NCBI RefSeq assembly: GCF_000313135.1
Contig: NW_004457532.1
Span: 734,539 to 798,538 of the forward strand
Direction of reading: 5' to 3'
From: Acanthamoeba castellanii str. Neff
Taxonomy: Eukaryota; Discosea; Longamoebia; Acanthamoebidae
DNA: 64,000 bases
Shown: positions 1-64,000 of the stretch, in pieces
Layout: each line of letters begins with the position of its first letter
Numbering within the stretch: the first letter of the stretch is position 1
The notes under the pieces: generated by a model
The model's input: the letters and a program-made list of their open reading frames with translations, nothing else
Databases searched by the model: none
What the model was told of the DNA's origin: nothing
Made by a program: the position numbers and the translations under genes

Positions 1-981
1 CCAGAGAGGAAGTACAGGCCTCCGGCGCTCATGAGGGGGATGATGCCGGAGACGGGCGAGGTCTGGCGATCTCTGAAGGTTGCAGACTCGATCACGATGT
101 CAAAGGACACCCTGCGAGAGAGGAGCACAGGGTCGGTGTCGCGGGTGTGGATTGTGACGTCCATGTCTCCGTGCGCCATCTTCCCCTGCTCATGCCACTC
201 CTGGGCCAGTCGCTGATCTTTCTCGACGACGTGCATCTGCAGCTTCTCGCCAAAGCTCCTGTTCGCGCCAATTGACATCAGAGAGGTCAGCACCTCCTCT
301 TCTACTCCGCGAAACGGTTGGCAGGTGTACGCTTTCCACATGGCATAGCTCCACTCGACGTGGCTTGGGTCATCTCCCAAGCCCAGTAGCAGCACTCTGT
401 ACCACACGCACACACGCACCACGCACACACACGCGCGCGCGCGCACACACAACCACACACACACACACACACGCTCACACAGAAACACACACGCACGCAC
501 ACGCATACGATGTACACTTGAGCTTATGGTCTTCTTCTTTCCTCCTCTTCTTCTTCAGCTTCGTAGTGTGGGGCGGGGGGTGGTACCTGAGAGTGGCCTG
601 CGGCTGGAGGCTGTAGGCGTTCTCGTGTACTCCACAGAGGGCGACCGAGGCCTCGCCTCTCCGGAGGGGTCCGAGGTACTTTTCAAACAGCAAGGCATTG
701 GGCGACTGTGGCTCTTCGCAAAACCACAGCCCCGTTGGTAATGGTCTTGTAATTGAGGGCACTGACTCCGTTGAGGGTCCTGCTGTCTGTGAGGGGTATC
801 TCTGGATGAAGAAGACGATTGGTTACAACACACCAGGTAACATGACCATCGACAGGTTCATGATGGGGGTGATTTGGTAGAAAGGGCGGTAGAAGTGAGT
901 CCGCACCATCCACTGGTACTCGTTGGCAAAAATGATGGTGACGACGATGAGTACGACCACAAGCCAAGACGAGTACTTCAT
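1..981 (-). CDS. Partial hypothetical membrane-anchored protein (3' end outside the window)
   Basis: The start at 981 opens with MKYSSW and a run of hydrophobic residues ([13 protein letters not shown]), which looks like an N-terminal signal anchor. Further coding sequence is readable near 830-560 (for example [19 protein letters not shown]) and 395-1 ([20 protein letters not shown]). The first frame stops near 835 and resumes after a probable short intron. The next intron, about 396-540, is packed with CA and CG dinucleotide repeats. The sequence from 395 to the window edge is open in one frame, so the gene continues to the left. I do not recognise the family. It could be a type II membrane protein with a lumenal or extracellular domain. 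Confidence 0.55.
401..512. repeat. CA/CG dinucleotide-rich microsatellite in an intron
   Basis: An almost pure alternation of CA with some CG dinucleotides. It sits between two coding blocks of the partial gene and so appears to be intronic. The ORFs that cross it are low-complexity shadows. Confidence 0.8.
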
Positions 982-1249
982 ATGGGACGACTTGTGGAGA
1001 ACACCACTTCGTTCGGGTTGAAGTGGAGAACACCACTTCGTTCGGGTTCCGTTCTGCTTTCTCTCTCAAGCTTGGAACGTATGTTGTCATGGATGTGTCA
1101 CGTCCAAATATGGTTCTTGTTCTTTTTCTTGTTCCCTCCTAAAAGAGTACATCCTTGTTATGGGGCTTTTAATAATGCAAAACAAGTTACGGTTGGGTGA
1201 GCTCTTCAAAGAAAAGAAACAACCGTGAATGAGGATGATGACGATCAGA

Positions 1250-4200
1250 TCAGATCATGCCCTCCTCTTCCTCCTCGGGCGAGATTTGGTGGCTGTCGGC
1301 GACCTCCATCACCTCCTCCTCTTCCTCCTCAACCGCTTCTTCATCTCCGTCTTCATCGGGCTCGTAGATCTCGCCTTCCTCCTCCTTTTCCTCGTTCGCC
1401 TGGGCTGACGGAACCGCAACCACTTCCTCTTCCTCGACCACTCCCTCTTCATCTTCGTCGGGCTCGTAGATCTCGCCTTCCTCCTCCTCGCCTTCATCGT
1501 TCTTCTTCTCGGCCACAACCACTTCGACCGCCGCCACCTCCTCTTCCACCGTCTCCGCCTCTTCTTCGGCGTCAGGCTCGTAGATCTCGCCCTCTTCCTC
1601 CTCTTCTTCATGCTCCTGCTTCTCGGTCGCCACCACCATCACCACTTCCTCTTCATCAGCGTCGGGCTCGTAGATCTCGCCCTCTTCCTCCTCTTCCTGC
1701 TTCTCGGTCGCCACCACCACCACCACCTCTTCGGTCGAAGCATGCTCCTCGGCCTTTTCCTCCTCGTCGCCCTTCTCGTCGGGCTCGTAGATCTCGCCCT
1801 CCTCCTTTTCCTCCTCGTCGCCGTCGGCCTTCTTCTCGGCCACAACCACTTCGACCGCCACCACCTCCTCTTCCACATCCTCGCTGTCGGCCTTTTCCTC
1901 CTCGACGTCCTCCTCTTCCTCGCCGTGCTTCTCGTGGGAATCGGCGTGCGCCACGAGCTCCTCCTCTTCCTCCTCCTGCACCTTTTCTTTGATCGCTTCT
2001 TCTTCCTCCTTCTCTTCCTTCTCGACCGCCTTCTCCTCCTCCTCTTCGGCTTCCTCCTTTTCCTCCTTCTCCTCACCATCGTCGTCGTGCTCGGGCTCCT
2101 CAACCTGGGCCGCCTCGGGCTCTTCCTTGGTCTCTTCTTCCTCTTCCTTGATCTCTTCTTTCTCCTCCTTCTCGGCCTTCTCCTCCTCGGCTTCTACCGC
2201 CTCCTCCTCCGCCTCCTTGGACGCTTCCACGTCGTCGCCGTCGTGGTGGTGCTCGGCTTCCTTCTCCTCGACCGTCTCGGGCTCCTCCTGCACTTCGGAC
2301 GGCTCGGCCACGGTGGTCTCCTCCTCCTCCTCCTCCTCCTTGGCCTCCTCTTCCGCGGGGCTCGTCTCGGCGTGGGCGTGGGCAAAGTGGACGATGCCCT
2401 CTTCGATCACCTCCTCCTCGACCACTTCTTCGATCTCCTTCTCCTTCTCCTTCTCCTCCTCGTGACCGACACCGGCTTCGCTCGCGTGCCCCGCCTCGGC
2501 AACCTCCTCCTGTTCCTGCTCATCGTCGTCCTCCTGCTTCTCGACCTTGTCCGCCTCGGCCTTTTCCTCGTGGGCCTCCTCCTCTTCCTCTTCCTCCGCG
2601 GGGCTTGCCTCGGCGTGCGCGGAGTGGACCGCGCCCTCTTCGGCGACCTCCTCGATCGCTTCCTCGATGAGCTCCTCCACGATCGCTGCGGCCTCCTCCA
2701 GTTCTTCTTCCTTCTTCTTGGGCTCCGCCTCTATTTCCTCCTGTGCCTCTTCCTTGTGACCGGCGTCGGCGTCGTCGCTGGTGTGCTCGGCCACATCGCC
2801 TTCCGCTTCCTCCACCTTCTCCTCCTCGGCCTGATGGTCATCGTGGGCAGCAGCCACCACCTCCTCCTTGCCCTCTTCTTCGCTCTTCTTTGGCTCGTGT
2901 TCGACCACGACTGACTCCTCCTCGCGATGCTCCTGCTCCAGCTCGGAGGGAGCCCCGGCTTCGCTCTCCTCGGCCTTGTCGGCCTCCTCGGTCGGCTCCT
3001 CCACCGCCTTCTCCTGGCCGTCGACGTTGGCTTCGTGCTGGTGAGACTCGACCGCTGACTTCTCCTCGTCAGCCGCTTCCTCCTCCTCGTTGTGGTGGTG
3101 ATCGTGTTGCTCGGATTCCTGCGACTCTTGGTCCTCCTCCTGCGCCTTCTCCTCGTGCACGGGGTCGGCCGCCTTCTCGCCGTTCTCCGGCGCCGCGACG
3201 GTCTCGTCCTCCTGGTCCTCCTGACGCTGCTTCGCCTCATCGTCGACCGATGCAGCGTCGCTGACCGATGAGGTGGCCTCCTCTACAGCCTCTTCCTTGG
3301 CCTTCTGGTCGTCGCCCTCCTCCGCCGATGCCGGCTTCGACTCCACCACCTCAAGGGTGGCGGCAACAGCGACGACGGCGCCAGTCTCCTCCTTGTGATC
3401 GTCCGTGCGGACCTCGGAACCGTTCTCCTCCTCCGACTTCTGCTTCTTCTCCTCCGACTTTTCCTCGGCGTTGTGCTGGGCAAAGTCCTCGGGGGCGAAC
3501 GCGACGAAAGCGGGAGACTCGGATCCGGCCTTGACCAGCCGGATGCGGCACGTCTTGGGCCGGTTCTTGACCGACGACACCAAAGTCTCCTGCACATCGG
3601 GAAATGAAAAAGTTTGCAGAGCCGTGAGAAAGCCGGCACAGCACAGCAAAGGCACTAGGTCGAGCCCAGGTACCGAGACGAGCTTGGGGGCGATTAGCTT
3701 GAGGTTGTCCGAAGCCTTGGAACCGACCCACACGTAGATGTGGTAGAACGCGTCCAGGGCTACCACCGCCGAGTCCTGGTTGGTGACGTGGTGATGAGGG
3801 AGACGGTGCATTGCGGGTTTTGAGTCGATCCTGCTACTGCTAGGGCTGCATAGTTCGTAGAAAGTGGGCCAGCGCAGGCGTACCTGCCACACGCTGTCCT
3901 TGAACAGGACGGCGGGGATTCTCTTGGCGGCGCCCTCGTGAGTGAAGAGCTTCACGCCGCCCTTCTCATCCTCGTACACGCTGGAGCACACACGGGGAAA
4001 GTTTGAATATGAGATTGGCACTTCAAGCACTACCCAGCGATCACCCCCTGGTAGTGGAGGTGATGGAGGATGGAGTACTGGTGGAGGGTGGGCTTGGGCT
4101 TCGTCTCCTCCTGGGCGTCGGCACCGGCCGAGGCCGCAGTGGCGGGCTTGCCCTTTCCGCCCAGCGCAGTCCAGAAGGCCGCCGACTTGCTCTTGGATTC

Positions 4201-5813
4201 CTCCTTGCCCTCATCTGCTGGCCCAGCATCATAACAAAATAAAGAGTTTAAGTGGTTGTACGCCGGGTTGATGGTGAGGGGAGGGGAGGGAGGGAGTACG
4301 GAGAACGTGGACGCTGACATCCTGGAAACTGTGGGCGACACGCTGAGCCAGAGCCTCGGCGGCCTCCTTCTCCACGGGGTTGGCCTGCAGGCCGTGCCAA
4401 ACAAACACGCGCGCCAGCTTGCGCGAGCCTTGATGTATTGGTTGGGGAAGGGAACGAAGTTAAGAAAGTCGAGATAATGCAAGATAATGCTGATATGAGG
4501 CGGTTGTACCATCGCCAACGAGGAGCACGAACGAATCGCCGCTGTTGAGGGAGCGATACGAGACCTCCATCTCGGAGACGTGGGTGGTGACGGCACCCTT
4601 CACGCGCAACAGGAACACGCTCGTGCTGGGCTTGGACGCCGCGCCGGCCGGCTTGGCTGCGGTCGATGCGGGCTTGCTGCCGCTGGTAGTGGCAACAGGT
4701 CGAACCGGGGAGGACGTGGCCGACGACGGCGAAGGTCTGCGCGGGGCGGCGACGCCGGGCTTGGCGGGCGAGGAAACCCTCGAGCCGGGCGCCGGCTTCA
4801 CCGCGATGGCGGGCTTGGTCGTGCCGGCTGTCGGCCTCGACGTGGGCTTCGTGGCGGTGGCCGTGCCGGGCCTGGTAGTCGACGATGCGGGCCGAGCCGT
4901 AGTCGATGCAGGCTTGGTACCAGTAGTGCCGGCTGCCGGCCTCGACGTGGGCTTCGTGGCGGTGGCGGTGGCAGTGGCCGCGCGAGAGGGAACCGTCCGC
5001 ACGGCAGGGACGGGTCTCACACCAGCGGCAGCCGTCGAGGCAGTGGGTCGCGGCGCTGGGCGTGTGGTCGTCGCGCCAGCGGCACCAGCAGTGGGCCTGG
5101 TTGTTGTGGGCCTCGCCGCGGTCGAAGTTGCAGGCTTCACGGATGCCGGTTTTACTTCACGGGTGTGGCGGCAGCGTAAGCGAAAAAAGTGGCTGTCTTC
5201 AGCTTGGCGCGAAAGAAAGAGTACCTGCTGTGGCCGTAGTGGGCCGGGTGGTGGTGGGCTTCACGGGCGAAGCAGTGGCCTGTTTTTCCATTGTGCACGC
5301 TATCGATGAGCAAGCACGAAAGAGAGGAGAATAAGAGACAACAAGAGGCGTAAACATACCGAACCGGGAGGCTTCGCGACAGTGGTCGGGCGAGTGGTGG
5401 CTAAAGCACCAAACACAGAGATCATTAAAAATGCAATGAAATTGGTAAAATTTGTTTGGAGTAGAATGCATGCGAGGCGTACTTGGCCTGGTGCTGGCAG
5501 GCCTTGTTGCGGGCTTCGCTGTGGTCGCTGCAGGGCGAGTTGCCGGTCGCTTCACTCCATTTTCTTTATCCTTTTCGGATGTGGCGGAACCGAAACTGGG
5601 CCGCTTGACCGCTGAGGTGCCGCTGGTGGACACTGTAGGCTTGGGCTTCGTCACCGCTCCCGCAGCAGATGCAGGCCTCGCAGTTCCTGTGGTTGCAGGC
5701 TTGCGTGCAGAGGTCGCAGCCGATGTCGTGCCATTTGCGGCGGGCCGAGTCGTAGAAGGGCGAGACGAGGCGGGCTTCGTCGCAGAAGAAGCAGGCTTTG
5801 TAGAGCTGCTCAT
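1250..5813 (-). CDS. Gelsolin-repeat protein with Ala/Pro/Thr-rich N-terminus and long Glu-rich tail
   Basis: The start at 5813 (MSSSTKPASS) opens a region of about 300 residues rich in Thr, Pro, Ala and Lys, split by short introns near 5472-5402 and 5360-5306. A gelsolin-type core follows. FLLRVKGAVTTHVSEMEVS and SLNSGDSFVLLVGDG near 4640-4500 match the actin-severing family's segment that ends in the SLNSGD turn, and FYHIYVWVGSKASDN near 3745 is a second characteristic strand. From about 3480 to the stop at 1250 the protein is an acidic low-complexity tail of about 740 residues that ends in five GEIYEPD repeats. Known gelsolins cap, sever or bundle actin under Ca2+ or PIP2 control. The basic head and acidic tail are unusual. 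It is divergent from the TAF1C-like gene, which starts 320 bp away. Confidence 0.8.
1300..1810 (-). repeat. Five in-frame GEIYEPD repeats within the Glu-rich tail
   Basis: The forward strand shows the near-identical block GGCTCGTAGATCTCGCC at about 1350, 1460, 1580, 1670 and 1785. On the minus strand it encodes E-E-G-E-I-Y-E-P-D. Spacers are Glu/Val-rich and related to one another (EVVVAEKK, VVVVATEKQ), so the tail grew by segmental duplication. Confidence 0.85.
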
Positions 5814-6134
5814 GATCGCTTCGAAATTCGATGCAGAACTGAGGCGAGGGGAAGGTGCAGAATGGAAAATTCGTTGATTGTCTCTCTACACAAACCGATC
5901 CAATCGATTGAACAGAGAAAACGCAGCAGAATCCTTGCAGCTGCTTGCGCACGTTCACTTCTTTACCTCGCTTTGCTTCTCTCGATTGGCAAGCCTCAAG
6001 CGTAAAACGTCCGCCGTTGTTCTTGGGCAGCAGAGCAATGAACCCTTTCCCGCCAAATCAGAGTCGACAATATTATGGCGATAGAGAAATAGAGAAACGT
6101 AAAATGAAAGTAAGAAGAAAATTGGAAGTAGCAG

Positions 6135-9100
6135 ATGGAGGATGAAGATGGGGAGCACGAGGCAGAGCCTGTGCTGTGGCCCATCCGGTACGGACTGGCA
6201 ATGCCCTACATGACGGACAAGTACCGGACCGGGGGAGAAATAGACCTCGGTCTGCGCGGCGGATTCCTGCTCGCCAATCGCTTCCGCAAAACACAAGATG
6301 AAGAAGATCACACGAAGGAAGACGAGATCCAGGTCCTTGCACGTGCCACCTCCACTTATGCGCGTGCCATAGCTCAAGAGGAAGACGAGACACTCAGAGA
6401 TGTGCCAGCTTTGGGTGCGTCTTGACGTAATCTCGAGATTTTATCTATTGCATGATTTAATTCTTGATTCTTGATTAAATGAGTCTGTGCTTGTGCAGAG
6501 GCGTGCACGCGTCTGCAGCCCCTGAGCGCTCTCGAGCTGGTCCACATGGCCCCGCAGCCATTTTTGTCCGCCAACGACCTCGTCACGCCTCCCCTTACGG
6601 TAGCCTCCGGCGTGGCGCCACAGGAACAGGTGAGCGTTGTGGTGGCCTCGCCCGTGCGTATTACCAACTGGTGCCCTGTGGCTAACTTCACACTCGCGTG
6701 GCGTGATGCTCTTTACCGGCAGCTCACGCACCTGCTGGTGCAAGAGGGCCCGGGTGCGGACTTTGTGCCGTCGGTGGTGGCCGCCGCAATGGGGCTGGGC
6801 GATTCCGAAGAAGGTGGGCGCCCTTGCGATGTGGTCTGCACGTGTGCGCTGCTGATGTGGTGAATTGTGTGCCCTCTGCTTCGCCCATCAGAGACTTCTT
6901 CTGCCGCCGCCGGCTTGGAGGACAAGTCCGAGTGCATGGCCTGCGTAGCCCCGGCCGCTGGCTTTCCGGCCTTCCTCATATTCGTCACGGGCCTGGGCCG
7001 AGACACACTCAATATCTTTTTCACCCTTATGATGCGTGTTGTGTGTTGTGCGTTATGTAGTGTTGTGTCATGTTGCGTTAATGTCGTGGTCTCGAATGTT
7101 CTCGACTCCTTAACCATCACCACATTTAAGCGCTCTGGCGGAACCGAGATCGGCCCGCTTGCCTCCCGCTTGTGATACTCGCTGCCTTCGCTCGGGTATC
7201 AAGTACGTGTCTCCGCGACTGCTTAGTGCCGACAAGTGCTTACCATCCATTCATTGCTTCGCTTCGCTCTATCAGCCAGGTTCGTGCTGTCACCGTGAAC
7301 AGCGACGCGGCAGGCCCGCCGCGACCGCGCGTGGCTGTTACGACCGCCAACTCCTGCTTCATCTTCTCCATTATGAGTAATCCCACCCTCATCACAAGTG
7401 TTTTACGTCTCGTTCTATTATGGTTGTAACCATTGTACATCTTTTTCATCAAGACACGGAGAACCAGTCGTACCGACTTCAGCAGGAGAAGATCATCAGA
7501 CTTACATCGCAGCCCATCGATATCGCAATCTCCCACCACACCTCCGACCTCGTCATCGTCACCAGCAATGGTACTAACTCCCTCCCCCCACTGCATTCTT
7601 GCCATTCCTCACCGCCAGTGTGTTTGTCATGGGGTGGGGCAGGAACGGTTCACCTGTGGGAAGCCAGCAACCCGGGGCGACTCCGGGTCATTGAAAAAGC
7701 GCCCACCGACGGCCCGTACGTAGTGCCCGTGTCGCCTGTTGGCGGAGACATTGCGGCCGCAGGTGTGGTGACTAATATGTGAGGGCCTCGACGTATCTGT
7801 GCAGGAGCGCCAGCATCGGGGACTACGTATGCACGTTTGGCGCGCATCCGCGCTCGCTGCTGATGGTCAAGCGACGGGTCGCGCCCGAGCTGCTCCGCTT
7901 CGATTTCGCCACCCGGAAGACGGTCAAGTCGACGTTGCCACTCCCTTCCGTGGCGGAGAGCGTCCTTGGGTACCCAATTCGCGCTACCGCGGCCCCATTC
8001 AAGTTTACCGTCAACCAACACTGTGTGTGTGCGCGGTGGTGTGCGCGTAGTCTTGCACGACATCCCTGGCATCCGTTTCACCTCGTCATTACGACTCCCC
8101 AGCACGTCCTGCTCTTTGACGAGAGGTCCGCCCATTCGTCGCCGCTAACCGCACAAAACAAACTCCTCGCTGCTGACCGCGCTATCTGTTGCATGGCATC
8201 TCGTGCTGTGCAGGGATACCGGGTCGTCTCTGCTAGCGTGGCGCCATCACATGCTGAAGGAGCCGCCGACCCTCGTCACCCTCCTGCAACCACACCCCGA
8301 GCAGTTGTCGAGTACGCGCAACGCCGCCACCCCTTCCTTCCCAGTTCTGGGTAATCACTCACATGTGATCGCCCGCCCATTCAGCGTACATACTGGTAGC
8401 CAATCGCTTGCGAGGCGAGATTTTATTCCTCCAGTACACCCTCGGTACGCGCTCACTCGACCACCAAAGCGAAACGCGCCCAGATGACTTACATGCAGAG
8501 CGAAAACATTTCAGGAATGGACTTGATGATGCCCGCGCTGGACCACGCCGAGGAGGTACCCTATTTCTCGCCTCTTCGTTTTCGTTCTTCCCCCAATGTA
8601 AGGCCAAAATTCCTCACATTCCCACCCCTTTTGCCCAGGGAAAGGGCGTGTGGGACAGAACGGGCCAGCTGTGCACGGTGTTCAGCCCCGAGCGGCCGAT
8701 CGGGCTGCCTTCCGTCTTTGCTTCGCGCCAATATGACGTGATGTGCGTATTTTCTTTTGCCATACATGGCATGTCGTTCGTGTGCTGTGAGTCGTGTGCA
8801 GAGACTGATTGGGTGCTTGCAGACAGTCGAAGTATACGGCGTATGACCCGGTGCGGAACGTGCTAGCGACCAGCCTCCTGCCCAAACTCCTGCTCGGACT
8901 ATGCGCCTTCGTCACAACTGAAGAAGACGACGTTGCTCGAGACGCTGCCTCGCCGCCCGCCAATCGACACATGGAAGTGTTCCAGATGTCCGAGGTGCGA
9001 CGCACACAATGCACACGACGCATGGCACGCCGCACGGCGCTAACTGGAATTTCAGGCAGGCGACATTTTCATGCAGATGTTTCGGCTGGTGTCAGCAGCG

Positions 9101-11209
9101 CGAGAGCAAGAGAGAAGGAAGAAGGAAAAGAAGAACGAGAAAAGGGAAGAAGAAGAGCGGCCACCATCGCCGCCACCACCATCGGTGTCGCTCATGTGGG
9201 ACCACACCGACGCGCGGCTGATTACGACCGACGTAGAGCTGTGGGACCGGTGGGAGGCCCGCTTCCGAGGGCAGCGCCGCCATCGGCCCGACGCCGGCCC
9301 GGAGGTCGATCCGCACTGCAAGCTCGACCGGACGGACCTCCTCGCGTACCACATCGCGGCCGAGGAATACGATTCATCGGCCCAGCACGTGCAGATGGCG
9401 CAGCGGGAGGACGAGGAGCGGCTGCGCGACAAGCTGCGCGACGTCATCGCGTTCCTGCGGCGCGGCCAGAAGACGGTGTTCGACCTCCACTGGCACCTAA
9501 AGTGCGAGCTGGGCCTCGTCGTCTCCCCGCAGGCCATCGCCCGCTTCCTGGCCAAGATGTACGCCACCAAGCACGAAAACGGAAACGAAAACGAAAGCGG
9601 AAACGAGAGCGAAGCCGCCAGGTCGACGACAACAGCGGCGCCGGCCGGGAGCGGAGTGTCATCGAGTTTCAACGACGCGCGCGGGGCCGTGCGGCGCAAG
9701 GACACGCGAACGGAGCTGTTCGAGCGCCTGTACAGCGCGCGGCCGATCGACGAGGCGCTCGAGGGCTTTGGCGAGTTCGGGCGGCTGCTGGCCGACGCTG
9801 ACCGGCGCGCTCGGGAGGACGCCCAGCGCGCGCAGCGCGCCAAGGACTCCAAGGCCCGAGCGCGCGAGCGGACCGTTGCCAAGCGACAACGCCAGCGGCA
9901 GCGGCAGCGCCGACAGCAACGCGAGCGCGAGGCCGCCGAGAACGACGACAACAACTTCTCGCTCTTCCCCATGACGCCTGTCAACAGCGGCGTTCGCCAC
10001 CACCAGCTGAGCCCGAGCCCGTTCGGCGGCGGGCAGAGTCCACTGCCGTCGCCCATACTCCCTTTTGGCAGCGCCAGCTGGGCCTACGAGATAGGCGGCC
10101 CGAGGGTTGAGCCGTCAGCCAACGACTACGATGATGGTGGTGGTGGCGATGATAAAGAAGATGACGATGAAGATGACGATGAAGATAAAGAGAATGAGGA
10201 GGAAGAGGAGGAAGAGGTGGACTACTACAAGATGGGCCTGGGCGACCTGGCAAAGAAGTGGCAGAATCGCGAGCGCGAGATGCGACGTAAGCTTAACCTA
10301 CCCGAGGAGGAGAACGAGATGGAGGAGGATAACAGCCCGTCATCGCCGGAGGCCTCGTTTGTGCTCAATTCAAACCCAACCATCGCAGCGTCGCCGTCGC
10401 CGGTGGAGCTGCTGAGCGCAGAAGACGACGACGAAGAGGACCCGCTGCGGCTCGACAACAACTCGCCGCCTTTCTCGCAATCGCAGCCGGAGTCGCAGCC
10501 GTCGCAGCCGACCACGTCGCCGCGCCCGTTCAAGCGGCCCATGTTTCCGTCGACAAAGCGCTCGGCCTCGCAGTCGCTCATCGCCTCGCAGGGCTCGCCA
10601 TCGACGAGCACATCGACAACGACGACGACTTCGCCCAGGCGCCTGTCGCGCCAGCAGCGCGCCGTTCCCGCGTCTCCGTTCTCCGCCGCATCGTCGTCAG
10701 GGCCGCCCAGGCGACAGTCTGCGCCGCGACTCCTCCAGGGCAAGATCACGGATCTCCTGTCCCCGAAATCAACCCCAACCTCGGCTGGCCCATCATCGGC
10801 CCTGGCCACGTCATCATCGCCCGCGCCGCCGTCGCCACTGCCACGGCCACAGCCACCACTACAGCCGAGTACTCCTAATTCCTCGGATTCCGACCGCGGC
10901 ACGCCGGCGAGGGCGACGACGACCACGGCGGCGGTGGCGGCGATTATGCCATTCACGCCCTCGCCGCTCACCCCCGCACCGGTGCTTGCGCGCCCGCGTT
11001 CACACACCCTCGCGCCCTCGCCCTCGCTCTCGGCGCCAATGCTGTCGCCCATCGCCGACTACGCCGGCTCGCCCTCTCCGCCGTCGCCATCACCGTTGCT
11101 GTCACCGCCGCCGATCATCGCTTCTTCGCCCAAGTCGCCCATCATCAGCTCTGCGACCCGCCGATCCGCCGCCGCCGGCACCAAGCGCAAACGTGCCGAG
11201 GGCTTCTGA
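6135..11209 (+). CDS. TAF1C: TAF1C/Rrn6-like RNA polymerase I initiation factor subunit
   Basis: This is a multi-exon gene starting MEDEDGEHEAEP. The central exons form a divergent beta-propeller: PIDIAISHHTSDLVIVTS, GTVHLWEASNPGRL, and then FHLVITTPQHVLLFDER followed after an intron by LLAWRHHMLKEPPTLVTLL. That last pair parallels the metazoan TAF1C segment with a DER motif, a W-x-H motif and a PP loop. The final large exon (about 9059-11209) holds a charged helical region followed by a long Ser/Pro-rich tail ending in basic KRKRAEGF. TAF1C belongs to SL1, called core factor in yeast, which recruits Pol I to rDNA promoters in the nucleolus. The family assignment rests on remembered motif order, so it is good but not certain. 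The first intron begins GTGCGT near 6415. The gene is convergent with the GST gene 90 bp downstream. Confidence 0.7.
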
Positions 11210-11298
11210 AGCCGAGCGCACGCGTTGTTTTCTTTTTCGGTCGAAAACAACACACGCACCGCACACGACACACGACGCGTGTCTGTTTAGTCCTCGCC

Positions 11299-12231
11299 CT
11301 AGTACTTGGCGGGGCTTTGCTTGGGCTGGCGCTGGCTGGCGACGGTGCCGTCGTAGGTGCGTCGGGCCTCCTCGCGCTGCTCCATGCGGGCCGCCCAGGC
11401 CGCCAGCCGCGGGTAGCGCGGCAGCACCGCGTCGCCCTCGGGCGTGGCCCGCAGATCGGCCAGCGGCGGGTACACGAACAGATCGGCCCACGTCACATCG
11501 TCCCCCACAAAATAGCCCTCACCACCGCCGCCGCCAAGCAGGGACTCGAGCAGGGCCAGCACCGGCTCCAGGGCCTCCAGGCCCGGCTGCACCTTGGCCC
11601 GGACCTCGGCCTCGAGTGCTTCGTGGTCGCCGCCAGTGCTGGCCGATTGCTGCTCGAGGGCCAGGCGCGGCTTTACGACGCCGAATTCGAGGCGACGGAA
11701 GAGGTGGTCGGCGGCGAGGCTCGCGATGGTGTCGATGCGGGCGTTGGTGCGCGGATCTTGGTCGGCCGAGCGCAGGGATGGCGCGCTCGGCGCTCGGGCC
11801 GCGGGGAAGATGACGGTGTCGAGGTAGCGCGCAATGGCAGCGCTCTCGTAGACCTCGAAGGGCTCCTCGCCCGGGCAGCGTTGGTGTGCAAGCACGGGGA
11901 TGAAGCCGAGCGGGTGGTGCTTGCAGGCTTCCTCGGAGTGCGGCAGGCAGCCCACCTGGCATTTTATTTATTAATATTATCAATATTAATACTATCAATA
12001 TTATCAATATTAATACTATTACGAAAATATTGAATTATAATAATAGATGAGCTGCAAATGATTTTGTCTTGATTTTATTTATTTATTTATTTAACGAAAA
12101 ATGCAAAATGCAGCGCGAGGTACCTGATGGAAGGGCACTCGCTGGGAGTGCAGTGCCATGGCGATGGCGCGTGTGAAGGTGGAGAGGGGCGCCCCATACA
12201 GGCATACTTCGCTTGTCCTGAGGTCTTCCAT
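11299..12231 (-). CDS. Glutathione S-transferase-like protein
   Basis: There are two exons. Exon 1 (12231-12124) encodes 36 residues beginning MEDLRTSEVCLYGAPLSTFT. Exon 2 (11955-11299) joins in phase 0, giving about 254 residues, which is typical for the family. The N-terminal thioredoxin-like half has the substrate-entry segment LYGAPLSTFTRAIAMAL, the cis-proline stretch LGFIPVL and the glutathione-binding ESAAIARYL. The C-terminal half has the alpha-helical motif FVGDDVTWADLFVYPPL. The Ser in PLST is the candidate catalytic residue, so a theta- or phi-like enzyme that conjugates glutathione to electrophiles is likely. The intron (12123-11956) is AT-rich, in contrast to the exons. Confidence 0.85.
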
Positions 12232-12665
12232 CTGGGCTACTTTTGGCTTTTCTCGTTTTTTCTTTTTTGTTTCCCTTTTTTACCGGCAGCCTTGTTTTGT
12301 CTCTGCGTTCCTCTCATTCCAACCGTTGCGACCGGTTTATATGCTTTTATTTTTGTGTGGAGTAATCAGAGAGGCCGAGGAATGATGAATGGGCGAGTGG
12401 CCTCGCCCTTAGTGCCACGCTGGCAACGCAATGAAAACCAGAAGCGATTGCGCGGCGAAGAGTACGGGCTACTATTTCCCCCCCCCCAATCTTCAGAAAT
12501 TACATAATTGCAATTTATTTGTTACCGTTTAATCGCCACCAACCCCTGAGTGCTTCATCCAATTAAATAATCTATTTGATACTCTAATTGAACGGGGCTA
12601 ATTAATTATTTAAATGCCATTTATTAAAAAAAAGGCAACGTACGGCGTCGCAGCGATCGTTCCGG
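12232..12665. promoter_or_regulatory. Divergent intergenic region, GST and CENP-U-like genes
   Basis: This is 434 bp between two start codons on opposite strands. It holds T-rich runs, a C10 tract near 12479-12488 and an AT-rich segment at 12500-12630. I saw no conserved motif that I could name. Confidence 0.4.
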
Positions 12666-14822
12666 ATGGTCCTCAACCTGCTCGCCCAGGAGGCAGATGA
12701 GGAGGAAGACCTCGACGCCTCCAACGCCCGCGAGACCACCACCTCGCCCGCGCCTCAGTCGCCGTCGCCGCCATCTCCAGCGTCGCGAGTGCTGCGAGAA
12801 CGGAGCGCCGTCGGCACGCCTCCGCAGCAGGCGGCGTCGCCATCAGCGCAGAAGCGACGGAGCCCAGCCACGCCGGCGTCACCTTCGGCCCTGAAGAAGC
12901 GGCGGATGACGATGGAGCAGCAGCAGCAGCAGACGCGATCTCCGCGACCACCAGACACAACACCAGCCCGCAAGGACGATGGCGGCGAGGGCCTGTACGA
13001 GGAGGACGATGGTGGCGGCCTGGCCAGCGGCGTTGTGGCCTACGACGACGACGACGACGACGGATTCGACGGCTTGCCGGCGCAGGAGGAAGGGCAAGAG
13101 AACGAAGAGGAGGAAGAGCGAACGCGAAGCGAAGACTACGATGAAAGCGAAAGCGAAAGAGAAAGAGAAAGAGAGGAAAAAGAACGAAGGGAGGAAGAGG
13201 AGCGGCATGCAGAGAAGGCGAAGAAGGAGAAGAGGAAACGGCACGCAGAAAAGGAGAAAGCGAAGAAAGCGAAAGCGAAGGAGATCAAGAAGAGGAAGAA
13301 AGAAAAAGAAATGGAGATGGAGAAAGAAGAAGAAGAAGAAGTCGAGGAAGGCGAGGAGGAAGAGGAGGAAGCGGAGGAGGTGGAGGTGGAGGGGATGCGG
13401 GAGCAGGAGGCGCAGATCCGAGCGGAGAAGGAGCGGGCCGCGCGGGAAAGCGAGCGGGAGCGGGAGCGGCTGCGCGAGGCGAAGGGCAAGGACAAGGCCA
13501 CCCGCGCGGACGACCACAACGGCGAGCCGACAACAAAGAAGAAACGGAGAACAGGTGCACACGCACACGCACACGCACACGCACACGCACACGCCACCGC
13601 ACACGCACACGCACGCACCACCGCACACGCGCAGCGACGTGAGTGGGTGGCTGACTTGGGAGCTCGGCGCCTGCAGAGCCGGTGGACGACACGACCGAAG
13701 CCGAAAACGGGCACGAGGACGACGCCAAGTGGGTCGATTGGACAGACCTCGGCCTGCCACCGACGGCCAAGGTATTATTTGGCTCCCTCCGTGCGCGACA
13801 CATGACACGCACAACACGCACGACACGCACGACACGCACGGGTGACTGACGTGTGTGTGGTGTTGTGCCCACGCAGGAGTCTGAAATCATAACGCGGGCG
13901 GTCCTGGACGGAATTGTGAGCTTCGAGGGCGAGGTCGACGACGAGCGAAGCCAAGAATTGGCCCGCTTCCACGACGCCGTAGAGAACGCGCTCCAGGAAA
14001 TCGTACGATGCGATGCGATGCATTCATTCTTTTCCCGCCGATCATCCGTGCGACGGACTTCACATTCTAAACTCTCTTCTCTGGCGTGTGCGGCGGTGCG
14101 TGTGTGCGGTGGGTGCGGTGGTGTGTGTAGGTCGATGCGACTTCGACGTACTATGCCCTGAAGCAAGCCGAGTCGAAGAGCCGTGCAAGGGTGCTCAAGA
14201 AGCGCAGGGAGCTCCTCAAAATCCAACGCGAACGAGCCGTCGTACGCTCTCCTTGCTCACATCGGTTTGTGAGTGCAGCGCGCGCGGTGACATTCGTCTC
14301 ACACACGACACGCAACACGACACACAACACACGACGCACGCAGTTGGGCGAGCAGATGCGGGTGCTCGAGGAGCAGAACGCAAAGGCCCGGGACGAGACT
14401 TCGGACGTGGCCTCACTCGACCAATACCTGAGCCAGCTGCGCGGCCTTCGACAATCCGTCGCTAAGTTGCCGCCGCCAAGCCAAGAAGTGGTTTGCACTC
14501 CTCACACGACACACACACACACACACACAACACGCACCATCGCACACGCAGCCTGCGCCTCAAAGGGCAAGGGCACACACAGCACACAGCACACGCAACA
14601 CGACACGCATTGATGTTATTGCACGGGCAGTCAAGCGACGCGGCGAGTCTCGGAGCGTTGGCAACGGGCCTGGGCGTGGGCGGCACGGCGGGCAGTCTAC
14701 GGACCGTGCGGGAGGTCAACGCCGACCTGGAGGCGTGCCTCAAGATGATCGACCACCTCGCCGCCCGACAACCAACCACCACTTCTTCCTCCACACGCAG
14801 GAAGAAGAACAAAGGAACATAA
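12666..14822 (+). CDS. Charged nuclear coiled-coil protein, CENP-U-like C-terminus
   Basis: Exon 1 (12666 to about 13553) encodes an Ser/Pro-rich start, Asp tracts and a long Lys/Glu/Arg helix ending in TTKKKRRT. A CACACG-rich intron follows, then short exons: AKWVDWTDLGLPPTAK; ESEIITRAVLDGIVSFEG; a block with LKKRRELLKIQRERAV; LGEQMRVLEEQNAKARDE; and a last exon from about 14630 with TVREVNADLEACLKMIDHL. The order of a short helix, a KKR-x-x-LL-x-x-Q coiled coil, a long heptad helix and a small C-terminal leucine-rich helix resembles the kinetochore protein CENP-U (Ame1 in yeast). This is recognition of overall pattern, not strong identity. Other nuclear coiled-coil proteins remain possible. 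Confidence 0.45.
13551..13636. repeat. CACACG hexamer repeat in an intron
   Basis: Imperfect tandem copies of ACACGC and ACGCAC lie just 3' of the donor of the large first exon of the CENP-U-like gene. They create spurious ORFs rich in His and Ala, or in Val and Cys. Confidence 0.8.
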
Positions 14823-15062
14823 CATGCATGTTGCAATCAATATATTGACGTGCAACAAGATGCAACTTATATGGAATGTGATTGGTTTATTTACAATGTG
14901 ACCCACCCCGCATTGTGGCGGGCCACATCCACCACCGGACCACTAAGAGCCCAGGCAGTCTACGTGCATTAATGGTATATATATGTTCATGGTATGTTGT
15001 TGGTGTGTAGTGCTGTGGTACCGTCTTCTTCATCATCGTCTCGCTCACCTTCTGCTTCTTCT

Positions 15063-16322
15063 TCAGGCCTGGCCGACCTCGACGTCGTCGTGCAGCCAGA
15101 AGTAGGTCTGGGCGTACATGGAGGTCTCCTCCTCGGTGGGCAGCAGGTGCGGCGGGTTGTTGTAGATGAGACGCTTGCGCTCCTCCTCCCTGTCGGCAAA
15201 GCGGTGGCCGCTCTTGCGCGACTCCTTGACCAGGAACGCGGCGATGTGGTGCATTGCGACGATGGCCTCGGGCGAGTGGTCGATCTCTTCCTCCTCGGTC
15301 CACTCCCAGCCGTTGCGCTCGGGGTGGAACTGGCCGGCCCAGAAGGGGTACTTCTTGCCCTCCATGCTGGTCACGAAGACCTTGCCCTCGGCGTCTTCGT
15401 TGGTGGCCAGCACCTCGAACATCGAGCCCAGCGCTTGGTGCTCTACTCGCCAACATAATTCAAATAGTTGAGTTTATATGCGCATTTTCATCGGTGAAAT
15501 GAGGAATTTGAAGAATGGACGTAGGAAGAGCTGAGAGCGGTACCTTCAAATGTCTCGGGCGTGATGCAGTAGTTGTGCATGTGCTCACCGCACGGGGTCT
15601 CGGCCAGGGTCCTGTAGACGTGTTGCGGCAGCGAGCCGAACAGGCGACTACTCTTGGCCTTGTGGGTGAACTCGAGCGGTTTCGAGACGCCCACGCACCC
15701 CTTGACGCGCTGCTTGAGGGTGAAGTTGTTGGCAGCCAGCTGGCACATCAGCTGGAAGCCCTGGCACGTTCCATAGATGGGGAAGTGGTCTCCGGCGTCG
15801 TTGGCCTCCTTCGCCCACCGGAACAGCAGCTTCGCCGTGTGGCCGTACGGCGTATTCCTGTGCGACACCAGACCAGATGTGAGTCACATTACACACATTA
15901 CCCCCACCTCACCACACCACAGGCAGTAAAGAGAGAACGTACGAGATGTCGGTGATCTCGCCGCCGGTGAACAGCACGCCGTTGATGCTCTCGAACAGAT
16001 GTCGCAGCTCTTGCTCTTCTGTGTCGTAGCTGGTCGCGAAGTCAAGAGTTTGTTATGTCAGTTTGCAGTTTATGCGAAATCGCACGCGTGTGCGGTGTGT
16101 GTGTGGTGTGTGTGCGACGTACTGGATGGGGATGACTCGCGCGCCGCCCGATTCGAGCCAGCGCACGAAGGAGGCCGGGACGTACTCCCGATATCGCTCC
16201 TCGAAGTCGACGAGGCGCTCTTCGCTGTCGGTGGGCTGGGTGAGGACGCCCCACACGGGTCTCGTGGTCTTGGTGGTGCGGGGACTCGTGACGTTGATCT
16301 TGATCGTACTACTGGTACTCAT
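15063..16322 (-). CDS. GGH: Gamma-glutamyl hydrolase (peptidase C26)
   Basis: The start at 16322 reads MSTSSTIKINVTSP. Exons join cleanly at GTACG donors to give, in order: PVWGVLTQPTDS, the strand RWLESGGARVIPIHYD, LFESINGVLFTGGEITDIS, the nucleophile elbow FPIYGTCQGFQLM (Cys in GTCQG), CGEHMHNYCITPETFEG, and the catalytic-His motif FWAGQFHPERNGWEW. These are the landmarks of the class I glutamine amidotransferase fold used by gamma-glutamyl hydrolases, which trim polyglutamate from folates in lysosomes or outside the cell. An obvious signal peptide is missing at this start, so either the location is atypical or a 5' exon is unseen. It is convergent with the CENP-U-like gene. Confidence 0.9.
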
Positions 16323-17350
16323 TTCTGCAGAACATAACAAAAATAAATTAATTAATTAAATGTCCAAAACAAAATCAATCCCACAGAAGAAAATTAAAAA
16401 AATAATTTAGAAAAAGCAAAATAGGCAAATTTAGCATAAAAAGGAAAATGAAGGTTGCTTCTGTGGAAACAACGATGTGCCGCGGGGCGTGTGGCTGGCG
16501 TAGACTGCGCCGTCCCCCTCAAACCGAACCGAACCTAACCATGGCCTGACCATGGGTGCGACCCAGGAGGTACCTTGCGCCGGTGGTGGTGGTGGAGAGG
16601 GGGATTGTAGCACAACTGCTTCGTCATCGAGTCACAAGTCCCTGTGGGCGATTGCGCCCCAAGCCGACGGAGGGGGAGGGAGGCAAGAGGGGTGAAGGCC
16701 GCAACAGTTCGAGATGCAAAAAAACAGATTTGATGCAGGAATGGAAGAAGATGAAGAATGATGAAGTCTGGAGGGAGGAGAAGATGTTCAGGTACCTGAC
16801 TTGTGTGACTTGTTACGGGTACTTGAGGCTTGTGGGGTTGATGGTTGTGAAGGTATGGTTGTGTTTGTTGAAGAACAAAGAAGGCGGAAGGTGTTGCTTG
16901 AGTAGTGACAGCTGCTGTGTTAGGCCTGGGTTTGGGATATGGGTATGGTCCTTGTGGCGTTCGGCACTAAAATACTCAGAAAATAGAAACGTCGACCGCT
17001 GGCGGCGACACTTGTCAGCCCCAAATCTCCCCCCCACCGGCATCTGGCCAGTTCTCGGTGTGGACGCTCTCAGTTACTGGCACCTCGATTTCCATCGAAA
17101 TCGTCCGGCTCCCGTGTCGACAATCCGGGTGCTGGCAATTCGGCAGAAATTCAGCGGCTTCCAGCTTGTCCATTTCCTGCAGGGCTTCCGCCAGCCTTCT
17201 TTCGCGGCTGAGGGGGTGGGGGCCATGAGGACGAGCTCCACATCATCACCACATCGTGTGGCCTCTGGCTTACAACCTCCTCCTGCATCCACAGACTCAT
17301 CCACCACAGCACAACAAGACACGCCCAACAACAAGAACGACACAACCACG
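16323..17350. other. Intergenic region of about 1 kb without a supported gene
   Basis: The + strand frame is open across most of this stretch, but its composition (mixed, with runs of basic and hydrophobic residues and no motif) does not look coding until about 17220. There are AT-rich runs at 16330-16440. It presumably holds the 5' regions of the two divergent neighbours. Confidence 0.5.
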
Positions 17351-17839
17351 ATGGAGTTTCTGCAAGGGAAAGAGTTGGCAGGCGTAGGGAGGCTCTGCCT
17401 CTGCATGGTTTGGGTGTGCCTCTTCGCCCAGCTGCTCCCACCGTGGACCCCGGCGCCTCCCACCACATCATCATCGTCTTCGCCACCAGCGCACCAGCCA
17501 TCCAACAACTGGCCACTCATGCAGTATTCCGCTACATCGTCACCTTCGTCGGCGTACCAACGTCACCAAACTCACCTTCGTGCGAGTAGCCACGAACCAT
17601 CGGCTGCGGCGGAGGACCCACCGACGCGAGCATACGCGCGCGAGCACTGGGTGCTGGCCGAGGTGGGGCGGACATACAAGAACGCGGTGTACATGTCCCG
17701 GGAAGCGGAGGCGAGGGACGAGAACGCCTTCATCACCGCCACCCTGGCCCTCGGGTCGCACTACCTCCTCATCGGCCTCTCGCTCTGGCTCCTGCTGGCG
17801 CCCGAGAAGGAACGGTCGGCACTGGCCGACGGCCTCTGA
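17351..17839 (+). CDS. Small hypothetical protein with two hydrophobic segments
   Basis: This single-exon frame gives 162 residues from MEFLQGKELAG. A signal-like hydrophobic stretch (LCLCMVWVCLFAQLL) comes first, then a Ser/Pro/Thr-rich spacer. A more conserved-looking part follows (REHWVLAEVGRTYKNAVYMS) and ends in a second hydrophobic helix (ALGSHYLLIGLSLWLLLAPE). The frame is open well upstream, so the true start could be earlier. I cannot name a family. A small secreted-then-anchored or two-span membrane protein fits. Confidence 0.5.
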   Translation: MEFLQGKELAGVGRLCLCMVWVCLFAQLLPPWTPAPPTTSSSSSPPAHQPSNNWPLMQYSATSSPSSAYQRHQTHLRASSHEPSAAAEDPPTRAYAREHWVLAEVGRTYKNAVYMSREAEARDENAFITATLALGSHYLLIGLSLWLLLAPEKERSALADGL

Positions 17840-18064
17840 TCCGGCCTTATGTCTTTTCTCCGCATGATCATAGTTTCTTGTAGGTAGGTATGGCTGCTCG
17901 CCTTTCACCCGGATCGGGTGGTGGCGCGCACCATTCCGTAATATTTGGTTTTTCAAATTCGTTTGCAAGCTACGAAACAAACAGTTTGTGTTACCATTTT
18001 CTTTTTCGTAGCCTCAATTTCTTGCCTTTTTCCTCTTTCGGTTGGATTGAATTGATTGAAGAAG

Positions 18065-19262
18065 ATGAGGAAGGCGTGGAGCGGTGTGCGACAGCAACTG
18101 GCGGTGCCGCCGTGCGCGGTGGTGGGGCCATCGACGACGGGGATGAGCCGCCAATTCGTGCGGGGAATTACGCATTCGCAGCACGAGCGGGCCTACCTGC
18201 AACGGCTGCGACAGATGGAGGCCGAAGCCGCGGCGGGCAAGACATGGCGCCTCGTTGGCGGTATCGCCGTACAGAGATTGCCCCTCATCATCCCCACGCC
18301 CGATCCCATCGAGGACCAATACGAGCAGTTCCGATTCGATAGGGACAATTATTTCTCCATTAATGTAGAGCGCAATCTCGAATTGATGGAGGAGGATCGT
18401 CGGAAGGGCTCCAAGATCTCCAAGACGCAGAAGAAGAAGAAGGAGAAGAAGGAGGGCGTTTCGGATGCTGGTCCTGCAGGCGGTAAGCAGAAGGGCGGCG
18501 AGCAGGATGAAGCCGACTCGCTCTACCAGAAGGCGGAGGAGACCGCGTACAGAGAGGAGACGCTGGAGGATGTGCGGGCCAAGATGGAACGCCTGTCTCC
18601 GCGAATCACGGCGGCCGATCTGGCGAACGATCGCAAATCGTTGAACCGCGCCCTCGCCTCGCGTCTCTACCTCATCGTGCAGAAGCCAAGGACCGAGCAT
18701 GCCTGGCAATTCCCGCAGGGCGGGCGCGAGTCTGGCGAGACCATGCGTCAGGTACGCGCCACTTATTTCATCACTTATTTAATTGGCATTTTAATCAGAG
18801 CGAGTGCGAGTGAATTCCTGTGAATCAAAATCGAATGCTAATCTTCCGTTCGCACAGTGCTGCGAGAGGGAGCTGCGAGAGGAGATTGGCACGAAGGTGA
18901 AGGTCCACTTCTGGAGTAACGCTCCTGCTGGCTGCTACTCCTACCCCTATCCCGACAACTACTCCCACAACGACGGCCACCATGGCTCCAAGGTGCACAC
19001 TTGTTCTTTCTCTTTCTCTTCCTCTCGAGTTCTTATCTCTCGTGTCTCTTACAAGAGTAGAAGTAATAATGCTTTCTTTTATCTTCTACTTCTTGTTGTT
19101 GTTTGCGTCCAGGTGTTCTTCTACCACGCCGAGTACGTGAGTGGCGAGCCCCACCCGGACAACAAGGAGGTGGTGGACTTCGCGTGGGTGACGCGCGACG
19201 AGCTGCAGGAGTACTTCGACCCTCAGCTCTTCAAGTTCGTCCGCGACATGCTCCCCGCCTAG
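18065..19262 (+). CDS. MRPL46: Mitochondrial large ribosomal subunit protein mL46 (Nudix fold)
   Basis: Three exons (18065-18751, 18858-18992, 19113-19262) join in phase 0 and give 323 residues. The N-terminus is basic and low in acidic residues (MRKAWSGVRQQLAVPP), like a mitochondrial presequence. It is followed by WRLVGGIAVQRLPLIIP, typical of mL46. A Lys/Glu-rich insert sits in the middle. The C-terminal half is Nudix-like: LYLIVQKPRTEHAWQFPQGG, then RESGETMRQ joined across intron 1 to CCERELREEIGTKVKVHF. In mL46 this fold is structural, not enzymatic. The first intron uses a GTACGC donor. The protein would act in the mitochondrial ribosome. Confidence 0.85.
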
Positions 19263-19507
19263 ATGCGTGTCACCTTCTACCTTCTACCTTCTTCTTCTTG
19301 TTCGTTCTTCTTCTCTTTCCACTTTCTCAAACAATAACAGCCATCATAGTTATAGTTATCAAGACCCTCCTCACACTCCATCACATCATCAGGCTTATGC
19401 TAATACTCCGCTATATTCGGAGCTATATATGTTCAGTGTATGTATGTACATCGTGCGTTGTGGTGTGGTGGAAACAAATGTAAATGGTGGAACGACTGAC
19501 GCCTCGT

Positions 19508-20659
19508 CTAGACGAAGACCGAGTTCAACCATGAGTCGGCCGCGGCCAGCGATGATGTTTCCACCACTCCCGCGCACGAAGGCGGCTGCTCGGTCGAAAG
19601 TTCGTCGCTCAGCTCCTCCTCGCAAGCGAGCCGACACGTCGGCATCGCTGGCGCGACCGGCGGCACGCTCAGTAACGAGAGGGAAGACAGCCACGACGTC
19701 GAGTCGTCCGTCACCTCGTCGCACAGCGACCAGAAGGCATCGTCGCAGGGGGTCGTGGTGGTCGGGTCGAGGCTCATCATCGACGACGCCGACGAACTCT
19801 CTACAACGAAGGCCCACGGGAGGAAGAGCGTGGCCTGCTCGCCGACGTAGCCGCCGTCCGATTCGTACCTCGCCGTAATCAACCCGAAGTCGCGTTCGAG
19901 GAGATCCAGGCTTGCGGGGGTGGTACCGATGGTCTCCCCGACGTCCAGCTCCTCGCCGTCGTCCTGTCCGCGGTTGTCGTCGACCATGCAGCAGTCCGAG
20001 GAGGCGTAGACCGCGTGGTCGTCGCCGGCCTCCCACAGGCGGCCTGATCCCTCGTCGGCGCTCGTGCTGGCCTCGAAGTGGTCGTCGTAGTCGTTCCCCT
20101 CGTGGTGTTCGTCGCCGCTGCTCATCGAGGCTTCGTCGTCGTGGTCGTTCTCGGGTAGCGGCTTCGTCTCTTGAAACTCGTCGAAGGCGGCGCTCTCGCT
20201 GTCTTCGTCGTCCGCGTAGGGCGTCTCGGACTCAAGCTGCTGCGACCAGCCTTCGTCTTCTGAGTAGTCTTCGTGAGGGGCTTCGGTACCGCTGCTGCTG
20301 CTTGTCGCGGCCGTCTCGTGGTCGTCGTCGGCTGTGGTGACGCGACACCTCTTCTTGTCGCGCGCCGTACCTTCGTCGTCGTCCGAGTAGTCAGGCAGAA
20401 TGGAGTAGAGCAAGTCGGTGAGCGAAACAAGCTCGGTCAACACCTCGACGACCTTGCACTCCTGCTCCTCGTCGCTCGGGGGCACCTGCTTCTTGCTGCC
20501 CCGGCAGCGTCGCGCTAGTCGTCGCTTGGGTGTCGTAGTGGCCACGTATTCATCTTCCTCCTCCTTCACCTCCTTGTTATTCTTTCGCCAGCCGCCGACC
20601 GCTTCCGATGCCGCCACAAACGCGCCCCGCCTCTTCCTTCCGTTCACCATCTTTGACAT
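19508..20659 (-). CDS. Hypothetical acidic, Asp/Ser/Thr-rich protein, single exon
   Basis: An uninterrupted frame of 383 residues starts MSKMVNGRKRRGAF and ends SLAAADSWLNSVFV. The first 65 residues are basic, with RKRR and PKRRLARRCRGSKK stretches that could serve as nuclear localisation signals. The rest is strongly acidic and rich in Ser, with short hydrophobic islands (ELVSLTDLLYSILPDY, LLERDFGLITARYES). The pattern of a basic head and disordered acidic body with small hydrophobic motifs suggests a nuclear regulatory protein, but no domain is recognisable. It is convergent with mL46. Confidence 0.6.
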   Translation of the reverse strand: MSKMVNGRKRRGAFVAASEAVGGWRKNNKEVKEEEDEYVATTTPKRRLARRCRGSKKQVPPSDEEQECKVVEVLTELVSLTDLLYSILPDYSDDDEGTARDKKRCRVTTADDDHETAATSSSSGTEAPHEDYSEDEGWSQQLESETPYADDEDSESAAFDEFQETKPLPENDHDDEASMSSGDEHHEGNDYDDHFEASTSADEGSGRLWEAGDDHAVYASSDCCMVDDNRGQDDGEELDVGETIGTTPASLDLLERDFGLITARYESDGGYVGEQATLFLPWAFVVESSSASSMMSLDPTTTTPCDDAFWSLCDEVTDDSTSWLSSLSLLSVPPVAPAMPTCRLACEEELSDELSTEQPPSCAGVVETSSLAAADSWLNSVFV

Positions 20660-21270
20660 CTTGTAGCGATAGAAACGTAGGCGTTGAAGCTAAGTAACTT
20701 CAAGCTGACTTGTAAGTAGAACCTCGCGTCGAGGAGATGGTGCCGGTGCGGGGCTTGTTGTCGGAGGTGTGTATGTTGCTGGTCTGGTTTGAAAAGAAAG
20801 ACAAGAGCGAACGTAGGCCGAACATAAGGGGCAAGGCAGGCAAACCTCTTTCCTTTTTGGTGTCGTCTTTTCGCTGACCAGCTCCTGGTTGGTCCCGCGG
20901 AGTTTGACCAGCCAATGGGCGCAAGTGCCAAGCGGGTGCCCCTTGGTACACAACGACCACACCGTTCAAAAAGGGGGCCCTGAGCGGTTACCATCCCCTG
21001 ACACTCTGCAGGGCAAGGCCCGTTTCTGGCCATGATCACCAGAACTGGCTTTCCGCTGGGTGGAACCCACTTGAACAAGTTCTTGCCGCAGCGCGGAGTG
21101 GCCACATCCCAGACACATACCCCAGAACAGGCATAGCAAAAGAGGTCGGCCCCTCATGGTGTGACATGTCGGTTGGTGTGGTGGCCGAGGAGGGACTGAA
21201 GGGGGGGACAAGGTTTGTTTGTGTAAATGAATAACACGAGAGGTTGTTATTGTGTGTGGGGGCTACGCTG
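20660..21270. other. Intergenic region, no supported gene
   Basis: The region holds the 5' flank of the acidic protein gene and the 3' flank of the TPR gene. A 153-residue minus-strand frame (20644-21105) overlaps the start of the acidic gene and lacks domain-like composition, so I did not call it. Confidence 0.5.
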
Positions 21271-22309
21271 CTACTGTTGGGCGGAGGAGGTTGCTGGGGG
21301 CTTCTCCTCTTCGGCGCTCATACGATCAAAGAGTCCCGCGAGGGCCTTCTTCTGCTTGTCGCTCTGCGCCTTCTCGAACTGCTTCAGTCGCCTGGGCACA
21401 ACAACAACTACGCGGTGAGCACCTCACAGCGCACCCTTCGGTCGTTGCGACAGAACAAGCGTGGCCGTCAGGAAGGAGAGCGAAAAGAAAACCTGATCTC
21501 CAGTTGGATGGCCTTGTCGCTGGGGTCCAGCTGAGCAGCTTTGTTAAGGTCCACAGCCGCCTTGTCCGAATCACGCAGCTTGAGGTACGCTACGTTGCCG
21601 ACGCAGCACACGACATACGCAGTTAGGGCGATGTAGAGATGGCGGCCAGCAATGGGGTGATGTGTACCCTGGCCTCGCCTGAAGAGCGCCTTGACGCTGC
21701 TGGGCTCCAGTTGGAGGGCCTTGTTGCAGTCGTCGATGACTCGATCGAACTTGTCCTGCTTGAAGTGGCACAGGGCCATGTTCAGGTGCAGCGCCAGGCT
21801 GATGGCCTTGATCTCGCTCGTCTGTCCCGACGACAGCGCCTCCTGCCTGCACCACGTGCACCAATACGTCAACAACAAATGTGCACACGCACACGCACAC
21901 GCACACGCACCACCGCACACGCACACGCACACGCACCACCGCACACGCACACGCACACGCACACGCACACGGGTACCCGCTGTTCTTGCGCATCATGGCA
22001 AACTTGCCGCCGCTACCGTCATCGCCCAGGCCCTTCACGTAGAGCCACGCCTGCACATAAAAACACTCGAATTAGATTTGCATGTGTAAAGCAACAAATT
22101 CGTAGAGTTGTGCACTGACCTTGTGGTAGGCGAGGAGGGCCTTGCCATAGTCTTGCTGCTTGACGAAGCTGTTGCCCTCCTCCTTCAGCTGTTGCGCCGT
22201 GGCGATCTTGTCCTCGTTTGTCTGCGCATAAATTAAATAATAAATCAACAATCAATAAATAATAACAAAAACCTAAAACGACAACACAACTGACCTTGCC
22301 GCTCGACAT
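21271..22309 (-). CDS. TPR co-chaperone-like protein
   Basis: Exon 1 (22309-22295) encodes only MSSGK. Exon 2 (22221-22120) gives TNEDKIATAQQLKEEGNS and FVKQQDYGKALLAYHK. Exon 3 (22050-21977) carries AWLYVKGLGDDGSGGKFAMM. Exon 4, from 21846, gives ALHLNMALCHFKQDKFDRVI, and ALQLEPSSVKALFRRGQ. The next exon has VAYLKLRDSDKAAVDLNKAA. The last is RLKQFEKAQSDKQKKALAGL and ends at 21271. These are three TPR units with the carboxylate-clamp pattern (K-x-x-G-N, N-x-x, K-A-x-x-R-R) of FKBP/cyclophilin-type Hsp90 co-chaperones, followed by a basic capping helix. No peptidyl-prolyl isomerase domain is visible. A 5-residue first exon is unusual but splices in phase 0. It is divergent from the actin-bundler gene. 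Confidence 0.8.
21881..21972. repeat. CACACG/ACGCAC hexamer repeat in an intron of the TPR gene
   Basis: Tandem ACGCAC units with two CACCGC interruptions lie between exons 3 and 4 of the TPR gene. They sit directly beside the 5' splice site region. Confidence 0.8.
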
Positions 22310-22728
22310 GCTGGGTGTCTCCTTGATTAAAAAATTGCGAAGATTGAATTATTGCCCTCAACCCAATAATATTGCATTTCTTGGTTTCAGAAAAGTGGTG
22401 AAAATTTTCAAACACTTTTGGCAAAAATTAGTGCCCTGAAACGGGCTTTCTGTTTGTTGTGCTAGGATGCAACACAGAATAAGGTGGTGAGGATTGAGAA
22501 AGGTAAGCACCAGCCGCGAATCACGACAACCAAGTGCTGTGGGAGGACGACGCATACAGGCCACACCCACCTGGCAGGGCATGATTGGCCAAGTGGTTCC
22601 CTCTTGGCGACCTATCCTTGGCAACAGCCTCCCTCCACACGAAAAGGCAGTGCTGCTGCACCTCACTCTACGCTCCACCACTCAACACACACAACCACCC
22701 TCTCTTTCAATCAACAAACACACACAAG

Positions 22729-24268
22729 ATGAACATCATCACTGGCACCGACGAGGAGAAGCTGAAGGCCCTGAGCGAGCGCACGTACAAGGAGCAGGCC
22801 GTGTGGTTCCTCAACGCCTTCTGGACGGGTGTGGGCCACAGCGAGGCCGAAAAGCTGTGGGACTTCGTCCACCAGTGCGAGGAGCTCGACAAGGAGAACA
22901 GGGCGCTGGGCAACCATCTCGACGAGTTCACGGCCCACCGCTTCCTTGAACACTTCAAGGAGACCCTCACCATCACCGACCTGCGCGACAAGCTGTTGGC
23001 CAGCGGCGCCATCCCCACCACCAGTAAGTTCCTCAAGGAGGTGCCCCTCATCTTCTTCCTCATCGTCAAGTACGTAGAACGACCCCCCTACTCATCACTC
23101 TAGGTAGCTCTACAAAAAGTCTACTGTATGTGGACGTAGAGATTGACTCACTGTGTTGTACAGGTACAACGTGGACTTCCACCACATGGTGAACACGGCC
23201 CAGGGCGCCGCCGAGGAGACCGCCAAGGCCCAGGGGGTGCTCGAGGCCGTCATGGAGGCCTTCGCCAAGAGCGCCGCCCAAGACCGCAAGGCCGCGGCCA
23301 GCTTGGAGGATTCCACCCGCCGCGAGGCCCACGCCAAGGAGGCCGCCGCCGCCGCCGCCCAGCGGTACGCCCCCCCCCCAATCTACCTCAAGCGCGTGTT
23401 TTTATTTCTCACGGGTGTGCGGCTGTTCAACGGAACAGTGACGCCGATGCCAAGCACTCGGCCGCCGAGGCTGCCCATAAGGAGGGCGTGGCCCAGAAGG
23501 CCGAGCACGAGGCCAAGGAGCGCGAGGCCGAGGCCCGCGCTCGTGAAGACGAGATGGTTGCGGCCAAGAACAACCTCGAGGAGGCCCTCAAGGACCTCCA
23601 CCAGCAGGAGTCGTCCTACAACGCCCGCACGGCCGAGCTGACCAAGGCCAGCCAGGAGGGCTCGGCCATGGCCCAGAGCAAGGCCAAGGTGGAGCTCGCC
23701 ACGCACCTCGAGGCCGACCACTTGCCCCTGCGCAAGGCCAAGGTCACCCAGGAGGCTGCCCTCAAGGCCACCGAGAAGGCCATCGTCGTCAGCAAGGCCG
23801 CCGCCGACGTCGCCTCCGCCGCCCGCAAGGAGGCCGGAAGCGCCCTCTCCCACGTACGTCAGCCCAACATATGATATGTTGAGTGTCTCATGCTGACGTG
23901 TCGTGTGTCATGTCATTTAGGCGCAATCGTCGCGTGCCGCTGCCGATGCGGCGGCTGCCCAGGCGTCGGCTGCGCGTGCGAGCGCAGAGCAGTCTGCCAA
24001 GGAGGCCGTGGCCGCGCGTGCCCAGTCGGAGGCCGACAAGCAGCACGCGGCGGCGGCGCTGGCCGATGCCAAGAAGAAGGTGGAGGAGGCCGAGGCCTTC
24101 CTGGAGCAGGCCAAGAAGGTCATGCCGGGCGGCACCTCCTGGTGGATGGAACGCGAGCTGGCCGAGGCCCGTAACTTCCTGCCCAAGGCCAAGGGCGGCT
24201 ACATCAAGAGGCACATGACCCTCGACAAGGCCGCCAGGAAGGCTTTTGCCGCCTCCATGAAGGGCTAA
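22729..24268 (+). CDS. ABP34-like calcium-regulated actin-bundling protein
   Basis: Four exons (22729-23069, 23164-23364, 23439-23853, 23921-24268) total 434 residues; their summed length is a multiple of three. The N-terminus (YKEQAVWFLNAFWTGVG, then AEKLWDFVHQC) and the C-terminus (GGTSWWMERELAEAR, then basic KAKGGYIKRH) match the landmarks of the Dictyostelium 34-kDa actin-bundling protein family, which has a QAV-x-FLNA-x-W start and a WWM-x-R end. Between them lies an Ala/Glu/Lys-rich coiled coil of about 260 residues, longer than in the 34-kDa protein. It would cross-link filaments in the cortex and phagocytic structures. No clear EF-hand is visible, so Ca2+ control is uncertain. All three donors are GTACG-type. 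Confidence 0.75.
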
Positions 24269-24387
24269 ACTACGCTCAATTTAATGTCGTAGTCTCTACA
24301 CAACATGTTGTGAAACATGTGGTGCTTCTTTGATAATAAACTGTGATAACATTCTCTGTACATACATCAAGATACCAGAAAATCGTG

Positions 24388-27300
24388 TCATTCGTTGATG
24401 CAGGGGAAGACGGGCTCGGCGGTGATGAATCGACGCGCGTTGGCCAGGGTGATGAGGGTCTGGTGGTAGGCGCGCGGCATCTCCACAGGCCGCTCCAACT
24501 CGAGGTAGGAATAGCCATCGTCATCGTCTTCATCCCCCTCGTCCATGTAGCGCGACTGGAACTGGTGCTGCCGCTCGAGCGAAAAGTTCAGCCACACGTC
24601 CACGCCCTCCTCGAGAAGAATGAGACGGCCCCGCACACTGAACCGCGGCCCTGGTGACTGTTGATGTCGTTCGTGTCGTGTGTGCGTGTGCGTGTCGTGT
24701 GCGTGTCGTGTGCGTGTCGTGTCGTTGGTTGTGTTTGTGTGGGTTAGATTCCATGTGGTGCTTGGACAGGGGGTGGAGACAGGGGAGCGTACCAGGAGTC
24801 CCGATGCTGAAGAAGACGAAGACTCGATGTTGAAGTAGGCCGTGGCCGACCGCTTGGCCATCTTGACCAGCTCCGAGTCCTTCATCCGCACGCTGTCGTT
24901 CCTGCTGTGCAGCGACCGCAGCCCGTTCCGCATCATCTCGCCCCAATTCCACGTGTTCTCTGAATACCTCTTTCCCTTCTTCGTTTTCGTCTTCGCTTTC
25001 GTTCTTTTGTCGTCTCGTCGAGTCGGCATCGTCGCTCGGTCGACGCTCATCGAGCGCGGGCGGCGATCGTAGGCCTGGGTCCTGACATCCGGATGCGCGC
25101 TTCTGCTCCGCCGGCGTCCCTGGGCTCGGCCGACATCACGTCGACGCGCCGCGCCGTGGCCGCGGTTGGCCGCCGGGCGCGGGCGGCGATCATCGTCGCT
25201 CCCGCTGCTGCTGCTGCTTCGGCTGCTGTCGGAGCGCTCGAGGTCGAGTTCGTAGGCGCGGGCGTGGAGGGCTTCGGTGAGGGTGGTGCGCCGACGGTCC
25301 ATCTTTTCGAGCTTCTTCTGGTACTTGGCCTTCTTCAGATCGTTCTCCTTCTTGGCCATCTTCTTTTGCGCCTTCGCCATTTTTTTGTCCCTGTCATCCA
25401 ACGCGACACACACGACACACGCGACACACGACACGCACGACGCACACGACACACGACGCACAACACGCACAACACGCACACAACACACGCGACACACAAA
25501 CGCGGCCGCTCACCTCAACAAGGACAGAACAGTGTGAGACACTGAGCGAATGGAGAGGCCTCGCGTACATTTTCTTTTTCTTTTTCTTGAGCTTGGCTTT
25601 CCTCCGCTTCCGGGCGGCACGTGTTTTGTCGGCCGCGGAGGTGGAGGCCTTCACGGGGAGACACGCCAGGCAACACATGCCCTTCAAGCAGCCCTGCAGA
25701 GGGACCACCGATCGGTGTTGGTTTCGCATCGAAGCCACACAAGCACGCACACGCACACACGCGCGCATACGACAGCCAACAAGCACTGGCGTGGCGGTGG
25801 AGTACCATGCAGGCTGATCGGCCGCGTTTAGATTTGAGGCAGACGCAGCAGCACGAGCAGCAGCAGAGCAGGCTGATCACGATCACGACGAACACGATGA
25901 TCTTGTCCATGCACGAATTATCCACGTAGCACGCGATGTCGAAACTGCACCGCAAGTCGTTCAGTGTGCGCCTTGTGTGTCGTGTGTGTGTGTGCGCGCG
26001 CGCGACGTACATGCTGTTGCACGCGCTACAGCTGGTGATTGCGTATTTGTAGCCGCCGTCGGCCGGCTTTCCTCCTCCGCTTCCGTCGCTGCACTGACCT
26101 CCCAGGCAGGTGATATTGGTGGCGAACACCGTCACGTTCACCCACACCGAGTCCACGATCACCCCGAGCGAATCATACAACGACACTGCGACCATCAAGA
26201 AAAATCGTAACACATTAATGTAAACAGAAATAGACAAGTAAAACATGTTACTTAAGAACATATAGTGAATGATGAATGATAGGGTGGCGTGCCGTTGCAG
26301 CCAGTATTGAAGCCCAGGTTGGTGAGACTGTAGAGTGCGAAGGTGAGGTTGGCCGATTGATAGGCCGAGATGGAGCGCATCTTGGCCTGCACGGCCTGGA
26401 TTCGATCGCCGCACTCCGTCACGGTGATCTGCCACACACGCAACAAACCACACTCGACTCAGTCACATCTGATGCACGTGTCATGTTGGCATCTCCGGGC
26501 CTGGTGGCTGTCTTTGGGGGGGGGACTCACCGTGTAGTCCGCCTGGATGGTGCCGTTGTTCATCACAACCACGTCGAGCTCTCCCTGTGTTGCCAGGCCC
26601 TCAAAGCCGGTGATATTGGCCACCACAATACGACCGGGGCTCCTAGGATGATGACGACGCTGAAGGTAAGAGCAGTACTCAGAACAATAAGAGTAATGAC
26701 TGACCGGTTGATGGTGTAGATGATGTCGTCGGCGTTGAGGGTGAGGGTAGTGACGGTGGCCCTGATCTGGTCGAGCGCAAAGCTGAGGTAGCGCTGGTCG
26801 TTGGTTTGGACCACGGCCTGGTTGCCGACGAAATCGCCCCAGAACCGCACAAAGTAGCGGCCCAGCTGTCCCTGCTCCCACTGCAGAGCCGAGCATCATT
26901 GTCAGCAACAACAGCTCATACGACACACAACACACAGCGCACGCATGACACACGAGCGTTCGCCGCACACATGACACAAGCTCACACTGACATCAAATGC
27001 CCACGTACCCTTGCGAGGTCCTCTCGGTGGTAGTGGTCGAGCTGGTTGCCGAGACAGGCCTGGAGCCAGTTCCCGCAGGCACCGCCCTGGTAGCGGAACG
27101 CCGAGAAGCTCACACCGATCTTGTTGCAGGTGAGGCCCGAGAAATCCGCGCTCGAGCGGTCAAGCAACATCCAGTAGTCCGTTCCTGAGTGGTTGTCAAA
27201 GTCTCAACATCGAGCTGTGTCGCGTGTCGTGTGTGTCGCGTGTGTCGTGTGTGTTGTGTTGGTACCGGCTACGACTCGCGGGTGCGTGGATGGCGAGGAT

Positions 27301-28640
27301 GGTACGAAGAGATATTTTTCGCTGAGGACCGGATTATCGCTCCACGGCGCAAAGTCGCCCTGCAGCTTGGCGAAGATATCGCCGCCGGCAGCGGTACCGG
27401 TGGTCTGCGAGGGCGACAGGCGCAGGGTCTCGGTCACGTAGCCGCCGGTCGTGTTCCCGTACATGTCGGTCATCGTCTGGTACTTCTTCACGCTCAGCAC
27501 CACCTCGAAGCTCACCTGAGCCGCACCTGTTTTTTGTTTTACAGGTTTAATAAGAAATAAATAAATTAGACACTGTTAGCAATTATTATTTTTATTATTA
27601 TTATATAAATATAAAAATAAGGAGCCAGCTTTCGTACCGATGGAGAAGACGTCGTACCAGAGTTGGTCGAAGCGGAGGCAGTGCGCGGAGCTGCCGTCGA
27701 CGCCAAAGGCGAACAGCGAACACGTGAGTCCCGCTCGCGTTTGCTCGTTGGACAGCCACAGCACCTCGCTCAGGTCACACGAACAGCAGAACCCCTGCAA
27801 GCATCGTGTGTGGTGTGTGTGTGTGTGGCGTGTGCGGCGTGTGCGGCGTGTGCGGCGTGTGCGACGTGTGCGTGTAATGTTGGGGTCAGGTCTGTTCTAC
27901 AGCTACGCCTGGGAGGAGAGGTACCTGACTGTCCCGGACCACCGTGCCGTCTGCGTTATAGAACCACCCGCAAGTGGGGCTCGAGCTCGACGGCGAGTCG
28001 TTGCACTCGTCGAACAGGAACAGGATGTCGTCCTTGTAGGTGATCGTCTCGTAGGGCTTATTGTTCGTGCGCTGCAATCAGGAATGTTATGTTATTTCAG
28101 GAATGCACGCACACGCACACGCACACGTGTGCGTGTGCGATGGTGGGGCGAAACGCACGCCAACGTAGGTGATGGGGTAGAGGAGCCGCGGGATGGTCTT
28201 GGCCCACTGTATCTGCACGGGATGCTCCAGCGTGCGTAAGACCCCGTCTTCGTCCTGCGTCGAGTCCAGCACCAACTCCAGCTGCTCCGTATTGTTCTGA
28301 AACGTTTTAAACGCCACACCAGCCAAGTTTAAATAATCTAGAACAAATAAAAAAATAGAAGCAGAAAATAATATAGCATTAAAAGTAATATAAATATATA
28401 TTAAAAACGGGTACAGACCTGGCCAGAGTCGACGGTGAGGGTGACGATCATGCGGCGGTCGCAGGAGATGGTGGGCACGTCCGTGGCGCCGTCCTGCACG
28501 CACCGTTCCACCCGGCTCGACGCCAGAAGCGAACCCTCGATACTCACGAGGAGCTGTGGAGCCCACAACACCACGACTAACCACAGCACCAGCTGGTCTG
28601 TCGGCACCGCAACCCGCGCTATTCCCATCTTTCGATTCAT
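24388..28640 (-). CDS. HAP2: HAP2/GCS1 gamete membrane fusogen
   Basis: The start at 28640 (MNRKMGIARV) leads into a signal peptide (LVLWLVVVLWAPQLLVSIEG) and the family opening LLASSRVERC ... CDRRMIVTLTVDSGQ. Later exons give LEHPVQIQWAKTIPRLLYP; GFCCSCDLSEVLWLS; SAHCLRFDQLWYDVFSIG; and CNKIGVSFSAFRYQ followed by ACGNWLQACLGNQL, the Cys-bounded segment where the fusion loop lies. Then come LGRYFVRFWGDFV, CGDRIQAVQAKM and a membrane span near 25880 (IIVFVVIVISLLCCCSCCC). These are diagnostic HAP2-GCS1 landmarks in order. HAP2 is the class II fusion protein that merges gamete membranes. The predicted cytoplasmic tail is long and very basic, with AQKKMAKKENDLKKAKYQK, a Ser/Arg-rich part and an acidic last exon ending PVFPCINE. 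Joining of the last exons to this gene is likely but not proven. Confidence 0.88.
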
Positions 28641-28839
28641 GGCTGGTGCCTCGCCTGGTGCACCAGGCCAGCCCCGGCCCCCAGGTGCCTGCCCGCTGTG
28701 GTGGCCATTGATGGTTTCCTTTCAATAGGGAAAAAAGGAAACCTATTTTCTTTTAAATTTGTATTAGTTTTGTGTCGACCGGGTGACGTCACCGGAGAAC
28801 AGGCGAAAGCGGAGGCGCCACCACACCACCACTTTGAAG
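28641..28839. promoter_or_regulatory. 200 bp divergent promoter of HAP2 and the ER Hsp70, with TGACGTCA
   Basis: Only 199 bp separate the two opposite start codons. The perfect palindrome TGACGTCA, within GGTGACGTCACC (28782-28793), lies about 50 bp upstream of the Hsp70 start. It is the full CRE/ATF-type bZIP core and overlaps the TGACG core of ER-stress elements. Whether a factor binds it here is inference. Confidence 0.5.
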
Positions 28840-31505
28840 ATGAGGAACCCATCGAAAATCAATGTGCTGAGCACAGTGGTGCTCTGTTTCTTTATGGTTT
28901 CAGTGTGCCACGCTCTCCCAGCTTCTTCTTCGTCAGCAAAGACGAAGGGCCTGGCCATTGACTGGGGCACCGAGTGGGTCAAGATGGTGCTCGTGGCGCC
29001 GACCGTGCAGGGCAGCCTGCGGCCGGCGGTCGAGGTCGTGGTCGACGAACAGAGCGAACGCCGCACGCCGGCCCTGGTCGCGTTCGACCCGCCGCCGGCC
29101 GCCACCGGGCGGCTCCTGGTCGGCAACGCGGCCGGGCGCGTGGCCGGCCGCCGGCCCGACGCGGTCCTGCCGGCGCTCAAGCGGCTGCTGGGCGGATCGC
29201 TCGACCCATCGGCTGCTGCCACGTCAGCACGATCCTACGCCCGCGACTTTGCTCACCACTTCACGCCCCCGCGAGCGCTCTCCACCGTACGTGTGCCGTG
29301 AGTCGTGCCGCGCCGTGTGCGATTGTGCGATGGTCTCATGTGTGCGTGTGTGTGTTGTGTGTCGTGCGATTGTGCAGGACGAGAGCCGCCGAGGTGCGGC
29401 TGTGGTGGAGGAGCCGCTGGCGGGCCGGCGCGTGCGGGTCGAGGAGGCGGTGGCTCGTCTGTTCGAGCACTGCCGCGATCTGGCCGGCGGCCCGGACGAG
29501 GTGGCCGAGGTGGTGGTGACGGTGCCGCCCTACTACACGTTCGCCCAGCGGCGTTTGCTGGCGCAGACCCTGCGCCTGGCCGGCCTCGAGCCGCTGGTCC
29601 TCGTGAACGACCTAACCGCCGGTGCCTGCCCCACATTCTGTGCTCACAGTGTGCTTTACATTCCATACAGCAGTTGTGTGTCCTCACCTAACTTGGCTTG
29701 CCGTGTGCGGTAATGCGTGTGCGTGTGCGATTTTGCGATGCAGCGGCCATCGACTACGCCTCCACCCGCCAGTTCCCCTCCAGGTACTGGGCTACGCGTC
29801 ACCAATCACACATGTCATGTCTGAGCCTAACAGGCCATATGCTAATATACACAATGTTCTATATATTCGCAGGGAGCGCACGGTTTTCTTCGACGTGGGC
29901 GCGCACGCGGCTTCAGCCTCGGTGGTCGAGTTCAGGACGGTGGACGGCCAGACCCACATCAAAGGTATGGTTCACTAGCGTGCCTTCAATTCTGTGTCGT
30001 AAACGCTGTAGTGGCTGATGGATTGGCACTGTACCACAATGGTAGTGCTGGGTACGGACAGCGAGCTCGACGTGGGCGGCTTCGCGTGGGACGGGCGGCT
30101 GGCCGGCCACCTCGCCCAGGTCTTCGGCCGCGATCCCTCTTCCCTCCCACCGCGCGCCCTCTCCAAACTACTCAAGGAAGCACAACTGGTACAATTATTT
30201 TATTATATTAAGAATTCTGTCTTACAACAATTAATATTATATTCACTTTTATTTCTATTTATTATACTAAAATTAATTTGCAGGCCAAGGAGGAGCTGTC
30301 GAATGCGCCCACGGCCGAGGTGGACATCGAGAATCTGTACGAGGGCAGGGACCTGGTGACGGTGGTCACCCACGAGCAGCTGGAGGGGCTCATCGCCGAC
30401 CTCCTCCCGCGCGCGGCGGCGGTCATTGGACGCGCCCTCGCGCAGGCCGGCGTCGCCCTCTCCGACGTGTCCGCCATCGAACTCTTTGGCGGCGCCGCGC
30501 GGTACCCTGAACGTACACTTCCCCTCACACACTGATTTAATCGTTGCACACTCTTACCGCACACGCACACGCACACGCACACGGTACGACACACGCGGCA
30601 CGACACGACACGCACCGAACACAGTGCAACAGGTGGTGCGGGGCCAGTACCCTGGGGTGCCGCTTGGGCAACACATCAGCGGAGACGAGGCGGCCGTGTT
30701 GGGCGCCGCCACCCAACTGATCCTGACCAAGGACTGGGGCCGCCTCATCTCCCCCTCCTTCCCGCGACTGGTCGTCAACGACCTCCCGCCACCCAGCGTA
30801 CCCCCCCACAATATATATAAAGACATATATAGAACATATAACCATGTTTACGACGATATTAAAAGCATGTTTGTGGGGGGGGGGGTGAGCAGGGCGCTGG
30901 CGGGGTCGAGGTGGGCGAGCTGGACGGGGAGGCGCTGGAGGAGGTGCAGCGCGGGCTCGAGGAATTTGCGACACGCGAGCGAGAGTACCAGGAGACGGCC
31001 AACTGGCGCAACACCCTCGAGGCCTCCATCCTCGAACGCAAGAGCCAGGTACGCTTCCCCCCCCCTCGCAACCCTCTTCGCGCCAATTCTCTCATCCGAC
31101 ACGACACGCGACACGCGACACAACGCGACACACGACACACGACACAACGCGACACACGACACGATACGACACTCGCTCGACCAACAACACAAAGCTGGAG
31201 GAGTCTGAGGACTTGCAGCCCGAAGAGGTCAGGGAAGAGATTGTCGAGCTGCTGCGATCAGCTGAGGAGTGGCTCGAAGACCTGCCCGAAAACGGTAAAC
31301 CTCCCTTCTGGCACCGCTCTGGCGTGTGTGTCGTGTCGTGTCGTGTGTCGTATTTCGCTCAATCCAACCACCGCACACACAACGTGATGCAGCGCGTGCC
31401 GAGGAGGTGCGCCAGAAGTTCACAGAGCTGCAGGAGCGCCTGGCGGAACTCACCGCCCAAACCACGACCAACCAAGACCAACGGCCACGAAGAGACGAGC
31501 TCTAG
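28840..31505 (+). CDS. HYOU1: ER-lumenal Hsp70 of the HYOU1/GRP170/Lhs1 type, ending RDEL
   Basis: The start MRNPSKINVLSTVVLCFFM is a signal peptide. It is followed by the nucleotide-binding signature GLAIDWGTEWVKMVL, then ERRTPALVAFD, VVVTVPPYYTFAQRR, LVNDLTAG, VFFDVGAHAASASVV, ELDVGGFAWDGRLA, IELFGGAARYP and GDEAAVLGAATQ. This order and wording follow the HYOU1 branch of Hsp70. The C-terminus is Arg-Arg-Asp-Glu-Leu then TAG at 31503-31505, an ER retrieval signal. About ten exons total roughly 600 residues, much shorter than the usual 850-1,000; the extended alpha-helical domain looks reduced (LEESEDLQPEEVREEIVELL). It would act as a nucleotide-exchange factor and holdase for BiP. It is convergent with METTL17 at 80 bp. 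Confidence 0.8.
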
Positions 31506-31584
31506 AAGAGGCCTCAAAAGAAAAAATAGCACATGTCATCATACCACACAACATGGTCTACGGAATGCAAAGAATGTCCAAACA

Positions 31585-33982
31585 CTACATGACCTGGGAG
31601 TCCTCCTTGGCATCGGCGTCGGCCGCAGGCTTGGGCGGGCGGCGGCCGCGAGTCGCAGGCGCAACCGAGCCGACCTTGGACAGACTTCGGTACTTGAAGG
31701 CCTTGGGCCGGAACTTGCCCGCCAGATCCCGCTTCGACGTCTCGTCCGGGAACCCAAACCCGTCGCCCCACGCCGCCTGACCAAGACGCGTGGTTCAGTG
31801 TGTGTCGTGTCGTGTCGTGTCGTGTGCCATGTGTCGTACCTTGCGGGCTTCTTTGTAGATTGCTCCGTCGGATTTGGCGATGATGCGCGTGGTGATCTCT
31901 CCGTCCTGGCCGCAGGTCTTCATGATGACGTGCCGGCCCCGCTTCTGCGGGCTGATCAGCAGCCGGTCAAACGCCTCGTTCTTGTCGACCAGCAGATTGC
32001 CCTGCACCAATCACGGCGGTGGAAACCCAATGATCACCAATCAGCAACACAAAGTTGCACCACACAACATTAATGCATGTTGGTTGATTTTGGTTGGTTG
32101 GTTACCTTGGTGAGAACGACGTAGGAAAACTTTTCGTCCTCCCAGTTGATGGAGGTGTTCTGCTTGGACTGGGTCTGGACGGGGATTCGTTGCATGCGCT
32201 GCGTGAAGTGACACCACGAGTCCTCCCCCATCGGGCACACCTCCGCATGTGGACACTAATGCGCCAACGTCAGCCTAACTAACTGGCGCGCGTGTGCGGT
32301 AGTGTGTGTGCGTGTGCGTGTGCGGTCGCGGCAAGAGCAACGGTACCGGAGCCAACACGTTGGGAAGGCCGTGGGACAGGTCTCCGAGTACCGTGCTTCG
32401 GGCCAACTTGATGTTGTGGAAGCCCACCGGCGTGCCGGGCTCCACGAGAATCTGCACAAGCACGACACGACACGACACGACCAACGACACGGAACGGCGT
32501 GAGAAAGGCATGACGCGGGCAGGCGGCGTCTGAGAGCGCTATGGTACCATGATGCCGCCGCGTCGGGTATGCTTCCAGAGGGCATTGATTTTGGCCAGGC
32601 GCTCCTCTTCGCTGGGCAGCTCGCTGAGCACGTACGACGCGATCACCACGTCGTACCTCTCGTTGGGGTCGGTGGGCAGCAGCCGCTTCCACTTGACCGG
32701 TTTACCTGTCGACACCACACACACACACGACACGACACGCACACGTTTGATGAGGAAGACAGAGAAAGAGCGGAAGAAGAGGTGGTGGTACCTTTACACA
32801 GTTCGTTGGCGACGTCGATCATGGCCTCCGAGGGCTCGACGGCGAGGATGTTGTCCAGCTCGGGCCACACCTCGGTCGCCGACCACACGGCCGTCCCCGG
32901 ACCCGACCCAAAGTCCATCAGCGACTTCGGCGTCCACTCCGGTCGCCGCAGCTTGATCTGCGCCAACACACACCACTCTGTTAACCACCACACGACACAC
33001 ACGACACACACACGACACACACGACACACACGACAAACCTCGTTCATGACGCGAAAGGTGCAGGCGTAGACGCCTGGGAGACGGTGGGCGGCGTAGGCCA
33101 TGGCCTCCTCGCGCCGGTAGACGACCGGGTCGGGCATCACCGACTTGGGCTGGCCCGGCACCAGGCGCGTCCGCTCCCGCAGCCGCTCCGACAGCAGACC
33201 CGCCGTACGTCGCAGTCCCGTTCTTCCCACCTCTGCCCACACACATAACACACTCGGTGAGTGCCGTGTGTGCGATGTCGTGCGCGTGCGGTGTGTGCCG
33301 TGGTGCGATGTCGTGTGTGCGGTGTGTGCGATTGTGTACTCTTGAGTGTGGCGCCGATGCGCTTCTTGAGGGCGTCGGGCAGAACGACCATGCCCAGCTT
33401 CATGGGCTTGAGGTGGTCGTGCTGGGTGCGCATGCGCCGCGAGTCCAGCCAGTCGTGGGCCTCCGCAGAGCCCTCGATGGCGTCGCCCAGCGCTCCGGTG
33501 TGCTCGTCATCGGCGCCGCTGCCCTCTCTTCGTTCGCCTTCCTCCTCGCTACGGCCGGCAGCAGGCTCTACAAAATCATCATCTTCATCTTCTCTATCTG
33601 TGCTTCCATCGAGCTCGTCTTCTGCCAGCTCTTCCATCTCATCTTCTTCTATGCCGTAGTCTGCTTCCACGTCGCTCCCGTCGTAATCATCAGTCCCCTC
33701 ATCAGCAGAATCGTAATCTTCCTCGAAATCGGATTCAGCATACTCTGCATCGTCATCATCTTCGAGGGCAGAGGACGCTGTGGGTCCCCCGGCGCTCGCT
33801 CCGGTTGCCAGCCACGCCTGATGCGCTGGCACTGGCCCCCATCCGCCACCATGGCTGAGATGAAACGCCGTGATTGGAATGTGGCTTGCATTTGGCCGAT
33901 GACTTCGCCCACCTCCCACGCCTCCCCCTGCGCGCCACAAGACGTGACTATGATGCTTGGCCACAGCCAACCCTCGTTGCAT
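31585..33982 (-). CDS. METTL17: METTL17/Rsm22, mitochondrial small-subunit assembly methyltransferase-like protein
   Basis: The start at 33982 gives an N-terminal region with a mitochondrial-type basic opening (MQRGLAVAKHHSHVLWR) and a long Asp/Glu-rich insert. The core follows: VMPDPVVYRREEAMAYAA, then PKSLMDFGSGPGTAVWSA (the SAM-binding GxGxG loop as GSGPG), LAVEPSEAMIDVANEL, YDVVIASYVLSELPS and ILVEPGTPVGF. A Cys cluster comes next, CPHAEVCPMGEDSWCHFTQR, the Fe-S binding motif of this family, followed by WEDEKFSYVVLTK. It ends ADADAKEDSQVM at 31585. METTL17/Rsm22 binds the mitoribosomal small subunit during its maturation and depends on a 4Fe-4S cluster. Several introns contain GTGTCG or CGACAC runs, for example 31800-31830 and 32993-33035. 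Confidence 0.88.
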
Positions 33983-34241
33983 CTCGCTTGATTGTTGGAT
34001 TTTATTTTATTATTATTTTATCATTACTTGTTTATTCTCTCTTTTCTTTGCTTTTTTGTTCTCATCTTTTGCCGCTGCCACAATCGCGATCGGCCTACTT
34101 AAGATCCATCTCCTTCTTGGTCCGGCACCACCCCTTTCTCTTTTCACGACGGCAATTGTGTTCATCTTCTTTATCCACCCCCGACCAAATTATTTAATTT
34201 AATCCTGACTTGTACGATCCAGATTTTGTAGAGAAAGAGAG

Positions 34242-35842
34242 ATGAAGAGAGTACGAGAGAACGCCAACCCCACGCAAGGCGGCCAAGGACAACAAGGAGG
34301 GGAGGAGCCCACCGGCGAGCCACAGAAGAAGCTCAAGCGAGCGGAGATGTTCGGCGGCGCGCGTGTGGTCGGGTGGGGCACATGGGATGAGTGGCGCACC
34401 GTGCGGGCGTGGCTAGGCTCCTCCGTCCCCGAAGAGCAGCAACGCGGCTTCCGCCGCATTCGCGCCTGGCGCGCCCGCGCACCGCTTCCGCTGGCCATCG
34501 AAGCCACCGCAGCCCTCCTCGAGACACACGCCATGGACACGTACGTTGTGTGCCGTGGTGCGCGTGCGGTGGTGCGCGTGCGTGTGCGTGTCACCAGTGC
34601 ATTTATTCGCATCACCACCAGGTTTCCGCCCACGCGGACGACGAACGAGCTGCGGCTGCTGTACTCGATGGCCATCGTGCGCATGGTGAACGGTCTTGTC
34701 GAGGTGGAACAGAAAGGTGAGCCTCGTGCGCAATGTGTTGTTGAGGCTCGTGTGTGTGCCGAGTGCGCTGTGTGCGCCGTGTGATGAACTCACGCCGTTT
34801 GCCTCCCAATTGGATCAATCGGCAACCATCAGGCACCTTCGCCCGATCTGTGTGGGGTATTGCCGAGCGCCTTGGCCTTCCGCGCGTGCTGGTCGATCTG
34901 CGCCACACGGCCACGCACAGCGTGCTTCCGTCACTGCCGTCTCTCCGCATTGCTGCCGCGCAGGTACCTGCGTGAGCGCGTGTGCGTGTGCGTGTGCGTG
35001 TGCGTGTGCGCTAGACTGACAGCTGTGACTTGTGTTACACCTGCTCTGCGTTGCGCAGGCATTGGAGTGGCTGGATGGTAACTACTGGCAGGAGCAGGAG
35101 GATTCGCTCACTGAAATGACCGACCGCATGAGGAGCCACCTCACGCGCTACGTCGAACTGAAGGGCAACAGAACGGTCGAAGTCCCGCACGCTCCCGGAA
35201 GCCAGGCCAGTACGCTTCATTATTATTCTTATTATTCTTATTATTATTTATTTTTATTTACTGCCTAAAGCAATGACCAATCGCACCGACACACAGTCCA
35301 TTGCGTGACGGATATGCTCGAGAGCACCAACTCGAACAAGGCTCGCGAGCTGCTGGTGCCCATGCTCGTGAGCGAGTTTCTGGCGCCTCGGCCCATGATC
35401 ACGTACGTCCGCCCGTGATTGGGGAGAGAGACGGAGGGAGAACTGGCCACAGTCTCGTCAACTGACTCTGTTCTCGCCGTGGCTCTGATCTGACGCGCAG
35501 GGAGATCATGAGCCTGCACAAGAGGCAGCGCTCTTCAAAGCTAAGTGCAGAGTTCACGCGGCTGAGCAACCGCTGGAATCTGTAAGGCCAACTCCTCCCC
35601 CCCCACTCTACCGCTTTTCGTTTTTTGCATCTTCGCTTTCTTCGCGCGACTGATGATGACAATAAGACTGACGACCTCCGCACCGGTTGGTGGCTGCCGA
35701 CGCTGAACAGGTTGCTGGAGGGCTGTGTACAGAAGTGGGGCCACTTCCTCGGGACTCTTCTGGCCACCATCACGAACAGGATTGTGCAGCTCTCCGAATC
35801 CCCCGAACTTACGGTAATGTGCACACGCCACTAGCGTGCAGT

Positions 35843-35873
<31 letters not shown>

Positions 35874-37220
35874 CACACACACACACACACACACAAGGCC
35901 TCGCGTATCTATGTGTAACATATCTCACAAGCGTTCATTTTGCGTGGAGTAGCGCAAGGCGGAAACGGAGATCTGGCTGTGGCTGAAGTGGGTCGAGCAT
36001 CTGCTCTACGCGAGCTCCTTCCAAAACCTGGTCTACGAATATGAGATCGAAGTGCCGGTGGTGGCGCTCATGCAGGCCGCCGCGCGACACGTCTCCCAGT
36101 GGTGCGTTTTTTTCACCGCTACACGCGACACACGACACACACGACACGGGCCAAATGGCTAACGAGCTGAATTGCGTCCAGGACGAACAAGCTCAACGGC
36201 CTCTTTCTCTCGTGGGTGGCCGATCCAAAAATGAGAGAAAAGATGACCCAACTTATGGATCTCACCCGCCCTCGGGGCAGTACCGCCGAGCAACCGGGTA
36301 CGGCACGCACCTACTTTGTGTTTATTACTGATGACATTAGTATTTATTTGTTTGTTTGTGTACATTGTATACACAATCAAAAATATGTTGGTGCGATGGC
36401 CTGTGGCTGACGAGGTACCAACAGGTGCCCTGAGCCTGGAGGTGTTCGAGAGCCTTCTCGAGCTCATCAAGCAGCGCGGCGTCACGGCTATCACGCCGGT
36501 GCAGCCTGCTGGCACTACGGCCCACGGACCCTGGGCCAGGTACGAAAACAACATTACACAAAACCGATTGAAACCTTACCTAACGTCGCATACATGACCG
36601 TTCGGCATTGCACCACCAGGTGTGAAGGGTGGACGCCCTGTTCCGTGGGGCTGAGCGTAACCAACGAGTTCCCCGATCTGCAGCTTCCACCGGCGCTGGA
36701 CGTGAACGGAGGTGCGGCCCTACACAAGCTTGCCACACATTACGCTCGAAAAACGAAAAGCCCAAGCAGCACACGTTCGCTTACGTTACGTTGTGGCGCC
36801 ACTGACGACTCCATAAATCCCACACCCGCAGCCATAACGCTCGTGCCCGCCGAGAGGCCCGTGATGCCGCTTGTGGTGCTGCCCTACTCCGCGGCTGCCG
36901 CAGCGCAGAGGTACACTTGCCAAAGCCACTCTGGCCTTCGTGTTTATTTGTTTTGTGTATTTCGCACGCTGTGATCACATCACCATCTCACCCGCTTTTC
37001 TTTTGTCTTCTCTCAAAGGCGCATGACTGCCAACAGAGAGGAGGATGACGACGAGTTCAAGGAGGCAGCCACGTCTACCACCACCACGGAATGGGGTGGC
37101 TACGCGCAGGAGCACGAACCACAGGAAGAGGCAGAGGTGCAGGCAGACCCACAAGTGCGTTCAGGCCCTGTCACGGCAGCTGCCCTTCTCTTCTCGCCCA
37201 AGGAGCTGACCAGCTTGTGA
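34242..37220 (+). CDS. LAS1: Las1-like pre-rRNA processing HEPN endoribonuclease
   Basis: The start is MKRVRENANPTQG. The conserved N-terminal domain reads VGWGTWDEWRTVRAWLG, then RFPPTRTTNELRLLYSMAIV, SVWGIAERLGLPRVLVDLR and HTATHSVLPSLPSLRIAAAQ with ALEWLDGNYW across an intron. The R-H-x-x-T-H block near 34898-34915 supplies the catalytic Arg and His of the HEPN fold. Las1 cleaves the ITS2 spacer of pre-rRNA together with the Grc3 kinase in the nucleolus. The remaining exons, about ten of them, encode a weakly conserved helical C-terminal part, then an acidic segment (REEDDDEFKEAATSTTTTEW) and the end LFSPKELTSL. It is divergent from METTL17 by 260 bp. Confidence 0.8.
35843..35897. repeat. 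CA dinucleotide microsatellite in a Las1 intron
   Basis: Two CA tracts are separated by a CGGCA interruption, between the exon ending SESPELT and the exon beginning RKAETEIWLWL. Confidence 0.8.
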
Positions 37221-37754
37221 TGGGCCGAGAGAGACACAAAATCGTAAAAATTCCAAATGCGCTAAATTTTAGCGCAATTTCGCTGAGCTGCCTTGCAGCA
37301 TTCCCCCCTGCTCACAATTCGCGCAGGAAAGCTGCAGGGCGACCACAATCTCGTCGTAGAGCTCAGGTTGTGAGGTGTCGGAAGAAGCGACAGGAAGGAG
37401 GCTCGTGACTCGAGCCTGCGCATCTCTGGCTGACTGTCTATCCGGTTTGCGATTTGCGAGGAAGAGGAAGAGTTGTTTTGCACACCTGGGCAGGGAAATC
37501 GTTACTGTGCATCCTTAGGCTCTCAACTGGGCGCCCACCAGTTCCACCAGATTACGCGAGTAGAGGTACACTTCTTAAATTATTTGGCCTTCATTCATTC
37601 ATTCCTGTGGTCTCGGGTTCTCTGTGGATGATGAGCTCTGAATGATTATTGTCTAATTTTTCGTTTTTGTTTTGTTCAACAGCGCAAATCAATTTAGCCA
37701 TTTCGCCAGCGACCCGGTGGTGAGCGCACAGAAGTGACGTGACATCCCACCAAA
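37221..37754. other. Intergenic region between LAS1 and the AGC kinase
   Basis: This is 534 bp between two genes in the same direction. It includes a T/A-rich stretch at 37570-37690 next to the kinase start. I see no gene or named motif. Confidence 0.5.
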
Positions 37755-40643
<2,889 letters not shown>

Positions 40644-41011
40644 AGACGAGACAGAGAGCGAACAACGAACGCCAACCAACAACGAACAAAGCCGCCTTTG
40701 CGCGTACCCCACCCGAGAGCGATGTACAAAACTACACCCAAAGCCCCCAGCCCAGCACAATCACCGTCTTCCCCTCTTGCGCACCGCACGATTTGCGATT
40801 TTCCCCCACGACGCCACCATCTTCATCACCATCGCCATTGACTCAAACTCTGTACCAACCAACGTTCATAAAACAAACACGTTACAGTCACAACAAACAC
40901 GGGACACAACGCGATATGGGCGACAAAAATGTTTTTCATTCTTCTTTGTATTTTACTCTACATTGTACAAAGCCGTATGGCCTCGTTGTGTGTGCTGCAC
41001 GTTGGAACGCC
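40644..41011. other. Convergent 3' intergenic region
   Basis: This holds the 3' flanks of the AGC kinase and the Pro/Tyr-rich gene. It is CA/AC-rich with no ORF of interest. Confidence 0.5.
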
Positions 41012-41590
41012 TCAGTAGTGCGGGTAGGTGGTGGTGACGGTCGTGGTCTGCGCGTAGCCCATGGGCGCCGGGGCGCCGTAGCCCGCGGCGGGCGGGTAGT
41101 AGGGTGCGGCCGCGGCGGGCTGCATGGCGGGGTAGCCAGGGTGGGCGAGGCCCTGGGGGGCGGGCGGGTAGTACGCCCCCGTAGCGGGGGGCTGCTGCGA
41201 GTAGCAGGCGGCAGCGGCGGCCTGGTGCTGGTACTTGAGGGCCTTCTTGTGGGCCTTGTGAGCGTCCTTGTGGGCCTTCTTCTCGGTCTTGTGCATCTCC
41301 TTGTCGAGCTTCTTGTGGACCTTGTGGGCGTCCTTGCCCTTGGCGTGGGCCACGATCACGTGCTGCGGGGCGGCCGCCGCGTAGGAGGTCGGGCACGGGG
41401 GGTAGGGGGCCGAGTAGCCGGGGGCCGGGGGGTAGGGCGAGGCGGCGGGCATCATAGAAGATGGATGGTGATGATGATGGGCAGGCGGGTAGGCCGCCAT
41501 CACGGGGGCGGGGGCGTGGCACTGCGGCGGATAGCCGGAGGAAGGGGGGTAGGGGTGCGCCCGTTGGGAAGCCATGTGTGCAGGGTACAT
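41012..41590 (-). CDS. Pro/Tyr/Ala-rich low-complexity protein with a Lys-His repeat core
   Basis: A single exon encodes 192 residues from MYPAHMASQRAHPYPPS. Both flanks are rich in Pro, Tyr, Ala and Gly (YPPAPGYSAPYPP; YYPPAPQGLAHPGYP). The centre is a Lys/His helix of repeating K-A-H-K or D-A-H-K units (HKTEKKAHKDAHKAHKKAL). The end is TTTVTTTYPHY. Proteins of this kind often act as annexin-like or ALG-2-like PxY tails, or undergo phase separation, but no folded domain is visible and I cannot assign a function. The base composition is very GC-rich. Confidence 0.65.
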   Translation of the reverse strand: MYPAHMASQRAHPYPPSSGYPPQCHAPAPVMAAYPPAHHHHHPSSMMPAASPYPPAPGYSAPYPPCPTSYAAAAPQHVIVAHAKGKDAHKVHKKLDKEMHKTEKKAHKDAHKAHKKALKYQHQAAAAACYSQQPPATGAYYPPAPQGLAHPGYPAMQPAAAAPYYPPAAGYGAPAPMGYAQTTTVTTTYPHY

Positions 41591-41857
41591 CTTTTAGGAT
41601 TTGTGTGGTAGGTGGAGAGGTAGGTAGTTGGGGGGTGGGTTGTACTGAACGAGTACTGTGTTTGGAAAGGAACTGGGCAGAGAGTGCCGAACGGACGAGA
41701 ACAAACTGGTCGCTGTGTTTGAAAAACAAAAGTCCGTGGGGTCACGAAGGGACGAGAATGACTTTCAGTGCAAAATGAAATTTTCGAATTAGTTTGGATT
41801 TTCTGAAAGCTTCACACGGAGAAACGAGGAAGGAAAAATGGAAGAAAAGAAGGAAAA

Positions 41858-44708
41858 ATGGAAGATGAAGAGGAGTGGCGGTGGCTGACGCTGGCGCCTC
41901 CGTGTGGGTGCGGCAGCCGCCGTAGACAGCGGGCCAGTTCGAAGCGTCAGCTAGAGGATCGTCGCTTCCTTCTGCCCTGCCATCGCTGCCATGAATGGTT
42001 GCACATCTCGAGCGTGTTCGTGCTACAAGCACACTCACATTTTTTGTTTTATTTTTATTTACTGTGTGTGATGTGTGCTGCCCACCCCAGGTGGCATGGG
42101 ACATGCGTCGGGGTGACCAGGGAGCACTTGCCCCGGTCCTATCTCTGCCACGCTGCGGCCATGGCCCTGGGCGGCGATGCCGATGCCAGCGAAAAGTACG
42201 ACCATGGCTGCTTGTTCGTGTGTGCCCTGTGCAGCCCGACTCTCGCTTCCGAGCTCCACTACCGATGCACAGGTGAGGGCTGTCACTACTTCTTCCTCAT
42301 CAATAACTTGGAATGCAATGGAATGTTGGCTGTTCTTTGCATTCCTCACCTGCACCACCTGCTTTCAACAAGACGGGCTGCGGGTGAAGGTGCTGGCGTG
42401 GGGCCGTCGGCCCTTTGCCGAGGACCGGCTCGCCGCCGAAGGTCGATTCACCGAACTGTTCCTCCCCGCGCTCCGCTGCTGCGACCGACCCGTCTGCCCT
42501 CCGGCCGGTACGTCACCTTTATCGTCATCATCATTGGTTGGTTGGTTGGTTGCATCTGATCTAAGCTCAATTCGTATTTTGTCGACACGGCCCTGTGTGT
42601 GAAGATGAGTGGAGTTGCCTGCTGCGGTGTGGCCGATGCCACGAATGGGAACACTGCAGCTGCGCGCTCGAACGACAAACTGCACAGCGCGCGCGAAGGC
42701 CGGGGAATGCGAGCGATCGCGATGGTGATGTCAGGTGGCTGCGCCGTTACCTGTCTCATCACATCGCGAGCTCCGCAAAGAGCACCGCCGCCACCACCAC
42801 CACCACATCATCGTCGACTTCACCGTCAAGCCCGTCCGCGGCGCTCATGGGAGGCCACCACCCGCTGGCCTACTTCCACGCGCAGCAGCGGCGCCACGGC
42901 CGACCAACGGCCAACGACCTGACGTTCCTCTGCTCTGCCTGTGCCGGCCGAGGTACACCGCGCTTCGTCCAGTCGTGGTTTGGTCATCGAATCTAACCTG
43001 CGTGGTGTCGTGTGTAGATGGCCTGGCGTTCAGTGAAGCGAGGGAGTGCGTGGCAAGGCGACGCAAGCGGGTCGTGAAGACCAGGATCGAGCGGCCGCCG
43101 AGTCCCATCACCAACCCGGAAATCTACGAACAGCTGCGGACCGGCGACTTTTCGCTGCTCGACGCCATGAACAGACCTCCGGCTCCGGTTCCGGCCGTCG
43201 CCCTGCCGCGGCTCATCCGCGACCGAGAGCTGCTGGCGGGTGCCGACACCAGCGCCGCACTGCGTGGCCAAGCCGCGGCGGCGCTCCTGCACCGACCGCT
43301 GCAGGTCGCCCATCGCGTCCCAATCCATCAACTCACCGGCGAGCTGCCCTGGATTCTTCACCAACTACAGAGGTCCGTACCTGCGTCGTGTGCGGTCGTG
43401 GCGTGTGCGATCGTGTGCGGTGGTGCGTGTGACGCTAACGAGCTACGCTGCAGTCGGCCGATGCTGCTGGTCGGTACCTCGGGCGGCAGCGTGCTGAGCT
43501 ACACCGCTGACCACTCGCAGCTGCGGCTCTGCGTCGACACCGAGCACCCGGACATCGCCTGCCTCGCCGCCACGTCAGCATCGGAGGACCTCCTCCTGTC
43601 GTGCGCCTGGGGCAGCGGCGACCTCCTCGCCCACGACCTCCACACCGGCCGACCGGTCGCACGAGGGGTCGGCCACACCCGGTTCTGCCGATCGCTAGTC
43701 GGCGACCCGGCCCAGGCGGCCCTGGTGCTCAGCGCCTCGTACGACGCGACCGTGCGCCTGTGGGACCTCAGGGCGGCTGCTGCAGGGCGCGTCGACGACG
43801 GCCCGTTCGGCGGAACAGGCGCGGGGCCGGGGCCGATGGCGGAGGTGGTGGCTCTGCGCGGCCACAAGGGGAGCGCGACGGCTGCCCACTTCCTCCCCGG
43901 CGACTCGCACTACGTACTGAGTACGTGCAATCGCACGACCGCACGACCGCACACAATGTGGAACTGATAATGGTGCGTGTCATGTGTGTGTCATGTGTGT
44001 GTCGTGTGCGTGTTGTGTGTCATACGTGTGAGTGTGCAGGTTCGTCGGCGGACCACAGCCTTCGGTTGTGGGACGTGCGGAAGCCGGGCGCGTGGGTGCT
44101 CAAGGTGGACACGGGCCACTGGCTGTGCTCCCTCGCCCTTTCCCCGAACGGCCACTATTTGGCCGCCAACGCGCTTCCCGGAAAGGTTCACACCATACAC
44201 ACGCGCACGTCGCATCGCACACGACGCACCTCCACCGCACGCACGACCACACACTCAGCTCTGTGTGTCTGGGCAGGTGTTGGTGTTCGAGACTTGGCGG
44301 CTTTTGTCTCCTCGGGGCGATGGCGTCGACGCGCCCAAACACGTGCTCTACGGCCACACCAACATCCGCTGGGCAACTCAGCGGCCCTGCTTCTCGCCCG
44401 ACAGCCGGACCATCGCCATCGGTTTGCCCTCGCCCCAATTTTTCTTCTCCCTCCCCGCTCACACGGCACCACGACACGCACACGCACACGCTACAGCGTC
44501 AGAGGATGGGAGGGTGGTGACGTGGAGTACGGCGTCGGGGGAGCTCCTCGAGCGCCAGGCCGACTCCCATCCGTCTGGCGCCTGGGCGTGGGACGTGGCC
44601 TTCGACCGCCACCGGCCCGAGGCCGACGACATCCTCTTCTCCTGTAGCGACGACGGCTTCCTCGCCTGTCTCCACCGGCACTGCGGTCATCCAGCAGCAG
44701 CTTCTTGA
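41858..44708 (+). CDS. PHD-like zinc finger plus WD40 repeat protein
   Basis: The start is MEDEEEWRWLTLAPP. The first part has a PHD-like Cys/His pattern: LLPCHRCHEWLH, then after an intron WHGTCVGVTREHLPRSYLC and FVCALCSP. A second similar finger near 42605-42670 reads LLRCGRCHEWEHCSCAL, and FLCSAC follows near 42930. The second half contains WD-type blades: LLVGTSGGSVLSYTADHSQL, LVLSASYDATVRLWDLR, SADHSLRLWDVRKPG, HVLYGHTN and SEDGRVVTWSTASG. The last exon ends HCGHPAAAS. The combination suggests a chromatin-associated scaffold that reads histone tails. I do not recognise a direct named orthologue. Several metal ligands depend on splice choices that I could not test. Confidence 0.65.
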
Positions 44709-44997
44709 CCGCGGTTCAAGGGGGTGATGGACCACGGGGGATTGCGTAGTTCTTTAAAATCGCCCAATCGGACCTAAAAAGCATATTACCTATTTAAGCA
44801 AATGTCGACTATAAGGCCTCGAAAGACATTAATGTCGTTCGGCCACAGAGGCAACTGCGTGGACCACTAAAAACGAAAACCGCATGCAGGATTGCACGGC
44901 CATGGGCCACCGCGCTTGAGCCAGCCCCGAGATACAGTTTTTTTCTTATCCATATATGTATTTTGAATTTATTTATTTTTGGTGGCATAAACACTCC

Positions 44998-47449
44998 TTA
45001 GTTGAGCGCGCCCGAGTTCTTCTTGCGCTTGCCCGTGCGGTGGCGGCTCTCGTTGGGGTTCTTGCGGAGCTTGCCCACCACGTACTTGGCCTGGCTCTGG
45101 GCGCGCGGCTGCAGATAGCTCTGGTCCTCGTCGAAGATGTCGTCGCCGTCCTTGTTCTTCTTCTTCCGCCGGCGCGTCTGCTCGAGCAGCTCGTCCTCGC
45201 GCAGAATGAGCTTCTGCTCTTGCCGGCCGCCCTTGGGCAGCGGCAGCGAAAACTTGGTGCCGCGGGCCGACACCGGGCGCGACACGCGATTGGCCAGCAG
45301 GACCGGCTGGCCGGTGCGCTCGTCCAGCATGTAGGGCACCTTGCGCAGCGTCTGGTGGCCGCAGTTCGGGCAGAACACCTTCTCCATCTCCTTCGTCGTC
45401 CTATATTGTGTTTAATATTATATGATGTATCAATACATATATATACACATATAAACATAGTATAATAAAGTGAGTTAAACTGACATATGGCACACGCACG
45501 CAGGTGGAGAGAGAACGCACTTGAAGCACGCATGGCATTGGAGGAGATAAGTTCGGAGTCTCTTGATCACCATACCATCGGTCGACAGCAAATGCAGGCC
45601 CATCTAGAGAGACCAGCGAGGGAAGAAGACCATCGTTACATTGGGAGGGGGAGGGAAGTAACTAGGAGGGGTGGTGATGGGAGTGAGAGCAGAAGCGCTG
45701 GGTGTACCTGGATGATGACGTTCTGCATGGCGTAGTCGGTGGTGATGCAGGCCACGCCCACCTTGGCGCGCTGCGCCAGGTCGTCGAGGCTCGCCACCTT
45801 GGACGCCGAGCGCTTCATCTGCCCAATGTTGTCCGGCGTGATCCAGCCAGCGTTGTCATCGTCGACCGCCTTTGGTACCACATGCACGGCACGGCATGGC
45901 ACGATACGCACACACACACGCACACGCACGACACACAGTCAGCTGTGCGTCTCACGAAATTCAGCTGAACGTCTGAGCGCGTGCGCGGTACCGGTGGTGC
46001 CGGAGTGGTACTGTTGCGTCGCGACGACGGGTGGCTGCCCGGCTGCTGGGTGGCGCCGTGGGCAGGCCCGTTGTTGTTGTTCTTCTTCTTCCTCGGCTTC
46101 CGCTGTGTCTTCTCCGCCTGTCCCTCTGTGTTCTGCTGCGGTGGCGTCGACGCGTCGACCGCTGTGGTGGTGGTGACACTGTCGGCAGTGGGAGCTCCGG
46201 TGGTAGCAGCCGCAGCTGTCTCGCTCGCGGGCGCCGCCTGCTCAGTGTCCGTCGTATCAGTCTCAGACGCGCTTGTGTTCACCTCCTCTCCGCTTTCGCT
46301 CTTTGCCTCCTCCTCCGCCTTCACCTCAACCTTGTCGTTTTCGTTCTTCGCCTCCTCGACCTGCGTGGGCGCGCCTGCCTCGCCTTCCTTAGTTTCGGGC
46401 GCGACCTCCGCCGCCGGGACAAGGGTCTCAGCCGCCGTCTCCTTGGCCTCCGGCTCGCCGGTAGCACCAGCGTGCGGGTGCGGGTGTGCGCCACCGCGAC
46501 CGCCGCCACGACCTCCCCGGCCACCGCGGCCTCCGCGACCACCGCCGGAATGCGGCGCGGCGGTTTGCACCACGTTGCCGCCCCACTGCGCGTTGGAGCT
46601 CTGCTGCTTCTCGGCCTGCGTCTTCTTGTTGCGCGCCTGGCGGTCCAAGCCACCAACACATCAAACGAAACAAGAGTGAGCTTTGAGGCCGAGGCGACGT
46701 GCGGGAGACGAGGTAGGACGGACGTACGACGAGTGTGGGCGGGAGAGGCGCGGCGCGCAGGTGGTCGGCGCCGTTGTGTTCGCGTTCGAAGGTGCGCGTG
46801 AGGGCGATGACCTTCATATCGACTGCAGACAAGCTGGCGTAGTCACCTGTCTTCTTGGCAAACTCGACCACTACACGCAGAATCAAATTGGCCAAAAAAA
46901 TTGAGAAAAATCGCGATTCGTGTAGAAGAATAAGTCGAGAGGGAGTTGATATGTACCAGCCTTCATGTCCCTGGGGTCGGGCTCAGTGGTCTTGATCTCG
47001 TAGGGGAAGGTCTGCAGGTAGCCGCGAGCCCTCTGGTCCCGAATCTCCTCAATCACCTCGGCGATGGTCCAGAATTCGGTACCCAGGCGCTCTACGCGCA
47101 CGCCCTTGATGATGGCACCCGAATCCAGCACCAGGATGGTGCGCTTGGGCTGCTGGTGCTGCAGATGCTGCTCCACAAGCGAAGGTCGGCTGGGCAACTT
47201 CTGCGACTTACCGCTGCTGCTCTTCACATCTCCATCTTCCAATTTAATCTCGGATGGAGAGAGAGGCTGCGCAGATGGCTGCTGCGCTCCGGTTACGACC
47301 GTGCTGACTGGCCTGGGTCCAGGCGCGACCGGCTTGCGCGGTGGGGCGGGCTGGCTCAAGACCGCCGACCAGTTCCGGAGAGGGGCGGGGGCGGGCTTAT
47401 CCATGGTTTGTGTCGCTGCTGGCGTCGATGCTGGTGCAGCGTCCGCCAT
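44998..47449 (-). CDS. NOB1: NOB1-like 20S pre-rRNA endonuclease (PIN domain, zinc ribbon)
   Basis: The chosen start is 47449 (MADAAPASTPAATQ). About 100 Pro/Ser-rich residues precede the PIN domain, where LVLDSGAIIKG supplies the first metal-binding Asp; EFWTIAEVIEEIRDQRARG and AVDMKVIALTRTFE follow. A long insert contains an RGG-like tract (GGGRGGRGGRGGRGGGRGG) and Glu/Thr-rich sequence. The C-terminal part gives AVDDDNAGWITPDNIGQMKR, then DDLAQRAKVGVACITTDYAM and the zinc ribbon MEKVFCPNCGHQTLRKV, with a lone Cys pair (CHACFK) one exon earlier. It ends KKNSGALN at 44998. NOB1 cuts the 3' end of 18S rRNA in the cytoplasm. The N-terminal extension and RGG insert are unusual for the family. 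Confidence 0.88.
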
Positions 47450-47619
47450 GTTGTTTCCGAAGTGAAGAAGATGACAATTTGTGAGATCAGAGATGGAATC
47501 GCAACCGGCAGCACGAAAAAAGCAGGAAATCATTTAAAATAGCGAAATAGAGGAGAGAAATTCAAATTAAAAAGGTACCGAACGTTTGTCACAACCTTCA
47601 CGTCAGCGGATAGTTGTGT

Positions 47620-48233
47620 CTTGTCTCGTGTGTCGTGTGTCGTGTGTCGTGTGCATGCGTGTCAACCGCACATGCACACGACCGCACACACGCGCGAGAG
47701 GAGTGATGTGGTCACTTCACATACCGGTCCAGCAGGGAGTGCCACAGCGGGTCATGGTGGCGTTGTCCTCCTTGATGCGCGCGAACCCAAAGTCGGCCAC
47801 CTTCACGTTCCACTCGTCGTCCACCAGCAGGTTGGACGGCTTCACGTCCCGGTGCACGATGCCCGCCGGCTGGCGCGTGTGCAGATAGGCCAGCCCGACG
47901 GCGGCCGAGCGCAGAAGCCCGAGGCGGCGGTGTCAGGGGAGGCGGATGGAGGAGTCGGCGATGATCTCCTTGAGCGCGCCGCGCTTGACGAACAGCGAGT
48001 GCAGGTAATTGATGCCCAGCGCCGCGCTGTGCAGCAGCTTGAGCTTCTGCGCCCAGGCCAGCTTGACGCTGTTGTTGGCCAGGATGTCGCGCAGGCTGCC
48101 GTTCTTGACGAACTCGGTCACGATGCACAGGTTGAGTCGCTTCACGCACGCCCCTGTGTGCGGGTCGTGTCGTGTCGTGTGTGCGTGCGTTTATGTCAGC
48201 GCGTGTGTGAGTCGTGGAACGTGTCGCGTGTCA
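47620..48233 (-). pseudogene. Inverted broken copy of a receptor kinase C-lobe
   Basis: The minus strand reads as a near-copy of the + strand at about 58625-59120, including the flanking introns. It keeps [25 protein letters not shown] and [19 protein letters not shown]. It also carries a second paralogue's segment spliced in at VTEFVK (NGSLRDILANNSVKLAWAQ and a following helix) before the [11 protein letters not shown] segment. A TGG of the intact copy is TGA here (47933-47935), so the frame is broken. The ACACGAC repeat intron is shortened to a few units at 47622-47660. The result is a chimeric, non-functional fragment. Confidence 0.85.
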
Positions 48234-48361
48234 CGAGCGGCGCCTGCTCGAGTTCCGCGCCGAGATGGCCTTCCTCTCCGAGCTCCACCACCCCAACATC
48301 GCCCTCTTCATCGTTACCCCCAGGCTGCACCTCAACACCCAATCATCACGCCCCTCCATTT
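48234..48361 (+). pseudogene. Broken copy of a receptor kinase N-lobe segment, head-to-head with the C-lobe copy
   Basis: This matches the + strand at about 58488-58620: [20 protein letters not shown], then the start of the following intron. The intact splice donor GGTACC reads GTTACC here, so the donor is lost. It abuts the inverted C-lobe copy, so the two halves point away from each other. Confidence 0.85.
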
Positions 48362-48720
48362 CGCATTTACGTCCTGGCACCATCGCAGAACCAGCCCTCC
48401 CACTTATCCTTCTCTATGACGAAGCACACCGTCTCCATGTAGTCGACGTCGCCGAACTCGGAGAGGGCTGCCTGCCTGGCCCAGCCTCGGCAACAATCCC
48501 CGCCCGCGAGGACGATGTGCTCGAGCAGATCGGGATGTTGCCCTCGCAGCGCTTTGGCTGCTCTCGCCTGCCCTCTCGGCGTGGGTTGCGTCAGACTTTT
48601 TGAAGAAATGCCTTCCTGATGCCCAGCGAGTGTGCAGTGACCAGCTAAAGGCGATCAGCTGGATCTGCTGGCTTCGCCCTGAGGTCCAAACCCTGGTGAA
48701 CCTCATAAAATAGGGCAGGG
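48362..48720 (-). pseudogene. Coding-like remnant, unrecognised
   Basis: On the minus strand, about 48580-48400, a frame without a start reads ALRGQHPDLLEHIVLAGGD, then CRGWARQAALSEFGDVDYM and ETVCFVIEKD. It has the composition of real protein, including short A/L-rich helices a little like ankyrin-type repeats. It is bounded by the kinase fragment on one side and the CpG-poor segment on the other, so it is probably a gene fragment. Confidence 0.35.
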
Positions 48721-50480
48721 GTTGTTGATGTGATAGTCCTCTGCAGGCAACAACTCGGGGAGGTGCTCAAGTTGAAGCACTGGCGTTGTGTGACCACCCT
48801 GCACATGTCCTACTTCAAAGGTCCACAATGAAGAGAACGCAGCTGGTGCTCAACGTGGAGCAATGCCAGCGCAGCAGCACTGCAGCCCCTACATCCACAC
48901 CAGCTGACTCTTGCTCCTATTGGACAAGGTCTTGCTCTCTGGTGGGCAACAGCGCAGCACCTCTCTGGCCATGACCACTTGGGGTGCAACTGTTCTCTTG
49001 CACAGCCTATTGGCAGAAATATATCTACAAAAAGAGTGTGCACAGCTCTTGCGCCCAAAACCCATACCAGAATACACATGGGTGCATGCAAAAGGTGTGT
49101 GCACAATGTAGTTGATGGGGCCAAATGCACACAAGGTGCATGCAGAAAGAGTGTGCAGGCTGCAACCCACCATCTTGGGTCCATTGGTTGGTGGTAGGAG
49201 TTGTTGAAGGGATGGGTCACTGTTGGCCTTGTAGTAGATGTTGAGTTGGCCATTGTCCATTGTGGCCCATAGAGTCAGTTTGCTTGATCAGTTCTGTGCT
49301 CAGCCTCTGTTGGTCATCCTGGCCATCTGGCCAACTGGCTGAAGCTTGCTACATCTTGGGACCAAGAGTTGCACAGTGTCACTCTCCACCAGGAGTGTGG
49401 CAGTGCACCCCTTGAAGGCTGCCTTGGTGGCCTCACAGCCCTCATCTGTGAGTTGCACTTTGGCCAGCTGGGCTTGGTTGGAAGGATGGGTGATGAAGGT
49501 GTGATCCTTGAGTCTTGATGACTTTAACATAGACATGGCCATCCACAGCTTAGGAAACCTGCCTTACCATGGTGAGGCCATGCACCAGATGCTTGAGCTT
49601 GATGACCCAATCAAGACAAAGTCATCAAGATGCAGTTGGAGAAGGATAATAGTGATGTATGGTGCAGTGTGTACTCTGGGCTCTTGTCCTCTAGTTGTCT
49701 GGTCTGGCCCTTATGGCACCCCAGCATCAGCCATCTTTGCCTGCATTGTGTCAAAGATGTCCTGCTTGTGTTCCCACCATTTATTACCAGGTTATTTCCT
49801 GGTCCTAAGCAGACAGGTGGGATTGATTCCTGTCCCATCCAGCCTTTGTGAAAAGCCTCACAATTCTTTAAACAATTTGCTGTTGTTGGGTGGGCATGAA
49901 CAATCACCAGATGTCAATAGATGACCTTTCTGGCAGTCCCCCAGGTACATAGCCCACCAACTTTGGCACAGCACTGAGGCTCTTTTTAATCCAGCTTGAT
50001 TTTCAATTTCACAATCAGATGTCCTCATGCCCTGCAGTGTACAACACAAGGGTGCATGGGGACCCACAATCTTGCACAGTTGGACAAGATGGGCCTCAAC
50101 ACCAACCTGTCCTTCAATTGCAACACTCTACTTGATGAGGACAAATGGTTCTGCAATGATTGCTCAATGTTAGTCTTGTGAAAGGGCAAAGCAGAGCATA
50201 AGCAAACATGCAAGCACAGCAACTGCATTGAACAACTTATCATGTGCCAGACATTGCCACATCTGGCCCATCTGCACAAGTCAGCGCACCACGGGGAGCC
50301 AGGCAACACATGGAGCAGTAATCACAGGTCAAGTTGCCCACCTTCACCAAGCTACCTTCTTCACCTTTTCTATTGGGGCTACCATCACTGATCATCTTTG
50401 TGCAGCCACAGGATCATTAATGAGCCTGGCGACAATGAAGGGGATGCACCTGTGGATGGTGATGACGGCAATACAGTAGC
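48721..50480. mobile_element. CpG-depleted anomalous segment, probably a decayed insertion
   Basis: The composition changes sharply from the GC- and CpG-rich surroundings. From 49054 to 50284 there is not one CG dinucleotide in about 1.23 kb, while TG and CA are very frequent. Neighbouring sequence has a CG roughly every 8-10 bases. Frames on both strands are short and interrupted; minus-strand pieces such as KVQLTDEGCEATKAAFKGC and LGPGNNLVINGGNTSRTSL look like worn coding sequence but match nothing I know. No terminal repeat or target-site duplication was found by eye. This looks like an old insertion (transposon or virus-derived) that was cytosine-methylated and then decayed by deamination. 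The mobile-element label is inference. Confidence 0.5.
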
Positions 50481-50565
50481 ACTACTGATGATGTGGAGGA
50501 GCTGGAAATGGCCGAGGAGCTGGGCGGATTCGGCACGGTGCACAAGGCGCCACCATCGGAATGCT
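50481..50565 (+). pseudogene. Short fragment of the receptor's first kinase domain
   Basis: It reads [18 protein letters not shown], matching the intact [20 protein letters not shown] at about 55559-55615 but lacking two residues of the glycine loop. It marks the right edge of the anomalous segment. Confidence 0.75.
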
Positions 50566-50569
50566 AAAC

Positions 50570-51665
50570 TCGTCTGAGCTTGGGGTTTGGGCGCCAAGAC
50601 TGGCTCGCCCATGATTCCGAAGTTGATGATCTGCAAAAAGGGTTTAACGCTAGTGAGCTGATCAGGAGTGGTGAGGAGAAGGAGTACCCACTTTTCATTA
50701 AGTCCGACTGCCAAGTCCTGGTCTCCGCCTGAGTAGTAGGTCATCTGAAAGTTGAGGTCGAACGGGTAGGCCTGTACCCAGATCTGCCCGATGTTGAAGA
50801 CCTCCCCTCGGCCAATGATCACCTTCTTGCTGAAGGTTTGCTGCCCGTTGCAGAACGAAATCCCGAAAACAACCATCACCAACCTATGGCGAAGCGGGTC
50901 AACATCAGTCAAGGCGTGCCAACACTGGTTTAGGTTTAGGTTGGAGCTTACCTCTTGAAGTAGAAGGGCAAGGGTACGTAGCCCTCTTGCTCGGTCAGCT
51001 CGAGGGCGTTCTCGTTGAGCAGGCCCCAGGCCAGCATCTGCTGGGCGTTGGTGAGCCAGTTGCAGTCGGACCCGTTGTGCACAAACCGCGTGGTGACGGC
51101 ATGGGCCACGGTGTCGACTGGTTGCCTTTGTGCAGCTTGACCACCAGGAAACGAGGCGTCAGCTGATCGTCACCTCCGCCACTGCCGACTGCACTGATGT
51201 GGTGTTGGCCTCGACCACATTGCCTGCATTCCGCCACCACTACGAGTTTCAGCCACACGACTGCACATGCACGACCGCACACACACACTCACAGCACCTG
51301 CCTTGTTCTTCATGCGAGCGTAGGGCACCGACCAGTTTGGAGAAGACCGAGTTGGCGTAGGTCATGCTGAAAGGGCTTGCCTGCATGGATGTACTTGTTG
51401 GAAAGCAGTGGAGGTACAGCCGTGGCTCCGATTTGCGTGGGACCGGAGGTGACGACCGTGGAGCGGGCGGGGATGGAGCCGAATTGGAACCACTTGCTGG
51501 CAAAAGAGTCGTTGGTCATCTTGAAGGCCGGATTGAAGTCGGCCATCGCGTCGGCGAACACGTCGGAGATGGTGGCGGTCGTCGCCGTAGACCAGGAAGA
51601 TGGGCAGGAAGGGATTGAGGGCGGCGCTGGCCGAGCGTTCCTGCTATTGTACCCCACAGATTTCG
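50570..51665 (-). pseudogene. Inverted, frameshifted copy of a PstS-like receptor domain
   Basis: On the minus strand the exons in order give: SAALNPFLPIFLVYGDDR, then DVFADAMADFNPAFKMTN and DSFASKWFQFGSIPARS; a piece matching FSMTYANSVFSKLVGALR; GSDCNWLTNAQQMLAWGLL; YVPLPFYFKR; and CNGQQTFSKKVIIGRG. Each aligns with an exon of the intact receptor at about 53000-54000. Between GDDR and the following ATISD the frame shifts by one base (near 51575-51580), and no upstream signal peptide or downstream EGF, membrane or kinase exons follow. It is a truncated pseudogene copy of the PBP part. Confidence 0.8.
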
Positions 51666-52060
51666 CCTTGCTGCCCGAGAAGCGGCGCCAGGAGGAGGGA
51701 TCCTCCGCCGGACATCCTTGAAGGACTCAGCCCGCACTGGCGACACACAGTGGGTTTTCATGATTGTTTTGTCAAACCACGAGAGAGAGAAGACGAACAA
51801 AGCGAGGCATGGCGTGAGGTACCCCAAGGCGGCAAGAAGGAAGCAGGTGAGCGGCTCGCAACCTTCATTGGGGTAGTGTGAGCCATGAACGTCAAACACG
51901 TCACCCCCAGCATACCGTAATTTGGCCACCAGTTTCGGTTGCACGTGGCTCTTTAAAATCCGCCAATTGGGTGTCAACATATCCGATTGGTCCAGTTCTT
52001 TGTCGCTTTTTGTGGTAGATGCATCTCTGGCAGTCCTTCTCCCACACAGAACAGCGCACG
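51666..52060. other. Upstream region of the receptor gene
   Basis: There is no supported gene. This is the 5' flank of the large receptor and the edge of the inverted copy. A purine-rich stretch at 51776-51800 and a T-rich stretch near 52000 are the only features seen. Confidence 0.5.
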
Positions 52061-55000
52061 ATGGCACGCATCGTGCCCGCACATTTGCTGTGTTTTCTTG
52101 TACTCGCCTTCTGCTCAACACAAGGTTGCTCCTATCTCTCTCAGTCCTTCTCATTTCAGTTCTAGTTCTGGTTCTTTTGTTGTTCTCAATTCTCCATTTC
52201 GCACCTGACGCAGGGCGAGCGCAGACCTTCATCTCAGCCGCCGGTAGCGTCCAGGTGGGCGCTCTCATCTTGTCGGCCATTCAAAACTACCAGGTACCCC
52301 AGTCCCCCACCCTACACCTTCTTCTCGTTCTTGTCTCGCCCTCTGCAGAGTACCGAAAAGCGCCGTTCCGGAAGGAGTTTACGTCCGAACTGCGAAGGCA
52401 CGAAGTCACTGTTGCACTCACACCGTTTGGGGATCACGCGACATGGCCACCAGTTCGTGCAGGAAGACTTCACCCTGCTCTTCAAGCAGGACCAGACCGC
52501 CGAGGCGGCCCTGCAGGGAGTCGTGGCCGGTACTATGGTGCGTGCCCGCGAGGCAAACTTGCTTTGTGATGACTGTCCTAGGAACGAATTAATTAGATGG
52601 CATGGTGCCAGACTCGAAAAAGAAGATAGTCTGGGTTTTTGCGCTTTGCTTGCGACCAACACTCTCTCCCTCGTGATGACAGGACTTCGCGGCGATGGAC
52701 GCGCCCTATCCGCCGGAGTGGCTCATGGAGCGAAACGCCATCCACCTGCCGGTTGTCGGCCAGCCGATAGTGCCCGCCTACAACCTCGGCCCCGACACTC
52801 CACCCAATAATCAAACCCTGGTTCGTAGCTGTTACTTTGAAATTTTTGTAATTTTTTTATTATAACAATTCAATGACATTTTTAACATTTTGTGGTTTAC
52901 CGGTTAGGTGCTGAGCGTGCCCGTGCTGGCGGACATATGGTCGGGCAACGTCGTATTCTGGAATGACTCGGCCATCGCGGACCTCAACCCGGGCGTCGCT
53001 CTGCCCTTCCAGCCCATCGTGCTCGTGTTCGCCAACGACAGGCGCGGCAGCATCTCCGACTCGTTCGCCAGCGCCTTGGCCTACTGGAATCCCGCGTTCG
53101 CCATGTCGATCTACTCCACCAACGACTCGCTGGCCAGCCGGTGGTCCCAGTTTGGCTCTATCGCTCCACGCTCCTACGTCGTCGAACCCGGTGAACAGCA
53201 ACTGGGCGCCGTTTTGGTACGTGGGTTGCAATTTCTTTTATGTCCGACTAGAGGGAGGCTAACTTGCTGGGAATCACTTCAGGCGATTCCCTACAGCCTC
53301 ACCTACACCACGGCCGTGTTTGCTGGCCTTGCGAGCCTGCCCTACGCCCAGATGCGAAACAAAGCTGGTACCCCCATTCATTGCACCGACAAAATGAAGA
53401 TATCTCAATCAGTAATACTCAATTCGTGTCTGACCGCAGGAGCCACGGTGAGTCCGAGCAAAGCGGCCGTACAGTCGGCGCTGGTGGAGGTGCTGGATCG
53501 AGTGACCTCGTTGGCGCTCGTGGTGGACGTGCACAACGGCAACCTGTCCACGTCGTGGCCCGTGGTCATGTTCAGCTTCGTCACCACGCAGAAGCACGTC
53601 AACTCTTCGGACTGCAACTGGATCACCTACGGCCAGCAGTTGCTCGCCTGGACCCAGCTCAACGAAAAGGCCATCAGCACCACAGAGGCGCTGGGCTTCG
53701 TGCCGCTGCCCTTGGCCTACAAACGGTACCATCACCATCAACTCGTCACTATCTCTTCTAATTTATCTGTTTCTGATTGTACCCGCACAGGTTGATCATG
53801 GACACCTATGGCCTGCTCTCGTGCAACGGCAAACAGACCTTTACCAGCAAGGTGGTGATCGGCAAGGGTGACAACTTCAAGATCGGACCCATCTGGACTC
53901 GGGCCTACCCCTTCGACAGCAATTTCCAGATGACCTTCTACACCGAGACCAACGCTACCAACGCCCTGGCCGAACTCACCGCAAGTACGCGAGAGCAATG
54001 GGGCCCATCATCACAGATCTGATTGTGCGCCAGAGTTGCTGACTCTGCTCTCTTTCTACAGACAACGTCGACTTTAGCGTGATCGACTACGACGTTGCCG
54101 AGGGCCGATCGGCCCAAGCGAGAAGAGAAGAGAGGGTTTCCTCGCCTGATGAGCTGAGCCTCCCGCTGGTCGCATACGCCATCGGAGCTGGCTACAACGT
54201 ACGTTACACCCACCGGCTTTTCTTCTTCTTCTTCTTGCAAGCTTGGAAGTGTTGGTTCGACTCAACTCAATTGAGCAGTTACGAACTGCTGACGGCCCCC
54301 CAATCGCTGGTGCTGAACCTTACCACGCTGGCGGACATATACCTGGGCACGGTGGACAGGTGGGACCACGCGGCCATCCGCGAGCTCAACCCGACCCTGG
54401 CCCACCTCCTCCCCGCCCAGAACATCACCGTGGTCCTGAGCACCTACGACGCTCCCGCTATCACGCGCATCATGACCGAGACCCTGCGCAACGTGAGCCA
54501 AACTTTCAGAGAGCTGGTGGTACTCTGACACACACAACACCGCATACGACGCACACGACACACGACGCGCACACGACACACGCAGGCTAACGCGCCATCA
54601 CAATCAATTGCAGGTGGGCACTGGTGCATCGGTACATTTCCCGGTGGAGGACACAGGAAGGGTGGTGCGGGTGGATGACGTGGCATCTGCGCTGGACCAA
54701 AGCGCGTACCGACTGGCCGTATGGCCGCAGGAGCCCATCCGTACGCGGCGCTACTTGGGCTTCGCCGATCTGATCAACGTGCGCGGCGTCCGCGTGTCGG
54801 CGTCGGCGGCGACCATCGCCTCCAGCCTGAGCGACTACCGCGCGCTGCCCCTCACTTCCTCTCTCACCAACGGTTCGTGTTCACACGCCCGCGGCACATT
54901 TTTTCGACCAGTGGCGGAGTTGAAAACTCACTTGCATTTTTCCTTTGCTGGACACTCAATGCGATCATCGCAGGTGGCGGGCGTGACAGCTGGCCGATGG

Positions 55001-56662
55001 TGAGCTACGACTACTTCGTGCTGCGCACCGCCTCGATCGTCAACTGCTTGAAGGCGCGCTCGCTGGTTGACTACCTCTATTGGACCCAGGCCTATCCTGA
55101 GGCCCTTGCGCTGGCTCAAGAGTGCTGCTCTCTCATCTTATCCCTTGCGGTCTGATTGGTCGTATGCTAACCAACTGCTGCATGTGTACAGAAACTCGCT
55201 CACTGTTCCCGATCATGCCGAGGCTAAATCCCGATTGGCGCAAGTCATCGCCAGCACCACTTGCGGCGGCGCGGTGGTGAGCTCGTTCGCCGCGTGCGTC
55301 AGCCAGGGCGCCGTGTGCTCCGATCGCGGACTGTGCACCACCGACGGTTTGTGCGTGTGCGACCAGGGCTTCACCGGGATCCACTGCGAGTACCTCAAGT
55401 CCGACAGCTCTGGTGATTCGACTGTGGTGCTGGCGGCCGTGCTCGGCTCAGTCATCCCGGTGGTGGTCGTGGGCCTGGTCGTGGCGCTGCTCGTGGTCGG
55501 GTTGGTGGTGTGGACGCGGTGGCGGCGGGAGAAGGAAGACGAGTGGGAGGTGGACATGGAGGAGCTGGAGATGGCCGAGGAGCTGGGCACGGGCGGGTTC
55601 GGCACGGTGCACAAGGCCGTGTGGAAGGGCACCGAGGTCGCGGTCAAGATGATGATCACCTCCACCAACGCCGCGGCGACCAGAGAACTCGAGCGAAGCT
55701 TCAAAGAGGAGGTATGCAATCGCACCACACTCCTATCGATCGACAGTGTTTGGGTGGCAGTCGCTAAGCTGGACTGATGGTTGGGTGGTGGGGACAGGTG
55801 CGAGTGATGACGGCGCTGCGGCATCCCAATGTGGTGCTGTTCATGGCGGCGTGCACCAAGCCGCCCAAGATGTGCATCGTCATGGAGTTCATGGCCCTCG
55901 GCTCCCTCTTCGACGTACCCACCTCCCCTCCTCCACCTCCTCCGCACATTCCACACACATTCTCAAGCGCACGACTCATCATGATGGATTGCTGGTGCAG
56001 TTGCTGCACAACGAGCTGGTGCCGGACATTCCATTCAGCTTGAGGGTCAAGATCGCCTACCAGGCGGCCAAGGGCATGCACTTCCTCCACTCGTCGGGCA
56101 TCGTGCATCGCGACCTCAAGTCGCTCAACCTGCTGCTCGACTCCAAGTGGAACGTCAAGGTCTCCGACTTTGGTCTCACCCAGTCCAAGGAGCAGCTCGC
56201 CCGGCAGGACCACAACAACCGCCAGGCCGAGGGCAGCCTGCACTGGATGGCACCCGAGGTGCTCAACGAGGCACATGAGATCGACTTCATGCTGGCGGAC
56301 GTGTACGCGTTCGGCATCATCCTCTGGGAGCTCTTAACCCGCGAGCAGCCCTACTATGGCATGACGTACGCCTTCTTCGCCCGTTTTTAGCCACTGTTTA
56401 CTCGTCAATACGATGGTGTTTGTGTGGCTGGTCGTATAATGGATGAATGTGACAAAATTTATAAACGTGCAGGCCTGCGGCGATCGCGGTGGCGGTGATT
56501 CGCGATCACGCGCGGCCACCTCTGCCCAAGGAAGAAGACATGGACGCCGCCACTCCGATCGAGTACATTGAACTCATGAAGAATGCTTGGCATGCAGATC
56601 CCGCCATTCGCCCGTCATTCCTGGTACGGAATCGTGATGTGTTTCATAAGTTTGGCGCCGTG

Positions 56663-56695
<33 letters not shown>

Positions 56696-59643
56696 GTGTG
56701 CGTGTGCGTGCGCGTGTGCGTGTGCGTGCGTGCGTGTGTCTTGCGTTGCCTTGCATGGTCTAAACAGCAAGACATGAAAATGCAGGAGACGATGACGAGG
56801 CTCAGCGCAATGGGCGAGAACGGTTCGTGGCTGTCTTCGATGACGTCATCCTCCACGCAGAGCTTCTCCGACCGAATGACCGCCGTCGGCGGTTCGCACA
56901 GCAGTTCGCTCAGCCGCCGCTCGATCTGCTCCACCTCGTCATCGGGCGAAGGAGGCTCTCGGTCGAAGGACTCGGGCACCTTGCCCGCCGCTGCTTCGGG
57001 CGGCGTGCGCGCACCTGAGGGCGAGGTAACGATCGTGTTCTCGGACATCACGCGCGCCGCCTCGCTCTGGGAGTTCAACGCCGACGCCATGCGCGACGCC
57101 ACGCTGCTTCACAACGCGCTCCTGCGCGAGCTGCTCACCAAACACCGCGGCTACGAAGTCGTCTTCCTCCGGTACTTGCCCCCTTGGTTGCTTGGCAACT
57201 CCTAATAATTCACATGGTAACATATCTACATACCTTTTAAATGGTAACACAACACACAGGGACAGGATCAGCGGGGAGGGGTCGTTTTGTATGGCCTTTG
57301 CCAGCACGCTCGATGCGGTCGAGTGGTGCATGGCGGCCCAGCAAGCCCTACTGGACGGAGTGGAGTGGCCCAAGGCGCTGCTCGACCACCCGGGCGCCGC
57401 GGAAGAGTGGGACGACATACACGAACGGTACCACTACGCCACCTTAAACCGAACAAGCACGCACAAGCGCACGTTGCGCACATTCCGCACATTTCACACA
57501 AACAATGCGGCAGAGCGATCTATCGAGGGCTGCGGGTGCGGATGGGGGTGCACGTGGGTCAGCCGCGCATGATCCGCGACCCGAAGACCCGGCGCGTGGA
57601 GTACATCGGGCCGGTGGTCAACGCCGCGGCGCGCATCACCGCCATCACCAACGGCGGCCAGATCGTGATCTCGAGGGAGGCCAAGCTGAAGCTCAAGGGC
57701 AGCGCCCTGGGCGAGGAGCGCAGCCGCTACATCAACCTGGGCAAGTTCGAGATGCCCGACAACCCCAAAGGTGCCCACTCCGCCCATGTTTCACGCCAAT
57801 TTCAACGTGTTGGTAGCTGAACGGAGCTATGCGTGTGTGTCGTGTGTCGTGTGTCGTGTGTCGTGTGTCGTGTGTCGTGTGTCGTGTGTCGTGTGTCGTG
57901 TGTCGTGTGTCGTGTGTCGTGTGTCGTGTGTCGTGTGTCGTGTGTCGTGTGTCGTGTGTCGTGTGTCGTGTGTCGTGTGTCGTGTGTCGTGTGTCGTGTG
58001 TCGTGTGTCGTGACAAAAGGCTCGACGCTGTTTGAAGTGAAGACGCTAGGACTGGAATCGCGCTTCTTTGTCGACACGGAAGTTGTCGTTGGCGGCGATT
58101 CGGATAGCGACGGGGGCAATGCAGTTTCTCTGCGCTCGGTGTCGTCGAACATTCACCGGCAGGACAGGTCGGCAGAGGCCGAGCTGCAGCTGCACGTGGG
58201 CGAGGGGCTGGCCTTCAAGGAGGACACCTTCCTCACGTCGGCCAACCTCTGTCGATGGGTCATTGACTTCAACGAGATCTCCCTCGGCAAGCAGGTACAG
58301 CCTCCCCCAAAGCCCCCACCACACACAACACACAGCACCCAACACTACTGCAGCTTTTTAACTCCGACACATACATACGCTGTGGCGTGGCCAAAAAGGT
58401 GGGGCTGGGGTCGTACGGGGTGGTGTTCAAGGGCAAGTGGAAGGGCGTCGACGTGGCCGTCAAGCGGTTCATCAAGCAGCAGCTCGACGAGCGGCGCTTG
58501 CTCGAGTTCCGCGCCGAGATGGCCTTCCTCTCCGAGCTCCACCACCCCAATATCGTCCTCTTCATCGGTACCCCAGGCTGCACCTCACCACCCAATCATC
58601 ACACCCCTCCATTTCGCACACACAGTGAACACGACACACGCGTGTGACACGTTCCACGACACACACACACGCTGACATAACCGCACGCACGCACGACACG
58701 ACACCTACACAGGGGCTTGTGTGAAGCGACCCAACCTGTGCATCGTGACGGAGTTCGTCAAGCGCGGCGCGCTCAAGGAGATCATCGCCGACTCCTCCAT
58801 CCGCCTCCCCTGGCACCGCCGCCTCGGGCTTCTGCGCTCGGCCGCCGTCGGGCTGGCCTATCTGCACACGCGCCAGCCGGCGGGCATCGTGCACCGGGAC
58901 GTGAAGCCGTCCAACCTGCTGGTGGACGACGAGTGGAACGTGAAGGTGGCCGACTTTGGGTTCGCGCGCATCAAGGAGGACAACGCCACCATGACCCGCT
59001 GTGGCACTCCCTGCTGGACCGGTATGTGAAGTGACCACATCACTCCCCTCGCGCGTGTGTGCGGCGGTGTGCATGTGCGGTTGACACGCATGCACACGAC
59101 ACACGACACAACACGACACACGACACACGACACACGACACACGACACACGACACACGACACAACACGACACACGACACACGACACACGACACACGACACA
59201 CGACACACGACACACGACACACGACACACGACACACGACACACGACACACGACACACGACACACGACACACGACACACGACTGTTTTGCTGACGTGGTGC
59301 ACATGCGTGGATGGGTGGAACGGGGCTGGCAGCGCCGGAGGTGATCAGGGGGGAGCGGTACTCGGAGAAGGCCGACGTGTACTCGTTCGGCATCATCGTG
59401 TGGGAGCTGGTGACGCGCAAGGCGCCCTTTGCCGGGCGCAACTTCATGGGCGTCACGCTCGAGGTGCTCGAGGGTCGCCGCCCGACGGTGCCCGCTGACT
59501 GTCCCAAGGCCGTGGCCAAGCTCATGAACAAGTGCTGGCACGCCTCACCGGACAAGCGGCCGAGCATGGACCACGTGGTCGCCGCGCTCGATGGGCTCCT
59601 CGGCGCCAGCCACACCAACGACGCGTCCGATGCTGACGTGTAA
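52061..59643 (+). CDS. Receptor: 2x PstS-like domain, EGF, TM, kinase, class III cyclase-like, kinase
   Basis: About 23 exons give roughly 1,750 residues. The signal peptide is [20 protein letters not shown]. PstS-like domain 1 has [31 protein letters not shown] and [15 protein letters not shown]; domain 2 has [20 protein letters not shown]. An EGF-like stretch ([18 protein letters not shown]) and a membrane helix ([20 protein letters not shown]) follow. Kinase 1 shows [26 protein letters not shown] and DFG. The cyclase-like part has [18 protein letters not shown] and [13 protein letters not shown]. Kinase 2 has [31 protein letters not shown] and TAPEVI, and ends DASDADV. Both kinases keep Lys, HRD and DFG and look TKL-like. 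It probably senses a small ligand outside the cell and signals through phosphorylation. The frame of exon 3 (about 52348-52537) is the least certain. Confidence 0.8.
56661..56745. repeat. GTGC/GTGT alternating repeat in an intron
   Basis: GTGCGTGCGTGC passes into GTGTGCGTGTGC, in the receptor intron between the last kinase 1 exon and the exon opening [12 protein letters not shown]. Confidence 0.8.
57837..58011. repeat. 7-bp minisatellite (GTGTCGT)n, about 25 copies, intronic
   Basis: A near-perfect tandem array of the 7-mer sits in the intron after the cyclase-like exon. The exon boundary after it uses AAAAG, with G at the start of the next exon ([11 protein letters not shown]). It produces false ORFs of Val-Cys-Arg-Val-Ser-Cys repeats. 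Confidence 0.95.
59093..59281. repeat. 7-bp minisatellite (ACACGAC)n, about 27 copies, intronic, inverse of the 57.8 kb array
   Basis: The unit is the reverse complement of the one at 57837-58011. Two units carry an extra CA step. It lies in the last intron of the receptor, between CGTPCWT and [10 protein letters not shown]. The acceptor is the GCAG just before 59333, which joins in frame to give CWTAPEVI. Confidence 0.95.
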
Positions 59644-59710
59644 AGTCACCTTTTTTTAAAACCTTGCAAGGATTTGTTTTCATAATTTAAAATATAAAAA
59701 AATAGTAAAG

Positions 59711-62700
59711 ATGGCGGCGCTGCCGAATGCAAGGAACAGCAACAAGAAGCCTCGAGCAAAGCTGCTCGTCGTCCTGCCACGCGCCTCCTTCTTTTCCTCC
59801 CGAGGTACACCCTTACACATTTTATTGATTATAAAATCAAATCTAGCAAACAATTCATGATTAAAAATGCATCGCAGCAAGCGAGGGAGAGGAGCGGGCG
59901 GCTGGGGAGAAGGAACGAGAGGAGTCGCGCGTCGATTGGTTGGAGCGCAGCGTGCCCGGCCTCAAGTGCCTGCCTGAGGGCCACCGCCTCCTCAGCCGCC
60001 GTCTGCGCCACGCCGGCGGTACCTACCACCCCTTGCACCCCCAACCCTCTTCCTTCTCTCTCACGTCAACCAACACGCATCTGCGATGTGCGTGCGCGTG
60101 TGCGGTCGTGCGTGTGTGCGTGTGTGCGTGTGCGTCAGGCGAAGGCAGGCAATTCAAGTCGAACGTGGCCTACCGCGCACACCCGCTCCGGCCAAAGGAG
60201 TTCATACCCGTGGCAGGTTTGACCACCCGCGCTCGCACAACTGCCTGTGTCAGTGGCGAGTTCTTTGCTGAGTTCATCTGCGCTGTGTCGTGTGTATCGT
60301 GTGTATCACCTTTCTCTTTCTTTTGTAGAATTCCATCCGTTCGTGCTGCGGGACAAGAAGCGGGAGATGCAGGAGCTGCTGACCGGGCTCGGCGCTCGCG
60401 AGATCGCCCTCGAACACACGTCGCGCAGGGGCACCCTGCGCTTCAAAGGTACGTCTCCACGTATCACACGCCGGGCCGCTTCTATGTTCTCCGTCTCATC
60501 GCCATCACACACCGCACACACCGCACACACCGCACGCGCATGTCGCACGTGCGTGCAGGCTCCGAGTCGAAGCGAAAACAAAAGGCCCAGGGGAGCTACA
60601 TCGAAGAGGACAAGGACGTCGAGCTGAGGCTCGAGCAGCCCACGATTCCTCTCGCTGTCGACCAAGTGCGTTCTCTCGTGTTGTCTGCGTGTTGCGTGTG
60701 TGCGGTGTCTGATGTCATACCCCGTCACGTATGCAGGGCAAGGGGCGGTGGTACCACGTGGAGCCGACGTGGCAGGCCTGCACGGCGCTCCGGCGGCGGA
60801 CCGTGGAGAGCAAGGAGTGTCGGGTGCCGCTGACCATCGCCTCCGATTACGACGTCACGCCGGACCTGGCCGCCGCTTTGCAGAAGTGCGAAGTCCACCT
60901 CGGTACGAAAGGCATTCTTGGCATTCCACTTTCTTTGTCGATAGCAACTCACCGTGGTGTGGGCGATCGTGTGTGGATGCAGGCGAGGGGGCGGGCGCGG
61001 AGTTCGTCCGCTTTGAGGCGGTGACGCGCGAGTACCGCGTGCGGTTCTTCACCCTCAAGCACTACCAGAAGGCCAACAAGGAGGCCGTTCGCGCGTGGGC
61101 GCCGGAGGACGTGGCCGCCTTCTTACGCGCCGCCGACCTCGACCAGCACCTCGACCTCTTTCAGGTTCGTTTTGTGTTTCGTGTTTCGTATTTCGTATTT
61201 CGTTTGGGTAGACTCAAACTTTAGCCCAAACACGAAGGGCAAAGGCGGGGCGGAGTTGGTGCACATGACGGACCACCAGCTCTCCAAGATCTATCGCCTC
61301 AAGCAGGAACCCGCCGTCCGCGCCCAGCTCCTCGATGCTCTCCAACGGTGCGTGTGTGTCGTGTCGTGCCGTGTGCGTGTGCGGCGCGTATCGCTTACCT
61401 TTTCTCACGCGTCGACAGAATAATGGACTCGGTGGAGTGTCGACACCCGGCGCTCGCCGCCGCCGGAGACCACAGCGGGCCGTTGTGCGCGCCCTGCCGG
61501 AAGCGGCTCGGGGTCGCCTCGCCCGCGCCCGCCCCACGGTCGCCCCGGCCTGCTGACGTCAGCACCGCCAGCAATCTCAAGAATGCCAAGCGGGCCTACG
61601 ACAGTGTCGACAGCGACGACGACAATGATGACGTGGGCGGCGCCGGCTATGTTGACGTCCGCGCGATGGACAAGCTCCGACCGCCGCCCGCCGCGACGCA
61701 GCCCAACTACGTCGAGGCGCCGCCCGCCGGACCGGCGGCTGCGACCAAGCGCAACGCGAAGAAGGCGGCGGGGGCGGCCAAAAAGCGAAACAAGAGCGAA
61801 GCGGCTGTGAATGCGAAGGGCAACGGCAACAGGGGAGGGGCGGCGCCGGACACGGACGACGATGATGAGGAGGATGCGGAGGCAATGGAGCGGATGAAGG
61901 TGCGAGCGCGGGCGGTGGCGCGGGAGAACGGCTACGTGTTCCGCGAGATCGACTACCGCGAGCTCGACCTCGAGCAAAAGATCGGCGCCGGCTCCTTCGG
62001 CGAAGTCTACAAGGCCACCTGGCGTGGGGCTCCCGGTACGCCTGCACGCCGCGCGCGCACACACACACACACACGCACACCGCACACGCGCGACCGCACA
62101 CACGTGTCATCGATGAGTTACGTAGGTAGTGACCTTCGTAATGTTATTACGTTAGTGGCGGCCAAGAAGATCATCAACATGGACGACGATGACGACGAAA
62201 TGGTGGACGAATTCATGCGCGAGGCCGCCATGATGGACCTCCTCGGTACCACTTCCTTTCAACCAGTCAACGCCCACGACCTGTCGCCCTCAACACACGA
62301 CACACACGACACACACGGCACACACGGCACACGACACACGACACAACACGACACACGGCACAACACGACACACGATACAACACGACACACGACACACTAC
62401 ACACCACACACGACAACACGGCACCACCAGGGAATCATCCGAACATTGTCAAGTTCGTTGGGGCTTGTCTCGGGGTACGTGGTGCTGTCGTTTCGGTTTC
62501 TGCTCAGCCAATCGGATCGCGTGGATAAAAGCTAAGACGCTCCAATCACATGCGGCGGGCGGCGGTTGACGGTGGTGGTGGGTTGGGCACAGCCGTTCTG
62601 TCTGGTGTCGGCGTTCTGCGCGAACGGGAGCCTCGAGGACCTGCTGCAGAAGGACCACGACCTCCGGCTGCTGAGCAACCGCACCCTCGTCCGCATGGCC

Positions 62701-63496
62701 ATGGACATCGGCGCCGGCATCCTCCACCTCCACCGCGAGGGCGTCATCCACCGCGTACGTCGTTTGTCCCGTGCGCGCGCGTGTGCCGTGTGCTGTGTGT
62801 GCGGTCATGTGCGTGTGTCGTGTCGTGTCGTGTAGTGGGCTCATGCGAGAGAGTAGGATATTGCGGCGCGCAACGTGCTGGTGGGAGAGGACTTCACGAC
62901 GGACTTTGGGTTCGCGCGGATCAAGGAGAAGGGCGGCGACGGCGGCAACACCCAGTCCACCCTGGGTCCCGTGCGCCACATGAGCCCCGAGTCCCTCAAG
63001 GAGCGCCGCTACTCGGAGAAGTCCGACGTCTACTCCTTCGGCGTGTTGCTCTACGAGGTCCGCGTCGTGTTGCGTGTCGTGTTGCGTGTCGTGACATGTG
63101 TGCCGTGTGCCGTGTGTGCGGTGGCTGACAGTTTGTGGTGGTGGTTGGGGGGGCAATCAGATGTGGATGCGGGAGGCGCCGTACATGGGCACGGGCATGG
63201 ACCTGCTGCAGATCGCCCTGCGGGTCATGAACGAAGGCCTCCGCCCACCCGTGCCCCCCAACGCTCCCCCCGCCCTCCAGTACGCGTCTTCTCTCAAATT
63301 ACACGTGTGTCGTGTCGTGTCGTGTCGTGTCGTGTCGTGTCGTGTCGTGTCGTGTCGTGTCGTGTCTGTGTGTTGAGATTGACTGAAGAACGTTCACAGG
63401 GCATTGCTCGAGCGGTGTTGGAAGGCCGACCCGACGGAGCGGCCGGACTTGGCGGGCGTGCTGGTGGCCCTGAAGGACCTCTACTGCGAGCTCTGA
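59711..63496 (+). CDS. SAM-domain TKL-type protein kinase with an uncharacterised N-terminal region
   Basis: It starts only 67 bp after the receptor stop. About 15 exons give roughly 800 residues. The N-terminal half, about 350 residues, includes [54 protein letters not shown] and [20 protein letters not shown] do not recognise this domain. A SAM domain follows, [19 protein letters not shown] with [18 protein letters not shown]. Then come a short Cys-rich piece (CAPCRKRLG) and an Asp/Lys-rich linker. The kinase domain shows [28 protein letters not shown] joined to [22 protein letters not shown] and [12 protein letters not shown]. The Ala-Ala-Arg-Asn in the catalytic loop is tyrosine-kinase-like. 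It ends ALKDLYCEL. No signal peptide or membrane span is seen, so it is probably cytoplasmic. Confidence 0.78.
62285..62420. repeat. CACACGA/CAACACG repeat in an intron of the SAM kinase gene
   Basis: Imperfect copies of ACACACG and ACAACACG lie between the exon ending AAMMDLLG and the exon beginning [12 protein letters not shown]. The unit is the same as in the receptor's array. Confidence 0.8.
63305..63366. repeat. 5-bp repeat (GTGTC)n in the last intron of the SAM kinase gene
   Basis: About a dozen copies of CGTGT in tandem precede the final exon ([17 protein letters not shown]). Confidence 0.9.
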
Positions 63497-63555
63497 CCGC
63501 AGCGCAAGAGAAGAGAGAAATGCGCAGGGAGAAAAGATAAAGAAACAACAGGTCG

Positions 63556-64000
63556 TCACAGGCCGACGGGGAGCGGAGCGCCGATGGTGCGGGCGTGGTC
63601 GCGGGCGAGCTGCTCGAGGTGGGCCACCATTTGGTCGTAGGGCACGAACTGCTTCTCCTTCGTCTTCCGGTTCTCGAACTCCACCCGGCCCTCGTTCTTC
63701 ATCGCCTTCCCCACCAGCACCATCCACGGGAACCCTACGTGCCACCACACCACTTGAATTAATTGCACATATTTAAAACAATTATTATTATTATACGTAC
63801 CGAGGAGTTGGGCGCGGTGTAATTTGGCGCCGGGGCTGTCGGCGGAGTCGTCGAGGGCCACGTCGTTGGCGAAGTACGGGCTGCGCTGGAGGTCGGCGTA
63901 GAGGTTGCGCGCGTGGGCCTGCACGTCGGCGTCCTTGGGCGTCATGGCCACCACCACCGCCTTGTAGGGCGCCACCGCCACCGGCCACACGATCCCGCGC
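63556..64000 (-). CDS. Prolyl-tRNA synthetase, bacterial/organellar type, C-terminal part (partial)
   Basis: Two exons are present: window edge to 63801, and 63734-63556. They join at a GTACGT donor with phase 1. The sequence reads WPVAVAPYKAVVVAMTP, DVALDDSADSPGAKLHRAQLL, then GFPWMVLVGKAMKNEGRVEF and ENRKTKEKQFVPYDQMV. This is the class IIa anticodon-binding domain in the bacterial-type ProRS form (W-P-x-x-x-AP, DD-x-x-x-SPG-x-K, L-x-G-x-P). It would charge tRNA-Pro, probably in mitochondria. The catalytic domain lies to the right, outside the window. It is convergent with the SAM kinase gene at 60 bp. Confidence 0.85.
   Translation of the reverse strand, partial: RGIVWPVAVAPYKAVVVAMTPKDADVQAHARNLYADLQRSPYFANDVALDDSADSPGAKLHRAQLLGTYNNNNCFKYVQLIQVVWWHVGFPWMVLVGKAMKNEGRVEFENRKTKEKQFVPYDQMVAHLEQLARDHARTIGAPLPVGL

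Follow-up and report, generated by a model that had tools for sequence, protein, structure and literature searches.

A CpG-free stretch in Acanthamoeba castellanii, with 5-methylcytosine-linked decay as its probable origin

Methylation-linked mutation in described systems

RIP acts on duplicated DNA during sexual reproduction, at meiosis or ahead of it, and needs a methyltransferase of the RID/Masc1 type. Within a copy it is strand-coordinated. Passages on fungal RIP in ascomycetes and Pucciniomycotina describe C-to-T change concentrated on a single type of site in copies of retroelements (PMC9246332, PMC5381629). Retroelement copies here show such a concentration too, and one copy pair appears strand-coordinated. 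The targets differ. The Neurospora type targets CpA, and the RIP-like process of Pucciniomycotina, described as TpCpG hypermutation in Microbotryum, targets TpCpG (passages of PMC5381629); in our stretch CpA was in excess, CpG was lost, and CpG was empty in every context. The stretch is also single-copy and the host is not a fungus. According to a passage of a 2022 review, no process other than RIP is so far known to exploit the mutagenicity of cytosine methylation, and RIP may well have evolved outside fungi (PMC9246332). DNMT4/RID is apparently confined to fungi, as stated in one passage of PMC12344493.

CpG methylation in Acanthamoeba is already published. In A. castellanii Neff, according to parts of PMC12344493, DNMT1 and DNMT3 are present and CpG methylation falls on LINE and LTR elements, on silent genes and on genes of viral origin; the amoeba can be grown axenically, and cytidine analogues deplete its 5mC in part, as is also reported there. 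The maps of hypermethylated regions call existing CpGs, on which EM-seq, bisulfite and Nanopore agree (PMC12344493, same passages). Viral insertions are described as hypermethylated and are proposed to deteriorate by point mutation, among other ways (passage of PMC12210455). Our findings share with this silencing of transposons and viral DNA the CpG context, the retroelement targets and the methyltransferase genes; the two papers, in the parts concerned, map present methylation, whereas erased sites are seen here. Those passages contain no CpG-free stretches, and that of PMC12210455 on point mutation does not name CpG. A search of open-licence literature turned up nothing about CpG deserts in Acanthamoeba, nor about RIP-like mutation there. 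Surprising here are the completeness of decay and a strand-biased pair of copies differing almost only at CpG.

Known CpG depletion by 5mC has the same CpG-only loss, gain of TpG and CpA, normal GpC, occurrence in silenced or repetitive DNA, and a DNMT1-like gene. The present case differs in that 0 of 73.6 expected CpGs remain, the loss forms patches in a CpG-full genome (observed/expected ratio, o/e, 1.04), and the ratio of CpG to other change that would be required is ~40 or more.

The CpG-free stretch and its neighbourhood

CpG was counted over the window (the whole stretch of DNA analysed, 64000 bases), which has 5860 CpGs, CpG o/e 1.04 and GC 0.592. CG starts at 49052 and at 50285, and nowhere in between. 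The desert so defined (G000:C94:783592-784822) lies inside a contig of 1,174,982 bases and has a shoulder on each side:

48601..49052, no strand: left shoulder with partial CpG loss (4-5 CpGs per 200-base step in 48601-49000; ~15 expected)
49053..50285, no strand: CpG-free core with excess of TpG and CpA (from dinucleotide counts, CpG-decay comparison and genome copy search)
50286..50470, no strand: right shoulder with partial CpG loss (2 CpGs per 200 bases within 50201-50500; ~12 expected)

Positions 49054-50284 comprise 1231 bases with GC 0.489 and no CpG; 73.6 were expected from base composition. The recount thus bore out the first-pass annotation, which had claimed zero CpG in this interval. 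Stretches of the same length in the window have 116 ± 24 CpGs, the runner-up among its CpG spacings measures 168, and ln P for a CpG-free run this long is about -118 given the window CpG density. The CpG-free observation is therefore confirmed and strong. TpG and CpA, correctly described in the annotation as common, had o/e of 1.77 and 1.87 in the core vs. 1.17 and 1.21 in the window. GpC o/e was normal (1.09), indicating that the loss was CpG-specific, and all CpG contexts were empty, not TpCpG alone. Outside 49001-51000, CpG o/e in 1-kb steps was 0.74-1.34. The claim of CpG-rich flanks needs correction: the nearest flanks are depleted, as the shoulder counts above show, and on the right the density climbs from the 50401-50600 step onward.

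For comparison with the core, each CpG in window stretches of equal length was replaced randomly by TpG or CpA. For none of the 16 dinucleotides did the count in the core differ by more than 1 SD from that of the decayed window DNA (TG, 144 vs. 144; CA, 135 vs. 146), and GC was 0.489 vs. 0.501 ± 0.022. The core thus resembles local DNA after full decay of CpG alone. The 144 TG and 135 CA are intermixed along the desert without runs. This mixing fits independent events or many rounds, not one strand-coordinated round. No significant strand tract was detected by two measures in eight desert or fragment stretches, two of which overlap (lowest P 0.077).

Decay of 1231 bases was simulated under two mutation-bias settings, and P was taken as the highest probability, over the simulated times, that no CpG was left. 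For CpG-to-other transition ratios of 10, 20, 40, 80 and 160, P was 0.000-0.002, 0.004-0.010, 0.043-0.060, 0.18-0.22 and 0.42-0.46, respectively. In this model, complete loss would need CpG to mutate ~40 times or more faster than other sites. The vertebrate ratio is 10-15. The required ratio exceeds a vertebrate-like one, and the completeness of decay is surprising. Slow spontaneous deamination combined with little T:G repair and a low background rate could yield a high ratio, as could an active process.

The genome search revealed no second copy of the desert. In CpG-tolerant alignment with CpG-bearing DNA (the masked window and 35 of 38 loci, the three desert-overlapping loci being excluded), its best score was 35.5, no better than those of reversed-window controls (36.0 and 35.0), and kinship with such DNA was therefore rejected. 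Stop codons occur in all six frames. Pfam analysis of the six frames gave no match above threshold and one below it (E 0.19), one open frame of the desert had no relative in the protein database, and no tRNA gene was found within the window. When 3308 open frames were run against four deserts by tblastn at E 0.01, no match to the focal stretch was among the 15 of 55 matches listed. At E 10, its best match had E 0.001 (27% over 41 residues), which amounts to chance with 3308 queries.

Three features adjoin the desert:

47720..47932, minus strand: protein-kinase fragment left of the desert (PF00069, E 9.3e-16)
48233..48365, plus strand: kinase-family piece with DNA similarity to at least 39 other places in the genome
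50385..51155, minus strand: open frame right of the desert, without Pfam match, with an inverted paralogue at 52908-53941 (plus strand) ~3 kb away

The translation of 48233-48365 is one that we take to be kinase. Its matches in at least 39 other places reach 85-96% over ~80-130 bases (40 of 60 candidates scored), most being ~80-90 bases long at 90-96%; the piece belongs to a large gene family, recently spread or converted. The opposite directions of the kinase pieces at 47720 (minus) and 48233 (plus) suggest rearrangement. On the right, paralogous gene pieces at 50733-51577 (minus) and 53045-53941 (plus) lie inverted and head-to-head, with four arms 72-80% alike; the frames tried had no Pfam match. 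In 1-kb steps from 51001 and 53001 these paralogues are near-normal in CpG (o/e 0.88 and 0.95), and a RIP process triggered by them is therefore disfavoured. We infer that the neighbourhood of the desert is rearranged and probably pseudogenic.

CpG depletion elsewhere in the genome

Twenty contig stretches of 10 kb were sampled, of which one was all N and five were partly N. One of the 20 holds another desert (L032), with CpG spacings of 769 and 422; no further spacing above 145 occurred among the readable letters of the sample. A tRNA-Leu gene inside this desert has 7 CpGs vs. 6.3 expected, whereas the 790 bases to its left have 1 vs. 42.9 expected and the 516 bases to its right have 4 vs. 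28.2 expected. The desert is flanked by an inverted tRNA-Val pair; in a 187-column alignment, its two arms are set apart by one CpG difference and by a gap of 4 bases.

Inverted tRNA genes enclose two CpG-poor stretches: L032 1939-3501 (Val...Val) and L041 1513-2833, the same place as L040 (Leu-Val...Val-Leu). The tRNA genes retain CpGs in both. CpG-free steps also adjoin tRNA genes in L044, and the tRNA-Leu loci L042, L045 and L046 are without a long CpG-free run. Among loci fetched for other reasons and hence not random picks, the longest CpG spacing was 381 in L010, 382 in L016, 454 in L040/L041, 401 in L043 and 318 in L044. Neither the L032 desert nor that of L016 recurs in full elsewhere in the genome. 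In seven kinase-family loci used as host control (L006-L012), CpG o/e was 0.97-1.20.

The RVT_1 profile had 31 matches in the genome, and 18 of these reverse-transcriptase sequences were read (L058 together with 400 bases of flank at either end); 7 of the 18 had been picked for in-frame stops, so the sample leans to decayed copies. CpG o/e was at most 0.38 in 12 of the 18 (0-0.04 in five and 0.12-0.38 in seven), 0.47-0.68 in four, 0.74 in one and 1.04 in one. Among the 11 fragments not picked for stops, five had values of at most 0.30. In-frame stops in the RVT_1 and rve matches listed were 32 TGA, 2 TAA and 0 TAG. The kinase control was likewise rich in TGA (at least 33 TGA, at least 8 TAA and at least 2 TAG, some probably in introns), and the TGA excess was therefore given little weight as a sign of CGA-to-TGA decay.

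Two retroelement copies, L057 on contig C104 and L062 on C233, align without gaps over 378 bases with 34 differences. All but one of these substitutions (33/34) fall within 25 dinucleotides that differ as CG, TG or CA; a single CpG is common to both copies. At 8 of the 25 sites one copy has CA and the other TG, as if one ancestral CpG had been lost on opposite strands. CpG losses were 16 CA to 1 TG in L057 and 15 TG to 1 CA in L062, and the subclasses untouched by ascertainment were split 8:1, 7:1 and 8:0 (P 0.039, 0.070 and 0.0078). With independent strand choice and invisible sites allowed, a proportion of 0 to 1.5e-5 of 200,000 simulations reached this bias (six settings). Twelve of the 17 L057 losses alter the amino acid; thus, codon selection does not explain the strand bias. 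The CpG-to-other ratio per base was ~330 when the 326 positions not belonging to the 26 sites served as reference; its lower bound was 39 against all other changes and 59 against other transitions.

Direction of loss in this pair was checked against database relatives at the differing codons. The CpG-state amino acid was held at 5/16 by P0121, 8/16 by P0122, 5/8 by P0123 and 8/11 by P0124. P0121 shares 7/16 with L057 and 2 with L062; it therefore seems to have decayed too and makes a weak outgroup. A single close copy of L057 is present (91% over 462 bases), and L057 and L062 may be two alleles and not independent insertions. In other pairs, the strand split was 8:1 in L058/L061, which has 24 other changes, and 3:4 (in two blocks) in L059/L060, which has 9. 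The distant pair L048/L050 has 26 CG/TG/CA sites among 183 other changes and no pattern.

PF00145 gave six matches on four contigs. As judged by sequence against solved structures, the gene on C155 resembles DNMT1 and that on C248 resembles DNMT2; a DNMT gene, for which the first-pass annotation had suggested a search, is accordingly represented. In comparison with solved structures, HaeIII methylase was closest to the gene on C215 (L013/L014, G000:C215:64255-65683). Pandoravirus massiliensis (48%) and P. kuranda (47%) are near the top of the database matches of this gene, the third-best match being a Pandoravirus enzyme, and it was possibly acquired from a giant virus. A weakly DNMT1-like match lies at C94:880810 (E 0.0005). 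The CpG-poor stretch L016 542-1740 (G000:C94:879851-881049) extends into an open frame weakly resembling DNMT1, as though decay had reached even a methyltransferase gene or pseudogene.

Explanations of the CpG loss

Gradual, 5mC-linked CpG decay of old silenced DNA is the best explanation and probably the correct one. CpG cytosines of old, silent DNA would be methylated and would deaminate, turning CG into TG or, after deamination on the opposite strand, into CA. Loss would continue to zero with other sites little changed, and weak repair of deaminated 5mC would allow CpG to change at least 40 times faster than other sites. The focal stretch itself would once have been methylated, its CpG loss would have been gradual, and it may be what remains of a mobile element or of other silenced DNA.

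The fit of the dinucleotide spectrum, the methyltransferase genes, the depleted retroelements and the published methylation (passages of PMC12344493) make CpG methylation and deamination the best reading, as the first-pass annotation had proposed; the complete loss, however, exceeds what a vertebrate-like ratio gives in simulation. CpG-only loss with gain of TpG and CpA and normal GpC was found, as was a CpG methyltransferase gene predicted from its sequence. The L032 desert, the 12 CpG-poor fragments among 18, the kinase control (0.97-1.20) and the DNMT1-like gene on C155 count in favour, and the absence of strand tracts in the desert is expected of independent events. The stretch is, on the other hand, single-copy without sign of a mobile element, and the required ratio (P 0.04-0.06 at 40; 0.000-0.002 at 10) is above the vertebrate value. 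A passage of PMC12695648 that finds no general link between 5mC level and CpG composition across eukaryotes also counts against 5mC-linked decay. The annotation had further suggested that foreign or repeated DNA was targeted. The stretch, however, has neither a second copy in the genome nor a six-frame Pfam match above threshold, and among the sequences aligned with it no relative scored above the reversed control.

The strand bias of L057/L062 does not fit independent, gradual events. It hints at strand-coordinated hypermutation, a hint that rests mainly on one 378-bp pair. Active deamination could be directed at CpG in retroelements and other silenced DNA, each event affecting a single strand for hundreds of bases, and deserts would then be the end state after several rounds. 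We consider this unlikely. In its favour are the near-confinement of change in the pair to CG/TG/CA sites, losses (16:1 and 15:1) biased beyond independent strand choice and codon selection, the ratio of ~330 with its lower bounds, and the 8:1 split in L058/L061. There is only one clear pair, however; L059/L060 (3:4) and L048/L050 lack the pattern, and neither the focal desert nor the other stretches analysed contain significant strand tracts on two measures. Duplication is seen in L057, with its one close copy, whereas the focal stretch is single-copy and the adjoining inverted paralogues retain near-normal CpG. Direction of transcription or replication could also produce strand bias. A RIP-like genome defence outside fungi, with strand-coordinated CpG bursts on silenced retroelement copies and 49053-50285 as end state, is thus a live and testable but unproven reading, and we hold it to be rather improbable.

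A sequencing artefact, in which a long-read assembly renders methylated CpG wrongly as TG or CA and uneven read strands create bias, would produce CpG-only, strand-biased change in methylated DNA. It is very unlikely: published methylation calls fall on existing CpGs and are concordant across three methods (PMC12344493, in part), the tRNA gene within L032 retains its CpGs, older pairs carry other changes too (9 and 24), and the database relative P0121 differs at such codons (11/16 off the CpG-state residue).

Contamination or transfer from a CpG-poor organism would agree with the GC of the core (0.489), below that of the window (0.592), and with the lack of any relative in the alignment, the six-frame Pfam search and the protein database search with one open frame. 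We give it slightly less credence still, since GC and all dinucleotides except CpG, TpG and CpA match decayed local DNA, CpG declines through the shoulders without sharp ends, and the segment is embedded in a contig of over a megabase. Selection against CpG in a sequence with a function, for example an RNA or a gene that escaped recognition, is the least credible explanation, with no supporting point found and with the stops in six frames, the six-frame Pfam result and the lack of tRNA genes in the window against it.

The CpG deserts, together with the retroelement pair that has diverged almost entirely at CpG, make the question of RIP outside fungi testable in an amoeba. Even if the decay is passive, the deserts would mark formerly silenced DNA whose CpG loss has made it invisible to methylome maps.
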